Assembly (NCBI GenBank): GCA_009377795.1
Contig: WHTJ01000030.1
Location: forward strand, 1-45,264
Source: Propionibacteriales bacterium
Lineage (GTDB): Bacteria > Actinomycetota > Actinomycetes > Propionibacteriales > Nocardioidaceae
Direction: 5' to 3'
DNA: 45,264 nt
Made by a program: the position numbers and the translations under genes. Under the pieces are notes generated by a model. It was given only the letters and a program-made list of their open reading frames with translations. It was not told where the DNA came from and searched no databases. Positions 1 to 45,264 of this stretch are shown here, in pieces (the stretch's first letter is position 1; each line of letters begins with the position of its first letter).

Positions 1-1
1 A

Positions 2-853
2 CCTGAGGAGTACGACGACCTGCTCGCCGTCTGCGGCACCATGCTTCAGGCGACCGGCATCACGGAGTCGTTCACCGGGCAGCTTTCGCACTTCCTTGAG
101 CGCATGCTCTCAATCTTCGAGCAGGCCGGAGTCATCCAACAGCGAGGCGCCGTGCTCACCCCACGGCAGTACGCAGGCCACGACCGGTCCGGCGGCCAGA
201 TCTGGCTGACACAGGTCGGCACCCTGGTGGCCGTCGAGGCCGCCCAGGAGGCCGGCGTACATGTCGAGAAGCTGCCCGCGCTGAACGCGATGACAACCGA
301 GCAGCTCATCGACTGGTTGTGCAACCCCGAGCTCGAGCCCGCCGATTGGTGGGCGACGGTCGCGGAATGGCGCGCCGAACAACCCGACGCGGCGGCGGCC
401 TTTGCCGAACTGGTGGAACAGCTCGGAGCGGCCGAGCCCCTGTTGCTACTGCTGGCGTTGGACGGATCGCCGGTGCACTAACAGGATGCGCTGGAGGACA
501 TCCTGCGGCCGCTCGCGTTCGGCGACGAGTCGGCCGGTTCCGAGCTCGGAAGCCTGGCCCTCAACTGGCTGATCGAACGCCATATCGTCGCGGTCGAAGA
601 GTGCGACCAGGACCGTCTTTTCGACGCGCTCGTGGACAGCTTCGGCGTGCTGTCCATCAGCGAGGACCCGACCGTCGCCGACGTGATGCGGGAGGGTCGG
701 AGCACCGAGGAGCAGCTCAACCTGGTGCTGGCGATCCGGGAACGCGATCGGCCGCGATCGGAACAGCTCCTCGAGGCCATCGGCCGCGATCACCCGGACA
801 AGGCGGTCAGCAAGGCCGCCCGGAAGGAGCTGTTCCGCCTCCGCAGCAGATAG
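2..853 (+). pseudogene. Unrecognised protein, 3' part, interrupted by an in-frame TAA
   Basis: The reading frame is open from the first bases of the window and begins upstream of it. It is closed by TAA at 479-481 and continues in the same frame to TAG at 851-853. Coding-like composition continues on both sides: after the stop it reads QDALEDILRPLAFG and so on for 123 codons. The product is helical and rich in Leu, Ala and Glu (LAVCGTMLQATG, TEQLIDWLC, SLALNWLIERHIVAV). I see no signal peptide and no motif I can assign to a family. A single base change (for example CAA or GAA to TAA) would explain the break. It converges on nrdJ with 57 bases between the stop codons. It could also be a truncated but working gene, since a restart Met lies at 632. 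Function unknown. Confidence 0.6.
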
Positions 854-910
854 ACCCGGCGACCGTCCGCGAATCGCTCGCCCGTCACCGGCGCTTGGCC
901 GACAACGTGC

Positions 911-3900
911 TCAGCTGCAGCCGCTGGTGCTTCCGCAGCCCTCGCAGACGAAGCAGGAACCGGCCGGGCGCATCTTGGTGCCGCAGGTGAAGCACAGCGG
1001 AGCGTCGGTCGACGTACCGGTCATCGCCTCCAGTAGCTCGGCCGACGTGTGCGCCTCGGCGGGAGCCTCCTTGGCCGCCGCCTGCACGGTGGGGTCGGTC
1101 TCCGCGACCGCACCCGGCTCCGCGGTCGTACCCGGCGCGACGCTGGCGGCAGTCGCCTCGCCGCCACCCCCGGACGCCGGGGCGGTCGCCGAACCGGCTG
1201 CGTCCGCCCTCAAGGACTCGGCCTCGGGCACCTCGCCGTACTCCTCCTCCGACGGCTGGTACGACCCGGTCTCCAGCTGCCGCTGCCGCTCCTCGGCGGT
1301 GTAGATGCCCATCGCGGAACGCGTCTCGAACGGCAGGTAGTCCAGCGCCAGCCGGCGGAAGATGTAGTCCATGACCGACTGCGACATCCGGACGTCCGGG
1401 TCGTCGGTCAGGCCGGCCGGCTCGAACTTCATGTTCGTGAACTTCGAGACGAAGGTCTCCAGGGGTACGCCGTACTGCAGCGAGATCGAGATCGCGATCG
1501 AGAACGCGTCCATCACGCCGGCCAGCGTCGAGCCCTGCTTGCCGAGCTTCAGGAACACCTCCCCGAGCCCGTTGTCCGGGTACGAACCCGCAGTCATGTA
1601 ACCCTCGGCACCGCCGACGGTGAAGGACGTGGTCTGCGACGGACGGGTCTTCGGCAGCCGCTTGCGGACCGGCTTGTACTCGACGACCACCTCCGGCTCG
1701 GTGCCGGCGGACGGCTTCTTCGCCTTGGCGTCGCTCAGCGGCTGGCCCACCTTGCAGTTGTCCCGGTAGATGGCCAGCGCCTTCAGGCCGAGCTTCCAGC
1801 CGTGGTGGTAGATGTCGGCGATGTCCTGCACCGTCGACGTCTCCGGCAGGTTGACCGTCTTCGAGATGGCGCCGCTGATGAACGGCTGGACGGCCGCCAT
1901 CATCCGCACGTGTCCCATCGGCTTGAGGGCGCGCTCGCCCATCGCGCAGTCGAACACGTCGTAGTGCTCGGGCTTCAGACCGGGCGCGTCGATCACGTGG
2001 CCGTGCTCGGCGATGTACTCGACGATGGCCTCGATCTGCTCGCCCTGGTATCCCAGCTTGGCCAAGGCCGCGGGAACCGTGTTGTTGACGATCTGCATCG
2101 AGCCGCCGCCCACGAGTTTCTTGAACTTCACAAGGGAAAAGTCGGGCTCAACTCCCGTTGTGTCGCAGTCCATCATGAAGCCGATCGTGCCGGTCGGAGC
2201 GAGGACCGAAGCCTGCGCGTTGCGCCAGCCGTTCTTCTCCCCGATCTTGAGGCCCGCGGCCCAGGTCTTGGTCGCCGCCCGCTGGACCGTCTTGTCGATC
2301 CGGTACAGGGTGCGGATCGCGTCGTTGGCCGCGGCGTGCTTGCGCATCACCCGGGTGTGCGGCTCGGCGTTGCGGGCGTAGCCGTCGTACGGCCCGACGA
2401 CGCCGGCGAGCTCCGCCGAGCGCTTGTACGCCGTACCGGTCATCAGGCTGGTGATCGCAGCCGCCAGCGCCCGCCCGCCGTCGGAGTCGTACCCCAGCCC
2501 GCAGGCCATCAGCAGCGCGCCCAGGTTGGCGTAGCCGATGCCGAGCTGCCGGTACGCCCGGGTGGTCTCGCCGATCGCCTCGGTCGGGAAGTCCGCGAAG
2601 CAGATCGAGATGTCCATCGCCGTGATGACCAGCTCCACGGCCCTGGAGAACGTGGCGGTGTCGAACGAGCCGTCGTCCTTGAGGAACTTCATCAGGTTGA
2701 GGCTGGCCAGGTTGCACGACGAGTTGTCGAGATGCAGGTACTCCGAGCACGGGTTGGACGCCGTGATCCGGCCGGTCTCGGGGGTCGTGTGCCAGTCGTT
2801 GATGGTGTCGTCGTACTGGAGCCCGGGGTCGGCGCATTCCCATGCCGCCTGGGAGATCTGGTCGAACAGGTCCTTCGCGTCGACCTCCTCGACCATCTCA
2901 CCGGTCAGCCGGGCACGCAGCCCGAACTTCCCGCGCTCCTCGACCGCGCGCATGAACTCGTCGGACACGCGTACCGAGTTGTTGGCGTTCTGGTACTGCA
3001 CGCTGGAGATGTCCTGGCCGCCGAGGTCCATGTCGAAGCCGGCGTCGCGCAGCACCCGGATCTTGTGCTCCTCGCGCGCCTTGGTCTGCACGAACTCCTC
3101 GATGTCGGGGTGGTCGACGTCGAGCACGACCATCTTGGCCGCCCGCCGGGTCGCGCCGCCGGACTTGATCGTCCCGGCGCTGGCGTCGGCGCCCCGCATG
3201 AAGCTCACCGGTCCGCTCGCCGTACCGCCCGACGACCGCAGCAGCTCCTTGCTGGAGCGGATCCGGGAGAGGTTGAGACCGGAGCCGGAGCCGCCCTTGA
3301 AGATCAGGCCCTCTTCCCTATACCAGTTGAGAATCGACTCCATCGAGTCGTCGACGGCCAAGATGAAGCAGTTGTGTACCCGCAGGTTGCCCGAGAGGTA
3401 TTCGCCGGACTCGGTCTGAATGTCGTAGACCGGCATGGCGCCGATCTCCTCTACGTGCGAGATCTCGATTCGCTTGCTGGCGGCGGCGCCACGCCCGGGC
3501 AGGTCAAAGCTCCGCTCCAGCTTCTCGGCCTTCCGGGGGTCGATGAACCCGATCTCGTCGGCGAAGATCCGCCGATCGCCTGCGTTCTGGATCCGGAGCG
3601 TCCAGCAGCCCCGCCGATCCGCGCGGGCGTCGCGCTTGAAGCCGACTCGGGCGAAGATGCCGAATCGAAGCAGCAGAGACTGCATTCCACGGATCAGCTT
3701 CTCGCTGATCATGTCGACCTCGACCAAGGCGGAACGTTCGCGGAGCGAAACGAAGCCCTCGGCCTGGAAGATGCTGCGCAGGTATGCGGCCACAACCGGT
3801 AGAGGCGCGCCGAAAAGGTGCGGCGGAACCTCCATGTCCAGCCCGCGGGCTCGCAGGCCCCAGCGACCCACATAGTCATCCAGACCCGTCCCATAGAGCC

Positions 3901-4909
3901 GGGTCCGGCGGCAGTCCAGGGACTGATCTTGTGTCTCGACCTTGCGTTCGTGCCGATGGACGTCCGGGAACACCGTGTCCAGTGCGTTCGTCACCCACTC
4001 CAGCTCGGCCGGCGTGACGGTCATCGCCTCCATGGTGAGCGACCGGTTGGTCCCGTCGTACTGCCCGACGAACCCGTCGGACTGCATCCATCCGGCCAGC
4101 GCGGCCCCGGCGATCTCGACGGGGTCGATCTCCCGGTCACCGTGGCCCTCGCGGCGATGCCAGGTCAGCTTGTCGCCAGGGCGCAGCGTCCCGGCCTCGA
4201 CGAATCGGCCGCCACCCCGGTCATCCGAACCCCTCCATACGAGGTGGTCCGCCGTGACGTCCAGTGTGTAGCCGGCCTTGGTGTGCAGCCGCAGGACGTT
4301 CTTCACGCCGTTCGCCTTCACGGCGAGGATCCGGGTCAGTCCCTCCGCGTCGTAAACCTTCGCGCCGATCGCGTTGTCCTCGACGAGCTTGCCGATCGGA
4401 ACCAAGCCTTCGGGTGTGCTGACCAGGGCGTCGTACGGCTGGCAAGCGCTCACCTGCTGCGGCGAGTTGGTGCCGACGTTGAACCAGACCGGAGAGTTGA
4501 ACGAGAAGTACTGGTGCAGGAGCAGCCAGGTGAGCTCGTGCTCGAAGATCTCCGCGTCGGCCGGGCTCGCGAAGTAGCCGTGCTCCTCGCCGGCCGACCG
4601 GTACGTCTTCACCACCCGGTCGAGGAGCTGCCTGAGGCTCCACTCCCGCTGGTCGGAGCCGAGCGCACCGCGGAAGTACTTCGAGGTGACGATCGTCGAG
4701 GCGTTGGCGCTCCAGGACTCGGGGAACTCCACACCCCGCTGTTCGAAGACGGTCTCGCCGGTCCGCCAGTTGGTCTGCACTACGTCACGGCGGTCCCAGG
4801 TCACCTCGTCGTACGGGTGCACCCCGTCGGTGGTGAAGACACGCTCGATCTTCAGCCCCTTGGGGCTGCGCTTCGCTGCGTTTCCCGGTCCACTCACCGT
4901 CTCGGTCAT
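911..4909 (-). CDS. nrdJ: Vitamin B12-dependent ribonucleoside-diphosphate reductase (class II), intein-containing precursor
   Basis: Reduces ribonucleotides to deoxyribonucleotides in the cytosol using adenosylcobalamin as radical source. The precursor is 1332 aa and the spliced protein would be 974 aa. The start at 4909 is chosen because GGGAGAGG lies just upstream; an ORF start at 5044 has no such support. Visible motifs are GGSGSGLNLS, NPCSEYL (thiyl-radical Cys 721 of the precursor, with Asn and Glu neighbours) and CNLASLNL. The redox pair is Cys514, directly after the intein, and Cys732, which is 11 residues after the radical Cys as in other class II enzymes. After an Ala/Gly/Glu-rich linker the C-terminus is a Cys cluster (CFTCGTKM, CFVCEGCGSTSGCS), normal for NrdJ. 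The gene lies downstream of nrdR on the same strand, so NrdR control from the shared upstream region is expected. Identity is certain; only the precise start is inferred. Confidence 0.97.
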   Translation of the reverse strand: MTETVSGPGNAAKRSPKGLKIERVFTTDGVHPYDEVTWDRRDVVQTNWRTGETVFEQRGVEFPESWSANASTIVTSKYFRGALGSDQREWSLRQLLDRVVKTYRSAGEEHGYFASPADAEIFEHELTWLLLHQYFSFNSPVWFNVGTNSPQQVSACQPYDALVSTPEGLVPIGKLVEDNAIGAKVYDAEGLTRILAVKANGVKNVLRLHTKAGYTLDVTADHLVWRGSDDRGGGRFVEAGTLRPGDKLTWHRREGHGDREIDPVEIAGAALAGWMQSDGFVGQYDGTNRSLTMEAMTVTPAELEWVTNALDTVFPDVHRHERKVETQDQSLDCRRTRLYGTGLDDYVGRWGLRARGLDMEVPPHLFGAPLPVVAAYLRSIFQAEGFVSLRERSALVEVDMISEKLIRGMQSLLLRFGIFARVGFKRDARADRRGCWTLRIQNAGDRRIFADEIGFIDPRKAEKLERSFDLPGRGAAASKRIEISHVEEIGAMPVYDIQTESGEYLSGNLRVHNCFILAVDDSMESILNWYREEGLIFKGGSGSGLNLSRIRSSKELLRSSGGTASGPVSFMRGADASAGTIKSGGATRRAAKMVVLDVDHPDIEEFVQTKAREEHKIRVLRDAGFDMDLGGQDISSVQYQNANNSVRVSDEFMRAVEERGKFGLRARLTGEMVEEVDAKDLFDQISQAAWECADPGLQYDDTINDWHTTPETGRITASNPCSEYLHLDNSSCNLASLNLMKFLKDDGSFDTATFSRAVELVITAMDISICFADFPTEAIGETTRAYRQLGIGYANLGALLMACGLGYDSDGGRALAAAITSLMTGTAYKRSAELAGVVGPYDGYARNAEPHTRVMRKHAAANDAIRTLYRIDKTVQRAATKTWAAGLKIGEKNGWRNAQASVLAPTGTIGFMMDCDTTGVEPDFSLVKFKKLVGGGSMQIVNNTVPAALAKLGYQGEQIEAIVEYIAEHGHVIDAPGLKPEHYDVFDCAMGERALKPMGHVRMMAAVQPFISGAISKTVNLPETSTVQDIADIYHHGWKLGLKALAIYRDNCKVGQPLSDAKAKKPSAGTEPEVVVEYKPVRKRLPKTRPSQTTSFTVGGAEGYMTAGSYPDNGLGEVFLKLGKQGSTLAGVMDAFSIAISISLQYGVPLETFVSKFTNMKFEPAGLTDDPDVRMSQSVMDYIFRRLALDYLPFETRSAMGIYTAEERQRQLETGSYQPSEEEYGEVPEAESLRADAAGSATAPASGGGGEATAASVAPGTTAEPGAVAETDPTVQAAAKEAPAEAHTSAELLEAMTGTSTDAPLCFTCGTKMRPAGSCFVCEGCGSTSGCS
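3371..4444 (-). other. Intein with LAGLIDADG endonuclease in NrdJ (358 aa)
   Basis: In-frame insertion, precursor residues 156-513. It starts with Cys1 (CQPYDALVSTPEGLVPI, block A). A block-B-like stretch DVTADHLVW follows, then the two LAGLIDADG-like helices LAGWMQSDGFV and AAYLRSIFQAEGFVS. It ends with block F/G (MPVYDIQTESG, then LRVHN). The +1 extein residue is the Cys of ACFILAVDDS. All splicing residues are present (Cys1, TxxH, terminal His-Asn, Cys+1), so it should splice. The junction falls just before the redox-active Cys, so that host residue also acts as the splicing nucleophile. Boundaries are precise to the codon. Confidence 0.95.
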
Positions 4910-5058
4910 CTGACCTCTCCCTGGTCTGTCATCGTTGCTTTGTTCGTGGTTCGTTCGTGTTGTGTCGTTCTCGGTTGCCGTCGGGTTGTCGTGTGTTGTC
5001 GGGTTGTCGGTGTCGTTGAAGGCCCGCGCAGCGCTTCCCCACACTGCGCGGGCGGTCC

Positions 5059-5646
5059 TTAGGTGGTGCCGGAGTACGTCGACCGGGCGTTCCGTCCGAC
5101 CGGCGGGGTGTCGTCGCGGCCGGGGGCGCCGCCGGCGGAGTCCGGCGTGCGGGTGGAGTCAGGTGTACGGCGGCCGTGCGACCGCTCCTGCGTCGCGACC
5201 CCGCGCTCGGCCATCAGCCTGGCGATCTCGTCGGCGAAGTCGTCCGCGGACTCGAAACCCCGGTACACGCTGGCGAACCGCAGGTACGCCACCTCGTCCA
5301 GCGCGCGCAGCGGGCCGAGGAGCGCCAGGCCGACCTCGTGCGACGGCACCTCGGCCCAGCCGCTGGTGCGCAGGGTGTCCTCGACCTGCTGGCCCAGCCG
5401 GGCCAGGTCGTCGGCGTCCACCGGGCGTCCCTTGCACGCCTTCGCGACTCCGGCGATCGCCTTGGCCCGATCGAACGGTTCGGTCGTGCCGGACCTCTTG
5501 ACCACGGTGAGCTGCATCTGCTCGACCGTGCTGAAGCGCTTATCGCACTCCGGGCACTGTCGGCGGCGGCGGATCGCCGCGCCGTCGTCACCGACCCGGC
5601 TGTCGATGACCCGCGTGTCGGTGTGCCGGCAGAACGGACAGTGCAT
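5059..5646 (-). CDS. nrdR: Transcriptional repressor NrdR (zinc ribbon plus ATP-cone)
   Basis: NrdR senses ATP/dATP through its ATP-cone and represses ribonucleotide reductase genes by binding paired NrdR boxes. The 195-aa protein begins [17 protein letters not shown] and has the second zinc knuckle QCPECDKRF, giving a four-Cys N-terminal ribbon. An ATP-cone follows from about residue 48 ([18 protein letters not shown]). The start at 5646 is preferred over 5715 because family members begin MxCPFC and GGGAAGG precedes it. The last 40 or so residues ([15 protein letters not shown]...) are a polar, probably disordered tail longer than in typical 150-160-aa homologues. nrdJ follows on the same strand, so the two probably share a promoter. 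Confidence 0.96.
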
Positions 5647-5762
5647 CCGGCTCACCTTCCCGCGGTCCGTGGTCGTCGCGTGCTCTACGTCTACCGCGTT
5701 ACACCGACAATCCAACTTGTGGACGGTCTGGGGAAAACCACGCCTCTCTTGTGAGCCGGGAA

Positions 5763-5809
5763 ACCCCAGATGTGGAAAACCACATCAATGTAACTACTAG
5801 ATATAGGGG
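5763..5809 (-). promoter_or_regulatory. Tandem NrdR boxes upstream of nrdR-nrdJ
   Basis: Read on the minus strand, 5809-5794 is CCCCTATATCTAGTAG, a good match to the NrdR box (ACACwATATATwGTGT as recalled). A weaker copy, TTTCCACATCTGGGGT, lies at 5778-5763. Their centres are 31 bp apart, the three-turn spacing usual for paired NrdR boxes. The weaker copy overlaps a perfect inverted repeat GATGTGG-AAAA-CCACATC at 5769-5786. The 311-base gap 5647-5957 holds no other feature I can support. The first box is fairly secure, the second tentative. Confidence 0.65.
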
Positions 5810-5957
5810 AACGCTACGTCGGCCCGTCGGTCCGCGCAAGCCAAATCGCGAGGAATTTTCGCCGACCCACGTTTGCGCAGGTCAGCGGGCATGTCGGACA
5901 TCCCACCGGGCGTGTTGCGCCTCAGCAATCACATCCGCCCCACCCGTACCCGGACGC

Positions 5958-6305
5958 CTACTCCAGCGGAACGGAGAGCGTCTGCCCCATCTGCAGCGAG
6001 CCGGAGAGGTCGTTGAACTGCTCGATCCTGGCGATCAGCTCACGCGGATCCTCTCCCGGAGCGGTCTCGGCGGCGATGCTCCACAGGGTGTCCCCCGGCT
6101 GCACGCGTACCACCTTCACCGGAACCGTCTCGCCTGCCTCACGACTGCCGATCGCCTGACCGCCGACGACGACCAGACCTACCGCCAGCGCCAGGAAGAG
6201 CACGAACGCCACCGCGCGACCGCGCCGGGTCAGCCGCACCGGCGCCCCTCCGCGCCTCGCGGCCGGCGCCCGAACCGTGCCGTTCGCCACCACCGTGCCG
6301 CTCAT
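5958..6305 (-). CDS. LysM-domain membrane protein next to lexA (YneA/Rv2719c-like)
   Basis: 115 aa. Residues 1-29 are basic and cytoplasmic, 30-50 form one transmembrane helix (AVAFVLFLALAVGLVVVGGQ), and 66-112 form a LysM domain (VRVQPGDTLWSIAAE ... LQMGQTLSVPLE) that would bind peptidoglycan outside the membrane. The start at 6305 follows a strong GAGGAGG; ORF start 6374 lacks one. Divergent from lexA across a region with LexA boxes, it matches the position of YneA in Bacillus and Rv2719c in Mycobacterium, SOS-induced proteins that delay cell division or act on the wall. An SOS-linked division role is inferred from position and architecture. Confidence 0.85.
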   Translation of the reverse strand: MSGTVVANGTVRAPAARRGGAPVRLTRRGRAVAFVLFLALAVGLVVVGGQAIGSREAGETVPVKVVRVQPGDTLWSIAAETAPGEDPRELIARIEQFNDLSGSLQMGQTLSVPLE

Positions 6306-6429
6306 CTGGACCTCCTCGCGCCGACCTGCCGTCGGCCGACTGGCCTGTACCCCGCCGTGTCTACCGGTGAGCACCGACAGCCCCGGGACCGGAGCGCCGC
6401 AACGGCGGTCGGCTCGAAGAACTGTTCGA

Positions 6430-6445
6430 TCGAACTCACGTTCTA
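6430..6445. promoter_or_regulatory. LexA (SOS) box, LysM-gene side
   Basis: TCGAACTCACGTTCTA matches the actinobacterial SOS box core CGAAC-N4-GTTC, with the last G of the right half lost. It lies 125 bp upstream of the LysM gene on the minus strand, suiting repression of that gene by LexA. Confidence 0.75.
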
Positions 6446-6493
6446 GTTGTACACCACCCCACGGACGAAGTCACGCGTTTGGTCGAAGAAGTT

Positions 6494-6509
6494 TTCGACA
6501 ACCGTCGAA
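6494..6509. promoter_or_regulatory. Perfect inverted repeat between the two LexA boxes
   Basis: TTCGAC-AACC-GTCGAA is a perfect 6-bp dyad with a 4-bp spacer. It resembles but does not match the LexA box (GTCGAA instead of GTTCGA). It could be a degenerate third site or a site for another regulator. The 407-base gap 6306-6712 holds this and the two LexA boxes and no gene I can see. Confidence 0.3.
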
Positions 6510-6589
6510 TGGTCGCCGGCACCCCCATCCGACCCCACCCGGGAATGGACCCTGCTCTCCGGCGGTCGGTCACAGTATCGGACACACCT

Positions 6590-6605
6590 TCGAACAGGTG
6601 TTTGA
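6590..6605. promoter_or_regulatory. LexA (SOS) box, lexA side
   Basis: TCGAACAGGTGTTTGA is a near-perfect mycobacterial-type SOS box (TCGAACrnnyGTTyGA), 108 bp upstream of the lexA start. This is the expected place for autorepression. Confidence 0.85.
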
Positions 6606-6712
6606 AACCGTCGGCGATTGGGTCTACCGTCTGAGGCGACGATCGACGAACCCACAGTTCGGCCACGAGAGTCAGCGCACATCTCGGTCACGACCTACGC
6701 GGATGGTGAGTC

Positions 6713-7438
6713 ATGCCAGCAAAGAAGCAGGCCAAGTCGAAAGTTCATGAGCTGCCCGACGGCCCTCCGGACGCCTCCGGCCTGACTCCGCGTCAGCGCA
6801 GAGTCCTCAACGTCATCCGGGACTCCGTCGAGCAACGCGGTTACCCCCCCAGCATGCGCGAGATCGGCGACTCGGTGGGCCTGACCAGCTCGTCGAGCGT
6901 CTCCCACCAGCTGCGCTCGCTGGAGAGCAAGGGCTTCATCCGGCGCGATCCGAACCGCCCACGGGCCCTCGAGGTGCTCCATCCCGACGCCTTGGGTGGG
7001 CGGGCCACCGCCCCGTCCGGTGAGAGCGTCGTCGACGTCACCGGCATCGGTGATCTGCGACCCGACGCGACGTACGTCCCGGTGGTCGGCCGGATCGCGG
7101 CCGGCGGGCCGATCCTGGCCGAGGAGCGCGTCGAGGAGGTCATGCCGCTGCCGAAGACGCTGGTCGGCGAGGGCACGTTGTTCATGCTCGAGGTCCGGGG
7201 CGACTCGATGATCGACGCCGCGGTGTGCGACGGCGACTTCGTGGTCGTACGCCAGCAGCCGGATGCGGAGAACGGCGAGATGGTGGCCGCCCTGATCGAG
7301 GGCGAGGCCACGGTGAAGACGTTCCAGAAGAAGCGCAACCAGGTCTGGCTGCTCCCGCAGAACGACGCCTACGACCCGATCGACGGCACGGACGCCACCA
7401 TCCTGGGCAAGGTCGTCACGATCTTGCGCAGGGTGTGA
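6713..7438 (+). CDS. lexA: SOS-response repressor and self-cleaving peptidase LexA
   Basis: Represses DNA-repair genes and undergoes RecA-stimulated autocleavage after DNA damage. 241 aa. The winged-helix DNA-binding domain covers about residues 24-90 ([41 protein letters not shown]). A 30-residue hinge follows. The cleavage site is Ala130-Gly131 in [10 protein letters not shown]. The S24 peptidase dyad is Ser165 (VRGDSMIDA) and Lys202 (GEATVKTF). Length and all catalytic residues are normal. Start 6713 is the first Met after GGATGGTGAG. It probably also controls the divergent LysM gene and the recA box at 31.45 kb. Confidence 0.98.
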
Positions 7439-7518
7439 GCCGCCGCCCTCACGACGACTCGATCGACCCCGGCACGGCGGTCATTCGCCGCATCAACCGT
7501 CCCGGTCAGACACCGCGG

Positions 7519-8037
7519 TCAGGCGCCCGGGCCCTCGTCCCGGACCCTCGCGACGCCCTCCATCGCGGTACGCAGGTCGGCGAGCCAGGTCTCGGTGTTC
7601 TTGGCCACCAGCCGCACGCACCAGGCCAGCGCGTCGCTACGCGAACGGGCGACCCCCGCCTCCACCAGCGTGTCGAGGACCCGTCGCTCCGGCTGCCGGA
7701 GCCGGGTCATCACCGGGGCGGACAGCGAGGTGAAAATCTCGCGCGTGTCGCCACAGACGGCGCCCCACGCCACCTTGCGCCGCGTCGCGTGCTCCAGCTC
7801 GCGGGCGATCTCGATTCGGCGCTCGCGGGTGTCCTCGCGGAACTGCTTGATCCGGCCGGCCTCCGCGGCCTCGCTCTCGGCCTCGGACGTCTCCTCGCCC
7901 ACGGTGGGGGCGGGCAACCGCCCGACGACGATCACCTCGTCGCGGTCGACCGTGATCTCCGGCTCCCCTTCGAACCATTCCTGCGGCAGCCGGCCGGCCA
8001 GCCAGCCCCGCAGCTTGTCTGTCTTCTCTGCACTCAT
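7519..8037 (-). CDS. Conserved-type hypothetical protein with a possible ribbon-helix-helix-like C-terminus
   Basis: 172 aa, soluble and highly charged. The N-terminus reads KTDKLRGWLAGRLPQEWFEG, followed by a short beta-like stretch (EITVDRDEVIVVGRL), a charged helix (about residues 50-85, AGRIKQFREDTRERRIEI) and RRVLDTLVEAGVARSRSDAL. The last stretch resembles the helices of Arc/CopG-type regulators or a small helical dimer domain. No catalytic motif is seen. It converges on lexA. The start codon overlaps a palindromic TGTAAT/ATTACA cluster, and no Shine-Dalgarno is visible, so the message may be leaderless. Function not known; a DNA-binding role is only a guess. Confidence 0.7.
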   Translation of the reverse strand: MSAEKTDKLRGWLAGRLPQEWFEGEPEITVDRDEVIVVGRLPAPTVGEETSEAESEAAEAGRIKQFREDTRERRIEIARELEHATRRKVAWGAVCGDTREIFTSLSAPVMTRLRQPERRVLDTLVEAGVARSRSDALAWCVRLVAKNTETWLADLRTAMEGVARVRDEGPGA

Positions 8038-8060
8038 GTAATTGAGATTACAGCATTACA
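8037..8060. promoter_or_regulatory. TGTAAT/ATTACA operator-like cluster at a start codon
   Basis: TGTAAT-TGAG-ATTACA (8037-8052) is a perfect dyad, followed after GC by another ATTACA half-site (8055-8060). This AT-rich island in GC-rich DNA touches the start codon of the gene at 7519-8037. A binding site for an autoregulator is an inference; an AT-rich promoter element is the alternative. Confidence 0.4.
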
Positions 8061-8092
8061 CGAACTCCCCCACACTCGCCGCCCGGCCGGAG

Positions 8093-9340
8093 TCACAGGC
8101 GGCTGCGGCCGTCGTACCCACCGGACGGCTTTCGCAACCCGAAGATCCGGCCCACCGTGGGAGCCACGTCGACGGTGCGGGCCAACTCACGCGACACGCC
8201 CGGCCGCACCAGCTCGGAACCACCGGAGACGAAGAACGGGATCGGCGCGGTCGCCGGATGCCCGTGACTGCCCGGGATGGGGTTCGACCACACCTCCGGG
8301 TCGCTGAACCGCCAGCCCGGCCGCACGTAGGCCACCACATCACCGGCACGGTTCCCCAAGCGCTGCCGGCGGGGCGCGCGGGTCGTCAACACACCCGGCA
8401 CCGCGCGCACCAGGTCGTGCATCCGGGCGACCGCCCGGTTCCGCTGTGCGGCGTGGCCGGTCCAGTAGAGCAGATCGGCGCCGCCGGCGTTGAGCGCGAT
8501 CTGCACCTTGCTCGCGAGCAACGGGTCGGAGTCGACCACCTCCCTGAGGTTGACCAGGGCCCACGGGAGGGACCAGTCCATCGAGTGGTCCGCGAGCACG
8601 ATCAGCACCGACGAGTCCCACCGTCCGGACTCGTGGAGGAAGTCCACGAACCGCCCCACCTGCGCGTCCGTGTCGACCAGGGCGGCGCGGCGGAAAGCCT
8701 CCAGCGTCGTACCCGTGATGTCCGCGTGGCCCGCCCGGTCGCAGTCGCCGAGGCTGACGAAGACGAGGTCCGGATCCGAGGCCTCCACCATCGCCAGCAG
8801 CGCGTCCGTGGTGAAGGCGTCCGGCGCGTGCCCGGACGCCGGGACGATCGGCTCCGGCTCCCAGCGGTACGTCGCCTGGTCGCCGAAGATGCCGTACAGG
8901 TACTCCTTGCTGAGCACCGATCCCGTCGTCAGGCCCAGACCCCGCAACCGCCGCAGTACGGTCGGGAATCCCAGGTCGTCCGGCCGGTCCAGATCGCGTA
9001 CGACGCCCTCGGCCGGGTCGTAGATCGCGTTCGCCGGAACCCCGGACCGGTCCGGGCGTACGCCGGTCATCATCATCACGTGATTGGGGATCGTCTCCAT
9101 GACCGGCAACGCCCACGCGTTCGGCCAGTGCATGCCCCCGTCCCGCAACGCCGACAACCGGGGCATCAACGGCCGGGCGATCTCCTCCGGCCGGCACCCG
9201 TCGAGCACGAGCACGTAGACCCGTGGCCCCTTCGCGGCGGCCACCCGGCCCGACGCCCACGGGGCACCCGGCGCCGCCGACAGCACGACCCCGGCGCCAC
9301 CGGCCGCGGACACCCGGAGGAACGTACGCCGATCCATCAT
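8093..9340 (-). CDS. Tat-exported alkaline phosphatase/type I phosphodiesterase family protein
   Basis: 415 aa. It begins with a twin-arginine signal (MMDRRTFLRVSAAGGAGVVLS), so it is exported folded. The mature part has the alkaline-phosphatase-superfamily metal site. LDGCRPEE supplies the first acid, METIPNHVMMMTG holds the probable Thr nucleophile, GDCDRAGH and ADHSMD give further metal ligands, and the late GSHGH gives the final His. This fits nucleotide pyrophosphatase/phosphodiesterase-like hydrolases; the substrate cannot be read. The start at 9340 follows GAGGAG. The upstream small ORF ends 11 bases before it, suggesting coupling. It probably shares a transcript with the lipoprotein and helicase upstream. 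Confidence 0.85.
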   Translation of the reverse strand: MMDRRTFLRVSAAGGAGVVLSAAPGAPWASGRVAAAKGPRVYVLVLDGCRPEEIARPLMPRLSALRDGGMHWPNAWALPVMETIPNHVMMMTGVRPDRSGVPANAIYDPAEGVVRDLDRPDDLGFPTVLRRLRGLGLTTGSVLSKEYLYGIFGDQATYRWEPEPIVPASGHAPDAFTTDALLAMVEASDPDLVFVSLGDCDRAGHADITGTTLEAFRRAALVDTDAQVGRFVDFLHESGRWDSSVLIVLADHSMDWSLPWALVNLREVVDSDPLLASKVQIALNAGGADLLYWTGHAAQRNRAVARMHDLVRAVPGVLTTRAPRRQRLGNRAGDVVAYVRPGWRFSDPEVWSNPIPGSHGHPATAPIPFFVSGGSELVRPGVSRELARTVDVAPTVGRIFGLRKPSGGYDGRSRL

Positions 9341-9350
9341 CGAGATCTCC

Positions 9351-9479
9351 TCACCCGTCCGTGACCGGGCCGAGACCGGCCGCATCGTGTGCCGCGCAGG
9401 CGGTCCCGATGCCCAGCGCTACCGCTCCGGCCACATCGGCCGTGGTCGTCGGCAACCCGCGACGGTCGAACTCGCCCAC
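9351..9479 (-). CDS. Possible small ORF or gene remnant (42 aa)
   Basis: Frame with coding-like codon use (GEFDRRGLPTTTADVAGAVA ... LGPVTDG) ending in a TGA that overlaps the Shine-Dalgarno of the phosphodiesterase gene. The frame is open back to the lipoprotein stop at 9552, but the only usual start is GTG at 9479, without a clear ribosome site. It may be a remnant of a longer protein or a coupling leader. Family not recognised. Confidence 0.25.
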   Translation of the reverse strand: MGEFDRRGLPTTTADVAGAVALGIGTACAAHDAAGLGPVTDG

Positions 9480-9551
9480 GACAGAAGCAACGACGTCGAC
9501 CGGCCCGGGTGACGGCGCCGACCTCGGGGAAGGCAGGCCGACGCCGAGACG

Positions 9552-10058
9552 TCACTTCTGGTTCTGCCGCACGTCGATCGCCTGCCACTGCCCGCCGGCC
9601 TCGCGCAACGTGTACGTCGCGGTGTACCGGGTGGCGGGCTCGGTGGACACCACGATTCCGTCGGATGTGCGTACGTCGTACTGCGAGATCGACACCACGG
9701 CCCGTACGTCGGCCTCGGACCGGCCCTCCCGCACGTCGAGCACGGTCACGTCACGGACCCGGAACCTGGCACCGGCCAGCTCACCGCCCTCGTCGAAGCT
9801 GTTCCGGACGAACCCCACGAGCTGCGCGCACGGACAGCGGGCGGCGGTCACCTCGAGCAGGTCGTCGACGTTCCCCCGCCGCAGTGCGCGGTTGACCGCC
9901 TGGACGTACTGGGCCATCGCGCGGCGCGCGTCGGCGGCCGTGACCACGGACTGTTGCGCGTTCGCCTCGACCAGGTCGACCGCGCTGGGCATGGCGGCAC
10001 AGCCGCCGACCGAGACGGTCAGCAGCAGGGCAACTGCGAATCCGGACAAACGAACCAT
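9552..10058 (-). CDS. Secreted lipoprotein, possibly DUF6318-like
   Basis: 168 aa. The signal peptide MVRLSGFAVALLLTVSVGGC ends in a lipobox (VGGC), so the protein should be lipid-anchored outside the membrane. The rest looks like an NTF2-like/cone fold: a helical part (ARRAMAQYVQAVNRALRRGN), a CPC motif (AARCPCAQLV) and alternating beta strands ending in GGQWQAIDVRQ. The CPC pattern recalls small actinobacterial lipoproteins I know as DUF6318; this match is from memory. It lies 14 bases after the helicase gene on the same strand, so the two are probably cotranscribed. Function unknown. Confidence 0.75.
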   Translation of the reverse strand: MVRLSGFAVALLLTVSVGGCAAMPSAVDLVEANAQQSVVTAADARRAMAQYVQAVNRALRRGNVDDLLEVTAARCPCAQLVGFVRNSFDEGGELAGARFRVRDVTVLDVREGRSEADVRAVVSISQYDVRTSDGIVVSTEPATRYTATYTLREAGGQWQAIDVRQNQK

Positions 10059-10072
10059 GGCGTTGTCCGAGG

Positions 10073-12196
10073 CTACCTCGGCACGGGCTCAGCGGCCGCC
10101 GCGAGGCGACGCAGCGCGGCCAGCACGACGTCGCGGTCCGTAGTGGTCCACATCGGGGGCAGCGAGGCCCGCAGGAAACCGCCGTAACGCGCGGTCACCA
10201 GCCGGGGGTCGAGGACGGCGACGACCCCGCGGTCCGTGGTACGCCGGATGAGCCGGCCGGTCCCCTGGGCCAGCAGGAGCGCCGCATGGGTCGCCGAGAC
10301 CGTCATGAAGCCGTTCCGCCCGGCCTTGTCCGCCGCCCGCGCCCGCGCGCTCATCAGCGGGTCGTCGGGCCGGGGAAAGGGGATGCGGTCGATGATCACC
10401 AGCTGACATGTGTCGCCGGGTACGTCGAGCCCCTGCCACAGGGACAGGGTGCCGAACAGGACGGCGTGCGGGTCCTCGACGAACCCCCGCTGCAGCTCGG
10501 GAAGCTGGGCGTCGCCCTGACAGAGCGTGGTCAGGTCCGCAAGCCGCTCGCGTACCTTCTCGGCGGCGATCTCCGCGGCCCGGCGTGAGGAGAACAGCCC
10601 CAGGGTCCGACCACCGGCGGCCTCGACGAGGGCGCAGATCTCGTCCAGGTGCCGCTCGACCGGGCCGTCGCGTCCCGGTGGAGGCAGCGCGGCGGCGGTG
10701 TACAGGATCGCCTGCTTGCGGTAGTCGAACGGCGAGCCGACGTCGATCGCCCGCCACGGCAGGGGCTCCGGCCGATCCTCGGAGCCCACGGAGCCCTCGC
10801 CGTCCTCGGAGTCCGCGGAGCCCTCGCCGTCCTCGGAGCCCACGGAGCCCTCGCCGTCGTCCTGGTGCGAGGCGTGGCCGACGTCCTCGGTGTCCATCGA
10901 ATGGTCGACGCGCTCGGGCGGCTTCAGGCCGATGGACCGCGCCAGCGAGTCGAAGTCACCGCCGAGCTTCAGAGTCGCGCTGGTGAACACGGCGGTCTTC
11001 CGGCTCAGGAGGCCGTCGCGCAGCGGGAGGGAGACGTCGAGCGGCGCTATCCGCAGCATGGCTCCGCCACGGGAGCGTTCGCGGTCCACCGTCCAGAGCA
11101 CGTCCCGATCCGAGCCGGCCGCCATCCGCTCCGCGATCTTCTGCACGTCCAGAACGAGACCGCGGGCCTGCTGACCCGCGGCATCGGCATCGTTTTCCTT
11201 GTTCACCTTGGAAATCGCTGACCAGCACGTACGCGCGGAGTCTCGTACGAGCGCCAGCGCGTCGCTCAGCTCGACGCCCATGGCGTCGATCCGCCCCGGC
11301 GGCAGCCCGTCCAGCGCCTCCCGCAGCGCGTCGCCCGCGTCGCCGAGGTCGTCGGCCTCCGGACCGTCGACGAAGTTACGGGCCCGCCTCGTGGCCCGCT
11401 CCACCATCGCCGGTGACAGCTCGTCGGTGGCCGACTGGGTGACCCGGGCGGTCAGCTCGTGAGCCTCGTCCACGATGACGACGTCGTACTCCGGGATCAT
11501 CGGTACGCCGTCGATCGCGTCGATCGCGAGCAGGGAGTGGTTCGTCACGACCAGCGTGGCATCCATCGCACGCTCGCGGGCGCGTTCGGCGAAGCACTCT
11601 GCGGCATACGGGCACTTGCTGGCCCCCAGGCACTCGCGGTGCGAGACCGACACCTGCTGCCACGCCCGGTCGGTGTGTCGGGGCGCACCGTCCCGGTCGC
11701 CGGTGCCGTTGTTCTCGGCCTCGTCCGACGCCCACTCGCGCAGCTCCACCACCTCGGCGCCGAGAGAGCCGGTGGGCACGTCGACCAGGGTGCCCTGGTC
11801 GTCGGGTACGCCCTCGCGTATCCGGTGCAGGCAGGCGTAGTTCGATCGCCCCTTCAGGACGGCGTACGACGGATGCTCGCCCAGGACGTCGTCCGCGCCG
11901 CGCAACAGCGCCGGGATGTCCCGCTCGACCAGCTGGTGCTGCAAGGCCAGGGTCGCGGTCGCGATCACCACCCGGTCGTCCTGCAGCAGAGCCGGCACCA
12001 GGTAGGCGAGCGACTTCCCGGTTCCGGTGCCCGCCTGCACCAGGAGATGCTCGCGCCGGTCGAGCGCACGGGAGACCGCCTCGGCCATCTGGATCTGGCC
12101 CGGTCGCTCCTGGCCCTGCAGCGAGGCCACCGCGGCGTCGAGTACATCGCCGACGTCCGGTCGGGTCCGGTCGCGGGCGGTGGACTGTGCGGGCAC
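10073..12196 (-). CDS. DinG/XPD-family ATP-dependent DNA helicase
   Basis: 707 aa, 5'-3' superfamily-2 helicase of the DinG type. Walker A AGTGTGKS is at residues 55-62, the DEAH box sits in VIVDEAHEL, and late motifs include LFSSRRAAEIAAEKV, LFGTLSLWQGLDVPG and QGTGRLIRR. Four Cys between Walker A and DEAH (NYACLHRI, then RECLGASKCPYAAECF) are placed as in the Fe-S cluster of this family. An acidic linker of three 9-residue repeats (GEGSVGSED type) separates the halves of the C-terminal domain. Start is GTG at 12196, with only weak Shine-Dalgarno support. I see no LexA box upstream, so SOS control is not shown. Confidence 0.92.
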   Translation of the reverse strand: MPAQSTARDRTRPDVGDVLDAAVASLQGQERPGQIQMAEAVSRALDRREHLLVQAGTGTGKSLAYLVPALLQDDRVVIATATLALQHQLVERDIPALLRGADDVLGEHPSYAVLKGRSNYACLHRIREGVPDDQGTLVDVPTGSLGAEVVELREWASDEAENNGTGDRDGAPRHTDRAWQQVSVSHRECLGASKCPYAAECFAERARERAMDATLVVTNHSLLAIDAIDGVPMIPEYDVVIVDEAHELTARVTQSATDELSPAMVERATRRARNFVDGPEADDLGDAGDALREALDGLPPGRIDAMGVELSDALALVRDSARTCWSAISKVNKENDADAAGQQARGLVLDVQKIAERMAAGSDRDVLWTVDRERSRGGAMLRIAPLDVSLPLRDGLLSRKTAVFTSATLKLGGDFDSLARSIGLKPPERVDHSMDTEDVGHASHQDDGEGSVGSEDGEGSADSEDGEGSVGSEDRPEPLPWRAIDVGSPFDYRKQAILYTAAALPPPGRDGPVERHLDEICALVEAAGGRTLGLFSSRRAAEIAAEKVRERLADLTTLCQGDAQLPELQRGFVEDPHAVLFGTLSLWQGLDVPGDTCQLVIIDRIPFPRPDDPLMSARARAADKAGRNGFMTVSATHAALLLAQGTGRLIRRTTDRGVVAVLDPRLVTARYGGFLRASLPPMWTTTDRDVVLAALRRLAAAAEPVPR
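10776..10856 (-). repeat. Three tandem 27-bp repeats inside the DinG-type helicase gene
   Basis: Units 10776-10802, 10803-10829 and 10830-10856. Units 1 and 3 are identical and unit 2 differs at two bases. They encode an acidic Gly/Ser/Glu/Asp linker, in frame. Likely variable in copy number by slippage. Confidence 0.9.
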
Positions 12197-12322
12197 CCGC
12201 CCACGCTATTGCATCCCGCCCGGCGTCCGGATCCTCCCCAAGCCGCCAACTTTTCGGCATGCGGCCGGCCGACCAGTCATACCCTGTAATGGCGCCGCTT
12301 AGCGTGAACGAAAGGAGTCGTC

Positions 12323-13867
12323 ATGGCCATCGACCTGCCGCCCGCGAAGTCGGTCATCACCAACCCCAGTCAGGAGGAGATCAAGCGGCTTGTGGCCAAG
12401 ATGCCCAATGCCCAGCTCACCGAGTTCGGCAACTGGCACGTCAAAGCGAGGGTCACGTCGCGTTCGGGCGGCTCCACGTTCGTGGTCACCGACGACCCCG
12501 GCCGGACCACCAAGCCGACGATGACGCGGGAGAGGTACGCCGAGATCGCCCGCCGCCAGGAGGCATGGATCGCCGACCGAGAGATGATCCTCGTCGAGGG
12601 CTATATCGGGCCGGACAACTCCCCGTTGCGCCGTCCGGCGCGGGTCTACATCGAGACCGCCGCGGCGAACATCCCCGGGATGCAGGAGCAGCTCTACTAC
12701 CCCAGGGACGACGACTGGCGCGAGGAGGACGCGCTCACCGTCCTCTACACGCCGACCTGCCAGGCCGACGGCTTCCCGGACAACCGCCTGGTCACCATCG
12801 ACCTGGACAACTGGGTCACCCGGGTCTTCAACATCGACTACTTCGGCGAGTCGAAGATGGGCGGCCTCCGGATGTGGATGGAGTGGGTCTATCAGCAGGG
12901 CGCGCTCGCGATGCACGCCGGGGCCAAGGTGATACCGACGGCGGACGGCGAGCGTACGGCGCTCATCGTCGGCCTTTCCGGGACCGGCAAGACCACCACG
13001 ACGTTCACCCGGCAGAACGACTCGCTGCCGGTTCAAGACGACATCGTCGCCCTGGTCCCCGGCGGCCGCTGCTATGCCACCGAGAACGGCTGTTTCGCGA
13101 AGACCATCGGGCTCGACCCGCGCGACGAGCCGACGATCCACGGCGCCCTGACCCAGCCGACCGGATGGCTGGAGAACGTCGGTGTGGCCGAGGACGGCAC
13201 CGTCGACTTCTTCGACGACTCCTACACCGCCAACGGCCGCGGCACGTTCTCGCTGTCGGAGATCCCGCACTACGACCCGCGCCGGCTGGACAAGGCGGAC
13301 TTTCTGCTGATTCTCAACCGCAACGAGTCGATCATCCCCGCGGTGACGAAGATGGCGAGTGTCGAGCAGGCGGTCGCGTACTACATGCTCGGCGAGACGA
13401 AGGGCACGTCGGCCGGTGGGGCCGCCGAGGCGGGCAAGTTCCTGCGGGTGCCGGGTACGAACCCGTTCTTCATGGGGCACGACTACCAGCAGGGCAACCG
13501 GCTCGGGGAGATGATCGAGTCGATGGACTTCGACTTCGAGGTCTACGTGCTCAGCACCGGGTGGGTGGGCGGCGGCGAACAGGTCGCCGGGTCGAAGAAG
13601 GTGACGATCCCGCACACCTCGGCGATCGTCAAGGGGATCGCCGAGGGCACCATCGAATGGGAGACCGACCCGGACTTCGGCTATCTCGTGCCGTCCTCGG
13701 TTCCGGGCTTCGACGACCCCGAGCTGCTGCAACCGAGCAGGCTCTACGAGCGGCTCGGACGCTCCGAGGAGTACGCCGACGCGGTCGCGCGGCTCAAGGC
13801 GGAACGCCGGGAGTACATGACCCAGCACACCGGTCTCGCCCCCGAGGTGGTCGCCGCCCTCGGCTAA
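12323..13867 (+). CDS. pckA: Phosphoenolpyruvate carboxykinase, divergent ATP type
   Basis: Converts oxaloacetate and a nucleoside triphosphate to phosphoenolpyruvate and CO2 (gluconeogenesis). 514 aa, close to the length of ATP-type enzymes. The P-loop GLSGTGKTTTTF matches the ATP-type GLSGTGKTTLS, followed by NGCFAKTIGL and the C-terminal WVGGG and TIPHTSAIVKGI. Upstream, DYFGESKMGG and ALAMHAGAK take the place of the usual Lys and His metal/substrate elements. The kinase-2 region is QDDIVAL without the usual HGW. Actinobacteria more often carry the GTP type, so this looks like a separate clade or an acquired gene. AAAGGAG precedes the start. It is monocistronic and ends at a palindromic repeat facing hflX. 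Family is sure; exact nucleotide preference is inferred from the P-loop type. Confidence 0.85.
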   Translation: MAIDLPPAKSVITNPSQEEIKRLVAKMPNAQLTEFGNWHVKARVTSRSGGSTFVVTDDPGRTTKPTMTRERYAEIARRQEAWIADREMILVEGYIGPDNSPLRRPARVYIETAAANIPGMQEQLYYPRDDDWREEDALTVLYTPTCQADGFPDNRLVTIDLDNWVTRVFNIDYFGESKMGGLRMWMEWVYQQGALAMHAGAKVIPTADGERTALIVGLSGTGKTTTTFTRQNDSLPVQDDIVALVPGGRCYATENGCFAKTIGLDPRDEPTIHGALTQPTGWLENVGVAEDGTVDFFDDSYTANGRGTFSLSEIPHYDPRRLDKADFLLILNRNESIIPAVTKMASVEQAVAYYMLGETKGTSAGGAAEAGKFLRVPGTNPFFMGHDYQQGNRLGEMIESMDFDFEVYVLSTGWVGGGEQVAGSKKVTIPHTSAIVKGIAEGTIEWETDPDFGYLVPSSVPGFDDPELLQPSRLYERLGRSEEYADAVARLKAERREYMTQHTGLAPEVVAALG

Positions 13868-13877
13868 CGCCCTTTTC

Positions 13878-13933
13878 GCGCCGAGATTGCACATCTGGCC
13901 GTTACAAGTCGGCCAGATGTGCAATCTCGGCGC
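13878..13933. repeat. Dispersed intergenic palindrome, copy 1 (perfect 23-bp arms)
   Basis: Left arm 13878-13900 and right arm 13911-13933 are perfect reverse complements around a 10-base loop; loop ends G and C add one more pair. The arm reads GCGCCGAGATTGCA followed by CATCTGGCC. It lies between the convergent pckA and hflX stops, where it could end transcripts from both sides, though no T-tract follows. It is the cleanest member of the family. Confidence 0.95.
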
Positions 13934-13934
13934 A

Positions 13935-13978
13935 AATTCTGGGCCGAGAATTCTGGGGCCGCGAATTCTGGCGCCGCT
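13935..13978. repeat. Three tandem AATTCTGG-GCCG units
   Basis: Units at 13935-13948, 13949-13963 and 13964-13978, each starting AATTCTGG and continuing GCCG-like (14, 15 and 15 bases). They abut palindrome copy 1 and run into the hflX stop codon. No known function. Confidence 0.8.
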
Positions 13979-15383
13979 AGGCGGTCGCGGCCACGGCGTA
14001 CGGTGCGAGCTCACTCGCCAGGTCGGGGTGCACGCGAGCGTGCAGACGCGTTCCCTCGCCGGTGTGGTCGAGCTTCAGCACCTCGCCGTACTCGTGAGCC
14101 CGGCTCACGAGGTCACCGCGCGAGTAGGGCACGAGCACGTCGACCTCCACCTGGGGTCGGGGCAGATGCGCCTCGATCGCGGAGAGCAGGTCCTCGATGC
14201 CGTCTCCGGTCATCGCGGACGCCACCACGCAATGCGGCTCCTGGGACCGCAGGCGCGACACGACCATCGGGTCGGCCACGTCGGACTTGTTGATCACGAC
14301 CAGCTCGGGAATGTCCGCGGCGCCGATCTCGGCCAGCACCTCGCGTACCGCCACGATCTGCCCCTCGGGATCCGGATGTGCGCCGTCGACGACATGGAGG
14401 ATGAGGTCGGACTCCGCGACTTCTTCAAGGGTGGAACGAAAGGCCTCCACCAGCTGGTGTGGAAGATGGCGCACGAAGCCGACCGTGTCGGACAGCGTGT
14501 ACGCCCGGCCGTCCGCGGTGGTGTTGCGGCGTACCGTCGGGTCGAGCGTGGCGAACAACGCATCCTGCACCAGCACGCCCGCCCCGGTGATCCGGTTGAG
14601 CAGCGACGATTTGCCGGCGTTCGTGTAACCCGCGATCGCGACCGCGGGAACCTCGTTGCGGCGCCGCCCGCTCTTCTTCGTGACCCGTGCGGTCTCCAGC
14701 TGCTTCAGGTCGCGGCGCAGCTTGGCCATCCTGGCGGTGATCCGGCGCCGGTCGGTCTCCAGCTTGGTCTCACCGGGACCACGCCCGCCGATGCCGCCGC
14801 CCTGCGAGCCGACCCGGCCACCGGCCTGACGGGACAGCTGGCCACCCCAACCCCGCAGCCGCTGCATCATGTACTGCAACTGCGCCAGCTCGACCTGCGA
14901 CTTGCCCTCCTTCGAACGGGCATGCTGGGCGAAGATGTCGAGGATCAGCGCGGTACGGTCGACGACCTTCACCTTCACCTGGTCCTCGAGATTGCGCAGC
15001 TGTGAGGGGCTCAGCTCGCCGTCGCAGATCACCGTGTCGGCGCCGGTCTCCAGCACGGTCAGCTCGAGGTCCTCGACCTTGCCGCGACCGACGTACGTGG
15101 ACGGGTCCGGGCGTTGCCGGCGCTGGCTGAGCGCCGCCAAGACGAGTGATCCCGCCGTCTCGGCCAGCAGCTTCAGCTCGGCCAGCGAGTTCTCGGCGTC
15201 CTCGCTCGTGCCGTCGGTCCACACCCCGACGAGCACCACGCGTTCCAGCCGGAGGCGGCGGTACTCGACCTCGCTGATGTCCTCCAGCTCGGTGGACAGT
15301 CCCGCGACGCGGCGTAGCGCCTCGCGCTCCTCCAGCTCGAGCTCGAGATCGAGATCGGTCTCGTCGTATCTCTCGGCAGTCAT
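13977..15383 (-). CDS. hflX: GTPase HflX (ribosome-associated)
   Basis: 468 aa. HflX binds the 50S subunit and rescues or splits stalled ribosomes. The N-terminal domain includes SQRRQRPDPSTYVGRGKVEDL and the ELSPSQLRNLE signature. The Gly-rich switch GSQGGGIGGRGPGETKLETD comes before the GTPase motifs G1 GYTNAGKSS, G2-like FATLDPTVR, G3 DTVGF and G4 NKSD. Start 15383 (MTAERYDETDLDL) fits the family better than the ORF start at 15734, which would overlap the divergent acetolactate-synthase-like gene. AGGGAAC is a modest ribosome site. Position next to dapF and miaA is the usual actinobacterial order, although a broken gene has come between here. Confidence 0.95.
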   Translation of the reverse strand: MTAERYDETDLDLELELEEREALRRVAGLSTELEDISEVEYRRLRLERVVLVGVWTDGTSEDAENSLAELKLLAETAGSLVLAALSQRRQRPDPSTYVGRGKVEDLELTVLETGADTVICDGELSPSQLRNLEDQVKVKVVDRTALILDIFAQHARSKEGKSQVELAQLQYMMQRLRGWGGQLSRQAGGRVGSQGGGIGGRGPGETKLETDRRRITARMAKLRRDLKQLETARVTKKSGRRRNEVPAVAIAGYTNAGKSSLLNRITGAGVLVQDALFATLDPTVRRNTTADGRAYTLSDTVGFVRHLPHQLVEAFRSTLEEVAESDLILHVVDGAHPDPEGQIVAVREVLAEIGAADIPELVVINKSDVADPMVVSRLRSQEPHCVVASAMTGDGIEDLLSAIEAHLPRPQVEVDVLVPYSRGDLVSRAHEYGEVLKLDHTGEGTRLHARVHPDLASELAPYAVAATA

Positions 15384-15531
15384 CTGTTCCCTGAACAAGG
15401 ATAGGCCGGGAGGTGTTCCCGGCGCTCCCCGATGGTCGCACGACACGCGCCTCACGGCATCCGCTTTACACCGACCCGTGCCGGCTCGGCAGGCCCGATA
15501 CCGTGGCGGGAGAAGAAGGTGCGCGGCGACC

Positions 15532-17196
15532 ATGACCGAGACCAGCGGCGAACGCCAGGCGGCCGAGCTGCTGGTGCGTTGCCTCCAGAACGAGGGCGTC
15601 GCCGTCGTGTTCGGTTTGCCGGGCGAGGAGAACATCCACCTGACCCAGGCGCTGGAACGCTCCGGCATCCGGTACGTCCTCACCCGGCACGAGCAGGCCG
15701 CGTCGTCCATGGCCGAGATGTACGGCCGGGTCACCGGGTCCGCGGGGCGTGGTGTCGGCCACGCTCGGGCCGGGTGCGATCAATCTGCAGCTGGGCGTGG
15801 CAGACGCGATGACGAACAGTACGCCGCTGGTCACGATCTCCGCACAGGTGGGACACGACCGCAACTACAAGGAGTCCCATCAGTTCGTCGACCTGGTGAG
15901 CATGTTCGCGCCGATCACCAAATGGTCGGCGAGCGTGCCCAGTCCCGCGGCGATCCCGGAGATGGTGCGCAAGGCGTTCAAGACCGCGGAGACCGAGCGG
16001 CCGGGCGCGGTGTACCTGTCGGTACCCGAGGACGTCGACGCCGCGTCGGTGGACTCCGCGCTCGGGCCACTGCCACGCAACGTCGTACGCCCCGAGGCGC
16101 CTTCGCCAGCCCAGGTGGACCGCGCCGTCGCGCTGATCCGGAATGCAGACCGGCCGATCGTGCTGGCCGGCCACGGCGCCGCGCGGAGCGGAGCGTCCGA
16201 GGCGCTGCTGAAGTTCACGTCCGCGCTCGGCGTCCCGGCGGCCACCACGTTCCACGGCAAGGGCGTCTTCCCCGACGACCACCCGAACGCCGTGGGCACG
16301 ATCGGGTTCATGACCCGCGACTACGCCAACTTCGGCTTCGAGGAGTCGGACCTGATCATCGCGGTCGGCTACGAGCTGCGGGAGTTCGACCCGGTACGGA
16401 TCAACCCGGACGGCGACAAGCGGATCATCCACGTACACCGCTTCCCGCCGAGGTGGACGCTCACTACTCCGTCGACGTGGGCATCGTCGCCGACATCAGC
16501 GCCTCCCTGACCGCACTTGGAGACGCGCTCGGCGATCATCGTTGTCCGGACGCGCAGCCGACCAGATCGAGCGCGTTGCTGGCCGACGAGCTGGAGCACG
16601 GACGCCGCAACGACGCGTTCCCGCTCGCCCCGCAGCGCGTGGTCGCCGACACCCGGACCGCACTCGGCCGCGAGGACGTCGCCCTGGTGGACACCGGGGC
16701 GGTGAAGATGTGGATGGCACGGCTCTACCCGACGTACGCGCCGAACACCTGCCTGGTCTCCAACGGCCTGTCCACCATGGGCTTCGCGCTGCCCGGCGCG
16801 CTCGCCGTGTTGTTGACCCAACCGGACGCGAGGGTGCTGGCCGTCGTCGGCGACGGCGCCTGGCTGATGCACTCCCAGGAGATCGAGACCGCCGTGCGCG
16901 AGGGCATCCCGCTGACCGTGCTGATCTGGGAGGACAACGGGTACGGCCTGATCGAGTGGAAGATGGACCTCGAGCTCGGTGAACACAGCAACACGGCGTT
17001 CACCAACCCCGACGTGGTGCGGTACGCCGAGAGCTTCGGCGCCCGCGGGTACCAGATCACGGCCGCCGACGAGCTGTTGCCCACGCTGCGCAAAGCACTG
17101 GACGAGGACGGCGTCTCGATCGTCAACTGCCCGGTCGACTACCGGGAGAACCTCCGGCTCACCGACCGGCTGGGCGACCTCGACGCCGCGCTCTGA
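15532..17196 (+). pseudogene. Acetolactate-synthase-like ThDP enzyme with two compensating frameshifts
   Basis: The protein would be about 554 aa, similar to catabolic acetolactate synthase (AlsS-like). The N-terminus VFGLPGEENIHLTQALE and RHEQAASSMAEMYGR is in frame from ATG 15532. An extra base near 15748 (GCGGGGCGTGG, expected GCGGGGGTGG) moves the frame. The frame starting VSATLGPGAINLQLG then runs to about 16444. There one base is missing (TTCCCGCCGAG, expected TTCCCGGCCGAG) and the first frame resumes at AEVDAHYSVDVGI. The ThDP motif GDGAWLMHSQEIE ... WEDNGYG and the end PVDYRENLRLTD are intact. Two single-base indels that cancel may be a decayed gene or sequence errors. The native enzyme would condense two pyruvates to acetolactate, using ThDP. 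Confidence 0.85.
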
Positions 17197-17224
17197 CGAC
17201 TCGGGAAGGACGAGACGGGCGCGC

Positions 17225-18067
17225 CTACCCGGCGAGCCGGAGCTCCAGCTCGCCCTGAGCGACGATCACGGCCGGGCCGCTGAGCTTGACCTCGTTGCCG
17301 GTGTCGACGGGCACCTCCAGCGTCCCACCAAGTACGCCGACCCGAATCGTGGTGGGGGTCACCAGGTCCTCGGTCACCACGTGCGCGACCGCGGCCGCGC
17401 AGGCGCCCGTGCCACACGACCGGGTCTCGCCGGCACCGCGTTCGTACACCCGCATCGACAGCTCGCCGTCCGCCTCCGGCCGGACGAACTCGACGTTCAC
17501 GCCGTCCGGGAAGTCGGAGACGTCGTACTCCGGCGTCTCCTGCAGCGGCCCCGCCTCCTCCAGGCTGTCCACGAAGACGACTGCGTGCGGGTTCCCGACG
17601 CTGATCTTGTGCGCCTTCCACGACCGGTCGCCGACCGCGATCTCCACCGAACCCTGCAGCTCCACCGTGCCCATGTCGACGCAGATGGAGCCGTCCTCGG
17701 CGATGGTCGCGGTCTTGGTGCCGGACCGGGTGCCGAACCGGATCGGGCCGGTCGGGTCCACCAGGCCGGACTCGGCCAGGAAGCGGACGAATACCCGCGC
17801 CCCGTTGCCGCACATTTGGGCCACCGACCCGTCGGGGTTGCGATAGTCCATGAACCACTCGGCGTCGGTCTCGGGTACGCCGTGGATCGAGCTCGACCGC
17901 ACCACCCGCAGCACGCCATCGGCGCCGAGCCCACGGCGCCGGTGACAGAGCGTCGTCACGAGCTCCTTGGACAGGTCACCGTGCACGCCGCCGTCGTAGT
18001 CGGGCAGCACGATGTAGTCGTTCTCCGTGCCATGACCCTTGGCCCACGCAAACGTCGATGCGATCAC
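17225..18067 (-). CDS. dapF: Diaminopimelate epimerase
   Basis: 280 aa. Converts LL- to meso-diaminopimelate for lysine and peptidoglycan synthesis. Catalytic cysteines are Cys86 (MCGNGARVF) and Cys218 (SCGTGACA). The typical N-terminal GHGTEND and the substrate loop ERGAGETRSCG are present. Start is GTG at 18067; no strong Shine-Dalgarno is seen, so a slightly different start is possible. Position between hflX and miaA is the conserved actinobacterial one. Upstream lies a half copy of the dispersed palindrome and a broken regulator. Confidence 0.97.
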   Translation of the reverse strand: MIASTFAWAKGHGTENDYIVLPDYDGGVHGDLSKELVTTLCHRRRGLGADGVLRVVRSSSIHGVPETDAEWFMDYRNPDGSVAQMCGNGARVFVRFLAESGLVDPTGPIRFGTRSGTKTATIAEDGSICVDMGTVELQGSVEIAVGDRSWKAHKISVGNPHAVVFVDSLEEAGPLQETPEYDVSDFPDGVNVEFVRPEADGELSMRVYERGAGETRSCGTGACAAAVAHVVTEDLVTPTTIRVGVLGGTLEVPVDTGNEVKLSGPAVIVAQGELELRLAG

Positions 18068-18170
18068 GATGCCGATCGTACGTGGTCACCGGTGGTCATG
18101 GCCGCACTGTCCCGTGCACCGGGAACCGACTGCCTATGCATTGACGCGATCTCGATGCGGAACGTTTCAC

Positions 18171-18193
18171 CCCGAGATTGCACATTTGGCCGA
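18171..18193 (+). repeat. Dispersed palindrome, copy 2 (single arm)
   Basis: CCCGAGATTGCACATTTGGC at 18171-18190 matches one arm of the family, with no complementary arm nearby. It overlaps nothing essential and stops just short of the stop codon of the broken cupin regulator at 18199. A truncated copy. Confidence 0.75.
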
Positions 18194-18198
18194 CTTCC

Positions 18199-18575
18199 TC
18201 ACCGGACGTCACACGGGACAGCGGCGCCGAACCAGTGTGGGATCTGGCAGTCGAACTCGGCCGCTTCGCCGGCGCCCATGATGAAGTCCCGGTCGCCCAG
18301 CTTCACCCGAAGCCGGCCGCGCAGCACGTAGAGCCACTCGTAGTCGGTCTGCGTTGTCAGATGAGGTTCCTGATCGTGAGCGGGGATGATCTCCTTGTAC
18401 GCCCGAGGCTCGCCCTGCTGCCGGGAGAGCGGGACCAGGACGCGGCCGTCCGTCTTGGTGGGGTGCTGGGGTACGCGCGGATCGACGAGCCCCTTCTTTC
18501 TCGGGCGCGTCGCAGGCGAGGTGCGATCTGCTCGATCACCGCGTCAACGCTCGGTGGGTGGTCTATCGTGGCCAG
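18199..18575 (-). pseudogene. XRE-family regulator with cupin domain, internally deleted
   Basis: On the minus strand the N-terminal start of an XRE protein is visible (VDAVIEQIAPRLRRARERRG). A jump to another frame follows, DPRVPQHPTKTDGRVLVPLS, leading into a clean cupin domain (AYKEIIPAHDQEPHLTTQ, DYEWLYVLRGRLRVKLGD, FDCQIPHWFGAAV) and a TGA at 18199-18201. Intact relatives have about 60 residues of helix-turn-helix between RERRG and DPR. Here they are gone and the frame is broken, so it should not bind DNA. The gap 18068-18690 holds only this and the half palindrome. Confidence 0.8.
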
Positions 18576-18690
18576 TCAATCAATCCGTCCCGAAAATAGC
18601 AAGGTGTGTTGTCGCCTTGGGGTGCCGTTCGGATGCTGACCGTGGAGGTGATCCGAATGGACACAACGAGAATGATGAGGAGATGGCGCA

Positions 18691-19335
18691 ATGGGTGAGC
18701 TGCACGTCAACATGAACACCACGCTCGACGGCGTGATCCAGGGGCGGATTCCAATGATCGTCCAGGCCAATGGTGGCCCCACCGAGCAGGACGGGGACTT
18801 CGCGTACGCCGGTTGGGAGCGCCCGTTCTGGGATTCGGAGTCCGGCGAACAGGTGGATGCGGACGTGCAGGCATCCGACGCGCTGCTGCTGGGTCGCATG
18901 ACGTACGACATCTTCCGCAACTACTGGCCGGGCACGCCCAACGAGATCGGGCGGGCCTTCGACCGGGTCCCCAAGTACGTCGCGTCCCGCGGCACGCCAG
19001 AACTGTCCTGGGACGCCAGCACCCAGATAACCGACGTGGGCGCCGAGGTTCGTGACCTGCGTGAGCGGCATGAGCAGATCCACACTTGGGGCAGCGCGAA
19101 CCTGCTGCAGACCCTGTTCCGCGAGGCCCTGGTCGACCGGGTGAACCTGTGGGTGTGTCCGGTTGTGCTCGGACAGGGCAAGAAGCTCTTTCCTGAAGGC
19201 ACAGCAGCCACCCGGTTCGAGCAGGTCGAGCCGCCGAAGTCGTTTCCAGGAGGGGTGGTGCTGCTGCGCTACCGGTGCCTCGAGGGCCCCCCGGAGACGG
19301 GGAACGTGGCCGAGGCCGTCAACGCTGCGGACTAA
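18691..19335 (+). CDS. Dihydrofolate reductase/RibD C-terminal-domain family protein
   Basis: 214 aa. Fold typical of the RibD_C family: N-terminal strand HVNMNTTLDGVIQG, NADPH-binding stretches DALLLGRMTYDIFRNYWP and YVASRGTPELSWDAS, then IHTWGSANLLQTLFREALVD and the end LWVCPVVLGQGKKLFPEG. These stand-alone proteins are common in actinobacteria; the true substrate is usually unknown and may not be folate. GAGGAGATGG precedes the ATG. It follows a decayed regulator gene that faces the other way and is not part of a clear operon. Confidence 0.88.
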   Translation: MGELHVNMNTTLDGVIQGRIPMIVQANGGPTEQDGDFAYAGWERPFWDSESGEQVDADVQASDALLLGRMTYDIFRNYWPGTPNEIGRAFDRVPKYVASRGTPELSWDASTQITDVGAEVRDLRERHEQIHTWGSANLLQTLFREALVDRVNLWVCPVVLGQGKKLFPEGTAATRFEQVEPPKSFPGGVVLLRYRCLEGPPETGNVAEAVNAAD

Positions 19336-19535
19336 CTGTTGCCGGGGTGCACGGCTAAGCACGGCTACCGCACGAAGACAGCCCTCCCACCCATGGGTGA
19401 CGGGGTTCGTGCTTGCGAGACGAGGCGATCGGCGCCTGTACGCGTCCTCCACGCACGAGTTGGTGTTCGGCTTGGCGGCCAGGCAGGTACGCCGGCTGCC
19501 GACGGTGCGGACCTGCTCCTCGAACGCGCCACACA

Positions 19536-19548
19536 TTCGCGCCGAGAT
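19536..19548 (+). repeat. Dispersed palindrome, copy 3 (13-base end only)
   Basis: TTCGCGCCGAGAT matches the conserved terminus of the family but is followed by AACC instead of TGCA. It sits 4 bases before the miaA stop codon complement. It may be a remnant or chance. Confidence 0.4.
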
Positions 19549-19551
19549 AAC

Positions 19552-20475
19552 CTATCCGCGCGACGTCTCGAGTTCGGCCGCCGCCAGGGCCGACCCGACG
19601 AGGTCGGGCTCGTCGTACTTCACCCAGACGATGCGCGGGTCCTTCCGGAACCACGAGTCCTGCCTTCTCGCGAATCGCCGGGTCGCGTACACGGTCTGCT
19701 CCCGCGCGGCGTCTTCGTCGATCTCGCCCGCCAGGTACCGCAGCACCTGCGCATAGCCCAGGGCACGACTCGCCGTGCGCCCTTCCCGTAGCCCGGCTCC
19801 CTCCAGCAGCCGCACCTCCTCGACAAGACCCGCCGCCCACATCCGGTCGACGCGGACGGCGATCCGCTCGTCGAGTACCGGACGGGGTACGTCGATGCCG
19901 ACCTGCCGGACGTCGTCGTACTCGTACGTATGACCGGGCAGAGTCGCCGTGAACGGCCGTCCGCTGAGCGCGATCACCTCCAGGGCACGCACGATGCGCC
20001 GCCCGTTGGCGGGCAGGATCCGGGCGGCCGCCTCCGGGTCCTGCTCGCAGAGCCGCTCGTACAGCCGCCGTGGACCGTGCCGGTCGAGCTCGGCCTCGAG
20101 CGCACGCCGTACGTCCGGATCGGTGCCCGGGAACTCGAACCGGTCCAGCACGGCGCGGACGTATAGCGCCGACCCGCCGACCAGTACCGGCGGGACACCA
20201 CGCGACCGGCACTCGTCCACGGCCTCGCGGGCCCAGCGCTGGAACTCAGCGACCGTGGCGGGTTCGGTCACGTCGAGTACGTCGAGCAGGTGGTGCGGCA
20301 CGCCCGCACGGGCATCGAGGCCGAGTTTGGCCGTGCCGATGTCCATGCCGCGGTAGAGCTGCATCGAGTCGGCGTTGACCACCTCACCACCGAGCGCACG
20401 GGCCAGGCCGACCGCCAGCTCGGACTTGCCGGCGGCGGTCGAGCCGACCACGGCGACGAGGGGCGGATCTGGCAC
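19552..20475 (-). CDS. miaA: tRNA dimethylallyltransferase
   Basis: 307 aa. Adds a dimethylallyl group to A37 of tRNAs reading UNN codons; MiaB, at 22.6 kb, then methylthiolates it. P-loop GSTAAGKS at residues 11-18, DSMQLYRGMDIGTAK, the PHHLLDVLD segment and the C-terminal RRFARRQDSWFRKD are typical. The start is taken as GTG 20475, 8 bases after GGGAG; the open frame extends upstream but with non-family sequence. Confidence 0.96.
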   Translation of the reverse strand: MPDPPLVAVVGSTAAGKSELAVGLARALGGEVVNADSMQLYRGMDIGTAKLGLDARAGVPHHLLDVLDVTEPATVAEFQRWAREAVDECRSRGVPPVLVGGSALYVRAVLDRFEFPGTDPDVRRALEAELDRHGPRRLYERLCEQDPEAAARILPANGRRIVRALEVIALSGRPFTATLPGHTYEYDDVRQVGIDVPRPVLDERIAVRVDRMWAAGLVEEVRLLEGAGLREGRTASRALGYAQVLRYLAGEIDEDAAREQTVYATRRFARRQDSWFRKDPRIVWVKYDEPDLVGSALAAAELETSRG

Positions 20476-20569
20476 CGGGTTACTCCCGAGGAAAAGGGGT
20501 ACTGGCACAATGACAGGCGTACGCGATATGAACATAGTGGAAAACCAGTACAGACCCCCGGAGCACACC

Positions 20570-20863
20570 ATGGAACTGGGCAAGGCTGACAAGATCGCCC
20601 ACGATGCCGTCGAAGGCGCCAAGGGTGCCGCGAGGTCGGCAAAAGTGGCGGCGGAAGGCGCACGCGACAAGCACGGCGACAAGGTCGCCGACGGCCTCGA
20701 GAAGGTCGGTGCGTTCGTCGACGAGAAGACCGGACACCGGTTCAGCGACAAGATCGACAAGGGCCTCGGTGCGGTCACCGATCCCCTGCGCAACTCCTCC
20801 GAAGAGCCCGGCCCGGCCGCGGACACGAGCGACGACACCGCGTCGGGATCCGACTCCACGTAG
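20570..20863 (+). CDS. Small MT0933-like (PF14013-type) putative antitoxin
   Basis: 97 aa, charged and helical. The segment KVADGLEKVGAFVDEKTGHR followed by FSDKIDKGLGAV resembles the MT0933/Rv0909 antitoxin family, whose hallmark is a VDEKTxG(K/R)(Y/F)xDK stretch. The N-terminal half is an Ala/Lys helix (GAKGAARSAKVAAEGARDKH) and the tail is acidic. Start 20570 follows GGAG. Divergent from miaA. No toxin-like gene (the family partner is a SRPBCC-type protein) is adjacent, so it may act alone. Family match is from pattern memory. Confidence 0.75.
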   Translation: MELGKADKIAHDAVEGAKGAARSAKVAAEGARDKHGDKVADGLEKVGAFVDEKTGHRFSDKIDKGLGAVTDPLRNSSEEPGPAADTSDDTASGSDST

Positions 20864-20917
20864 TACGGCCCGTTCACCGCATCCGGCTGACCGGGATCCA
20901 GAGGCCGTACGACGTGG

Positions 20918-21682
20918 CTACGTGAGCCAGCTCGCGACGAAGTAGCCGACGCCGTACGGTGCCGCGTCGTAGTGCATCTTCGCCGCGATGTCCGCACCCG
21001 GAGGTGCACTCTCCGCGGCGCCGGCGAGGAACTGCCAGGCCTGCCGTCCGGCGACCCAGAGGTCGGCGCAGTCGCCGGGATCGAGCCGCCGGACCAGCCA
21101 CTCGCGATCCGCATGCGCGAGCGCGTCCGCGACCCGCTGGTCGAGGGCACCGGCTCGGTGGTCGACATAGCCGGGTGCATGCTCCGAGCGCTTGGCGGTT
21201 CCGTCTCCCATCGCGAGTACGCCGACCCGCATGCCGTCCCGGTCGGCCGCGACCCGTCCGAGGGCCGCGCACTCGTCGCCGGACAGCTCCCGGGGCAGGG
21301 CGACGTACCGGCGGGCGCCCTCCCAGCCGTACCGGTCGAGCAGCCAGGCGCCGAGCGTCAGCGATAGCGGAAGCTCACCGTCCAGGCCTTCGGCCCCTCC
21401 GGTGTCCCCTGCATCCCGCGCGCCCGCTGCGTCTCCCGCGTCCCCGGAGCCCGCGCGCAGGTGGACGCCGAGCCCGCGAAGCGACCCGACGGCCGCGTCC
21501 GGGAACCGCCGCAGGGCGGGCGCGCCCCCGACGCATACGACGACGTCGGGACGGGTGGACGCCAGCAGGCGGACCGCCTCGAAGCACGACGTGCGCAGGT
21601 CGTCCAGCTCCCCGGCGGCGCCGGTCCCGACCTCGGGCACCAGCAGCGGCGGGTGCGGGCAGACGGCGGCGCCAACGAACAT
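20918..21682 (-). CDS. LigB-like class III extradiol dioxygenase-family protein
   Basis: 254 aa. Begins MFVGAAVCPHPPLLVPEVG, with the His-Pro-Pro pattern of the catalytic subunit B of class III extradiol dioxygenases. It ends KMHYDAAPYGVGYFVASWL. Related proteins sit next to miaA in many actinobacteria (Rv2728c in Mycobacterium, from memory) and have no proven reaction. A Gly/Asp/Ala-rich insert (SGDAGDAAGARDAGDTGG) is low-complexity and probably a flexible loop. The second metal ligands are not clear to me, so it may not be an active dioxygenase. Confidence 0.8.
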   Translation of the reverse strand: MFVGAAVCPHPPLLVPEVGTGAAGELDDLRTSCFEAVRLLASTRPDVVVCVGGAPALRRFPDAAVGSLRGLGVHLRAGSGDAGDAAGARDAGDTGGAEGLDGELPLSLTLGAWLLDRYGWEGARRYVALPRELSGDECAALGRVAADRDGMRVGVLAMGDGTAKRSEHAPGYVDHRAGALDQRVADALAHADREWLVRRLDPGDCADLWVAGRQAWQFLAGAAESAPPGADIAAKMHYDAAPYGVGYFVASWLT

Positions 21683-21711
21683 GAGTCGGAGCGTAGCCGT
21701 ACGGTGAGGGC

Positions 21712-22088
21712 ATGCATCGAAGCCGGATCGGGATCTTCCTCATCGACCACCCGGAGGACACCTACGGCGAGGCGCTGGCGTTCTGGTCCGCGGCGACCGG
21801 CCGGGAGCCGGTCGCCGCGGACAGCCCTATGCGTCCGTCGGCGGGATCGGCCCGGTCAATGTCGAGATCCAGCGCACCGGAGAGGGCACGCCGGCCCGGA
21901 TCCACATCGACATCGAGACCGACGACGTGCCCGCCGAGGTGGAGCGGCTGACTAGCCTCGGAGCGACCGTGGCCGAGGATCGCGGGAGCTTCACGATCAT
22001 GCGAGATCCCGGTGGGCTGGTGTTCTGTGTCGTGCCTGTGCAGACCGGGCAGGACCGCTTCGACGCCGCCGCGACGACATGGCAGTGA
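21712..22088 (+). pseudogene. Glyoxalase/bleomycin-resistance-like protein, one-base frameshift
   Basis: The N-terminus MHRSRIGIFLIDHPEDTYGE ... AFWSAATGREPVAADSP is in one frame. After one missing base near 21825-21828 (GACAGCCCTATG, expected GACAGCCCCTATG) the next frame continues with ASVGGIGPVNVEIQRTGEG, RIHIDIETDDVPAEVERL and FTIMRDPGGLVFCVVPVQTG to TGA 22086-22088. Together they make one complete VOC-fold protein of about 125 aa. The stop overlaps the NUDIX start, so the pair was an operon. Decay or a sequence error are both possible. Confidence 0.8.
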
Positions 22089-22537
22089 GCGGCTTCGCCC
22101 TGGTTCCGGCCGCGTACGTCGCCCTGCTCCGCGGCGACGACGTTCTCCTGCAGCGGCGGAGGAACACCGGCTTCCACGACGGTCACTGGGCCATGGCCGC
22201 CGCCGGTCACGTGGAGCCCGGCGAGTCCTGTGTGGAGGTCGCGTCACGGGAGGCCCGCGAGGAGCTGGGGATCGAGCTGGACACCGATGACCTCGTGCCA
22301 CTATGCGCGATGCATCGCGGCCAGCCGGGTGGCCCGGCGATCGAGCAACGCGTCGACTTCTTCTTCGCCGTACGCACCTGGCTCGGCGAGCCGCGACTCG
22401 CCGAGCCGGGCAAGGCGGACGGTCTGGAGTGGTTCGGGCTCGGCCGGCTGCCCGAGCCCGTCGTACCGCACGAGCTGGTCGTGCTCCGGGCTCTGGCCGC
22501 CGGGACCGTGCCGCGGATGCTGACCTTCGGCTTCTGA
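22079..22537 (+). CDS. NUDIX hydrolase
   Basis: 152 aa. Cleaves a nucleoside diphosphate linked to another group. Complete Nudix box GHVEPGESCVEVASREAREE-LGI (G-x5-E-x7-RE-x2-EE-xG pattern) at about residues 43-65. The N-terminal strand PAAYVALLRGDDVLLQRRR and the motif HDGHWAMAAAGH fit the MutT-like subgroup; exact substrate unknown. The start overlaps the end of the glyoxalase-like gene by 10 bases. It ends just before a compound palindrome facing miaB. Confidence 0.93.
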   Translation: MAVSGFALVPAAYVALLRGDDVLLQRRRNTGFHDGHWAMAAAGHVEPGESCVEVASREAREELGIELDTDDLVPLCAMHRGQPGGPAIEQRVDFFFAVRTWLGEPRLAEPGKADGLEWFGLGRLPEPVVPHELVVLRALAAGTVPRMLTFGF

Positions 22538-22545
22538 GGCCCACT

Positions 22546-22619
22546 CGGGTCGAGATTGAAACGGCCACTTCTGCAATCTCGACCCGAAAGAAACGGCCAG
22601 ATCTGCAATCTCGGCGCGA
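22546..22619. repeat. Dispersed palindrome, copy 4 (compound)
   Basis: A dyad with arms CGGGTCGAGATTG (22546-22558) and CAATCTCGACCCG (22574-22586) is followed by a second right-arm-like unit, GGCCAGATCTGCAATCTCGG continuing to CGCGA at 22619. The two right-arm units repeat each other (ACGGCCA..TCTGCAATCTCG). Relative to the family consensus the first dyad has two changes in the left arm, each matched by a change in the right arm. Lies between the convergent NUDIX and miaB stops. Confidence 0.9.
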
Positions 22620-22636
22620 GGCGGCGGACCGGCCAG

Positions 22637-24121
22637 CTACTCGGCAGGTGGTCCGACCGTCGGCAGGCCGAGCGGAACGCCGGCCGCTAGTTGCGGTGCG
22701 GCGTGCCGGGCCTCCCAGGCGTCCCCGGCCCGGGTACGGCGTACGGCGGAATCCGGGACCGCGCCGTCGGAGACCAGATGATGCGGCGCGGCGTACGTGA
22801 CGGGTACCCGAACCATGTCACCCGGCCGCACCTGCACCCCGGGGTTCGGGGTGCAGTGCACCAGCCGGTTGTCCGGTGCGCGACCGGACAGCCGGTGCGT
22901 CTCTGCGTCCTTGCGACCCTCGCCCTCGGAGACCAGCACCTCGACCGTACGGCCGACGAGGCACTGATTTTCCTTCCATGTAATGTTATTCACCAGTTCC
23001 ACGAGTCGCTCATAGCGCTCCTGGACCACCTGTTTCGGCAACTGGTCCTCCATCGCGGCCGCGGGCGTACCGGGCCGTTTGGAGTACTGGAACGTGAACG
23101 CACCGGCGAACCGGGCCTGCCGTACGACGTCCAGAGTCTGCTCGAAGTCGGCCTCGGTCTCGCCCGGGAAGCCGACGATGATGTCCGTGGTGATCGCGGC
23201 GTCCGGCATCGCCTCGCGGACCCGCTCGATGATGCCGAGATAGCGGTCGCGCCGGTACGAGCGCCGCATCGCCTTGAGCACGGCGTCCGACCCGGACTGC
23301 AGGGGCATGTGCAACGACGGCATGGCGTTCGGCGTCTCCGCCATCGCCGCGATCACGTCGTCGGTGAAGTCGCGCGGATGCGGCGACGTGAACCGCACCC
23401 GCTCCAGACCGTCGATCCGGCCGCAGGAGCGGAGCAGCTTGCCGAAGGCGAACCGGTCGCCGAACTCGACGCCGTACGAGTTGACGTTCTGCCCGAGCAG
23501 CGTCACCTCCAGCACGCCCTCCTCGACCAGCGCCTCGATCTCGGCCAGCACCTCACCCGGACGGCGGTCCTTCTCCCGACCGCGCAGGGACGGCACGATG
23601 CAGAACGTGCAGGTGTTGTTGCAGCCCACGCTGATCGCGACCCAGGCGGCGTACGGCGACTCGCGCCGCGTCGGGAGTGTGGACGGGAACGTCTCCAGCG
23701 ACTCGAGGATCTCGACCTGCGCCTCCTCGGCCACCCGGGCGCGCTCCAAGAGCACCGGAAGCGAGCCGATGTTGTGCGTGCCGAACACCACGTCGACCCA
23801 CGGCGCGCGCCGGGTGATCTCGCCGCGGTCCTTCTGCGCCAGGCAGCCGCCGACCGCGATCTGCATGCCGGGGTGCTCGCTCTTCACCGGCGCCAGCTGT
23901 CCGAGGTTGCCGTACAGCCGGTTGTCGGCGTTCTCCCGGACCGCGCAGGTGTTGAACACGACCACGTCCGCCTGCTCCGTTTCGGGGGCGCGGACGTAGC
24001 CGGCCCCCTCCAGCAGGCCGGACAGCCGCTCGGAGTCGTGGACGTTCATCTGGCAGCCGAAGGTGCGCACCTCGTAGGTGCGTGGCCGCGTCTGCTGGTG
24101 GGTGATGGCTGGTGCCAGCAT
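22637..24121 (-). CDS. miaB: tRNA-2-methylthio-N6-dimethylallyladenosine synthase MiaB
   Basis: 494 aa. Radical-SAM methylthiotransferase that thiomethylates isopentenyl-A37, acting after MiaA. The first cluster Cys are 23 (FGCQMN), 59 (NTCAVRENA) and 93 (GGCLAQ). The radical-SAM cluster is Cys167, 171 and 174 (GCNNTCTFC). The TRAM domain is at the C-terminus ([14 protein letters not shown] ... [11 protein letters not shown]). A 40-residue tail beyond TRAM is rich in Arg, Ala and Pro and looks unstructured. The start at 24121 follows GGGGAC; the ORF start at 24235 lacks support. Monocistronic on the minus strand, divergent from gluA. Confidence 0.96.
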
Positions 24122-24246
24122 ATCGGTCCCCAGGGTACGGCGGATCGTCCGGCGTACCGAAACCAGCATCGGGTGGCGCGTTCTGGTCGCCCCAACCGAC
24201 GGTCCGGTGCCAGAACACGCCACGCTGATGGTCACACCAACCCGGT

Positions 24247-24267
24247 ATCTATCGACTTGGTATAGAT
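24247..24267. promoter_or_regulatory. Dyad and promoter-like element upstream of gluA
   Basis: ATCTAT (24247-24252) and ATAGAT (24262-24267) form a perfect 6-bp dyad with a 9-bp spacer. TATAGA within the right arm can serve as a -10 hexamer for gluA, which starts at 24315. A local AT-rich stretch in the miaB/gluA divergent region. The regulator is unknown. Confidence 0.4.
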
Positions 24268-24314
24268 CGGGGGTCGATGTAGGCAGCGGGCCCTGGAATC
24301 GCTAGGTTGCTCGC

Positions 24315-25094
24315 ATGACCGAAGCGGCCCTGGTGCCCAAGTCGGCCGAGGGAGGCGACTCAGCGCTCGTCGTTCTCGACGGCGTGAACAAGTGGTTCGG
24401 CGACCTGCACGTCCTGCAAAACATCAACCTGACCATCTCCCGCGGCGAGGTCGCGGTGGTCATCGGGCCGTCCGGCGGCGGTAAGTCGACGTTCTGCCGA
24501 ACCATCAACCGGCTGGAGCCGATCGACCAGGGCGAGATCCGGCTGGACGGGAAGCCGCTGCCCGCCGAAGGCAAGGGCCTGGCCAGGCTACGAGCCGACG
24601 TGGGGATGGTGTTTCAGGCGTTCAACCTGTTCGCCCACAAGACGGTCCTGCAGAACGTCACGCTCGGCCCGATCAAGGTGCGCGGCAAGCGCGAGCAGGA
24701 CGCCAGCGAGCGCGCCCAGCAACTGCTCGACCGGGTCGGCGTCGCCGACCAGGCACACAAGTACCCCGCACAGCTCTCCGGCGGCCAGCAGCAACGGGTC
24801 GCGATCGCCCGCGCGCTCGCCATGGAGCCGAAGGTCATGCTCTTCGACGAGCCGACCTCGGCCCTCGACCCGGAGATGATCAAGGAAGTACTCGACGTCA
24901 TGGTGGATCTCGCTAAGGGCGGCATGACCATGGTGGTCGTGACCCATGAGATGGGGTTCGCGCGTACGGCGGCCAACCGCGTTCTGTTCATGGCCGATGG
25001 ACAGATCGTGGAGGAGGCCACACCGAACGAGTTCTTCACCAACCCGAAGTCAGATCGAGCCAAGGACTTCCTGGGCAAGATTCTCAAACACTGA
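24315..25094 (+). CDS. gluA: Glutamate-type amino acid ABC transporter, ATPase
   Basis: 259 aa. ATP-binding subunit of the GluABCD importer. Walker A GPSGGGKS (residues 51-58), Q-loop VFQAFNLF, signature LSGGQQQR (154-161), Walker B VMLFDE (174-179) and H-loop VVVTHEMGF are all intact. Sequence is of the polar amino acid class (GlnQ/GluA). It begins with a 17-residue extension not in most relatives. Ten bases separate it from gluB, so the operon gluABCD is clear. Confidence 0.95.
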
Positions 25095-25103
25095 GAGGAA
25101 AAC

Positions 25104-25994
25104 ATGCGATTCGTGAGGACCAAAACGCTTGCGACGGCCGGCGTGGTCGCGCTTTCGATGGCACTCGCCGCGTGCGGTGGGGACGAGAGCGGCGGAGATG
25201 GGGCGGAGGTCGAAGTCGAGGAGGGCGATTTCCCCGAAGGCAGCCAGATGGCCGAGTTTCAAGAGGCCGGCGAGATCACCATCGGAGTGAAGTTCGACCA
25301 ACCCGGCATCGGCTTCCAGCAGCCCGGTGAGGACACGCCCACCGGCTTCGACATCGAGATCGGCGAGTACGTCGCGGGAAAGCTCGGCATCGAGCCCGAG
25401 AACATCGGATGGCGGGAGACGGTATCGGACAACCGGGAGCCGTTCCTGGAGAACGGCACGGTCGACCTGGTCATCGCCTCGTACACCATCAACGAGGAAC
25501 GACGCGCCATCGTGGGCCAGGCCGGCCCGTACTACACCACCGGCCAGCAGATCCTCGTCCGTGAGGAGGACGCGGAAACCATCGACGGCCCGGACAAGCT
25601 GTCCGAGGTGAGCGTCTGCTCGGTCACCGGCTCGACGTCGCTGGAGAACGTCGTGCGTGACTACGGTGCGGAGCCTGCACCCTTCGACACGTACTCGGCC
25701 TGCGTGCGCCAGCTGCAGAACGAGACCGTGGACGCGGTGACGACCGACGGCGCCATCTTGCTGGGTTACGCCGCACAGGATCCGGACAACCTCGAGGTCG
25801 TGGGTGAGGAGTTCAGCGAGGAGCCGTACGGCATCGGCTACTACCCGAACGACGACACCGAGATGTGCGAGTTCCTCAACGAGACGATCCAGCAGTCGAT
25901 CGACGACGGCTACTGGGCTGAGGGCTTCGAGGCGACGCTCGGGCAGTCGGGCATCGAGACCCCTGACCCACCGGAGCAGGACCCCTGTCCGTGA
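25104..25994 (+). CDS. gluB: Glutamate-type ABC transporter, substrate-binding lipoprotein
   Basis: 296 aa. Signal peptide with lipobox LAAC (Cys24), followed by an acidic Gly/Glu/Asp linker. The SBP type-3 domain has ITIGVKFDQPGIGF, PTGFDIEIGEYVAGKLGI, the ligand loop RETVSDNREPFLENG with DLVIASYTINEERR, and VCSVTGSTS. This fits a glutamate/aspartate binder of the GluB family; the exact ligand needs a binding test. GAGAGGA precedes the start. Confidence 0.93.
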   Translation: MRFVRTKTLATAGVVALSMALAACGGDESGGDGAEVEVEEGDFPEGSQMAEFQEAGEITIGVKFDQPGIGFQQPGEDTPTGFDIEIGEYVAGKLGIEPENIGWRETVSDNREPFLENGTVDLVIASYTINEERRAIVGQAGPYYTTGQQILVREEDAETIDGPDKLSEVSVCSVTGSTSLENVVRDYGAEPAPFDTYSACVRQLQNETVDAVTTDGAILLGYAAQDPDNLEVVGEEFSEEPYGIGYYPNDDTEMCEFLNETIQQSIDDGYWAEGFEATLGQSGIETPDPPEQDPCP

Positions 25995-26002
25995 CATCAC
26001 AG

Positions 26003-26036
26003 GGTGGGCCCGGCTGAACGACCGGCCGGGCCCACC
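26003..26036 (+). terminator. Stem-loop between gluB and gluC
   Basis: Perfect 12-bp stem, GGTGGGCCCGGC (26003-26014) and GCCGGGCCCACC (26025-26036), with a 10-base loop and no T-tract. A strong hairpin right after the binding-protein gene is common in ABC import operons, where it shields the upstream message or partly ends transcription so the binding protein outnumbers the permeases. That role is inferred here. Confidence 0.8.
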
Positions 26037-26077
26037 TGATCTTCATCGAATCGCCGACACGGAAGGGCTGGACGACC

Positions 26078-26749
26078 TTGTCGACGTTGGCCGAGATGTG
26101 GCCATTTCTCCGGGCGGGGTTCACCAACACACTCGTGTTGCTGGCGCTGTCGCTGGTCCTGTCCACGATTCTCGGGACCGTGTTGGCCAGCATGCGGGTC
26201 TCCCCCGTGCTCCCGTTACGCGCATTCGGCACCAGCTACGTCAACATCTTCCGGAATACGCCGCTCGTCGTGATGTTCATCCTCATCGTCGAGGGTTTTC
26301 CTCCGGTCGACATCCGGCCGAACATCGAGGCGATCGGACTCAACACGTTCGAAACGCTCGCGGTGTTCGCCTTGACGATCTACACCGCAGCGTTCGTATG
26401 CGAGGCCCTGCGGTCTGGTGTCAACACGGTTGATCCCGGGCAGGCCGAGGCCGCTCGCGCGGTAGGCATGACGTTCACCCAGACGCTCAGTGTCATCGTG
26501 CTCCCGCAGGCCTTCCGCGCGGTGATTCCACCGCTAGCCAGCGTTTACATCGCGCTCACCAAGAACACGTCGGTCGCCGCCGCGTTCGGTGTCGTCGAGG
26601 CCACAGCACAGCTCAGTCGCATGAACGAGCAGACCGTGGCAGGCACCGGGGTCCTGTTCTTCGGCATCGCCGCCGGCTACGTCGTCATCGTCTGGGTGAT
26701 CTCCGGGATAGCCGCCTTCCTGGAGAGGCAGGTGGCAACGGCGCGATGA
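26078..26749 (+). CDS. gluC: Glutamate-type ABC transporter, permease
   Basis: 223 aa, five or so membrane helices, HisMQ-type permease. The EAA-like loop is VDPGQAEAARAVGMTFTQTL, and NTPLVVMFILIV is the usual early motif. Start is taken as TTG 26078 (GGAAGGG upstream); ATG at 26096 is a possible alternative giving a protein 6 residues shorter. It overlaps gluD by 4 bases (ATGA), so the two are translationally coupled. Confidence 0.9.
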   Translation: MSTLAEMWPFLRAGFTNTLVLLALSLVLSTILGTVLASMRVSPVLPLRAFGTSYVNIFRNTPLVVMFILIVEGFPPVDIRPNIEAIGLNTFETLAVFALTIYTAAFVCEALRSGVNTVDPGQAEAARAVGMTFTQTLSVIVLPQAFRAVIPPLASVYIALTKNTSVAAAFGVVEATAQLSRMNEQTVAGTGVLFFGIAAGYVVIVWVISGIAAFLERQVATAR

Positions 26750-27582
26750 GCACCTCTGTCCTCTTCGACGTCCCCGGTCCCCGAGCGCGCGCCCGGCACG
26801 CTGTCTACGCCATCGTCGTGGTCCTCGGCATCCTCGCGCTACTCGGGTACTTCGGATGGCGGCTCTGGGACGCCGACCAGATCACGCCGGAGAAGTGGGC
26901 GTTCCTGAACCAACCCAGCATCGTTAAGGATCTGCTCAGAGGCCTGCTGGGCACCGTCTCGATGGCGGTGACCGCGATCGTGCTCGCCATCGTGTTCGGC
27001 GCCGTGTTCGCCAGCGGAAGGCTCTCGGATCATCTGATCCTGAGGCTTCCCAGCATCGCGGTCATCGAGTTCTTCCGTGCGGTCCCGGTGCTGCTGATGA
27101 TGTTCACGTTGCTCTTCAGTTTCCAGAGCATTCTCGGGACCTACTGGTCGGTGGTAGTCGCCTTGGTGCTCTACAACGGATCGGTGCTCGCGGAGGTCTT
27201 CCGGGCGGGCATCCTCGCGGTTCCCAAGGGACAGAGCGAGGCCGCCTATGCCGTCGGTCTGCGCAAGGGGCAGGTTCTGCGATTGATCCAGGCACCACAG
27301 GCGGTCAGCACGATGCTGCCGGCGATCATCAGCCAGTGCGTCGTCGCGCTGAAGGACACCGCTCTCGGCTACGTGATTGGGGCATTCGAGATCGCCCGGA
27401 GGGGAAAGCTGATCTTCACTTCGCTCGAACACAACAACCCGATCGCGGTCGGGCTGACGCTCCTGGTGGTCTTCGTGATCCTCAACTACTCGATCTCGCT
27501 GCTCGCGCGGCGGCTGGAAGCGCAGATGCGACGCCGCGGCAAGAAGGTCGTTCACACCGAGGCCGAGGCGGCCGGCGCGTAG
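26746..27582 (+). CDS. gluD: Glutamate-type ABC transporter, permease
   Basis: 278 aa. Second HisMQ-type permease; N-terminal helix YAIVVVLGILALLGYFGW, motif EFFRAVPVLLMMFTLLF, EAA loop VPKGQSEAAYAVGLRKGQVL and a basic tail (ARRLEAQMRRRGKKV). It pairs with GluC as the heterodimeric channel. Its stop codon is followed within about 15 bases by a decayed piece of an MFS gene on the other strand. Confidence 0.93.
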   Translation: MSTSVLFDVPGPRARARHAVYAIVVVLGILALLGYFGWRLWDADQITPEKWAFLNQPSIVKDLLRGLLGTVSMAVTAIVLAIVFGAVFASGRLSDHLILRLPSIAVIEFFRAVPVLLMMFTLLFSFQSILGTYWSVVVALVLYNGSVLAEVFRAGILAVPKGQSEAAYAVGLRKGQVLRLIQAPQAVSTMLPAIISQCVVALKDTALGYVIGAFEIARRGKLIFTSLEHNNPIAVGLTLLVVFVILNYSISLLARRLEAQMRRRGKKVVHTEAEAAGA

Positions 27583-27596
27583 TTCCGGGTGCGGCT

Positions 27597-27690
27597 GTAC
27601 GCCTCTGATGCCGTCGCCCAGGTTGGCCAGCGCGGAGGCGGTCCAGAACTGCCAGAACGGTTTGCCTGGCCCCTGTCGCATGTGCGCCAA
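27597..27690 (-). pseudogene. 5' end of an MFS transporter gene, rest lost
   Basis: From ATG 27690 on the minus strand the product reads MAHMRQGPGKPFWQFWTASA then LANLGDGIRG, the typical start of an MFS_3-type transporter (compare FRRLWAASTVSNLGDGVR-type starts, from memory). After residue 31 the likeness stops, just before the gluD stop codon. Only 90 or so bases of the gene remain. The flanking palindrome copy 5 lies immediately before its start. Confidence 0.65.
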
Positions 27691-27692
27691 AC

Positions 27693-27740
27693 TTCGCGCC
27701 GAGATTGCACTTGTAGTCGACCAGAAGTGCTCGGCGCGAA
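27693..27740. repeat. Dispersed palindrome, copy 5 (bulged)
   Basis: Left arm TTCGCGCCGAGATTGCACTT (27693-27712) and right arm AAGTGCTCGGCGCGAA (27725-27740) pair except that the right arm lacks AATC. Loop 27713-27724. Lies in the 376-base gap between gluD and the DUF4442 gene. Confidence 0.9.
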
Positions 27741-27852
27741 AAACGGGTCAGCTGCCCATCTTCGCTGACAACGGGACTGGCGGAGACATCCGGCTGTGCC
27801 CTGCGCGCCGCATCCGGATGACGGGCTCGCTTCGTCGCGCGCTCGACTATCG

Positions 27853-27916
27853 GATAATGACGGTTCCGCGGAACCGTGCATGCCCGACCGGAGGATCGCA
27901 AGGTGCCGCCGGCCGG
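27853..27916 (+). promoter_or_regulatory. Orphan promoter/operator and start site without a gene
   Basis: In order: -10-like GATAAT (27853-27858); the perfect 18-bp palindrome ACGGTTCCGCGGAACCGT (27860-27877), which looks like an operator; a strong GGAGGA (27890-27895); and GTG at 27903 (reading PPAGAVRSRWRVRAPAAG). The frame then runs antisense into the DUF4442 gene, whose stop is at 27959, so only about 17 codons of the presumed gene remain. The gap 27583-27958 therefore holds the 5' ends of two lost divergent genes and palindrome copy 5. Confidence 0.45.
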
Positions 27917-27958
27917 CGCCGTCCGCTCCCGGTGGCGCGTACGGGCGCCAGCTGCGGG

Positions 27959-28420
27959 TCAGGCCGGTACCTCCGTGACCCAGAGGCGGATCGTGCCGCG
28001 CACCACCACGGTGCCGTCGGTGCGCTTGGCGGTCACCTTGACCGGTACGTCGGGTCCGGTCTCCCAGTCCGTCTCCCGAGTCTCCGCGATACAGATGATG
28101 TCCGAGGTGGACTTGGCGACGTACTCCACCTCCATCCCCTTGGGCAGCCAGCGCATCCCGGCCGGGACCGTGACCTCCGCCAGACCGCCCATCGCGGCTT
28201 CCAGCCCGTTGCAGACCGCGATCGCGTGCACCGTCCCGATGTGGTTGTGCACGGCCTTGCGGTTCGCAATCACCACCTCGGCGTAGTTCGGCCGCAGCGC
28301 GACGAACCGGGGCTTGACGGTCCGGAAGTACGGCGCCTTGCGGGCGAACGAGACGGAGAACAGTTCGCGCCCCTTGGGTAGTCGCGACAAGGTGCGATAG
28401 AGCTGCAGCACCGATGGCAT
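27959..28420 (-). CDS. DUF4442 hotdog-fold thioesterase-like protein
   Basis: 153 aa. Single hotdog domain: the central helix HNHIGTVHAIAVCNGLEAAMGG follows the strand PNYAEVVIANRKAVHN and precedes MRWLPKGMEVEYVAKSTSDI. Matches the DUF4442 branch of the PaaI/YiiD-like thioesterases; the acyl substrate is unknown. It lies 142 bases after recX on the same strand. No strong ribosome site is seen; the Met at 28420 gives the expected family length. Confidence 0.88.
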   Translation of the reverse strand: MPSVLQLYRTLSRLPKGRELFSVSFARKAPYFRTVKPRFVALRPNYAEVVIANRKAVHNHIGTVHAIAVCNGLEAAMGGLAEVTVPAGMRWLPKGMEVEYVAKSTSDIICIAETRETDWETGPDVPVKVTAKRTDGTVVVRGTIRLWVTEVPA

Positions 28421-28562
28421 AGGTGAACGCTACCCGTGAGTTCGGCGCGCGTTCTCTCGGGGCGAACAGACGGCCACGCGAGCGCCGTGGTGGCAGGTTC
28501 GCGGTCCGCGATCGCCGCCACGACTCCATGGTCCCCGCCCCGCTCCCCGCCCCGCTCCCCGG

Positions 28563-29144
28563 TCAGGTCTCCGCCTCATGGTCATCGAGCGCCATCTCCA
28601 GCTCATCGGACACGACCCGGAACGCCACGCCGGCCGGATATCCCCGCCGCGCCAGCATGCCGACCAGACGGCGCCGTGCGACGTGTGGCTCCAGCCCGGT
28701 CATGCCGCGAAGCTTGCGGCGTACGACGGCACGCGCCGCGTCCGCCTCGGCCTCGGAGTCGACCGAGTCGACGGCCTCGCGAACGATCTCATCGGCGACT
28801 CCCTTGCGGCGCAGCTCTCGTGCAAGCGCCTTGCGCGCGAGGCCCCGTCCGGCCTGACGTGACTCGACCCAGGCGCGTGCGAACGCGGCATCGTCGATCA
28901 GTCCGACCTCCTCGAACCGATCGAGCAACCGGGTCGCGATCTCGTCGGGCACCCGCTTGGAGGCGAGCGTCTCGGCCAGCTCCGCGCGGGTGCGCGGCCG
29001 CGCGGACAGCCGGTCGAGCAGGATCGCCCGGGCGACCGACTCCGGGTCGGCCTCCGGACCCTTGCCGGCGTCGTCCTCCGGCGGCAGGTCGTTCTGCGGT
29101 CGCCCGGCTGCGTGCGGTTTCGGCGATCGTGAACGGGCAGCCAT
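28563..29144 (-). CDS. recX: Regulatory protein RecX
   Basis: 193 aa. RecX binds RecA filaments and limits recombinase activity. Repeats of the RecX three-helix unit are visible: ARAILLDRLSARPRTRAELAE, then LLDRFEEVGLIDDAAFARAWV, then RLVGMLARRGYPAGVAFRVV. The polar N-terminal 35 residues are extra and low in complexity. It starts 12 bases after the recA stop, the usual recA-recX operon. Confidence 0.95.
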   Translation of the reverse strand: MAARSRSPKPHAAGRPQNDLPPEDDAGKGPEADPESVARAILLDRLSARPRTRAELAETLASKRVPDEIATRLLDRFEEVGLIDDAAFARAWVESRQAGRGLARKALARELRRKGVADEIVREAVDSVDSEAEADAARAVVRRKLRGMTGLEPHVARRRLVGMLARRGYPAGVAFRVVSDELEMALDDHEAET

Positions 29145-29156
29145 CGGCGAAGAAGA

Positions 29157-31292
<2,136 letters not shown>

Positions 31293-31442
31293 GTATGCCA
31301 CCCGTGTGTCGTATCGCCGAGCCTGCCGCCCGGGCGCTCGTTTTCCCTTGCCCACGACGCTAGGACCTGCCACCGACAACGACCCGCAGGCCGCGCCGAG
31401 CTGTGGACAACTTCCCGTGTTCGCGGACTTGTGGACAGAAAC

Positions 31443-32120
31443 CTAACCCGAACGTCTGTTCGAAGTCGAGCGACACGCCGCCATCGCCGCGATGAAACGC
31501 GGACCGCACGTCGGATGGCCCGCCACCGACCACGCGTCGGGAGCGGTGTCGACGTCCCGCAGAGCCTCCAGCAGCGCGACCTCGGCGCCGACTTCGGCGA
31601 GCGCGGCAAGAGTGCACTCGCCGGTGTCCTCACGAGACATGGCGACCTCGCCGAGCCCCTCGACGTACACCGGCGACCGCGACCCGAGCAGCCACCATCC
31701 GCCGTCCGCGGCCATGCCGAGCGCGGCGTCGTGCCCGCCCAGCTCACCGGCGGCCGCGCGCAGCTGTGCGGCGGTCACCTGCGGGGTGTCCATGCCGATC
31801 TGCACGACGGGCCGTCCCACCTCCGACGAGGCGTCCCGATGCGCGTTCACGAGCCGTTCCGCGAGCCCCCGGCCGCGCTGCGATATCACGGCACAACGCC
31901 GCAGCGCGGCCTCGACCTCGCGTCTCCGGGCGGCGTACGCCATGTCCCCGCTCCACGCCACCACCACCGAGAGCCCCGTCCCCTCGGCGGCCGAGAGCGT
32001 GTCGAGCAGGGCCGCCGCCGCGATGTCCGCGGCGACCCCGTCACCGACGGTCCTGGCGAGGCGGGTCTTGGCCTCGCCCGGTACCGGGGCCTTGGCCACG
32101 ACCAGGACGACCGCGGTCAT
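31443..32120 (-). CDS. DUF2064/TIGR04282-type glycosyltransferase-like protein
   Basis: 225 aa, CofC/GT-A-like nucleotidyl or glycosyl transferase fold. N-terminus MTAVVLVVAKAPVPGEAKTRL (note KAPVPGxxKTRL, the family hallmark), QIGMDTPQVTAAQL with the Asp metal motif, and GGWWLLGSRSP. The start at 32120 overlaps the stop of the preceding glycosyltransferase gene (ATGA). Donor and acceptor are unknown; adjacency to a GT2 and an epimerase suggests a cell-surface or secondary glycan. Its 3' end carries the recA SOS box. Confidence 0.88.
   Translation of the reverse strand: MTAVVLVVAKAPVPGEAKTRLARTVGDGVAADIAAAALLDTLSAAEGTGLSVVVAWSGDMAYAARRREVEAALRRCAVISQRGRGLAERLVNAHRDASSEVGRPVVQIGMDTPQVTAAQLRAAAGELGGHDAALGMAADGGWWLLGSRSPVYVEGLGEVAMSREDTGECTLAALAEVGAEVALLEALRDVDTAPDAWSVAGHPTCGPRFIAAMAACRSTSNRRSG
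31448..31463. promoter_or_regulatory. LexA (SOS) box for recA, inside the upstream gene
   Basis: CCGAACGTCTGTTCGA is a perfect CGAAC-N4-GTTCG SOS box. It lies 157 bp upstream of recA and overlaps the last codons of the DUF2064 gene (31443-32120), so the operator is also coding sequence. Confidence 0.85.
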
Positions 32121-32776
32121 GTCATCGCGCGCGCGAAGTCGCGGACGGCGCGAGCCGTGCCGAGCACCGAGCCCGACACCTTGGACCGGGTGCCCTCCGC
32201 ACGCGGCAGGTACTGTACGTCGACCTCGACGACCCGCCAGCCCGACCGTCCGGCGCGGATCAGCAACTCGAGCGGATAGCCGAACCCGCGGTCCCGCACC
32301 CCGAGATCGAGCAGGTCCGGACGGCGGCACACCCGCACCGGAGCGATGTCGTGCACCGGCAGCGAGTTCGTGACCCGCAACCAGGAGGCCACCAGCGCAT
32401 TCCCGAGCCGCGCGTGCCATGGCATCACCCCACGGCGTACAGCGCGTCGACGGCCGACCGCCATCGTAGCGTGGCCGTTGCGCACAAGGTCCAGGAGCGG
32501 GCGCAGCTCGCGCAGGTCGAACGATCCGTCGCCGTCGGCGACCGCGACGTACGGCGCCGTGGACGCCACCACTCCCGCGTGCACGGCGCTGCCGTAACCC
32601 GGCCTCGGCTCGCGTACGACGTATGCGCCCAGGGACTCCGCCACCTCGCCCGTACCGTCCCGCGATGCGTTGTCCACCACGATCGACCGGAAACCGGGCG
32701 GGACATTCGCAAGTACGGCAGGCAGTGCCGGGGCCTCGTCACGGCACGGGAGCACGAGGTCGCATTCGATCGCCAC
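32117..32776 (-). CDS. Family 2 glycosyltransferase (dolichol-phosphate-mannose-synthase-like)
   Basis: 219 aa. GT-A fold: LVLPCRDEAPALPAVL start, VDNASRDGTGEVAESLGA nucleotide-sugar binding, GYGSAVHAGVVAS, and the metal-binding VADGDGSFD (DxD-like). Later DRGFGYPLELLIRAGRSGWR is typical of the undecaprenyl/dolichyl-phosphate glycosyltransferase group. No clear membrane helices, so it would be peripheral. Coupled to DUF2064 by a 4-base overlap. Sugar and acceptor not identifiable. Confidence 0.9.
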   Translation of the reverse strand: MAIECDLVLPCRDEAPALPAVLANVPPGFRSIVVDNASRDGTGEVAESLGAYVVREPRPGYGSAVHAGVVASTAPYVAVADGDGSFDLRELRPLLDLVRNGHATMAVGRRRAVRRGVMPWHARLGNALVASWLRVTNSLPVHDIAPVRVCRRPDLLDLGVRDRGFGYPLELLIRAGRSGWRVVEVDVQYLPRAEGTRSKVSGSVLGTARAVRDFARAMT

Positions 32777-32869
32777 GAGCGCCGAGTCTATGGATCACAA
32801 CCGCGAGCACCTCCGTCCGCGAGCCCGATGCGCCGTGCCGTTCGCGGATCGTAAGGAGTCGGCGCACCG

Positions 32870-33925
32870 TCAGGAGGCCGGACGCAGCGGCGCGGTGGAG
32901 AACTCCCGCAACCCCCGGTCCGGCGGCACCTCGGCGACGAACCCCAGCACGTCGGCCGTGCGGGCCGGCGAGGCCACCACGTGGCGTACGTCCCCGCTGC
33001 GGAACTCCCCGGTCACGACCGGAGCCGGCCCGGAGAGCCCCGCGCACAGCAGTCCCGCGACCTCCGCGATCGAGATCGGGGCGCCCGAGCAGACGTTGAG
33101 CCCTTCGAAGCCGCCGCCGTCGGCCGGTCGGCTCGCGACCCGCTCGACCGCCAGGACGTTGGCCCGTGCGACGTCGGACACGTGCACGAAGTCCCGCATC
33201 TGCCGACCGTCCTCGAACACCCGCGGAGGTTCGCCACCCTCCAATGCGGAGCGGAAGATCGCGGCGACTCCGGAGTACGGCGTGTCCCGGGGCATCATCG
33301 GGCCGTAGACGTTGTGGTAGCGCAGCGCGACGACCCTGCCCGGCGCCTGGCCCGCCCACGCATTCGCGAACTGCTCTTGGGCGAGCTTGCTGGCAGCGTA
33401 CGACGTACGCGGCCGCAGCCGTGCTCCCTCGTCGACCAGTGCCCAGTCCAGCGGCGTACCGCAGTCGGGGCAGGGCAGATCGAACCGGCCGGCCCGCAGG
33501 TCGGCCGTGGTCCGCGCCACCGGATCGACGTCTCCGTGCTCTGGACAGCGGTAGCGGCCCTCGCCGTACACCACCATCGACGACGCCAGCACCAGCCGAT
33601 CCACGCCCACGCTCGCCATCGCGGCCAGGAGCCGGGCGGTGGCGAGGTCGTTGTGCGCGGCGTACATCGGCATATCGGCGGGACTGCTGCCCGCACCGAC
33701 CATCGCCGCCTGGTGGCACACCACGTCGATGTCCCGGAGCAACGCGCCCAGCTCCTCGGTGTCGCGCAGGTCGACCCGCCGGACGCCCTCGGGTGCGGCC
33801 GTCCCCCTCGGGTGCGCCTGCGGGATCATCGCGTCGAGACCGACCACCCGATGACCGCGCGCACCCAGCTCCTGGCACACCGCCGAGCCGATGAAGCCCG
33901 CGGCGCCGGTGACCAGCACCCTCAT
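32870..33925 (-). CDS. NAD-dependent nucleotide-sugar epimerase/dehydratase with a Cys-rich insert
   Basis: 351 aa, SDR extended family. Rossmann GAAGFIG at the N-terminus (MRVLVTGAAGFIGSAV), catalytic YAASK, HNVYGPM and GRQMRDFVHVSDVA are all typical. Between strand 5 (ASSMVVYGEG) and YAASK sits an insert with YRCPEHGDVDP and DLPCPDCGTPL, three Cys and a His that could bind zinc. I recall this insert in proteins annotated dTDP-L-rhamnose 4-epimerase, so that is a tentative role. Start 33925: GAAAGG is provided by the end of palindrome copy 6. Confidence 0.88.
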   Translation of the reverse strand: MRVLVTGAAGFIGSAVCQELGARGHRVVGLDAMIPQAHPRGTAAPEGVRRVDLRDTEELGALLRDIDVVCHQAAMVGAGSSPADMPMYAAHNDLATARLLAAMASVGVDRLVLASSMVVYGEGRYRCPEHGDVDPVARTTADLRAGRFDLPCPDCGTPLDWALVDEGARLRPRTSYAASKLAQEQFANAWAGQAPGRVVALRYHNVYGPMMPRDTPYSGVAAIFRSALEGGEPPRVFEDGRQMRDFVHVSDVARANVLAVERVASRPADGGGFEGLNVCSGAPISIAEVAGLLCAGLSGPAPVVTGEFRSGDVRHVVASPARTADVLGFVAEVPPDRGLREFSTAPLRPAS

Positions 33926-33938
33926 CGCCGGCGCCTTT

Positions 33939-33986
33939 CGCGCCGAGATTGCACATCTGGCCCGGGCGAGATGTGCAATCTCGGCG
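33939..33986. repeat. Dispersed palindrome, copy 6
   Basis: Perfect 18-bp arms CGCCGAGATTGCACATCT (33941-33958) and AGATGTGCAATCTCGGCG (33969-33986), loop 10 bases; the left arm continues outward to CG at 33939. Between mtnP (upstream on the minus strand) and the epimerase, 14 bp before the epimerase start, so its end also supplies the ribosome-site bases GAAAGG. Confidence 0.95.
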
Positions 33987-34001
33987 TCAAGACCCCTGCC
34001 C

Positions 34002-34793
34002 TCATGGGAGCTCGAACGGCAGGTCGACGCCCTCCAGCGCCTGCCGGCACGAGCACCCGGGCTCGTCCGCCAGACCGGTGATGACGTCACGCAGGAGTGA
34101 CCGCAGCCGCTCGGTGTTCGCCGCGAACACCTCAAACACCTCGTGCTGGTCGACCGACTCCCCGGCATCGATGCCCTCGTCCCGGTCCGTGACCAGCGCG
34201 GCCGCGGCGTAACAGAGCGCGAGCTCGCGGGCCAGTACGGCCTCCGGATGCCCGGTCATGTTGACCAGGGACCATCCCTGTGCGGCGTACCACTGCGACT
34301 CGGCCCGGGTGGAGAACCTCGGGCCCTCGATCACCACCATGGTTCCGCCATCGACCGCCTCGCCGGTGCCCACCAGGGCGGCGCGCAGGTCCGGACAGTA
34401 CGGGTCGGCGAACCCGACATGCGCCGGGCCGTCGTCCATGAAGGTCTGCACCCGGGACGTCGTCCGGTCGACGAGCTGGTCGGGCGCGACCAGGTCGCCG
34501 GGACCGAGGTCCGGCGTGAGGCTGCCGACGGCGCAGGGGGCGAGGACCCGGCGTACGCCGACGGAGCGCAACGCCCACAGGTTGGCTCGGTAGTTGATCC
34601 GATGGGGCGGGAACTCGTGCCGCTTTCCATGTCTCGGAAGGAACGCCACGCTCCGGCCGTCGAGATCACCGATCGCGATCGGCGCGCTCGGCTCGCCGTA
34701 CGGCGTCTCGACCCGGACGTCCTCCACGTCGTCGAGGAACGTGTAGAAACCCGACCCGCCGATCACGGCGACGGACGGCGCTGCTCTCGTCAT
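34002..34793 (-). CDS. mtnP: S-methyl-5'-thioadenosine phosphorylase family protein
   Basis: 263 aa. Cleaves methylthioadenosine, made in polyamine and SAM metabolism, with phosphate to adenine and methylthioribose 1-phosphate. IGGSGFY phosphate loop, RHGKRHEFPPHRINYRAN, and EGPRFSTRAESQWY with NMTGHPEAVLARELALCYA are the PNP/MTAP family signatures; the last resembles mycobacterial MTAP more than PNP (from memory). A purine nucleoside phosphorylase is the alternative. It follows the MFS gene by 84 bases on the same strand. Confidence 0.9.
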   Translation of the reverse strand: MTRAAPSVAVIGGSGFYTFLDDVEDVRVETPYGEPSAPIAIGDLDGRSVAFLPRHGKRHEFPPHRINYRANLWALRSVGVRRVLAPCAVGSLTPDLGPGDLVAPDQLVDRTTSRVQTFMDDGPAHVGFADPYCPDLRAALVGTGEAVDGGTMVVIEGPRFSTRAESQWYAAQGWSLVNMTGHPEAVLARELALCYAAAALVTDRDEGIDAGESVDQHEVFEVFAANTERLRSLLRDVITGLADEPGCSCRQALEGVDLPFELP

Positions 34794-34877
34794 GGCGGCA
34801 TGATCTCATCGCCACCGCGCCGGCCGTACGTTCCGGAGCCGCGCCGGCACACCTGTGAGAGAACCGCAAGAACCAGC

Positions 34878-36119
34878 TCACGCCCGCGCCCGCGCGACAA
34901 CCGCGGAGCCGAGCACGACGACGGCCAGGACACCGGCCATCCCGTTCAGCGCGCTGTACCCCCAGCTCGCCAGCACGACGCCCCCGAGCGACGCGGCGAT
35001 CGCCGCGCACACGCCCTGCAGAAGGTCGGCGACGCCCTGCACGCCGGGCCGTTCGATCAGCGGTACGGCGTCCACCAGCAGGCTCGACGCCGCCACGACG
35101 CCACACGACCACCCGAGGCCGAGCAGGAACAGGCCCACCGCGAGCACGGCCGAATGGCCCGCCGGCGCGCTGCCGGCCAGGGCGACCGCGAGCAGCAGCA
35201 CCAGGGCACCGGCCGCGAGGACTACGGAGGGGCCGAGCAGGTCGGCGAGCCAGCCGATCAACGGGGAGAACGCGAACATCCCCACGATGTGCACGCTGAT
35301 CACGAACCCGATCACCTCGAGGTCCGCTCCCCCATGGCTCATGTGGATCGGCGTCATCACCATCACGGTGAGCATCACCGAATGCGAGACCGCGATCGCC
35401 GCCATGGCCGCCATCGCCCGCGGCCTCGTCCGTACGACCGACCACACGCGGCGCAGGCTGACCCGGGGCGACGGCCCCCCGCCCGAACCGTCCGCGAGCC
35501 GTCTGGCGGTCAGGAGCGGGTCGGGCCGCAGCCACGTCCACAGCACGCCGGCGCCCGCGAACAGGCCGACCAGGGAGAACAGGAACGGCCCGGTCAGCGC
35601 GGGCAGTCCGACGGCCTCCGCCACGTCGCCGGCCGGGCCGACCAGGTTGGGCCCGACGACCGCCCCGATCGTGGTCGCCCAGACGACGACCGACAACGCC
35701 CTCGCCCGGCGCCGCGGCGACGCGAGGTCGGTCGCGGCGTACCGCGCCTGGCTGTTGGTCGCCACCGCGGAGCCCAGCGCGAAGGTCCCGAGCAGCAGCA
35801 CGGCGAATGAGCCGACGGCACCCCCGACGATGCACAGTCCGGCACCCAGCGCCCCGAGCCCGTATCCGAGGGCGAGCCCCACCCTGCGCCCGCGGATCGC
35901 CATGACCTGGGAGAGCAGGAATGCGACCACGGCCGCGCCGACCAGCTGCGCGGTCTGAGTCATGCCGGCGAACGACGCGTCTCCCAGGATGTCCTCCGCC
36001 AGCAGGGTCGCGACCGTGATGCCGGTGAACACGCCGATCCCGCCGAGCGCCTGGCTGGCGACCAGGACGCCGACGGTACGGCGTTGGACGAGTGTGGCCT
36101 CGGACTCGGCGACGGTCAT
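34878..36119 (-). CDS. MFS transporter
   Basis: 413 aa with about 12 hydrophobic segments (for example TVGVLVASQALGGIGVFTGI, AVVAFLLSQVMAIRGRRVGL, MFAFSPLIGWLADLLGPSVV). The motif-A-like loop is GRRVGLALG, with a later GWLADLLG. Resembles the drug/sugar efflux MFS_1 group; substrate unknown. Start 36119 (MTVAESEATL) overlaps the DUF3046 stop by ATGA, so translation is coupled. Confidence 0.88.
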   Translation of the reverse strand: MTVAESEATLVQRRTVGVLVASQALGGIGVFTGITVATLLAEDILGDASFAGMTQTAQLVGAAVVAFLLSQVMAIRGRRVGLALGYGLGALGAGLCIVGGAVGSFAVLLLGTFALGSAVATNSQARYAATDLASPRRRARALSVVVWATTIGAVVGPNLVGPAGDVAEAVGLPALTGPFLFSLVGLFAGAGVLWTWLRPDPLLTARRLADGSGGGPSPRVSLRRVWSVVRTRPRAMAAMAAIAVSHSVMLTVMVMTPIHMSHGGADLEVIGFVISVHIVGMFAFSPLIGWLADLLGPSVVLAAGALVLLLAVALAGSAPAGHSAVLAVGLFLLGLGWSCGVVAASSLLVDAVPLIERPGVQGVADLLQGVCAAIAASLGGVVLASWGYSALNGMAGVLAVVVLGSAVVARARA

Positions 36120-36310
36120 CGTTCGGACGCGGGCAGGTCGAGCGTCGACCACACCGCGCGCCACACCCGCTTGACGTCCTCACCCTCCTCGAGGGCCTGG
36201 CTCACCGTACGGCCCCCGAGCTGCCGGATGACGTGCTCGCGCGCCCAGGTCCGGGCGTACGCTGCCCCCAGATGATGCTCCATCCGTGCCCAGAACTCGG
36301 TGTGCCGCAT
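36116..36310 (-). CDS. DUF3046 small protein
   Basis: 64 aa, start MRHTEFWARMEHHLG as in the actinobacterial DUF3046 family, which usually sits directly upstream of recA (from memory Rv2738c). Here it lies 4.8 kb upstream of recA, with MFS, mtnP, epimerase and glycosyltransferase genes between. All face the same way, so an insertion into the old recA operon is likely. Function unknown. Start 36310 is preferred over 36316 because family members begin at this Met. Confidence 0.85.
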   Translation of the reverse strand: MRHTEFWARMEHHLGAAYARTWAREHVIRQLGGRTVSQALEEGEDVKRVWRAVWSTLDLPASER

Positions 36311-36362
36311 GACCATAGTGTGCGCATCTCGTCAAGTCGGATCCACTCCGCACCCAATCCAC

Positions 36363-36423
36363 TCGCGCCGAGATTGCAGAAGTGGTTGATCCGGGATCGA
36401 CCACTTCTGCAATCTCGGCGCGA
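36363..36423. repeat. Dispersed palindrome, copy 7 (perfect 23-bp arms, near-full pairing)
   Basis: Left arm 36363-36385 (TCGCGCCGAGATTGCAGAAG then TGG) is the exact reverse complement of 36401-36423. The loop region pairs further (TTGATC with GATCGA, one G-U), leaving a 3-base tip. The inner arm, GAAGTGG, differs from copies 1 and 6 (CATCTGG) yet is equally self-complementary. Between the MMPL and DUF3046 genes on the minus strand, so at the 3' end of MMPL. Confidence 0.95.
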
Positions 36424-36432
36424 AAAGAGACC

Positions 36433-38541
36433 TCAGGCGGCCTCCTCCCGGAAGCCGTACCGCTCCCACACCCGGCGGAGCGGCCTCGGCGCCCACCAGT
36501 TCGCCCGGCCCAGCAGCCGCATGGTCGCCGGCACCAGCAGCGTGCGGATCACGGTCGCGTCGACGAAGATCGCCACGATCATGCCGACGCCGATCATCTT
36601 GATGAACGTGATCCCCGACGTCGAGAACCCGCCGATCACCACGATCAGCAGCAGCGCCAGGCTGGTGATGATCCGCCCGGTGCGCTGCACTCCCACGGCG
36701 ACGGACTCGGTGTTGTCGTGCGAGCGGTCCCAGTGCTCACGGATCCGCGACAGCAGGAACACCTCGTAGTCCATCGAGAGCCCGAACAGGATCGCGAGCA
36801 TCAGGATCGGCTGGGTGGCCTCGATATACCCCGTGCTGGTGAAGTCGAGCACGTCGGACAGGTTGCCGTCCTGGAAGACCAGCACCACGACCCCGAACGA
36901 GGCGGCGATCGACACCGCGGTCATGAGCACCGCCTTGATCGGGAGCACCACGGAGCCGAACGCGGCGAACAGCAGTACCAGCATCACGCCGATGACGATC
37001 AGCGCCATCCACGGCAGCCGGTCGGCGAGCGAGTCGAGCAGGTCGAGGGCCTCCGCGGTCTCCCCTCCGACGAGCGTGGTCACCCCGTCGGGCGCCGGTA
37101 CGTCGCGCACGTCCGCGACCAGCGATCGCGCCTCCTCCGACTGCGGATCGACCGCGTACTGCGCCTCGAGCAGCGTCGTACCGTCGGTTCGCACGACCTC
37201 CCGCACCTGGTCGACGCCGTCGACCGCGGCCAGCCGGTCGGCGTACTGCCGGACCTCGCCCGCGGAGCCGCCTCGAACCACCACGTCGGCGCCGTCGACA
37301 TCGCCGCCGGGGAACTCGGCGGCGAGCCGCTCGGCCACGACCCGGCTCTCGGCGTCCTCGGGCAGCACCCGCTCGTCCACGCTGCCGAACGTCACGCGCA
37401 GGAACGGCGAGCCGAGAGCCAGCAGCACGACCACGATGACCCCCGCGTACACGACCGGCCGCCGCATCACGCTGCGCGCGATCGCGGCCCACGCACCGTG
37501 GCCGTCGGCCTCCGCCTCGGCCCCCTTCGCCCGCCCGAAGTACGGCAGCCGCAGGGCGTTGATCCGGTGGCCGAGCGTGCCGAGCAGCGCCGGGAGGGTG
37601 CTGAGCCCGGCCAGCATCGCGATCAGCACGGCGGCCATCCCGCCGAATCCCATGGACTGCAGGAAATTCTGCGGGAAGATCAACAGCGACGCCATCGACG
37701 CGGCGATGATCAGGCCGGAGAACGCGACTGTCCGGCCGGCGGTCGCCACCGTACGTACGACGGCCTCCTCCACGCTCGCCGTGCGCTGTATCTCTTCCCG
37801 GAACCGGCTCACGATGAAGAGGGCGTAGTCGATCGCCATGCCCAGTCCGAGGATCGTGATGATGTTGATCGCGAACACCGACACGTCGGTGAAGAGCGAC
37901 AGCACGTGCAGCATGGTGAAGGCGCCGAGGATGGCGATGCTTCCCATGAGGAACGGCATCAGGCCGGACACCACGCTGCCGAAGATGATCAGGGACAGCA
38001 ACAGCACGATCGGCATCGAGATCATCTCCGCGCGCACGATGTCGTGCTCGACCTGGGTGTTGACCTCGTCGAAGATGGCCGCCCCACCGCCGATGCTGGT
38101 CTCCAGTCCGGGCGCCTCCAGCTCGTCGGCCACGGCCTCGAAGTCCCCCTCGCCGTCCTCCAGCGTGAGGACCAGCGTGGTGGCGTGCCGGTCGTCCGAG
38201 ACGAGGTTCGGCGCGGGCGAGTCCAGGTAGCTGACCACCCGGGTCACCTCGGACGGCAACCCCTCGACGACCTCCCGTACGCCGGCCTCGAAATCCGGAT
38301 CGTCCACGGTGAGCCGGTCGCTCTCGTACAACACGACCACGTCGGCGGCCTGCCGGCCGACGGTCTCGTCGATGCGTTCCACCGCGGCCGTCGACTCGCT
38401 GCTCGGGTCCTCGAACCCTCCGGCGGCGAGGTTGGCGAACACCCCGGTCCCCCACAGCCCGGCGAAGGCCAGGAACCCGACCGTGGCCACCAGCACCAGG
38501 TGGCGGAACCGGTACATCACGTGCCCCCACTTCTCGAACAT
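36433..38541 (-). CDS. MMPL-family (RND-type) transporter
   Basis: 702 aa. Two RND-like halves, each a membrane helix, a large outer loop and a five-helix bundle. First helix HLVLVATVGFLAFAGLWGTG. Bundles include MISMPIVLLLSLIIFGSVVS with GLMPFLMGSIAILGAF, and later LPWMALIVIGVMLVLLFAAF. The segment GLGMAIDYALFIVSRFREE and its second-half twin GLSMDYEVFLLSRIREHW carry the Asp of the proton path. Relatives export lipids or drugs. The start has GGAGGA 8 bases upstream. It is divergent from a TetR regulator, which probably represses it. Confidence 0.92.
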   Translation of the reverse strand: MFEKWGHVMYRFRHLVLVATVGFLAFAGLWGTGVFANLAAGGFEDPSSESTAAVERIDETVGRQAADVVVLYESDRLTVDDPDFEAGVREVVEGLPSEVTRVVSYLDSPAPNLVSDDRHATTLVLTLEDGEGDFEAVADELEAPGLETSIGGGAAIFDEVNTQVEHDIVRAEMISMPIVLLLSLIIFGSVVSGLMPFLMGSIAILGAFTMLHVLSLFTDVSVFAINIITILGLGMAIDYALFIVSRFREEIQRTASVEEAVVRTVATAGRTVAFSGLIIAASMASLLIFPQNFLQSMGFGGMAAVLIAMLAGLSTLPALLGTLGHRINALRLPYFGRAKGAEAEADGHGAWAAIARSVMRRPVVYAGVIVVVLLALGSPFLRVTFGSVDERVLPEDAESRVVAERLAAEFPGGDVDGADVVVRGGSAGEVRQYADRLAAVDGVDQVREVVRTDGTTLLEAQYAVDPQSEEARSLVADVRDVPAPDGVTTLVGGETAEALDLLDSLADRLPWMALIVIGVMLVLLFAAFGSVVLPIKAVLMTAVSIAASFGVVVLVFQDGNLSDVLDFTSTGYIEATQPILMLAILFGLSMDYEVFLLSRIREHWDRSHDNTESVAVGVQRTGRIITSLALLLIVVIGGFSTSGITFIKMIGVGMIVAIFVDATVIRTLLVPATMRLLGRANWWAPRPLRRVWERYGFREEAA

Positions 38542-38561
38542 CGCGAAATCCTCCGTGATCG

Positions 38562-38604
38562 GTGTTAAACTGAGTTAACAGTGTTTGCGTTAACGGCGTT
38601 AACT
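38562..38604. promoter_or_regulatory. GTTAAC repeat array between MMPL and TetR genes (TetR operator)
   Basis: Four copies: GTTAAA (38564-38569), and GTTAAC at 38574-38579, 38589-38594 and 38598-38603. GTTAAC is itself a palindrome. The first pair lies within TGTTAA ... TTAACA and the last pair is GTTAAC-GGC-GTTAAC. Very AT-rich for this genome. The likely operator of the neighbouring TetR protein, covering both promoters. Confidence 0.75.
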
Positions 38605-38630
38605 ATGACCCGGCTGGAGGCTGATGTCAA

Positions 38631-39380
38631 GTGCCAGAATCCGAGACCCAGCAGTCATGGCGGGTTCGCCAGCGCCAGGCCACGGTCGCGGAGATCCTCG
38701 GAGCCGCACGCCGCCTGCTCGTCGAACACGGGCAGGCCGGGATCTCGTTGCGGGCCATCGCCCGCGAGATGGGCATGACCGCGCCGGCGTTGTACCGCTA
38801 CTTCGGTTCTCACGAAGAGCTGGTCGCCGCACTCACCGTGGAGATCTACGACGAGCTGATCGCCACCGCGGAACGCGCTCGCGACGCCCAACCGGAGGAC
38901 GACCCGCTGGCCCGGCTGCTCGCGGTCTGCCGGGCGTTCCGGCGCTGGTCGATCGGGAACCGCGAGGAGTTCGGGCTGGTCTTCGCCAACCCGATACACC
39001 TCGACATCACCATCGAACGCCCGGAGGGAGAGGCTCACCAGGCTGCGCAGCGGTTCGGGATGCTCTTCGGTGGACTGTTCGTCGAGCTAATGCATCGCCG
39101 TGGTCGTTCGCCGTCGGCGGAGGTCGAGCTCGACCCCAGGATCACCGAGCAGTTCCAGCGGCGGCAGCCGATCCTGTACGACGTACTCTCCCCGCACGAC
39201 CTCTACACGTTCCTGCGCGCGTGGACGCTCCTGTACGGCACGGTCGCGCTGGAGGCCTTCGGGCACTGCCAGTGGGCCCTCGAGGACGCCGAGCCGATGT
39301 TCGAGGACGTCATGCGCGACTGCGCCACGTTGATGGGGCTGGGCGACGAGGCCGCGGCCGTGCTCGAACGGGACTCCTGA
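38631..39380 (+). CDS. TetR-family transcriptional regulator
   Basis: 249 aa. N-terminal helix-turn-helix (residues about 17-65): VAEILGAARRLLVEHGQAG, ISLRAIAREMGMTAPALYRY and FGSHEELVAALT. C-terminal ligand domain starts ARLLAVCRAFRRWSIGNREEF and ends LRAWTLLYGTVALEAFGHCQ (WHG-type). Start is GTG 38631 after GGAGG. Divergent from the MMPL gene across the GTTAAC array; a repressor of that exporter is the natural reading, with an unknown ligand. Confidence 0.92.
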   Translation: MPESETQQSWRVRQRQATVAEILGAARRLLVEHGQAGISLRAIAREMGMTAPALYRYFGSHEELVAALTVEIYDELIATAERARDAQPEDDPLARLLAVCRAFRRWSIGNREEFGLVFANPIHLDITIERPEGEAHQAAQRFGMLFGGLFVELMHRRGRSPSAEVELDPRITEQFQRRQPILYDVLSPHDLYTFLRAWTLLYGTVALEAFGHCQWALEDAEPMFEDVMRDCATLMGLGDEAAAVLERDS

Positions 39381-39459
39381 CTGGTGCCAACGCGCTGGTC
39401 AGGAGTCTGGTCGCCATCCAGCGTGGGACGGCAGGCGGACGCCAGAAATCGACTACGCC

Positions 39460-40263
39460 TCAGGTGAGCAGCAGCCTCGAGAGCCGGCGGGACGCGAGAT
39501 AGAGACCGGCCGAGCCCATCGCGACCAGATAGGCGACCGACACCACGGAACCCCAGGTCAGCGCTCCCGTGACCAGCTCGCGGCACAGCACCACCGCGCG
39601 GTAGAGCGGGGTGATCTCGACGATCCACTGCAGCGCCGCCGGATAGGCGTGCAACGGATAGAACGTCGCCGAGAACAGGAACATCGGCAGGATCGTCAGC
39701 TGGACGAACTCGAAGTCCTGCCAGCTGCGCATGAACGTCGTGAGCGCCATCCCGACACCGGCGAACGCATAGCCGATGAGCAGGGTCGCCGGGAGGGCGA
39801 GGACCGCCCACCAGGAGCCAGTGAGACCCATCGCCGTCATCACCGCGAGGAACGCGCCCGAATAGATGCCGCCGCGGATGAGGGCCCAGCCGATCTCGCC
39901 GGACGCGATGTCCCACGGTCGCAGCGGCGTCGCGAGCATCGCGTCGTACAGCTTGATGTACTTCAGCCGGAAGAAGATGTTGAACGTCGAGTCGAAGATC
40001 GCGCCGTTCATCGCCGAGGCGGCCAGCAGCGCGGGCGCCACGAACGCGGTGTACTCGACCACCTGCCCGTTAGGCATCACGAACTCGTCCACCAGCGCCG
40101 CCACCCCGATGCCGATGGAGAACAGGTAGAACACCGGCTCCAGGAACCCGGTCGCGAAGACGATCCAGTTGCGCCGGTACACCAGGTAGTTGCGCATGAT
40201 CAGCTTGCCGCCGCCGAAACCGGCGGGCAGTCCGGGCAGCACCCGGGTGGCCAGCGTCGTCAT
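39460..40263 (-). CDS. ABC-2 type transporter permease (NodJ/DrrB-like), second
   Basis: 267 aa, six membrane helices of the ABC-2 family (for example FLEPVFYLFSIGIGVAALVD, GGIYSGAFLAVMTAMGL, LPATLLIGYAFAGVGMALTT). Motif PRPWDIxxGEIGW and the late ATFYPLHAYPAALQWIVEITPLY are typical. It is the last gene of an ATPase-permease-permease operon; 16 bases separate it from the upstream permease. Confidence 0.9.
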   Translation of the reverse strand: MTTLATRVLPGLPAGFGGGKLIMRNYLVYRRNWIVFATGFLEPVFYLFSIGIGVAALVDEFVMPNGQVVEYTAFVAPALLAASAMNGAIFDSTFNIFFRLKYIKLYDAMLATPLRPWDIASGEIGWALIRGGIYSGAFLAVMTAMGLTGSWWAVLALPATLLIGYAFAGVGMALTTFMRSWQDFEFVQLTILPMFLFSATFYPLHAYPAALQWIVEITPLYRAVVLCRELVTGALTWGSVVSVAYLVAMGSAGLYLASRRLSRLLLT

Positions 40264-40279
40264 CTCCCGCGCCCTCCCC

Positions 40280-41119
40280 TCACTGCACCAGCCGCCGGCT
40301 GAACGTCTTGATCGCCAGCCACCAGCCGGTCATCAGCCACAGCAGGAGGTAACCGGTGTGCACCGCCGCCATCCCCGCCTCGAGGGTCCCGGTGGTGAGC
40401 ATGCGGGTCAGCTCGACGCCGTGCCACAGCGGCGTGACGTACGCCAGCCACTCGAACACCGCCGGCAGCTGGCTCACCGGGAAGAACGCGCCGGAGAACA
40501 GGAACATCGGCATCACACCCAGCCGGAACACGATCGCGAATCCGGCGTCGTTCTCCAGCCGACCCGAGAGCGCGACGACCGGAGTGGCGTGCGCCAGGCC
40601 GATGAGTACGGCGACCAGCAGGCCGAGCAACCCCGCCCACACCGACGGCACCAGCCCGAACACCGCGGTGACGACGATGAACACCCCCGCGATGGTCGTC
40701 ATCCGGAACGCGATGTAGCCGAAGTTGGCGAGCAGCAGCGCCGGTACGACGACCGGGGTGTTCAGCATGGCCACGAAGACCTTGTTCCACTTGATGCCGG
40801 ACATCACCGGGTACGTCGACTCGAAGACGGCGTTCTGCATCACCGTCGCGGCGAGCAGCCCGGGTGCGATGTACTCCAGGTAGGTCAGGCCGCCCAGGCG
40901 TTCGATCGCGTCCGGGTCGTCGATGAAGCCACCCAGACCCACACCCATCGCCGTGAGATAGAGCAGCGGCATCACGAAGCTCGAGACCGCGCTGCCCTTC
41001 CACGTACGCCGGTAGACCGTGAGCCAGTAGTCGAACTGACGCAAGGCCAGCCCGAGCGTTCCGGTCCGCCCGGCGGGCGCAGGAGCCGACGCGGCGGTCG
41101 GCGGGCTCGCGGCGGTCAT
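40280..41119 (-). CDS. ABC-2 type transporter permease (NodJ/DrrB-like), first
   Basis: 279 aa. Pro/Ala-rich cytoplasmic N-terminus, then an ABC-2 permease core: SSFVMPLLYLTAMGVGLGGF, LEYIAPGLLAATVMQNAVFE, MFLFSGAFFPVSQLPAVFEW, and LLWLMTGWWLAIKTFSRRL at the end. Sequence resembles the second permease, so the channel is a heterodimer from an old duplication. Its start overlaps the ATPase stop by one base (TGATG). Confidence 0.9.
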   Translation of the reverse strand: MTAASPPTAASAPAPAGRTGTLGLALRQFDYWLTVYRRTWKGSAVSSFVMPLLYLTAMGVGLGGFIDDPDAIERLGGLTYLEYIAPGLLAATVMQNAVFESTYPVMSGIKWNKVFVAMLNTPVVVPALLLANFGYIAFRMTTIAGVFIVVTAVFGLVPSVWAGLLGLLVAVLIGLAHATPVVALSGRLENDAGFAIVFRLGVMPMFLFSGAFFPVSQLPAVFEWLAYVTPLWHGVELTRMLTTGTLEAGMAAVHTGYLLLWLMTGWWLAIKTFSRRLVQ

Positions 41120-42057
41120 CAGTCCACCAGCGAACGGCCGGTGAGGCGGAGGAAGACGTCCTCGAGGGTCGACCGGCGTACCAGGACCGAGTCCGGCCGC
41201 AGACCGCGCGCGGCGACCTCGGACGTCGCGCGCTCGCCGTCGTCGGTGTAGAGCAGCAGGCGGTCGGGCAGGACCTCGATCCGCTCGGCGAGGTCCGCGA
41301 CCTTACCCCCGAGCTGTTCGTGATGCCCCACGCCGAACCGCAACTCGGTGACCTCGCGGGTGGAGTATTGGGCGATGAGGGCGGTCGGCGACCCTTCGGC
41401 GACGATCCGGCCGTCGTTCATCACCACCAGCCGGTCGCAGAGCTGCTCGGCCTCGTCCATGTAATGCGTGGTGAGCACGAGGGTCACGCCCTGCTGCCTG
41501 AGCCGGAACAGCTTGTCCCACAGCAGGTGCCGCGCCTGCGGGTCCAGCCCGGTCGTCGGCTCGTCGAGGAGCAGCAGGTCGGGCTGGTTGATCAGCGACC
41601 GGGCGATCGTGAGCCGGCGCTTCATGCCGCCGGACAGGCTCTCGACCTTGGCGTTCGCCTTGTCGGTGAGCTGCACGAAGTCGAGCAGCTCGTCGGCCCG
41701 GGAGCGGCACTCCGCACGGCTGAGCCCGAAGTACCGGCCGTAGACGGTGAGGTTCTCGCGTACCGTCAACTCGACGTCCAGCTGGTCCTCCTGCGGGCAG
41801 ACCCCAATCCGGGCCCGGATCGCGGATCCGTCGGCGAGCGGGTCGAGGCCGAGCACGGTCAGCTCGCCGGACGAGGTCGGGGATACGCAGGCGATCATCC
41901 GCATCGCCGAGGACTTGCCGGCACCGTTGGGACCGAGGAAACCGAACGCCTCACCGGACGGAACGTCGAGATCGATGCCCCGAACCGCCTCGAAGTCGCC
42001 GTACCGCTTCACCAATCCTCTGGCCCGGATCAGCGCCCCACGATCACCAAAAGTCAC
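41119..42057 (-). CDS. ABC-2 exporter ATPase (NodI/DrrA-like)
   Basis: 312 aa. Walker A GPNGAGKSS, Q-loop CPQEDQLD, signature LSGGMKRRL, Walker B LLLLDEPTTGLD, H-loop LTTHYMDEAEQ. A C-terminal domain of about 90 residues (LRFGVGHHEQLGGKV ... RRSTLEDVFLRLTGR) is typical of DrrA/NodI exporters. Start GTG 42057 is chosen as the family-like beginning (TFGDRGALIRARGLVKRYG); its ribosome site is weak. Substrate of the exporter is not readable. Confidence 0.92.
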   Translation of the reverse strand: MTFGDRGALIRARGLVKRYGDFEAVRGIDLDVPSGEAFGFLGPNGAGKSSAMRMIACVSPTSSGELTVLGLDPLADGSAIRARIGVCPQEDQLDVELTVRENLTVYGRYFGLSRAECRSRADELLDFVQLTDKANAKVESLSGGMKRRLTIARSLINQPDLLLLDEPTTGLDPQARHLLWDKLFRLRQQGVTLVLTTHYMDEAEQLCDRLVVMNDGRIVAEGSPTALIAQYSTREVTELRFGVGHHEQLGGKVADLAERIEVLPDRLLLYTDDGERATSEVAARGLRPDSVLVRRSTLEDVFLRLTGRSLVD

Positions 42058-42102
42058 GGTGAGAGACTCTATCCCCGGCCCAACTCGTTTACGACCGGGA
42101 AC

Positions 42103-42170
42103 GAACCGGCTGACCACCACGGCGGCCGGGTCCCTCCACAAACCCGGTTCGCGCGATGGTCAGCCGGTTC
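42103..42170. repeat. 14-bp perfect inverted repeat with nested hairpin in a 365-bp gap
   Basis: GAACCGGCTGACCA (42103-42116) and TGGTCAGCCGGTTC (42157-42170) are exact reverse complements. Inside them CCGGGT (42126-42131) and ACCCGG (42142-42147) form a second stem. The gap 42058-42422 between the exporter ATPase and the sigma factor holds this, a small CTCCC/GGGAG hairpin near 42340, and no gene I can support. Role unknown; operator pair or mRNA structure are options. Confidence 0.7.
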
Positions 42171-42422
42171 CTCGCGTCCACGTCGATGCCTCGTCCTCGA
42201 CCGGCGGGCTCAGGAGCACCCTCCACCCCGGTGCCACCCGGACGAGGACCGCTGCCGCGACCGCCTCCCCCGACGCGTTCCATAGCCTCTACGAAGCGGC
42301 CGCCCTCCCGGTTGCAGAGGACGTGGAAGAATCTCCCACCGGGAGGCAACCCGGCGACCCGTTCACGCGTCCTCGGGTTAACGCACGCAAGCGCCGGAAC
42401 GGCGCCAGGAGACGGGGTATCG

Positions 42423-42920
42423 GTGCGGACAGAGGACCGCGAGGTGTTCGAGGTGTTCGATGCGTTCGTGCGTGCCCGCTACCACGAGCTGGTGCGCTTC
42501 GGCACCGCATTGGCCGGAAACCCCGAGACCGGTGCGGACCTGGTGCAGGACGCGCTGGAGCGCACCCTCATGGCCTGGCACCGGCTGCAGTCGCGGGAGG
42601 ACCCGGAGGGTTACGTGCGCCGAATCATGGTCAACCGCAACATCTCGCTGTGGCGACGCCTCCGCCGTGAGCACGTCACCGATGAGTTACCCGAGCAGCC
42701 GCATGTGGACCGCCAACGGGACGGCATGTTGTGGGCCGCGATGGAGCGCCTCCCACCACGCCAGCGGGCCGTGATCGCGTTGCGCTACTACGAGGATCTG
42801 CCCGAGGCCGACGTCGCGCGGATCCTCGGTTGCTCTGTCGGCACCGTGAAGAGTCAGGCGGCGAAGGGGCTCGCGAAGATGCGCGCCGGAATCCCCGCCG
42901 ATGTACGGAGCGTGAGCTGA
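42423..42920 (+). CDS. SigE-family (SigE70-type) RNA polymerase sigma factor
   Basis: 165 aa, two-domain sigma of the actinobacterial SigE group. Region 2 is ADLVQDALERTLMAWHRLQ with PEGYVRRIMVNRNISLWRR. Region 4 is LPPRQRAVIALRYYEDLPEA and VARILGCSVGTVKSQAAKGL. The GTG at 42423 is preferred because family members begin near here and GGAGA is 10-11 bases before it; the longer open frame from 42156 has no such features. The next gene starts 1 base after its stop, and such pairs are usually sigma factor and membrane-bound partner. Confidence 0.9.
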   Translation: MRTEDREVFEVFDAFVRARYHELVRFGTALAGNPETGADLVQDALERTLMAWHRLQSREDPEGYVRRIMVNRNISLWRRLRREHVTDELPEQPHVDRQRDGMLWAAMERLPPRQRAVIALRYYEDLPEADVARILGCSVGTVKSQAAKGLAKMRAGIPADVRSVS

Positions 42921-42921
42921 G

Positions 42922-44166
42922 ATGGCCGATCTCGAGGACGAGTTGAGACACGCACTGCAGCAGCCTCCGCTGCCCTCCGGTCCCACCGAGGACGTCGAGG
43001 AGGTGCTGGCGCGCGTACACGCCGGAGTACGCCGTCGCCGGCGCCGCCGCGCGGTCACCGCGACCGTCATGAGCGTGGCACTGATCACCGGCGGAGTATG
43101 GGTGTTCGACCTCACGCCCGGTGCGCAGTCCTCGACCCGGACGCCGCAGGCCGCGGACTCCGCCACCGATCGGACCTCACCCCCGAAGCCACCCGAGCCG
43201 ACTGCGGTTCGAAAACAACGGCCCCCAGGTGCCCCCGAGGTCCTGGACCGATCCGGGTTCGACGTGTGGTCGATGAGCGCGGTGAACAGCTCCGACGTGT
43301 GGGTGCTCGGCGCCGTCGGCTGCGGCAAGGGGACCTGCGTCGACCTGCGCAGCACGACGGACGCGGGGACGACGTGGTCGGAGCCGGAGCGAATCGATCT
43401 GGAGAACCCTCCGCACCCTTCGACCCCCACCACGTACGACGTGCGCTTCACCGGCGCCGGTGAGCACGGCTGGGTGTACGGCGACCGGATCTGGTCCACA
43501 CACGACGGCGGCCGCGGGTGGGACCCGGTCACGCTTCCCGGCGGCGCCGGCGTCCAGCAGCTCGCGGCCTGGGGTGAGGAGGTCTACGCCGTCACGGACC
43601 AGGGTGGGCTGCTCCGGTCCACCGCGGGCTCCGACGAGTGGAGCCCCGCGGACGCCGGCCTGGGAGTGGAGCCGATGTCGCTGGCCGTGAGCGTCGACGC
43701 GGTGGCGGTCGTCGGGTACGACCAGGACCGGGAACCGGCCCTCTCGTGGAGCACCAACGGCGACTACTGGAACCAGGAGTCCACCGGCTGCCCGGACTCC
43801 ACCGCGGACGCCCGACTGTCCACGACGCAGGGATCGTTGTGGCTCACCTGCTCCAGCCGGTCGCGAAGTCTCGTCTTCGTCAGCGAGGACCTCGGGGGCA
43901 GCTGGGAGCGGATTCCCGGCGAGTTCCACCCGGCCGACCAGATAGCCGGCCGCAGCCCGTCGCACGGCGTGGTGGCCGGCCCGTCGTACGGCGTCGCCAC
44001 CATCGGACGGGACATCGAGCCGGAACCGGCGGACGCACCCAAGGTCGAGCGCGCCCGGTTCGCCGGATGCACCAACGACGAGACCTGTTATGTGATCACG
44101 CAGAACGGCCGCCTGCTCCGCTCCGGCGACTCCGCGCAGAGCTGGGAGAACCTCCCCATCGGCTGA
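42922..44166 (+). CDS. Membrane-anchored beta-propeller (BNR-repeat) protein, partner of the sigma factor
   Basis: 414 aa. N-terminal 43 residues are cytosolic and end in a run of Arg (VRRRRRRRAVT). One helix follows (about residues 44-62, AVTATVMSVALITGGVWVF), then a Pro/Thr/Ser-rich linker. An extracellular domain with Asp-box-like repeats comes last: STTDAGTTWSEP, STHDGGRGWDPV, VSEDLGGSWERI, RSGDSAQSWENL. Organisation fits an anti-sigma-like sensor: inner tail, single span, outer propeller. The tail lacks the zinc motif of classic anti-sigma factors, so its action is inferred from gene order. Confidence 0.85.
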   Translation: MADLEDELRHALQQPPLPSGPTEDVEEVLARVHAGVRRRRRRRAVTATVMSVALITGGVWVFDLTPGAQSSTRTPQAADSATDRTSPPKPPEPTAVRKQRPPGAPEVLDRSGFDVWSMSAVNSSDVWVLGAVGCGKGTCVDLRSTTDAGTTWSEPERIDLENPPHPSTPTTYDVRFTGAGEHGWVYGDRIWSTHDGGRGWDPVTLPGGAGVQQLAAWGEEVYAVTDQGGLLRSTAGSDEWSPADAGLGVEPMSLAVSVDAVAVVGYDQDREPALSWSTNGDYWNQESTGCPDSTADARLSTTQGSLWLTCSSRSRSLVFVSEDLGGSWERIPGEFHPADQIAGRSPSHGVVAGPSYGVATIGRDIEPEPADAPKVERARFAGCTNDETCYVITQNGRLLRSGDSAQSWENLPIG

Positions 44167-44181
44167 CCGCACGACCGCATC

Positions 44182-44236
44182 GCGTGGCGCGAGATGGTCG
44201 CCCGCTGTCGGATTCGTCCGCCGGAAGGCGCCACGC
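44182..44236. terminator. Weak inverted repeat between the propeller and helicase genes
   Basis: GCGTGGCGC (44182-44190) and GCGCCACGC (44228-44236) are perfect 9-bp arms with a 37-base spacer. A possible terminator or just a chance GC-rich dyad. Confidence 0.25.
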
Positions 44237-44271
44237 AACGCTCTGTCGGCGGGGCGAGGTTAGATGGGGAC

Positions 44272-45264
44272 GTGGCCGGCGAGACAGATCCCCAGACCCA
44301 CGCGGGCACAGCCGCCGACGGTGCCCCGTCGGCGGACGCCGGCGCGGTGCTCGGGAGGTTCTCCCCCGCGACCCGGGAGTGGTTCCGGGCGGTGTTCTCC
44401 GCGCCCACACCGGCTCAGCTCGGAGCCTGGGAGTCGATCGCGGCCCGGCAGCACGCCCTGGTGGTGGCCCCGACCGGCTCCGGCAAGACCCTTTCGGCGT
44501 TCCTGTGGGCCATCGACCGCCTCATGGCCCCAGAAGGTCGCGCCGCCGCCCCGGAAGAGGGTACGGCCGAGACCGATGCGGGCGAACGAACGCGACGCTG
44601 CCGGGTCGTGTACGTCTCGCCGCTGAAGGCGCTGGCCGTCGACGTCGAGCGCAACCTGCGCGCCCCGTTGACCGGCATCCGCGCCACCGCCGAGCGGCTC
44701 GGCCTCACGGTGCCGGAGGTCCAGGTCGCGGTCCGGTCGGGCGACACCCCGGCCGCCGACCGCCGCCGGTTCGCGACCCGGCCGCCCGACATCCTGATCA
44801 CCACGCCGGAGTCGCTGTTCCTGATCCTGACCTCGCAGGCGAGGGAGTCGCTACGCGGCGTCGACACCGTGATCGTCGACGAGGTGCACGCCGTCGCCGG
44901 TACGAAACGCGGCGCGCATCTCGCGCTCTCCCTGGAGCGGCTGGACGCCCTGCTCGACAAGCCGGCCCAGCGGATCGGCCTGTCGGCGACCGTCCGTCCG
45001 GTGGACGAGGTCGCCCGGTTCCTCGGTGGCGTCCAGCCGGTCGAAGTGGTGGCCCCGCGGTCCGACAAGCGGGTCGAGCTGCAGGTCGTCGTACCCGTCG
45101 AGGACATGACCGAGCTGGGCACCGTCGCCACCGAGGAGGCGGCCTCCGGGGAAGCCGACAGCGACCGCAAGGGCTCGATCTGGCCGCATGTCGAGGAGCG
45201 GATCGCCGACCTGATCGGCGAGCACCGGTCCACGATCGTGTTCGCGAACTCGCGCCGGCTGGCC
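44272..45264 (+). CDS. lhr: Lhr-type ATP-dependent helicase, N-terminal part (runs off the window)
   Basis: 331 codons present, incomplete at the 3' end. Superfamily-2 helicase of the Lhr family (about 1500 aa when complete): Q-motif-like FSAPTPAQLGAWESI, Walker A APTGSGKT, motif Ia VYVSPLKALAVDVERNL, motif Ib ITTPESLFLIL, the DEVH box in VIVDEVHAVAGTKRG, motif III GLSATVRP, and TIVFANSRRLA at the edge. Lhr acts in DNA repair. Start is GTG 44272 (AGETDPQTHAG); a short Ala/Gly-rich segment precedes the core. The gap from the propeller gene is 105 bases. Confidence 0.92.
   Translation, partial: MAGETDPQTHAGTAADGAPSADAGAVLGRFSPATREWFRAVFSAPTPAQLGAWESIAARQHALVVAPTGSGKTLSAFLWAIDRLMAPEGRAAAPEEGTAETDAGERTRRCRVVYVSPLKALAVDVERNLRAPLTGIRATAERLGLTVPEVQVAVRSGDTPAADRRRFATRPPDILITTPESLFLILTSQARESLRGVDTVIVDEVHAVAGTKRGAHLALSLERLDALLDKPAQRIGLSATVRPVDEVARFLGGVQPVEVVAPRSDKRVELQVVVPVEDMTELGTVATEEAASGEADSDRKGSIWPHVEERIADLIGEHRSTIVFANSRRLA

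Follow-up and report, generated by a model that had tools for sequence, protein, structure and literature searches.

The window, by which we mean the whole 45,264-nucleotide stretch of DNA that was analysed, contains an 89-bp gap at 38542-38630 that separates a minus-strand MMPL-family transporter gene from a divergent plus-strand gene for a TetR-family regulator (Table 1). The regulator matches the TetR_N helix-turn-helix family PF00440 with 52.3 bits (cut-off 24), and its C-terminal ligand-binding domain matches PF13305 (TetR_C_33) with 49.5 bits (cut-off 26.8). None of the 17 NCBIfam families that it matched at E values up to 0.001 attains its curated cut-off; the best of them, the SACE_7040 family, scores 42.8 bits where 250 are needed. 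The structural model of the protein has a pLDDT of 92.9 and finds its best fold match in Rv1816 (TM 0.71-0.75 by query length). When taken with the sequence matches, the fold points to Rv1816 and SCO4313 as the nearest solved relatives; a search of open-licence PMC papers returned no paper on SCO4313. The transporter belongs to the MMPL family (PF03176), but its 464 bits against the MmpL3 exporter model lie well under the cut-off of 1400. When a TetR-family regulator and a divergent neighbour are encoded less than 200 bp apart, the regulator is reported usually to repress that neighbour (PMC3511530), and here the MMPL gene lies 89 bp from the TetR gene. On the other side of tetR, at 39460-42141, the window holds an ABC-2 transporter set (an ATPase and two permeases) convergent to tetR, whose best NCBIfam matches, NodI/NodJ and DrrA/DrrB, are all under cut-off. 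These genes point the opposite way to tetR, and we do not count them as targets.

Table 1. Genes, predicted operators and predicted promoter elements at the tetR/MMPL locus, in window coordinates.
Feature	Position	Strand	Remarks
MMPL-family transporter gene, presumed target	36433..38541	-	702 aa; PF03176 in two stretches; divergent beside TetR in 99 of 110 loci (window included)
Operator O3 (predicted), GTGATC-ggt-GTTAAA, GTGATCggtGTTAAA	38555..38569		weak third pair, 19 bp from O1
Operator O1 (predicted), GTTAAC-agt-GTTTGC, GTTAACagtGTTTGC	38574..38588		one half degenerate (GTTTGC)
Operator O2 (predicted), GTTAAC-ggc-GTTAAC, GTTAACggcGTTAAC	38589..38603		perfect 15-bp dyad; register common to relatives
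MMPL -10 (predicted), CATAGT	38602..38607	-	promoter scan; overlapped by O2
MMPL -35 (predicted), TTGACA	38625..38630	-	promoter scan
TetR-family regulator gene, presumed repressor	38631..39380	+	249 aa; GTG start; PF00440, PF13305

Read directly from the sequence, the gap contains GTTAAA at 38564-38569 and exact copies of GTTAAC at 38574-38579, 38589-38594 and 38598-38603. The first-pass annotation had described four GTTAAC-type sites here, each palindromic, in an AT-rich island. Their positions and start-to-start distances of 10, 15 and 9 bp stand, but only three of the four sites are palindromic hexamers, since GTTAAA itself is not. The description as an AT-rich island is valid in relative terms because the gap has 49% G+C, whereas 90-bp segments around it have 58 to 78%. 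The clustering of GTTAAC in the gap exceeds chance. When the gap was shuffled 200,000 times with its dinucleotides preserved, three copies appeared once and a pair at 9 bp twice, and 300 shuffles of the whole window produced neither three copies within 30 bp nor a pair at 9 bp. Across the 4.58-Mb draft genome, GTTAAC occurs at 58 places, 3 of which are inside these 30 bp.

Related loci were collected for comparison. Of 149 genomes searched in the window's own family, that of the window among them, 148 gave a match, and loci were taken from the best 30 matches; among named genomes, we took the best 80 of 124 matches. From the resulting 114 loci we dropped L001, which is the window again, and L002-L004, which carry no TetR, leaving 110, with the window as L005. 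The gap sequences of L093, L103, L105 and L108 are the same as those of L015, L018, L024 and L032, and removal of near-duplicates left 88 non-redundant gaps, window included. As the loci are best matches, the sample leans towards close relatives, and as many of them are from Actinomadura, locus counts are not independent events. A divergent MMPL gene stands beside TetR in 99 of the 110; the remaining eleven are L020, where the sequence ends 248 bp upstream; L050, with no MMPL match and one half-site; L039, L066 and L099, which have another neighbour; and six Streptomyces TetRs (L100, L109-L112 and L114) with no MMPL match in the fetched flanks. The TetR/MMPL pair, with nearly the same layout of predicted sites, recurs in many other actinobacteria of several genera.

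Two motifs that were not tuned on the gaps are strongly enriched in the 88 sequences. GTTAAC has 88 occurrences where shuffles give 4.5, and for GTNNAC the figures are 291 and 66.9. Pairs of GTNNAC stand at a spacing of 9 bp in 65 cases and of 16 bp in 67, with 0.28 from shuffles for either spacing. We also picked five half-site forms, GT(TA/GA/TC/TT/AA)AC, after viewing the gaps. The GTTAAC and GTNNAC counts are independent of this choice, whereas tests with the five forms, and with the third- and fourth-operator patterns described below, lean towards the result because these patterns were picked after viewing the data. With this proviso, the five forms occur 268 times against 23.6 in shuffles, and their pairs concentrate at spacings of 9 (62 observed, 0.02 expected), 16 (64, 0.00), 25 (39, 0.02), 18 (26, 0.04) and 7 bp (18, 0.06). 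Pairs at 9 bp number 62 in 11.7 kb of gaps versus 0 in 468 kb of flanks from the same loci. Such a pair is present in 47 of the 88 gaps, and a pair at 9 or 16 bp in 59. None of the 99 MMPL loci is without a half-site in the 250 bp upstream of tetR, but 31 of the 99 have no five-form pair at 9 or 16 bp. The comparison of the 110 TetR loci, the window being one, gives as the unit a 15-bp TetR-type operator, GTnnAC-N3-GTnnAC, and the spacings of 9, 16 and 25 bp are those of two such predicted operators placed 16 bp apart.

Scored with a model of four half-sites (maximum 20), 55 of the 88 gaps reach at least 18 and 69 at least 16, leaving 33 below 18 and 19 below 16; among 4400 shuffled gaps, none attains 17 and 6 attain 16. 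The two operators are 16 bp apart in 51 of the 55 best gaps, 15 bp apart in 2 (the window and L007) and 17 bp apart in 2. The consensus of the 51, drawn by eye from the counts, is GTKAAC-RSY-GTWAAC-T-GYGAAC-RGY-GTTAAC. A close relative, L009, has half-sites spaced 9-9-9. The gap of the window scores 18.5, a value attained by 0 of 20,000 shuffles of that gap.

Within the window, O2 equals its own reverse complement at 14 of 15 positions, the central base being the exception, and O1 does so at 10 of 15. The operator centres lie at 38562 (O3), 38581 (O1) and 38596 (O2), so that O1 and O2 are 15 bp apart here, compared with 16 bp in most relatives. Two half-sites, GTGATC at 38555 and GTTTGC at 38583, had been overlooked in the earlier reading. 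Because the window carries O3, the leftmost site of that reading, GTTAAA at 38564, becomes the right half of this putative third operator. The suggestion that the sites could load two dimers or more is favoured by the comparative evidence, with the amendment that the predicted unit is a 15-bp pair of half-sites, of which three are present, and not a lone GTTAAC. More than one dyad stands in a recurrent register in the relatives (spacings 9, 16 and 25, and the element at -19); in the window, only O2 is perfect. We also considered GTTAAActgaGTTAAC as a single operator and dropped it, the relatives showing 3 pairs at a spacing of 10 bp versus 62 at 9 bp and the dyad matching at 10 of 16 positions.

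Additional elements flank the core in the relatives. In the 69 gaps that score at least 16, extra half-sites on the left fall 10 or 19 bp away in 16 of 19 cases, and those on the right fall 9, 18 or 19 bp away in 37 of 40. On the left, a pattern set after viewing the alignment columns, GTKA-N7-TMAC, is matched at one offset at 7 or 8 of its 8 positions in 43 of the 69 gaps (window included); the three next-best offsets, completing the four best, give 0, 1 and 2 of 69. The O3 of the window fits this pattern at 7 of 8 positions, and both of its halves deviate from the consensus half-site forms. In the nearest relatives, L006-L008, O3 is missing, with 2, 3 and 1 of the 8 positions matched. A fourth element on the right side is present in 36 of the 69 gaps, namely in 33 of 41 outside the window's family loci and in 3 of 28 among them, and it has no match in the window. 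The dyad centres are about 19, 16 and 18 bp apart in the relatives and 19 and 15 bp apart in the window. In L006, L007 and L008 the -35 and -10 of the pump promoter have a fourth operator between them, GCTAAC-N3-GTTAAC, and at this place the window appears to have the ribosome-binding site of tetR. In L011 and L017 only a few bases, among them TATGCT, separate the array from an ATG close to the start of tetR, which may mean that the tetR transcript is leaderless there.

The promoter scan returned one promoter-like site in the gap, TTGACA-17-CATAGT on the minus strand, which agrees with the consensus at 10 of 12 positions (50 shuffles gave a mean of 0.0), and the overlap of O2 with the MMPL promoter is predicted from this consensus match. 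The complement of the -35 core, GTCAA, is found on the right-hand side of the operators and no more than 40 bp away in 67 of 69 gaps, compared with 5.1 in shuffles; its distance is 22-23 bp in 47 gaps and 6-9 bp in 17. The hexamers found 17 nt away in the relatives are often poor as -10 boxes, the commonest being CGAAGT (11 of 47), so the assignment of the MMPL promoter is firm only for the window. No tetR promoter was found in the gap. There is a weak -10 candidate for tetR, TAAACT at 38566-38571; its pattern, TAnnCT, turns up on the left side of the operators in 12 of 69 gaps, where 3.2 would be expected and no shuffle gave more than 8. Reading GTTAAA at 38564 as merely a tetR -10 box was rejected since TAnnCT is weaker than the third-operator fit, though both may hold.

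The exceptional loci suggest which gene the sites accompany. In L039, L066 and L099 (two Streptomyces and one Streptosporangium), the divergent neighbour is a 115-aa protein instead of an MMPL transporter, and 2, 4 and 3 half-sites, respectively, are found; the L039 copy matches Pfam Darcynin, a domain of unknown function. As these three loci keep half-sites with another neighbour, the sites seem to go with TetR, and because the half-sites are still present, the gene of the 115-aa protein may be under the same control as the pump. The six Streptomyces TetRs without an MMPL match have 0 or 1 half-site each. Residues G48, T50, P52, Y55, R56 and Y57 of TetR are invariant in 51 aligned TetRs, and the DNA-reading helix is nearly invariant. 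It is equally conserved in those six TetRs, where the array is absent, and so does not discriminate the array loci.

The pair GTTAAC-N3-GTTAAC occurs without mismatch at one place in the draft genome, this gap. With up to 2 mismatches it occurs at 17 places, 3 of them within this array, versus 13 for a reversed-pattern control, and GTKAACNNNGTTMAC with up to 1 mismatch occurs at 7 places versus 8 for its reversed control. The quadruple-site pattern matches only this gap. Its strict 9-7-9 form, with up to 2 mismatches allowed, has three other places versus 0 in the control, each with two mismatches and all three devoid of the five half-site forms. Hence the hope that the motif would lead to a regulon was not borne out in this genome, the quadruple being unique and the pair showing little or no excess over its control. 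Because the quadruple site matches nowhere else in the draft genome, the regulon looks local; a wide regulon is not supported by the pair or quadruple searches of this draft (182 contigs). The same genome holds a paralogous pair on contig C39 at 25678-28598 (L120, 1179-4099), in which the TetR is 35% identical and the divergent MMPL 32% identical to those of the window. GTAAAC and GTTAAC stand just upstream of that TetR, 11 bp apart, unlike the spacing in the window. The C39 TetR/MMPL pair may be a separate switch.

We consider it likely, with a probability of about 0.8, that the 15-bp operators lined up in the gap serve the adjacent TetR, which would load 2-3 dimers there and repress the pump gene and probably its own. 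The poor dyad of O1 and the equal conservation of the helix in TetRs that have no array lower this estimate slightly. The binding, the number of dimers, their cooperativity, the autoregulation and the ligand are what we infer beyond the sites themselves, their register and their recurrence. In each operator the two GTnnAC half-sites, with a centre-to-centre distance of 9 bp, would be read by one TetR dimer. O1 and O2 would take one dimer each, and O3 perhaps another that binds less well. Dimers on O1-O3 would cover the MMPL unit from the predicted -10 as far as the margin of its ribosome-binding site, and for that reason would block RNA polymerase. With the array directly upstream of tetR, repression of its own gene is probable as well. 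A ligand, possibly a lipid or another hydrophobic compound, would free TetR from the DNA and turn the pump on. A bolder and more tentative extension, which we think somewhat less probable than its negation, is that one TetR aligns 3-4 dimers on a fixed-register array from the pump promoter to the ribosome-binding site and so produces a steep, all-or-none response that lineages tune by retaining or shedding the outer operators.

The alternative closest to this reading, and compatible with its core, is that only O2 works here, O1 and O3 having half-decayed in this lineage and a single dimer being sufficient. O2 is indeed the sole perfect 15-bp dyad, O1 has a degenerate half, the halves of O3 are both off the consensus forms, and the 15-bp operator spacing is shared by just 2 of the 55 best gaps, window included. 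However, that spacing is found in L007 too, the quadruple register recurs at 16 bp in 51 of those 55 gaps, and the four-half-site score of the window was unreached in 20,000 shuffles, which makes a single working operator rather unlikely in our judgement. We think it improbable that the array is read by another regulator, or is common to two. The C39 TetR would be one candidate, being a paralogue that is also divergent from an MMPL gene and has GTAAAC and GTTAAC just upstream, but its half-sites are 11 bp apart, and the motif of the window recurs beside relatives of the window's own TetR, including the three loci with a different neighbour gene. We give almost no credence to a gap without any regulator, in which AT-rich promoter boxes and chance palindromes would account for the repeats: the AT-richness of the gap relative to the genome and the overlap of one repeat with the predicted -10 would agree with this, but shuffles that keep the dinucleotides fail to reproduce the repeats, and the exact spacings recur in relatives.

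An operator array for the adjacent TetR is the reading that we prefer; it is persuasive on the sequence evidence, though as a pump control it would be a rather common type of on/off switch. For an uncharacterised TetR/MMPL pair of several actinobacterial genera, the analysis offers an operator code, tandem GTnnAC-N3-GTnnAC, and a code this clear should make control of the pump predictable from the sequence of those genomes. Natural variants in which the outer operators are retained or missing provide, along with the recurrent spacing, a set for studying how repressor number and helical phase relate to the response of the pump. Among the matches listed in open-licence PMC papers, we recognised no description of this operator code, of the TetR subfamily or of a fixed-register multi-dimer switch. 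The kind of system is already known, since CalR3/calT, FarR/FarE, the dimer-of-dimers operators and EthR precede it.

EthR acts on a monooxygenase gene. Like the regulator of our proposal, it is an actinobacterial TetR that places several dimers within a short gap between divergent genes: it reportedly "octamerizes cooperatively on its operator", in the words of a paper title, and the gap is described as 75 bp long (PMC3511530). BkaR/Rv2506, which is reported to control branched-chain keto-acid genes, likewise has a GTTA...TAAC palindrome twice between divergent genes; its 16-bp core, GTTA(N)T(N4)A(N)TAAC, has an inner spacing unlike that of the window operators (PMC3920632). Rv1816 of Mycobacterium tuberculosis (PDB 5d1r), the nearest solved structure by sequence and fold, is 26-28% identical to the window TetR in the structural alignment; it reportedly binds to mmpL regions, and palmitic acid is reported to release it (PMC6463170, PMC10171966). 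In Staphylococcus aureus, FarR is a TetR-family regulator divergent from FarE, an RND pump that is equated with MmpL and linked to linoleic acid resistance (PMC10019231), although it belongs to another phylum. In CalR3/calT of Streptomyces chartreusis, as excerpts of PMC5712553 describe it, TetR represses itself and a pump, with calcimycin and cezomycin as ligands. That regulator, too, is divergent from a gene predicted to encode two MMPL domains, and it has two sites in the common promoter region, one of them over the calT start and -10. The difference is that CalR3 uses one 14-bp palindrome and a dependent second site, compared with the array of half-site forms in the window. Operators that take a dimer of dimers are described for QacR (28 bp), CgmR (32 bp), Ms6564 (31 bp) and CprB (22 bp) (PMC4150764). 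The proposed array would share with them the binding of two dimers to one operator, its O1-O2 core covering 30 bp in the window and 31 bp in most relatives, but it would give each dimer a dyad of its own, 15-16 bp from the next, and add a third and, in many relatives, a fourth.
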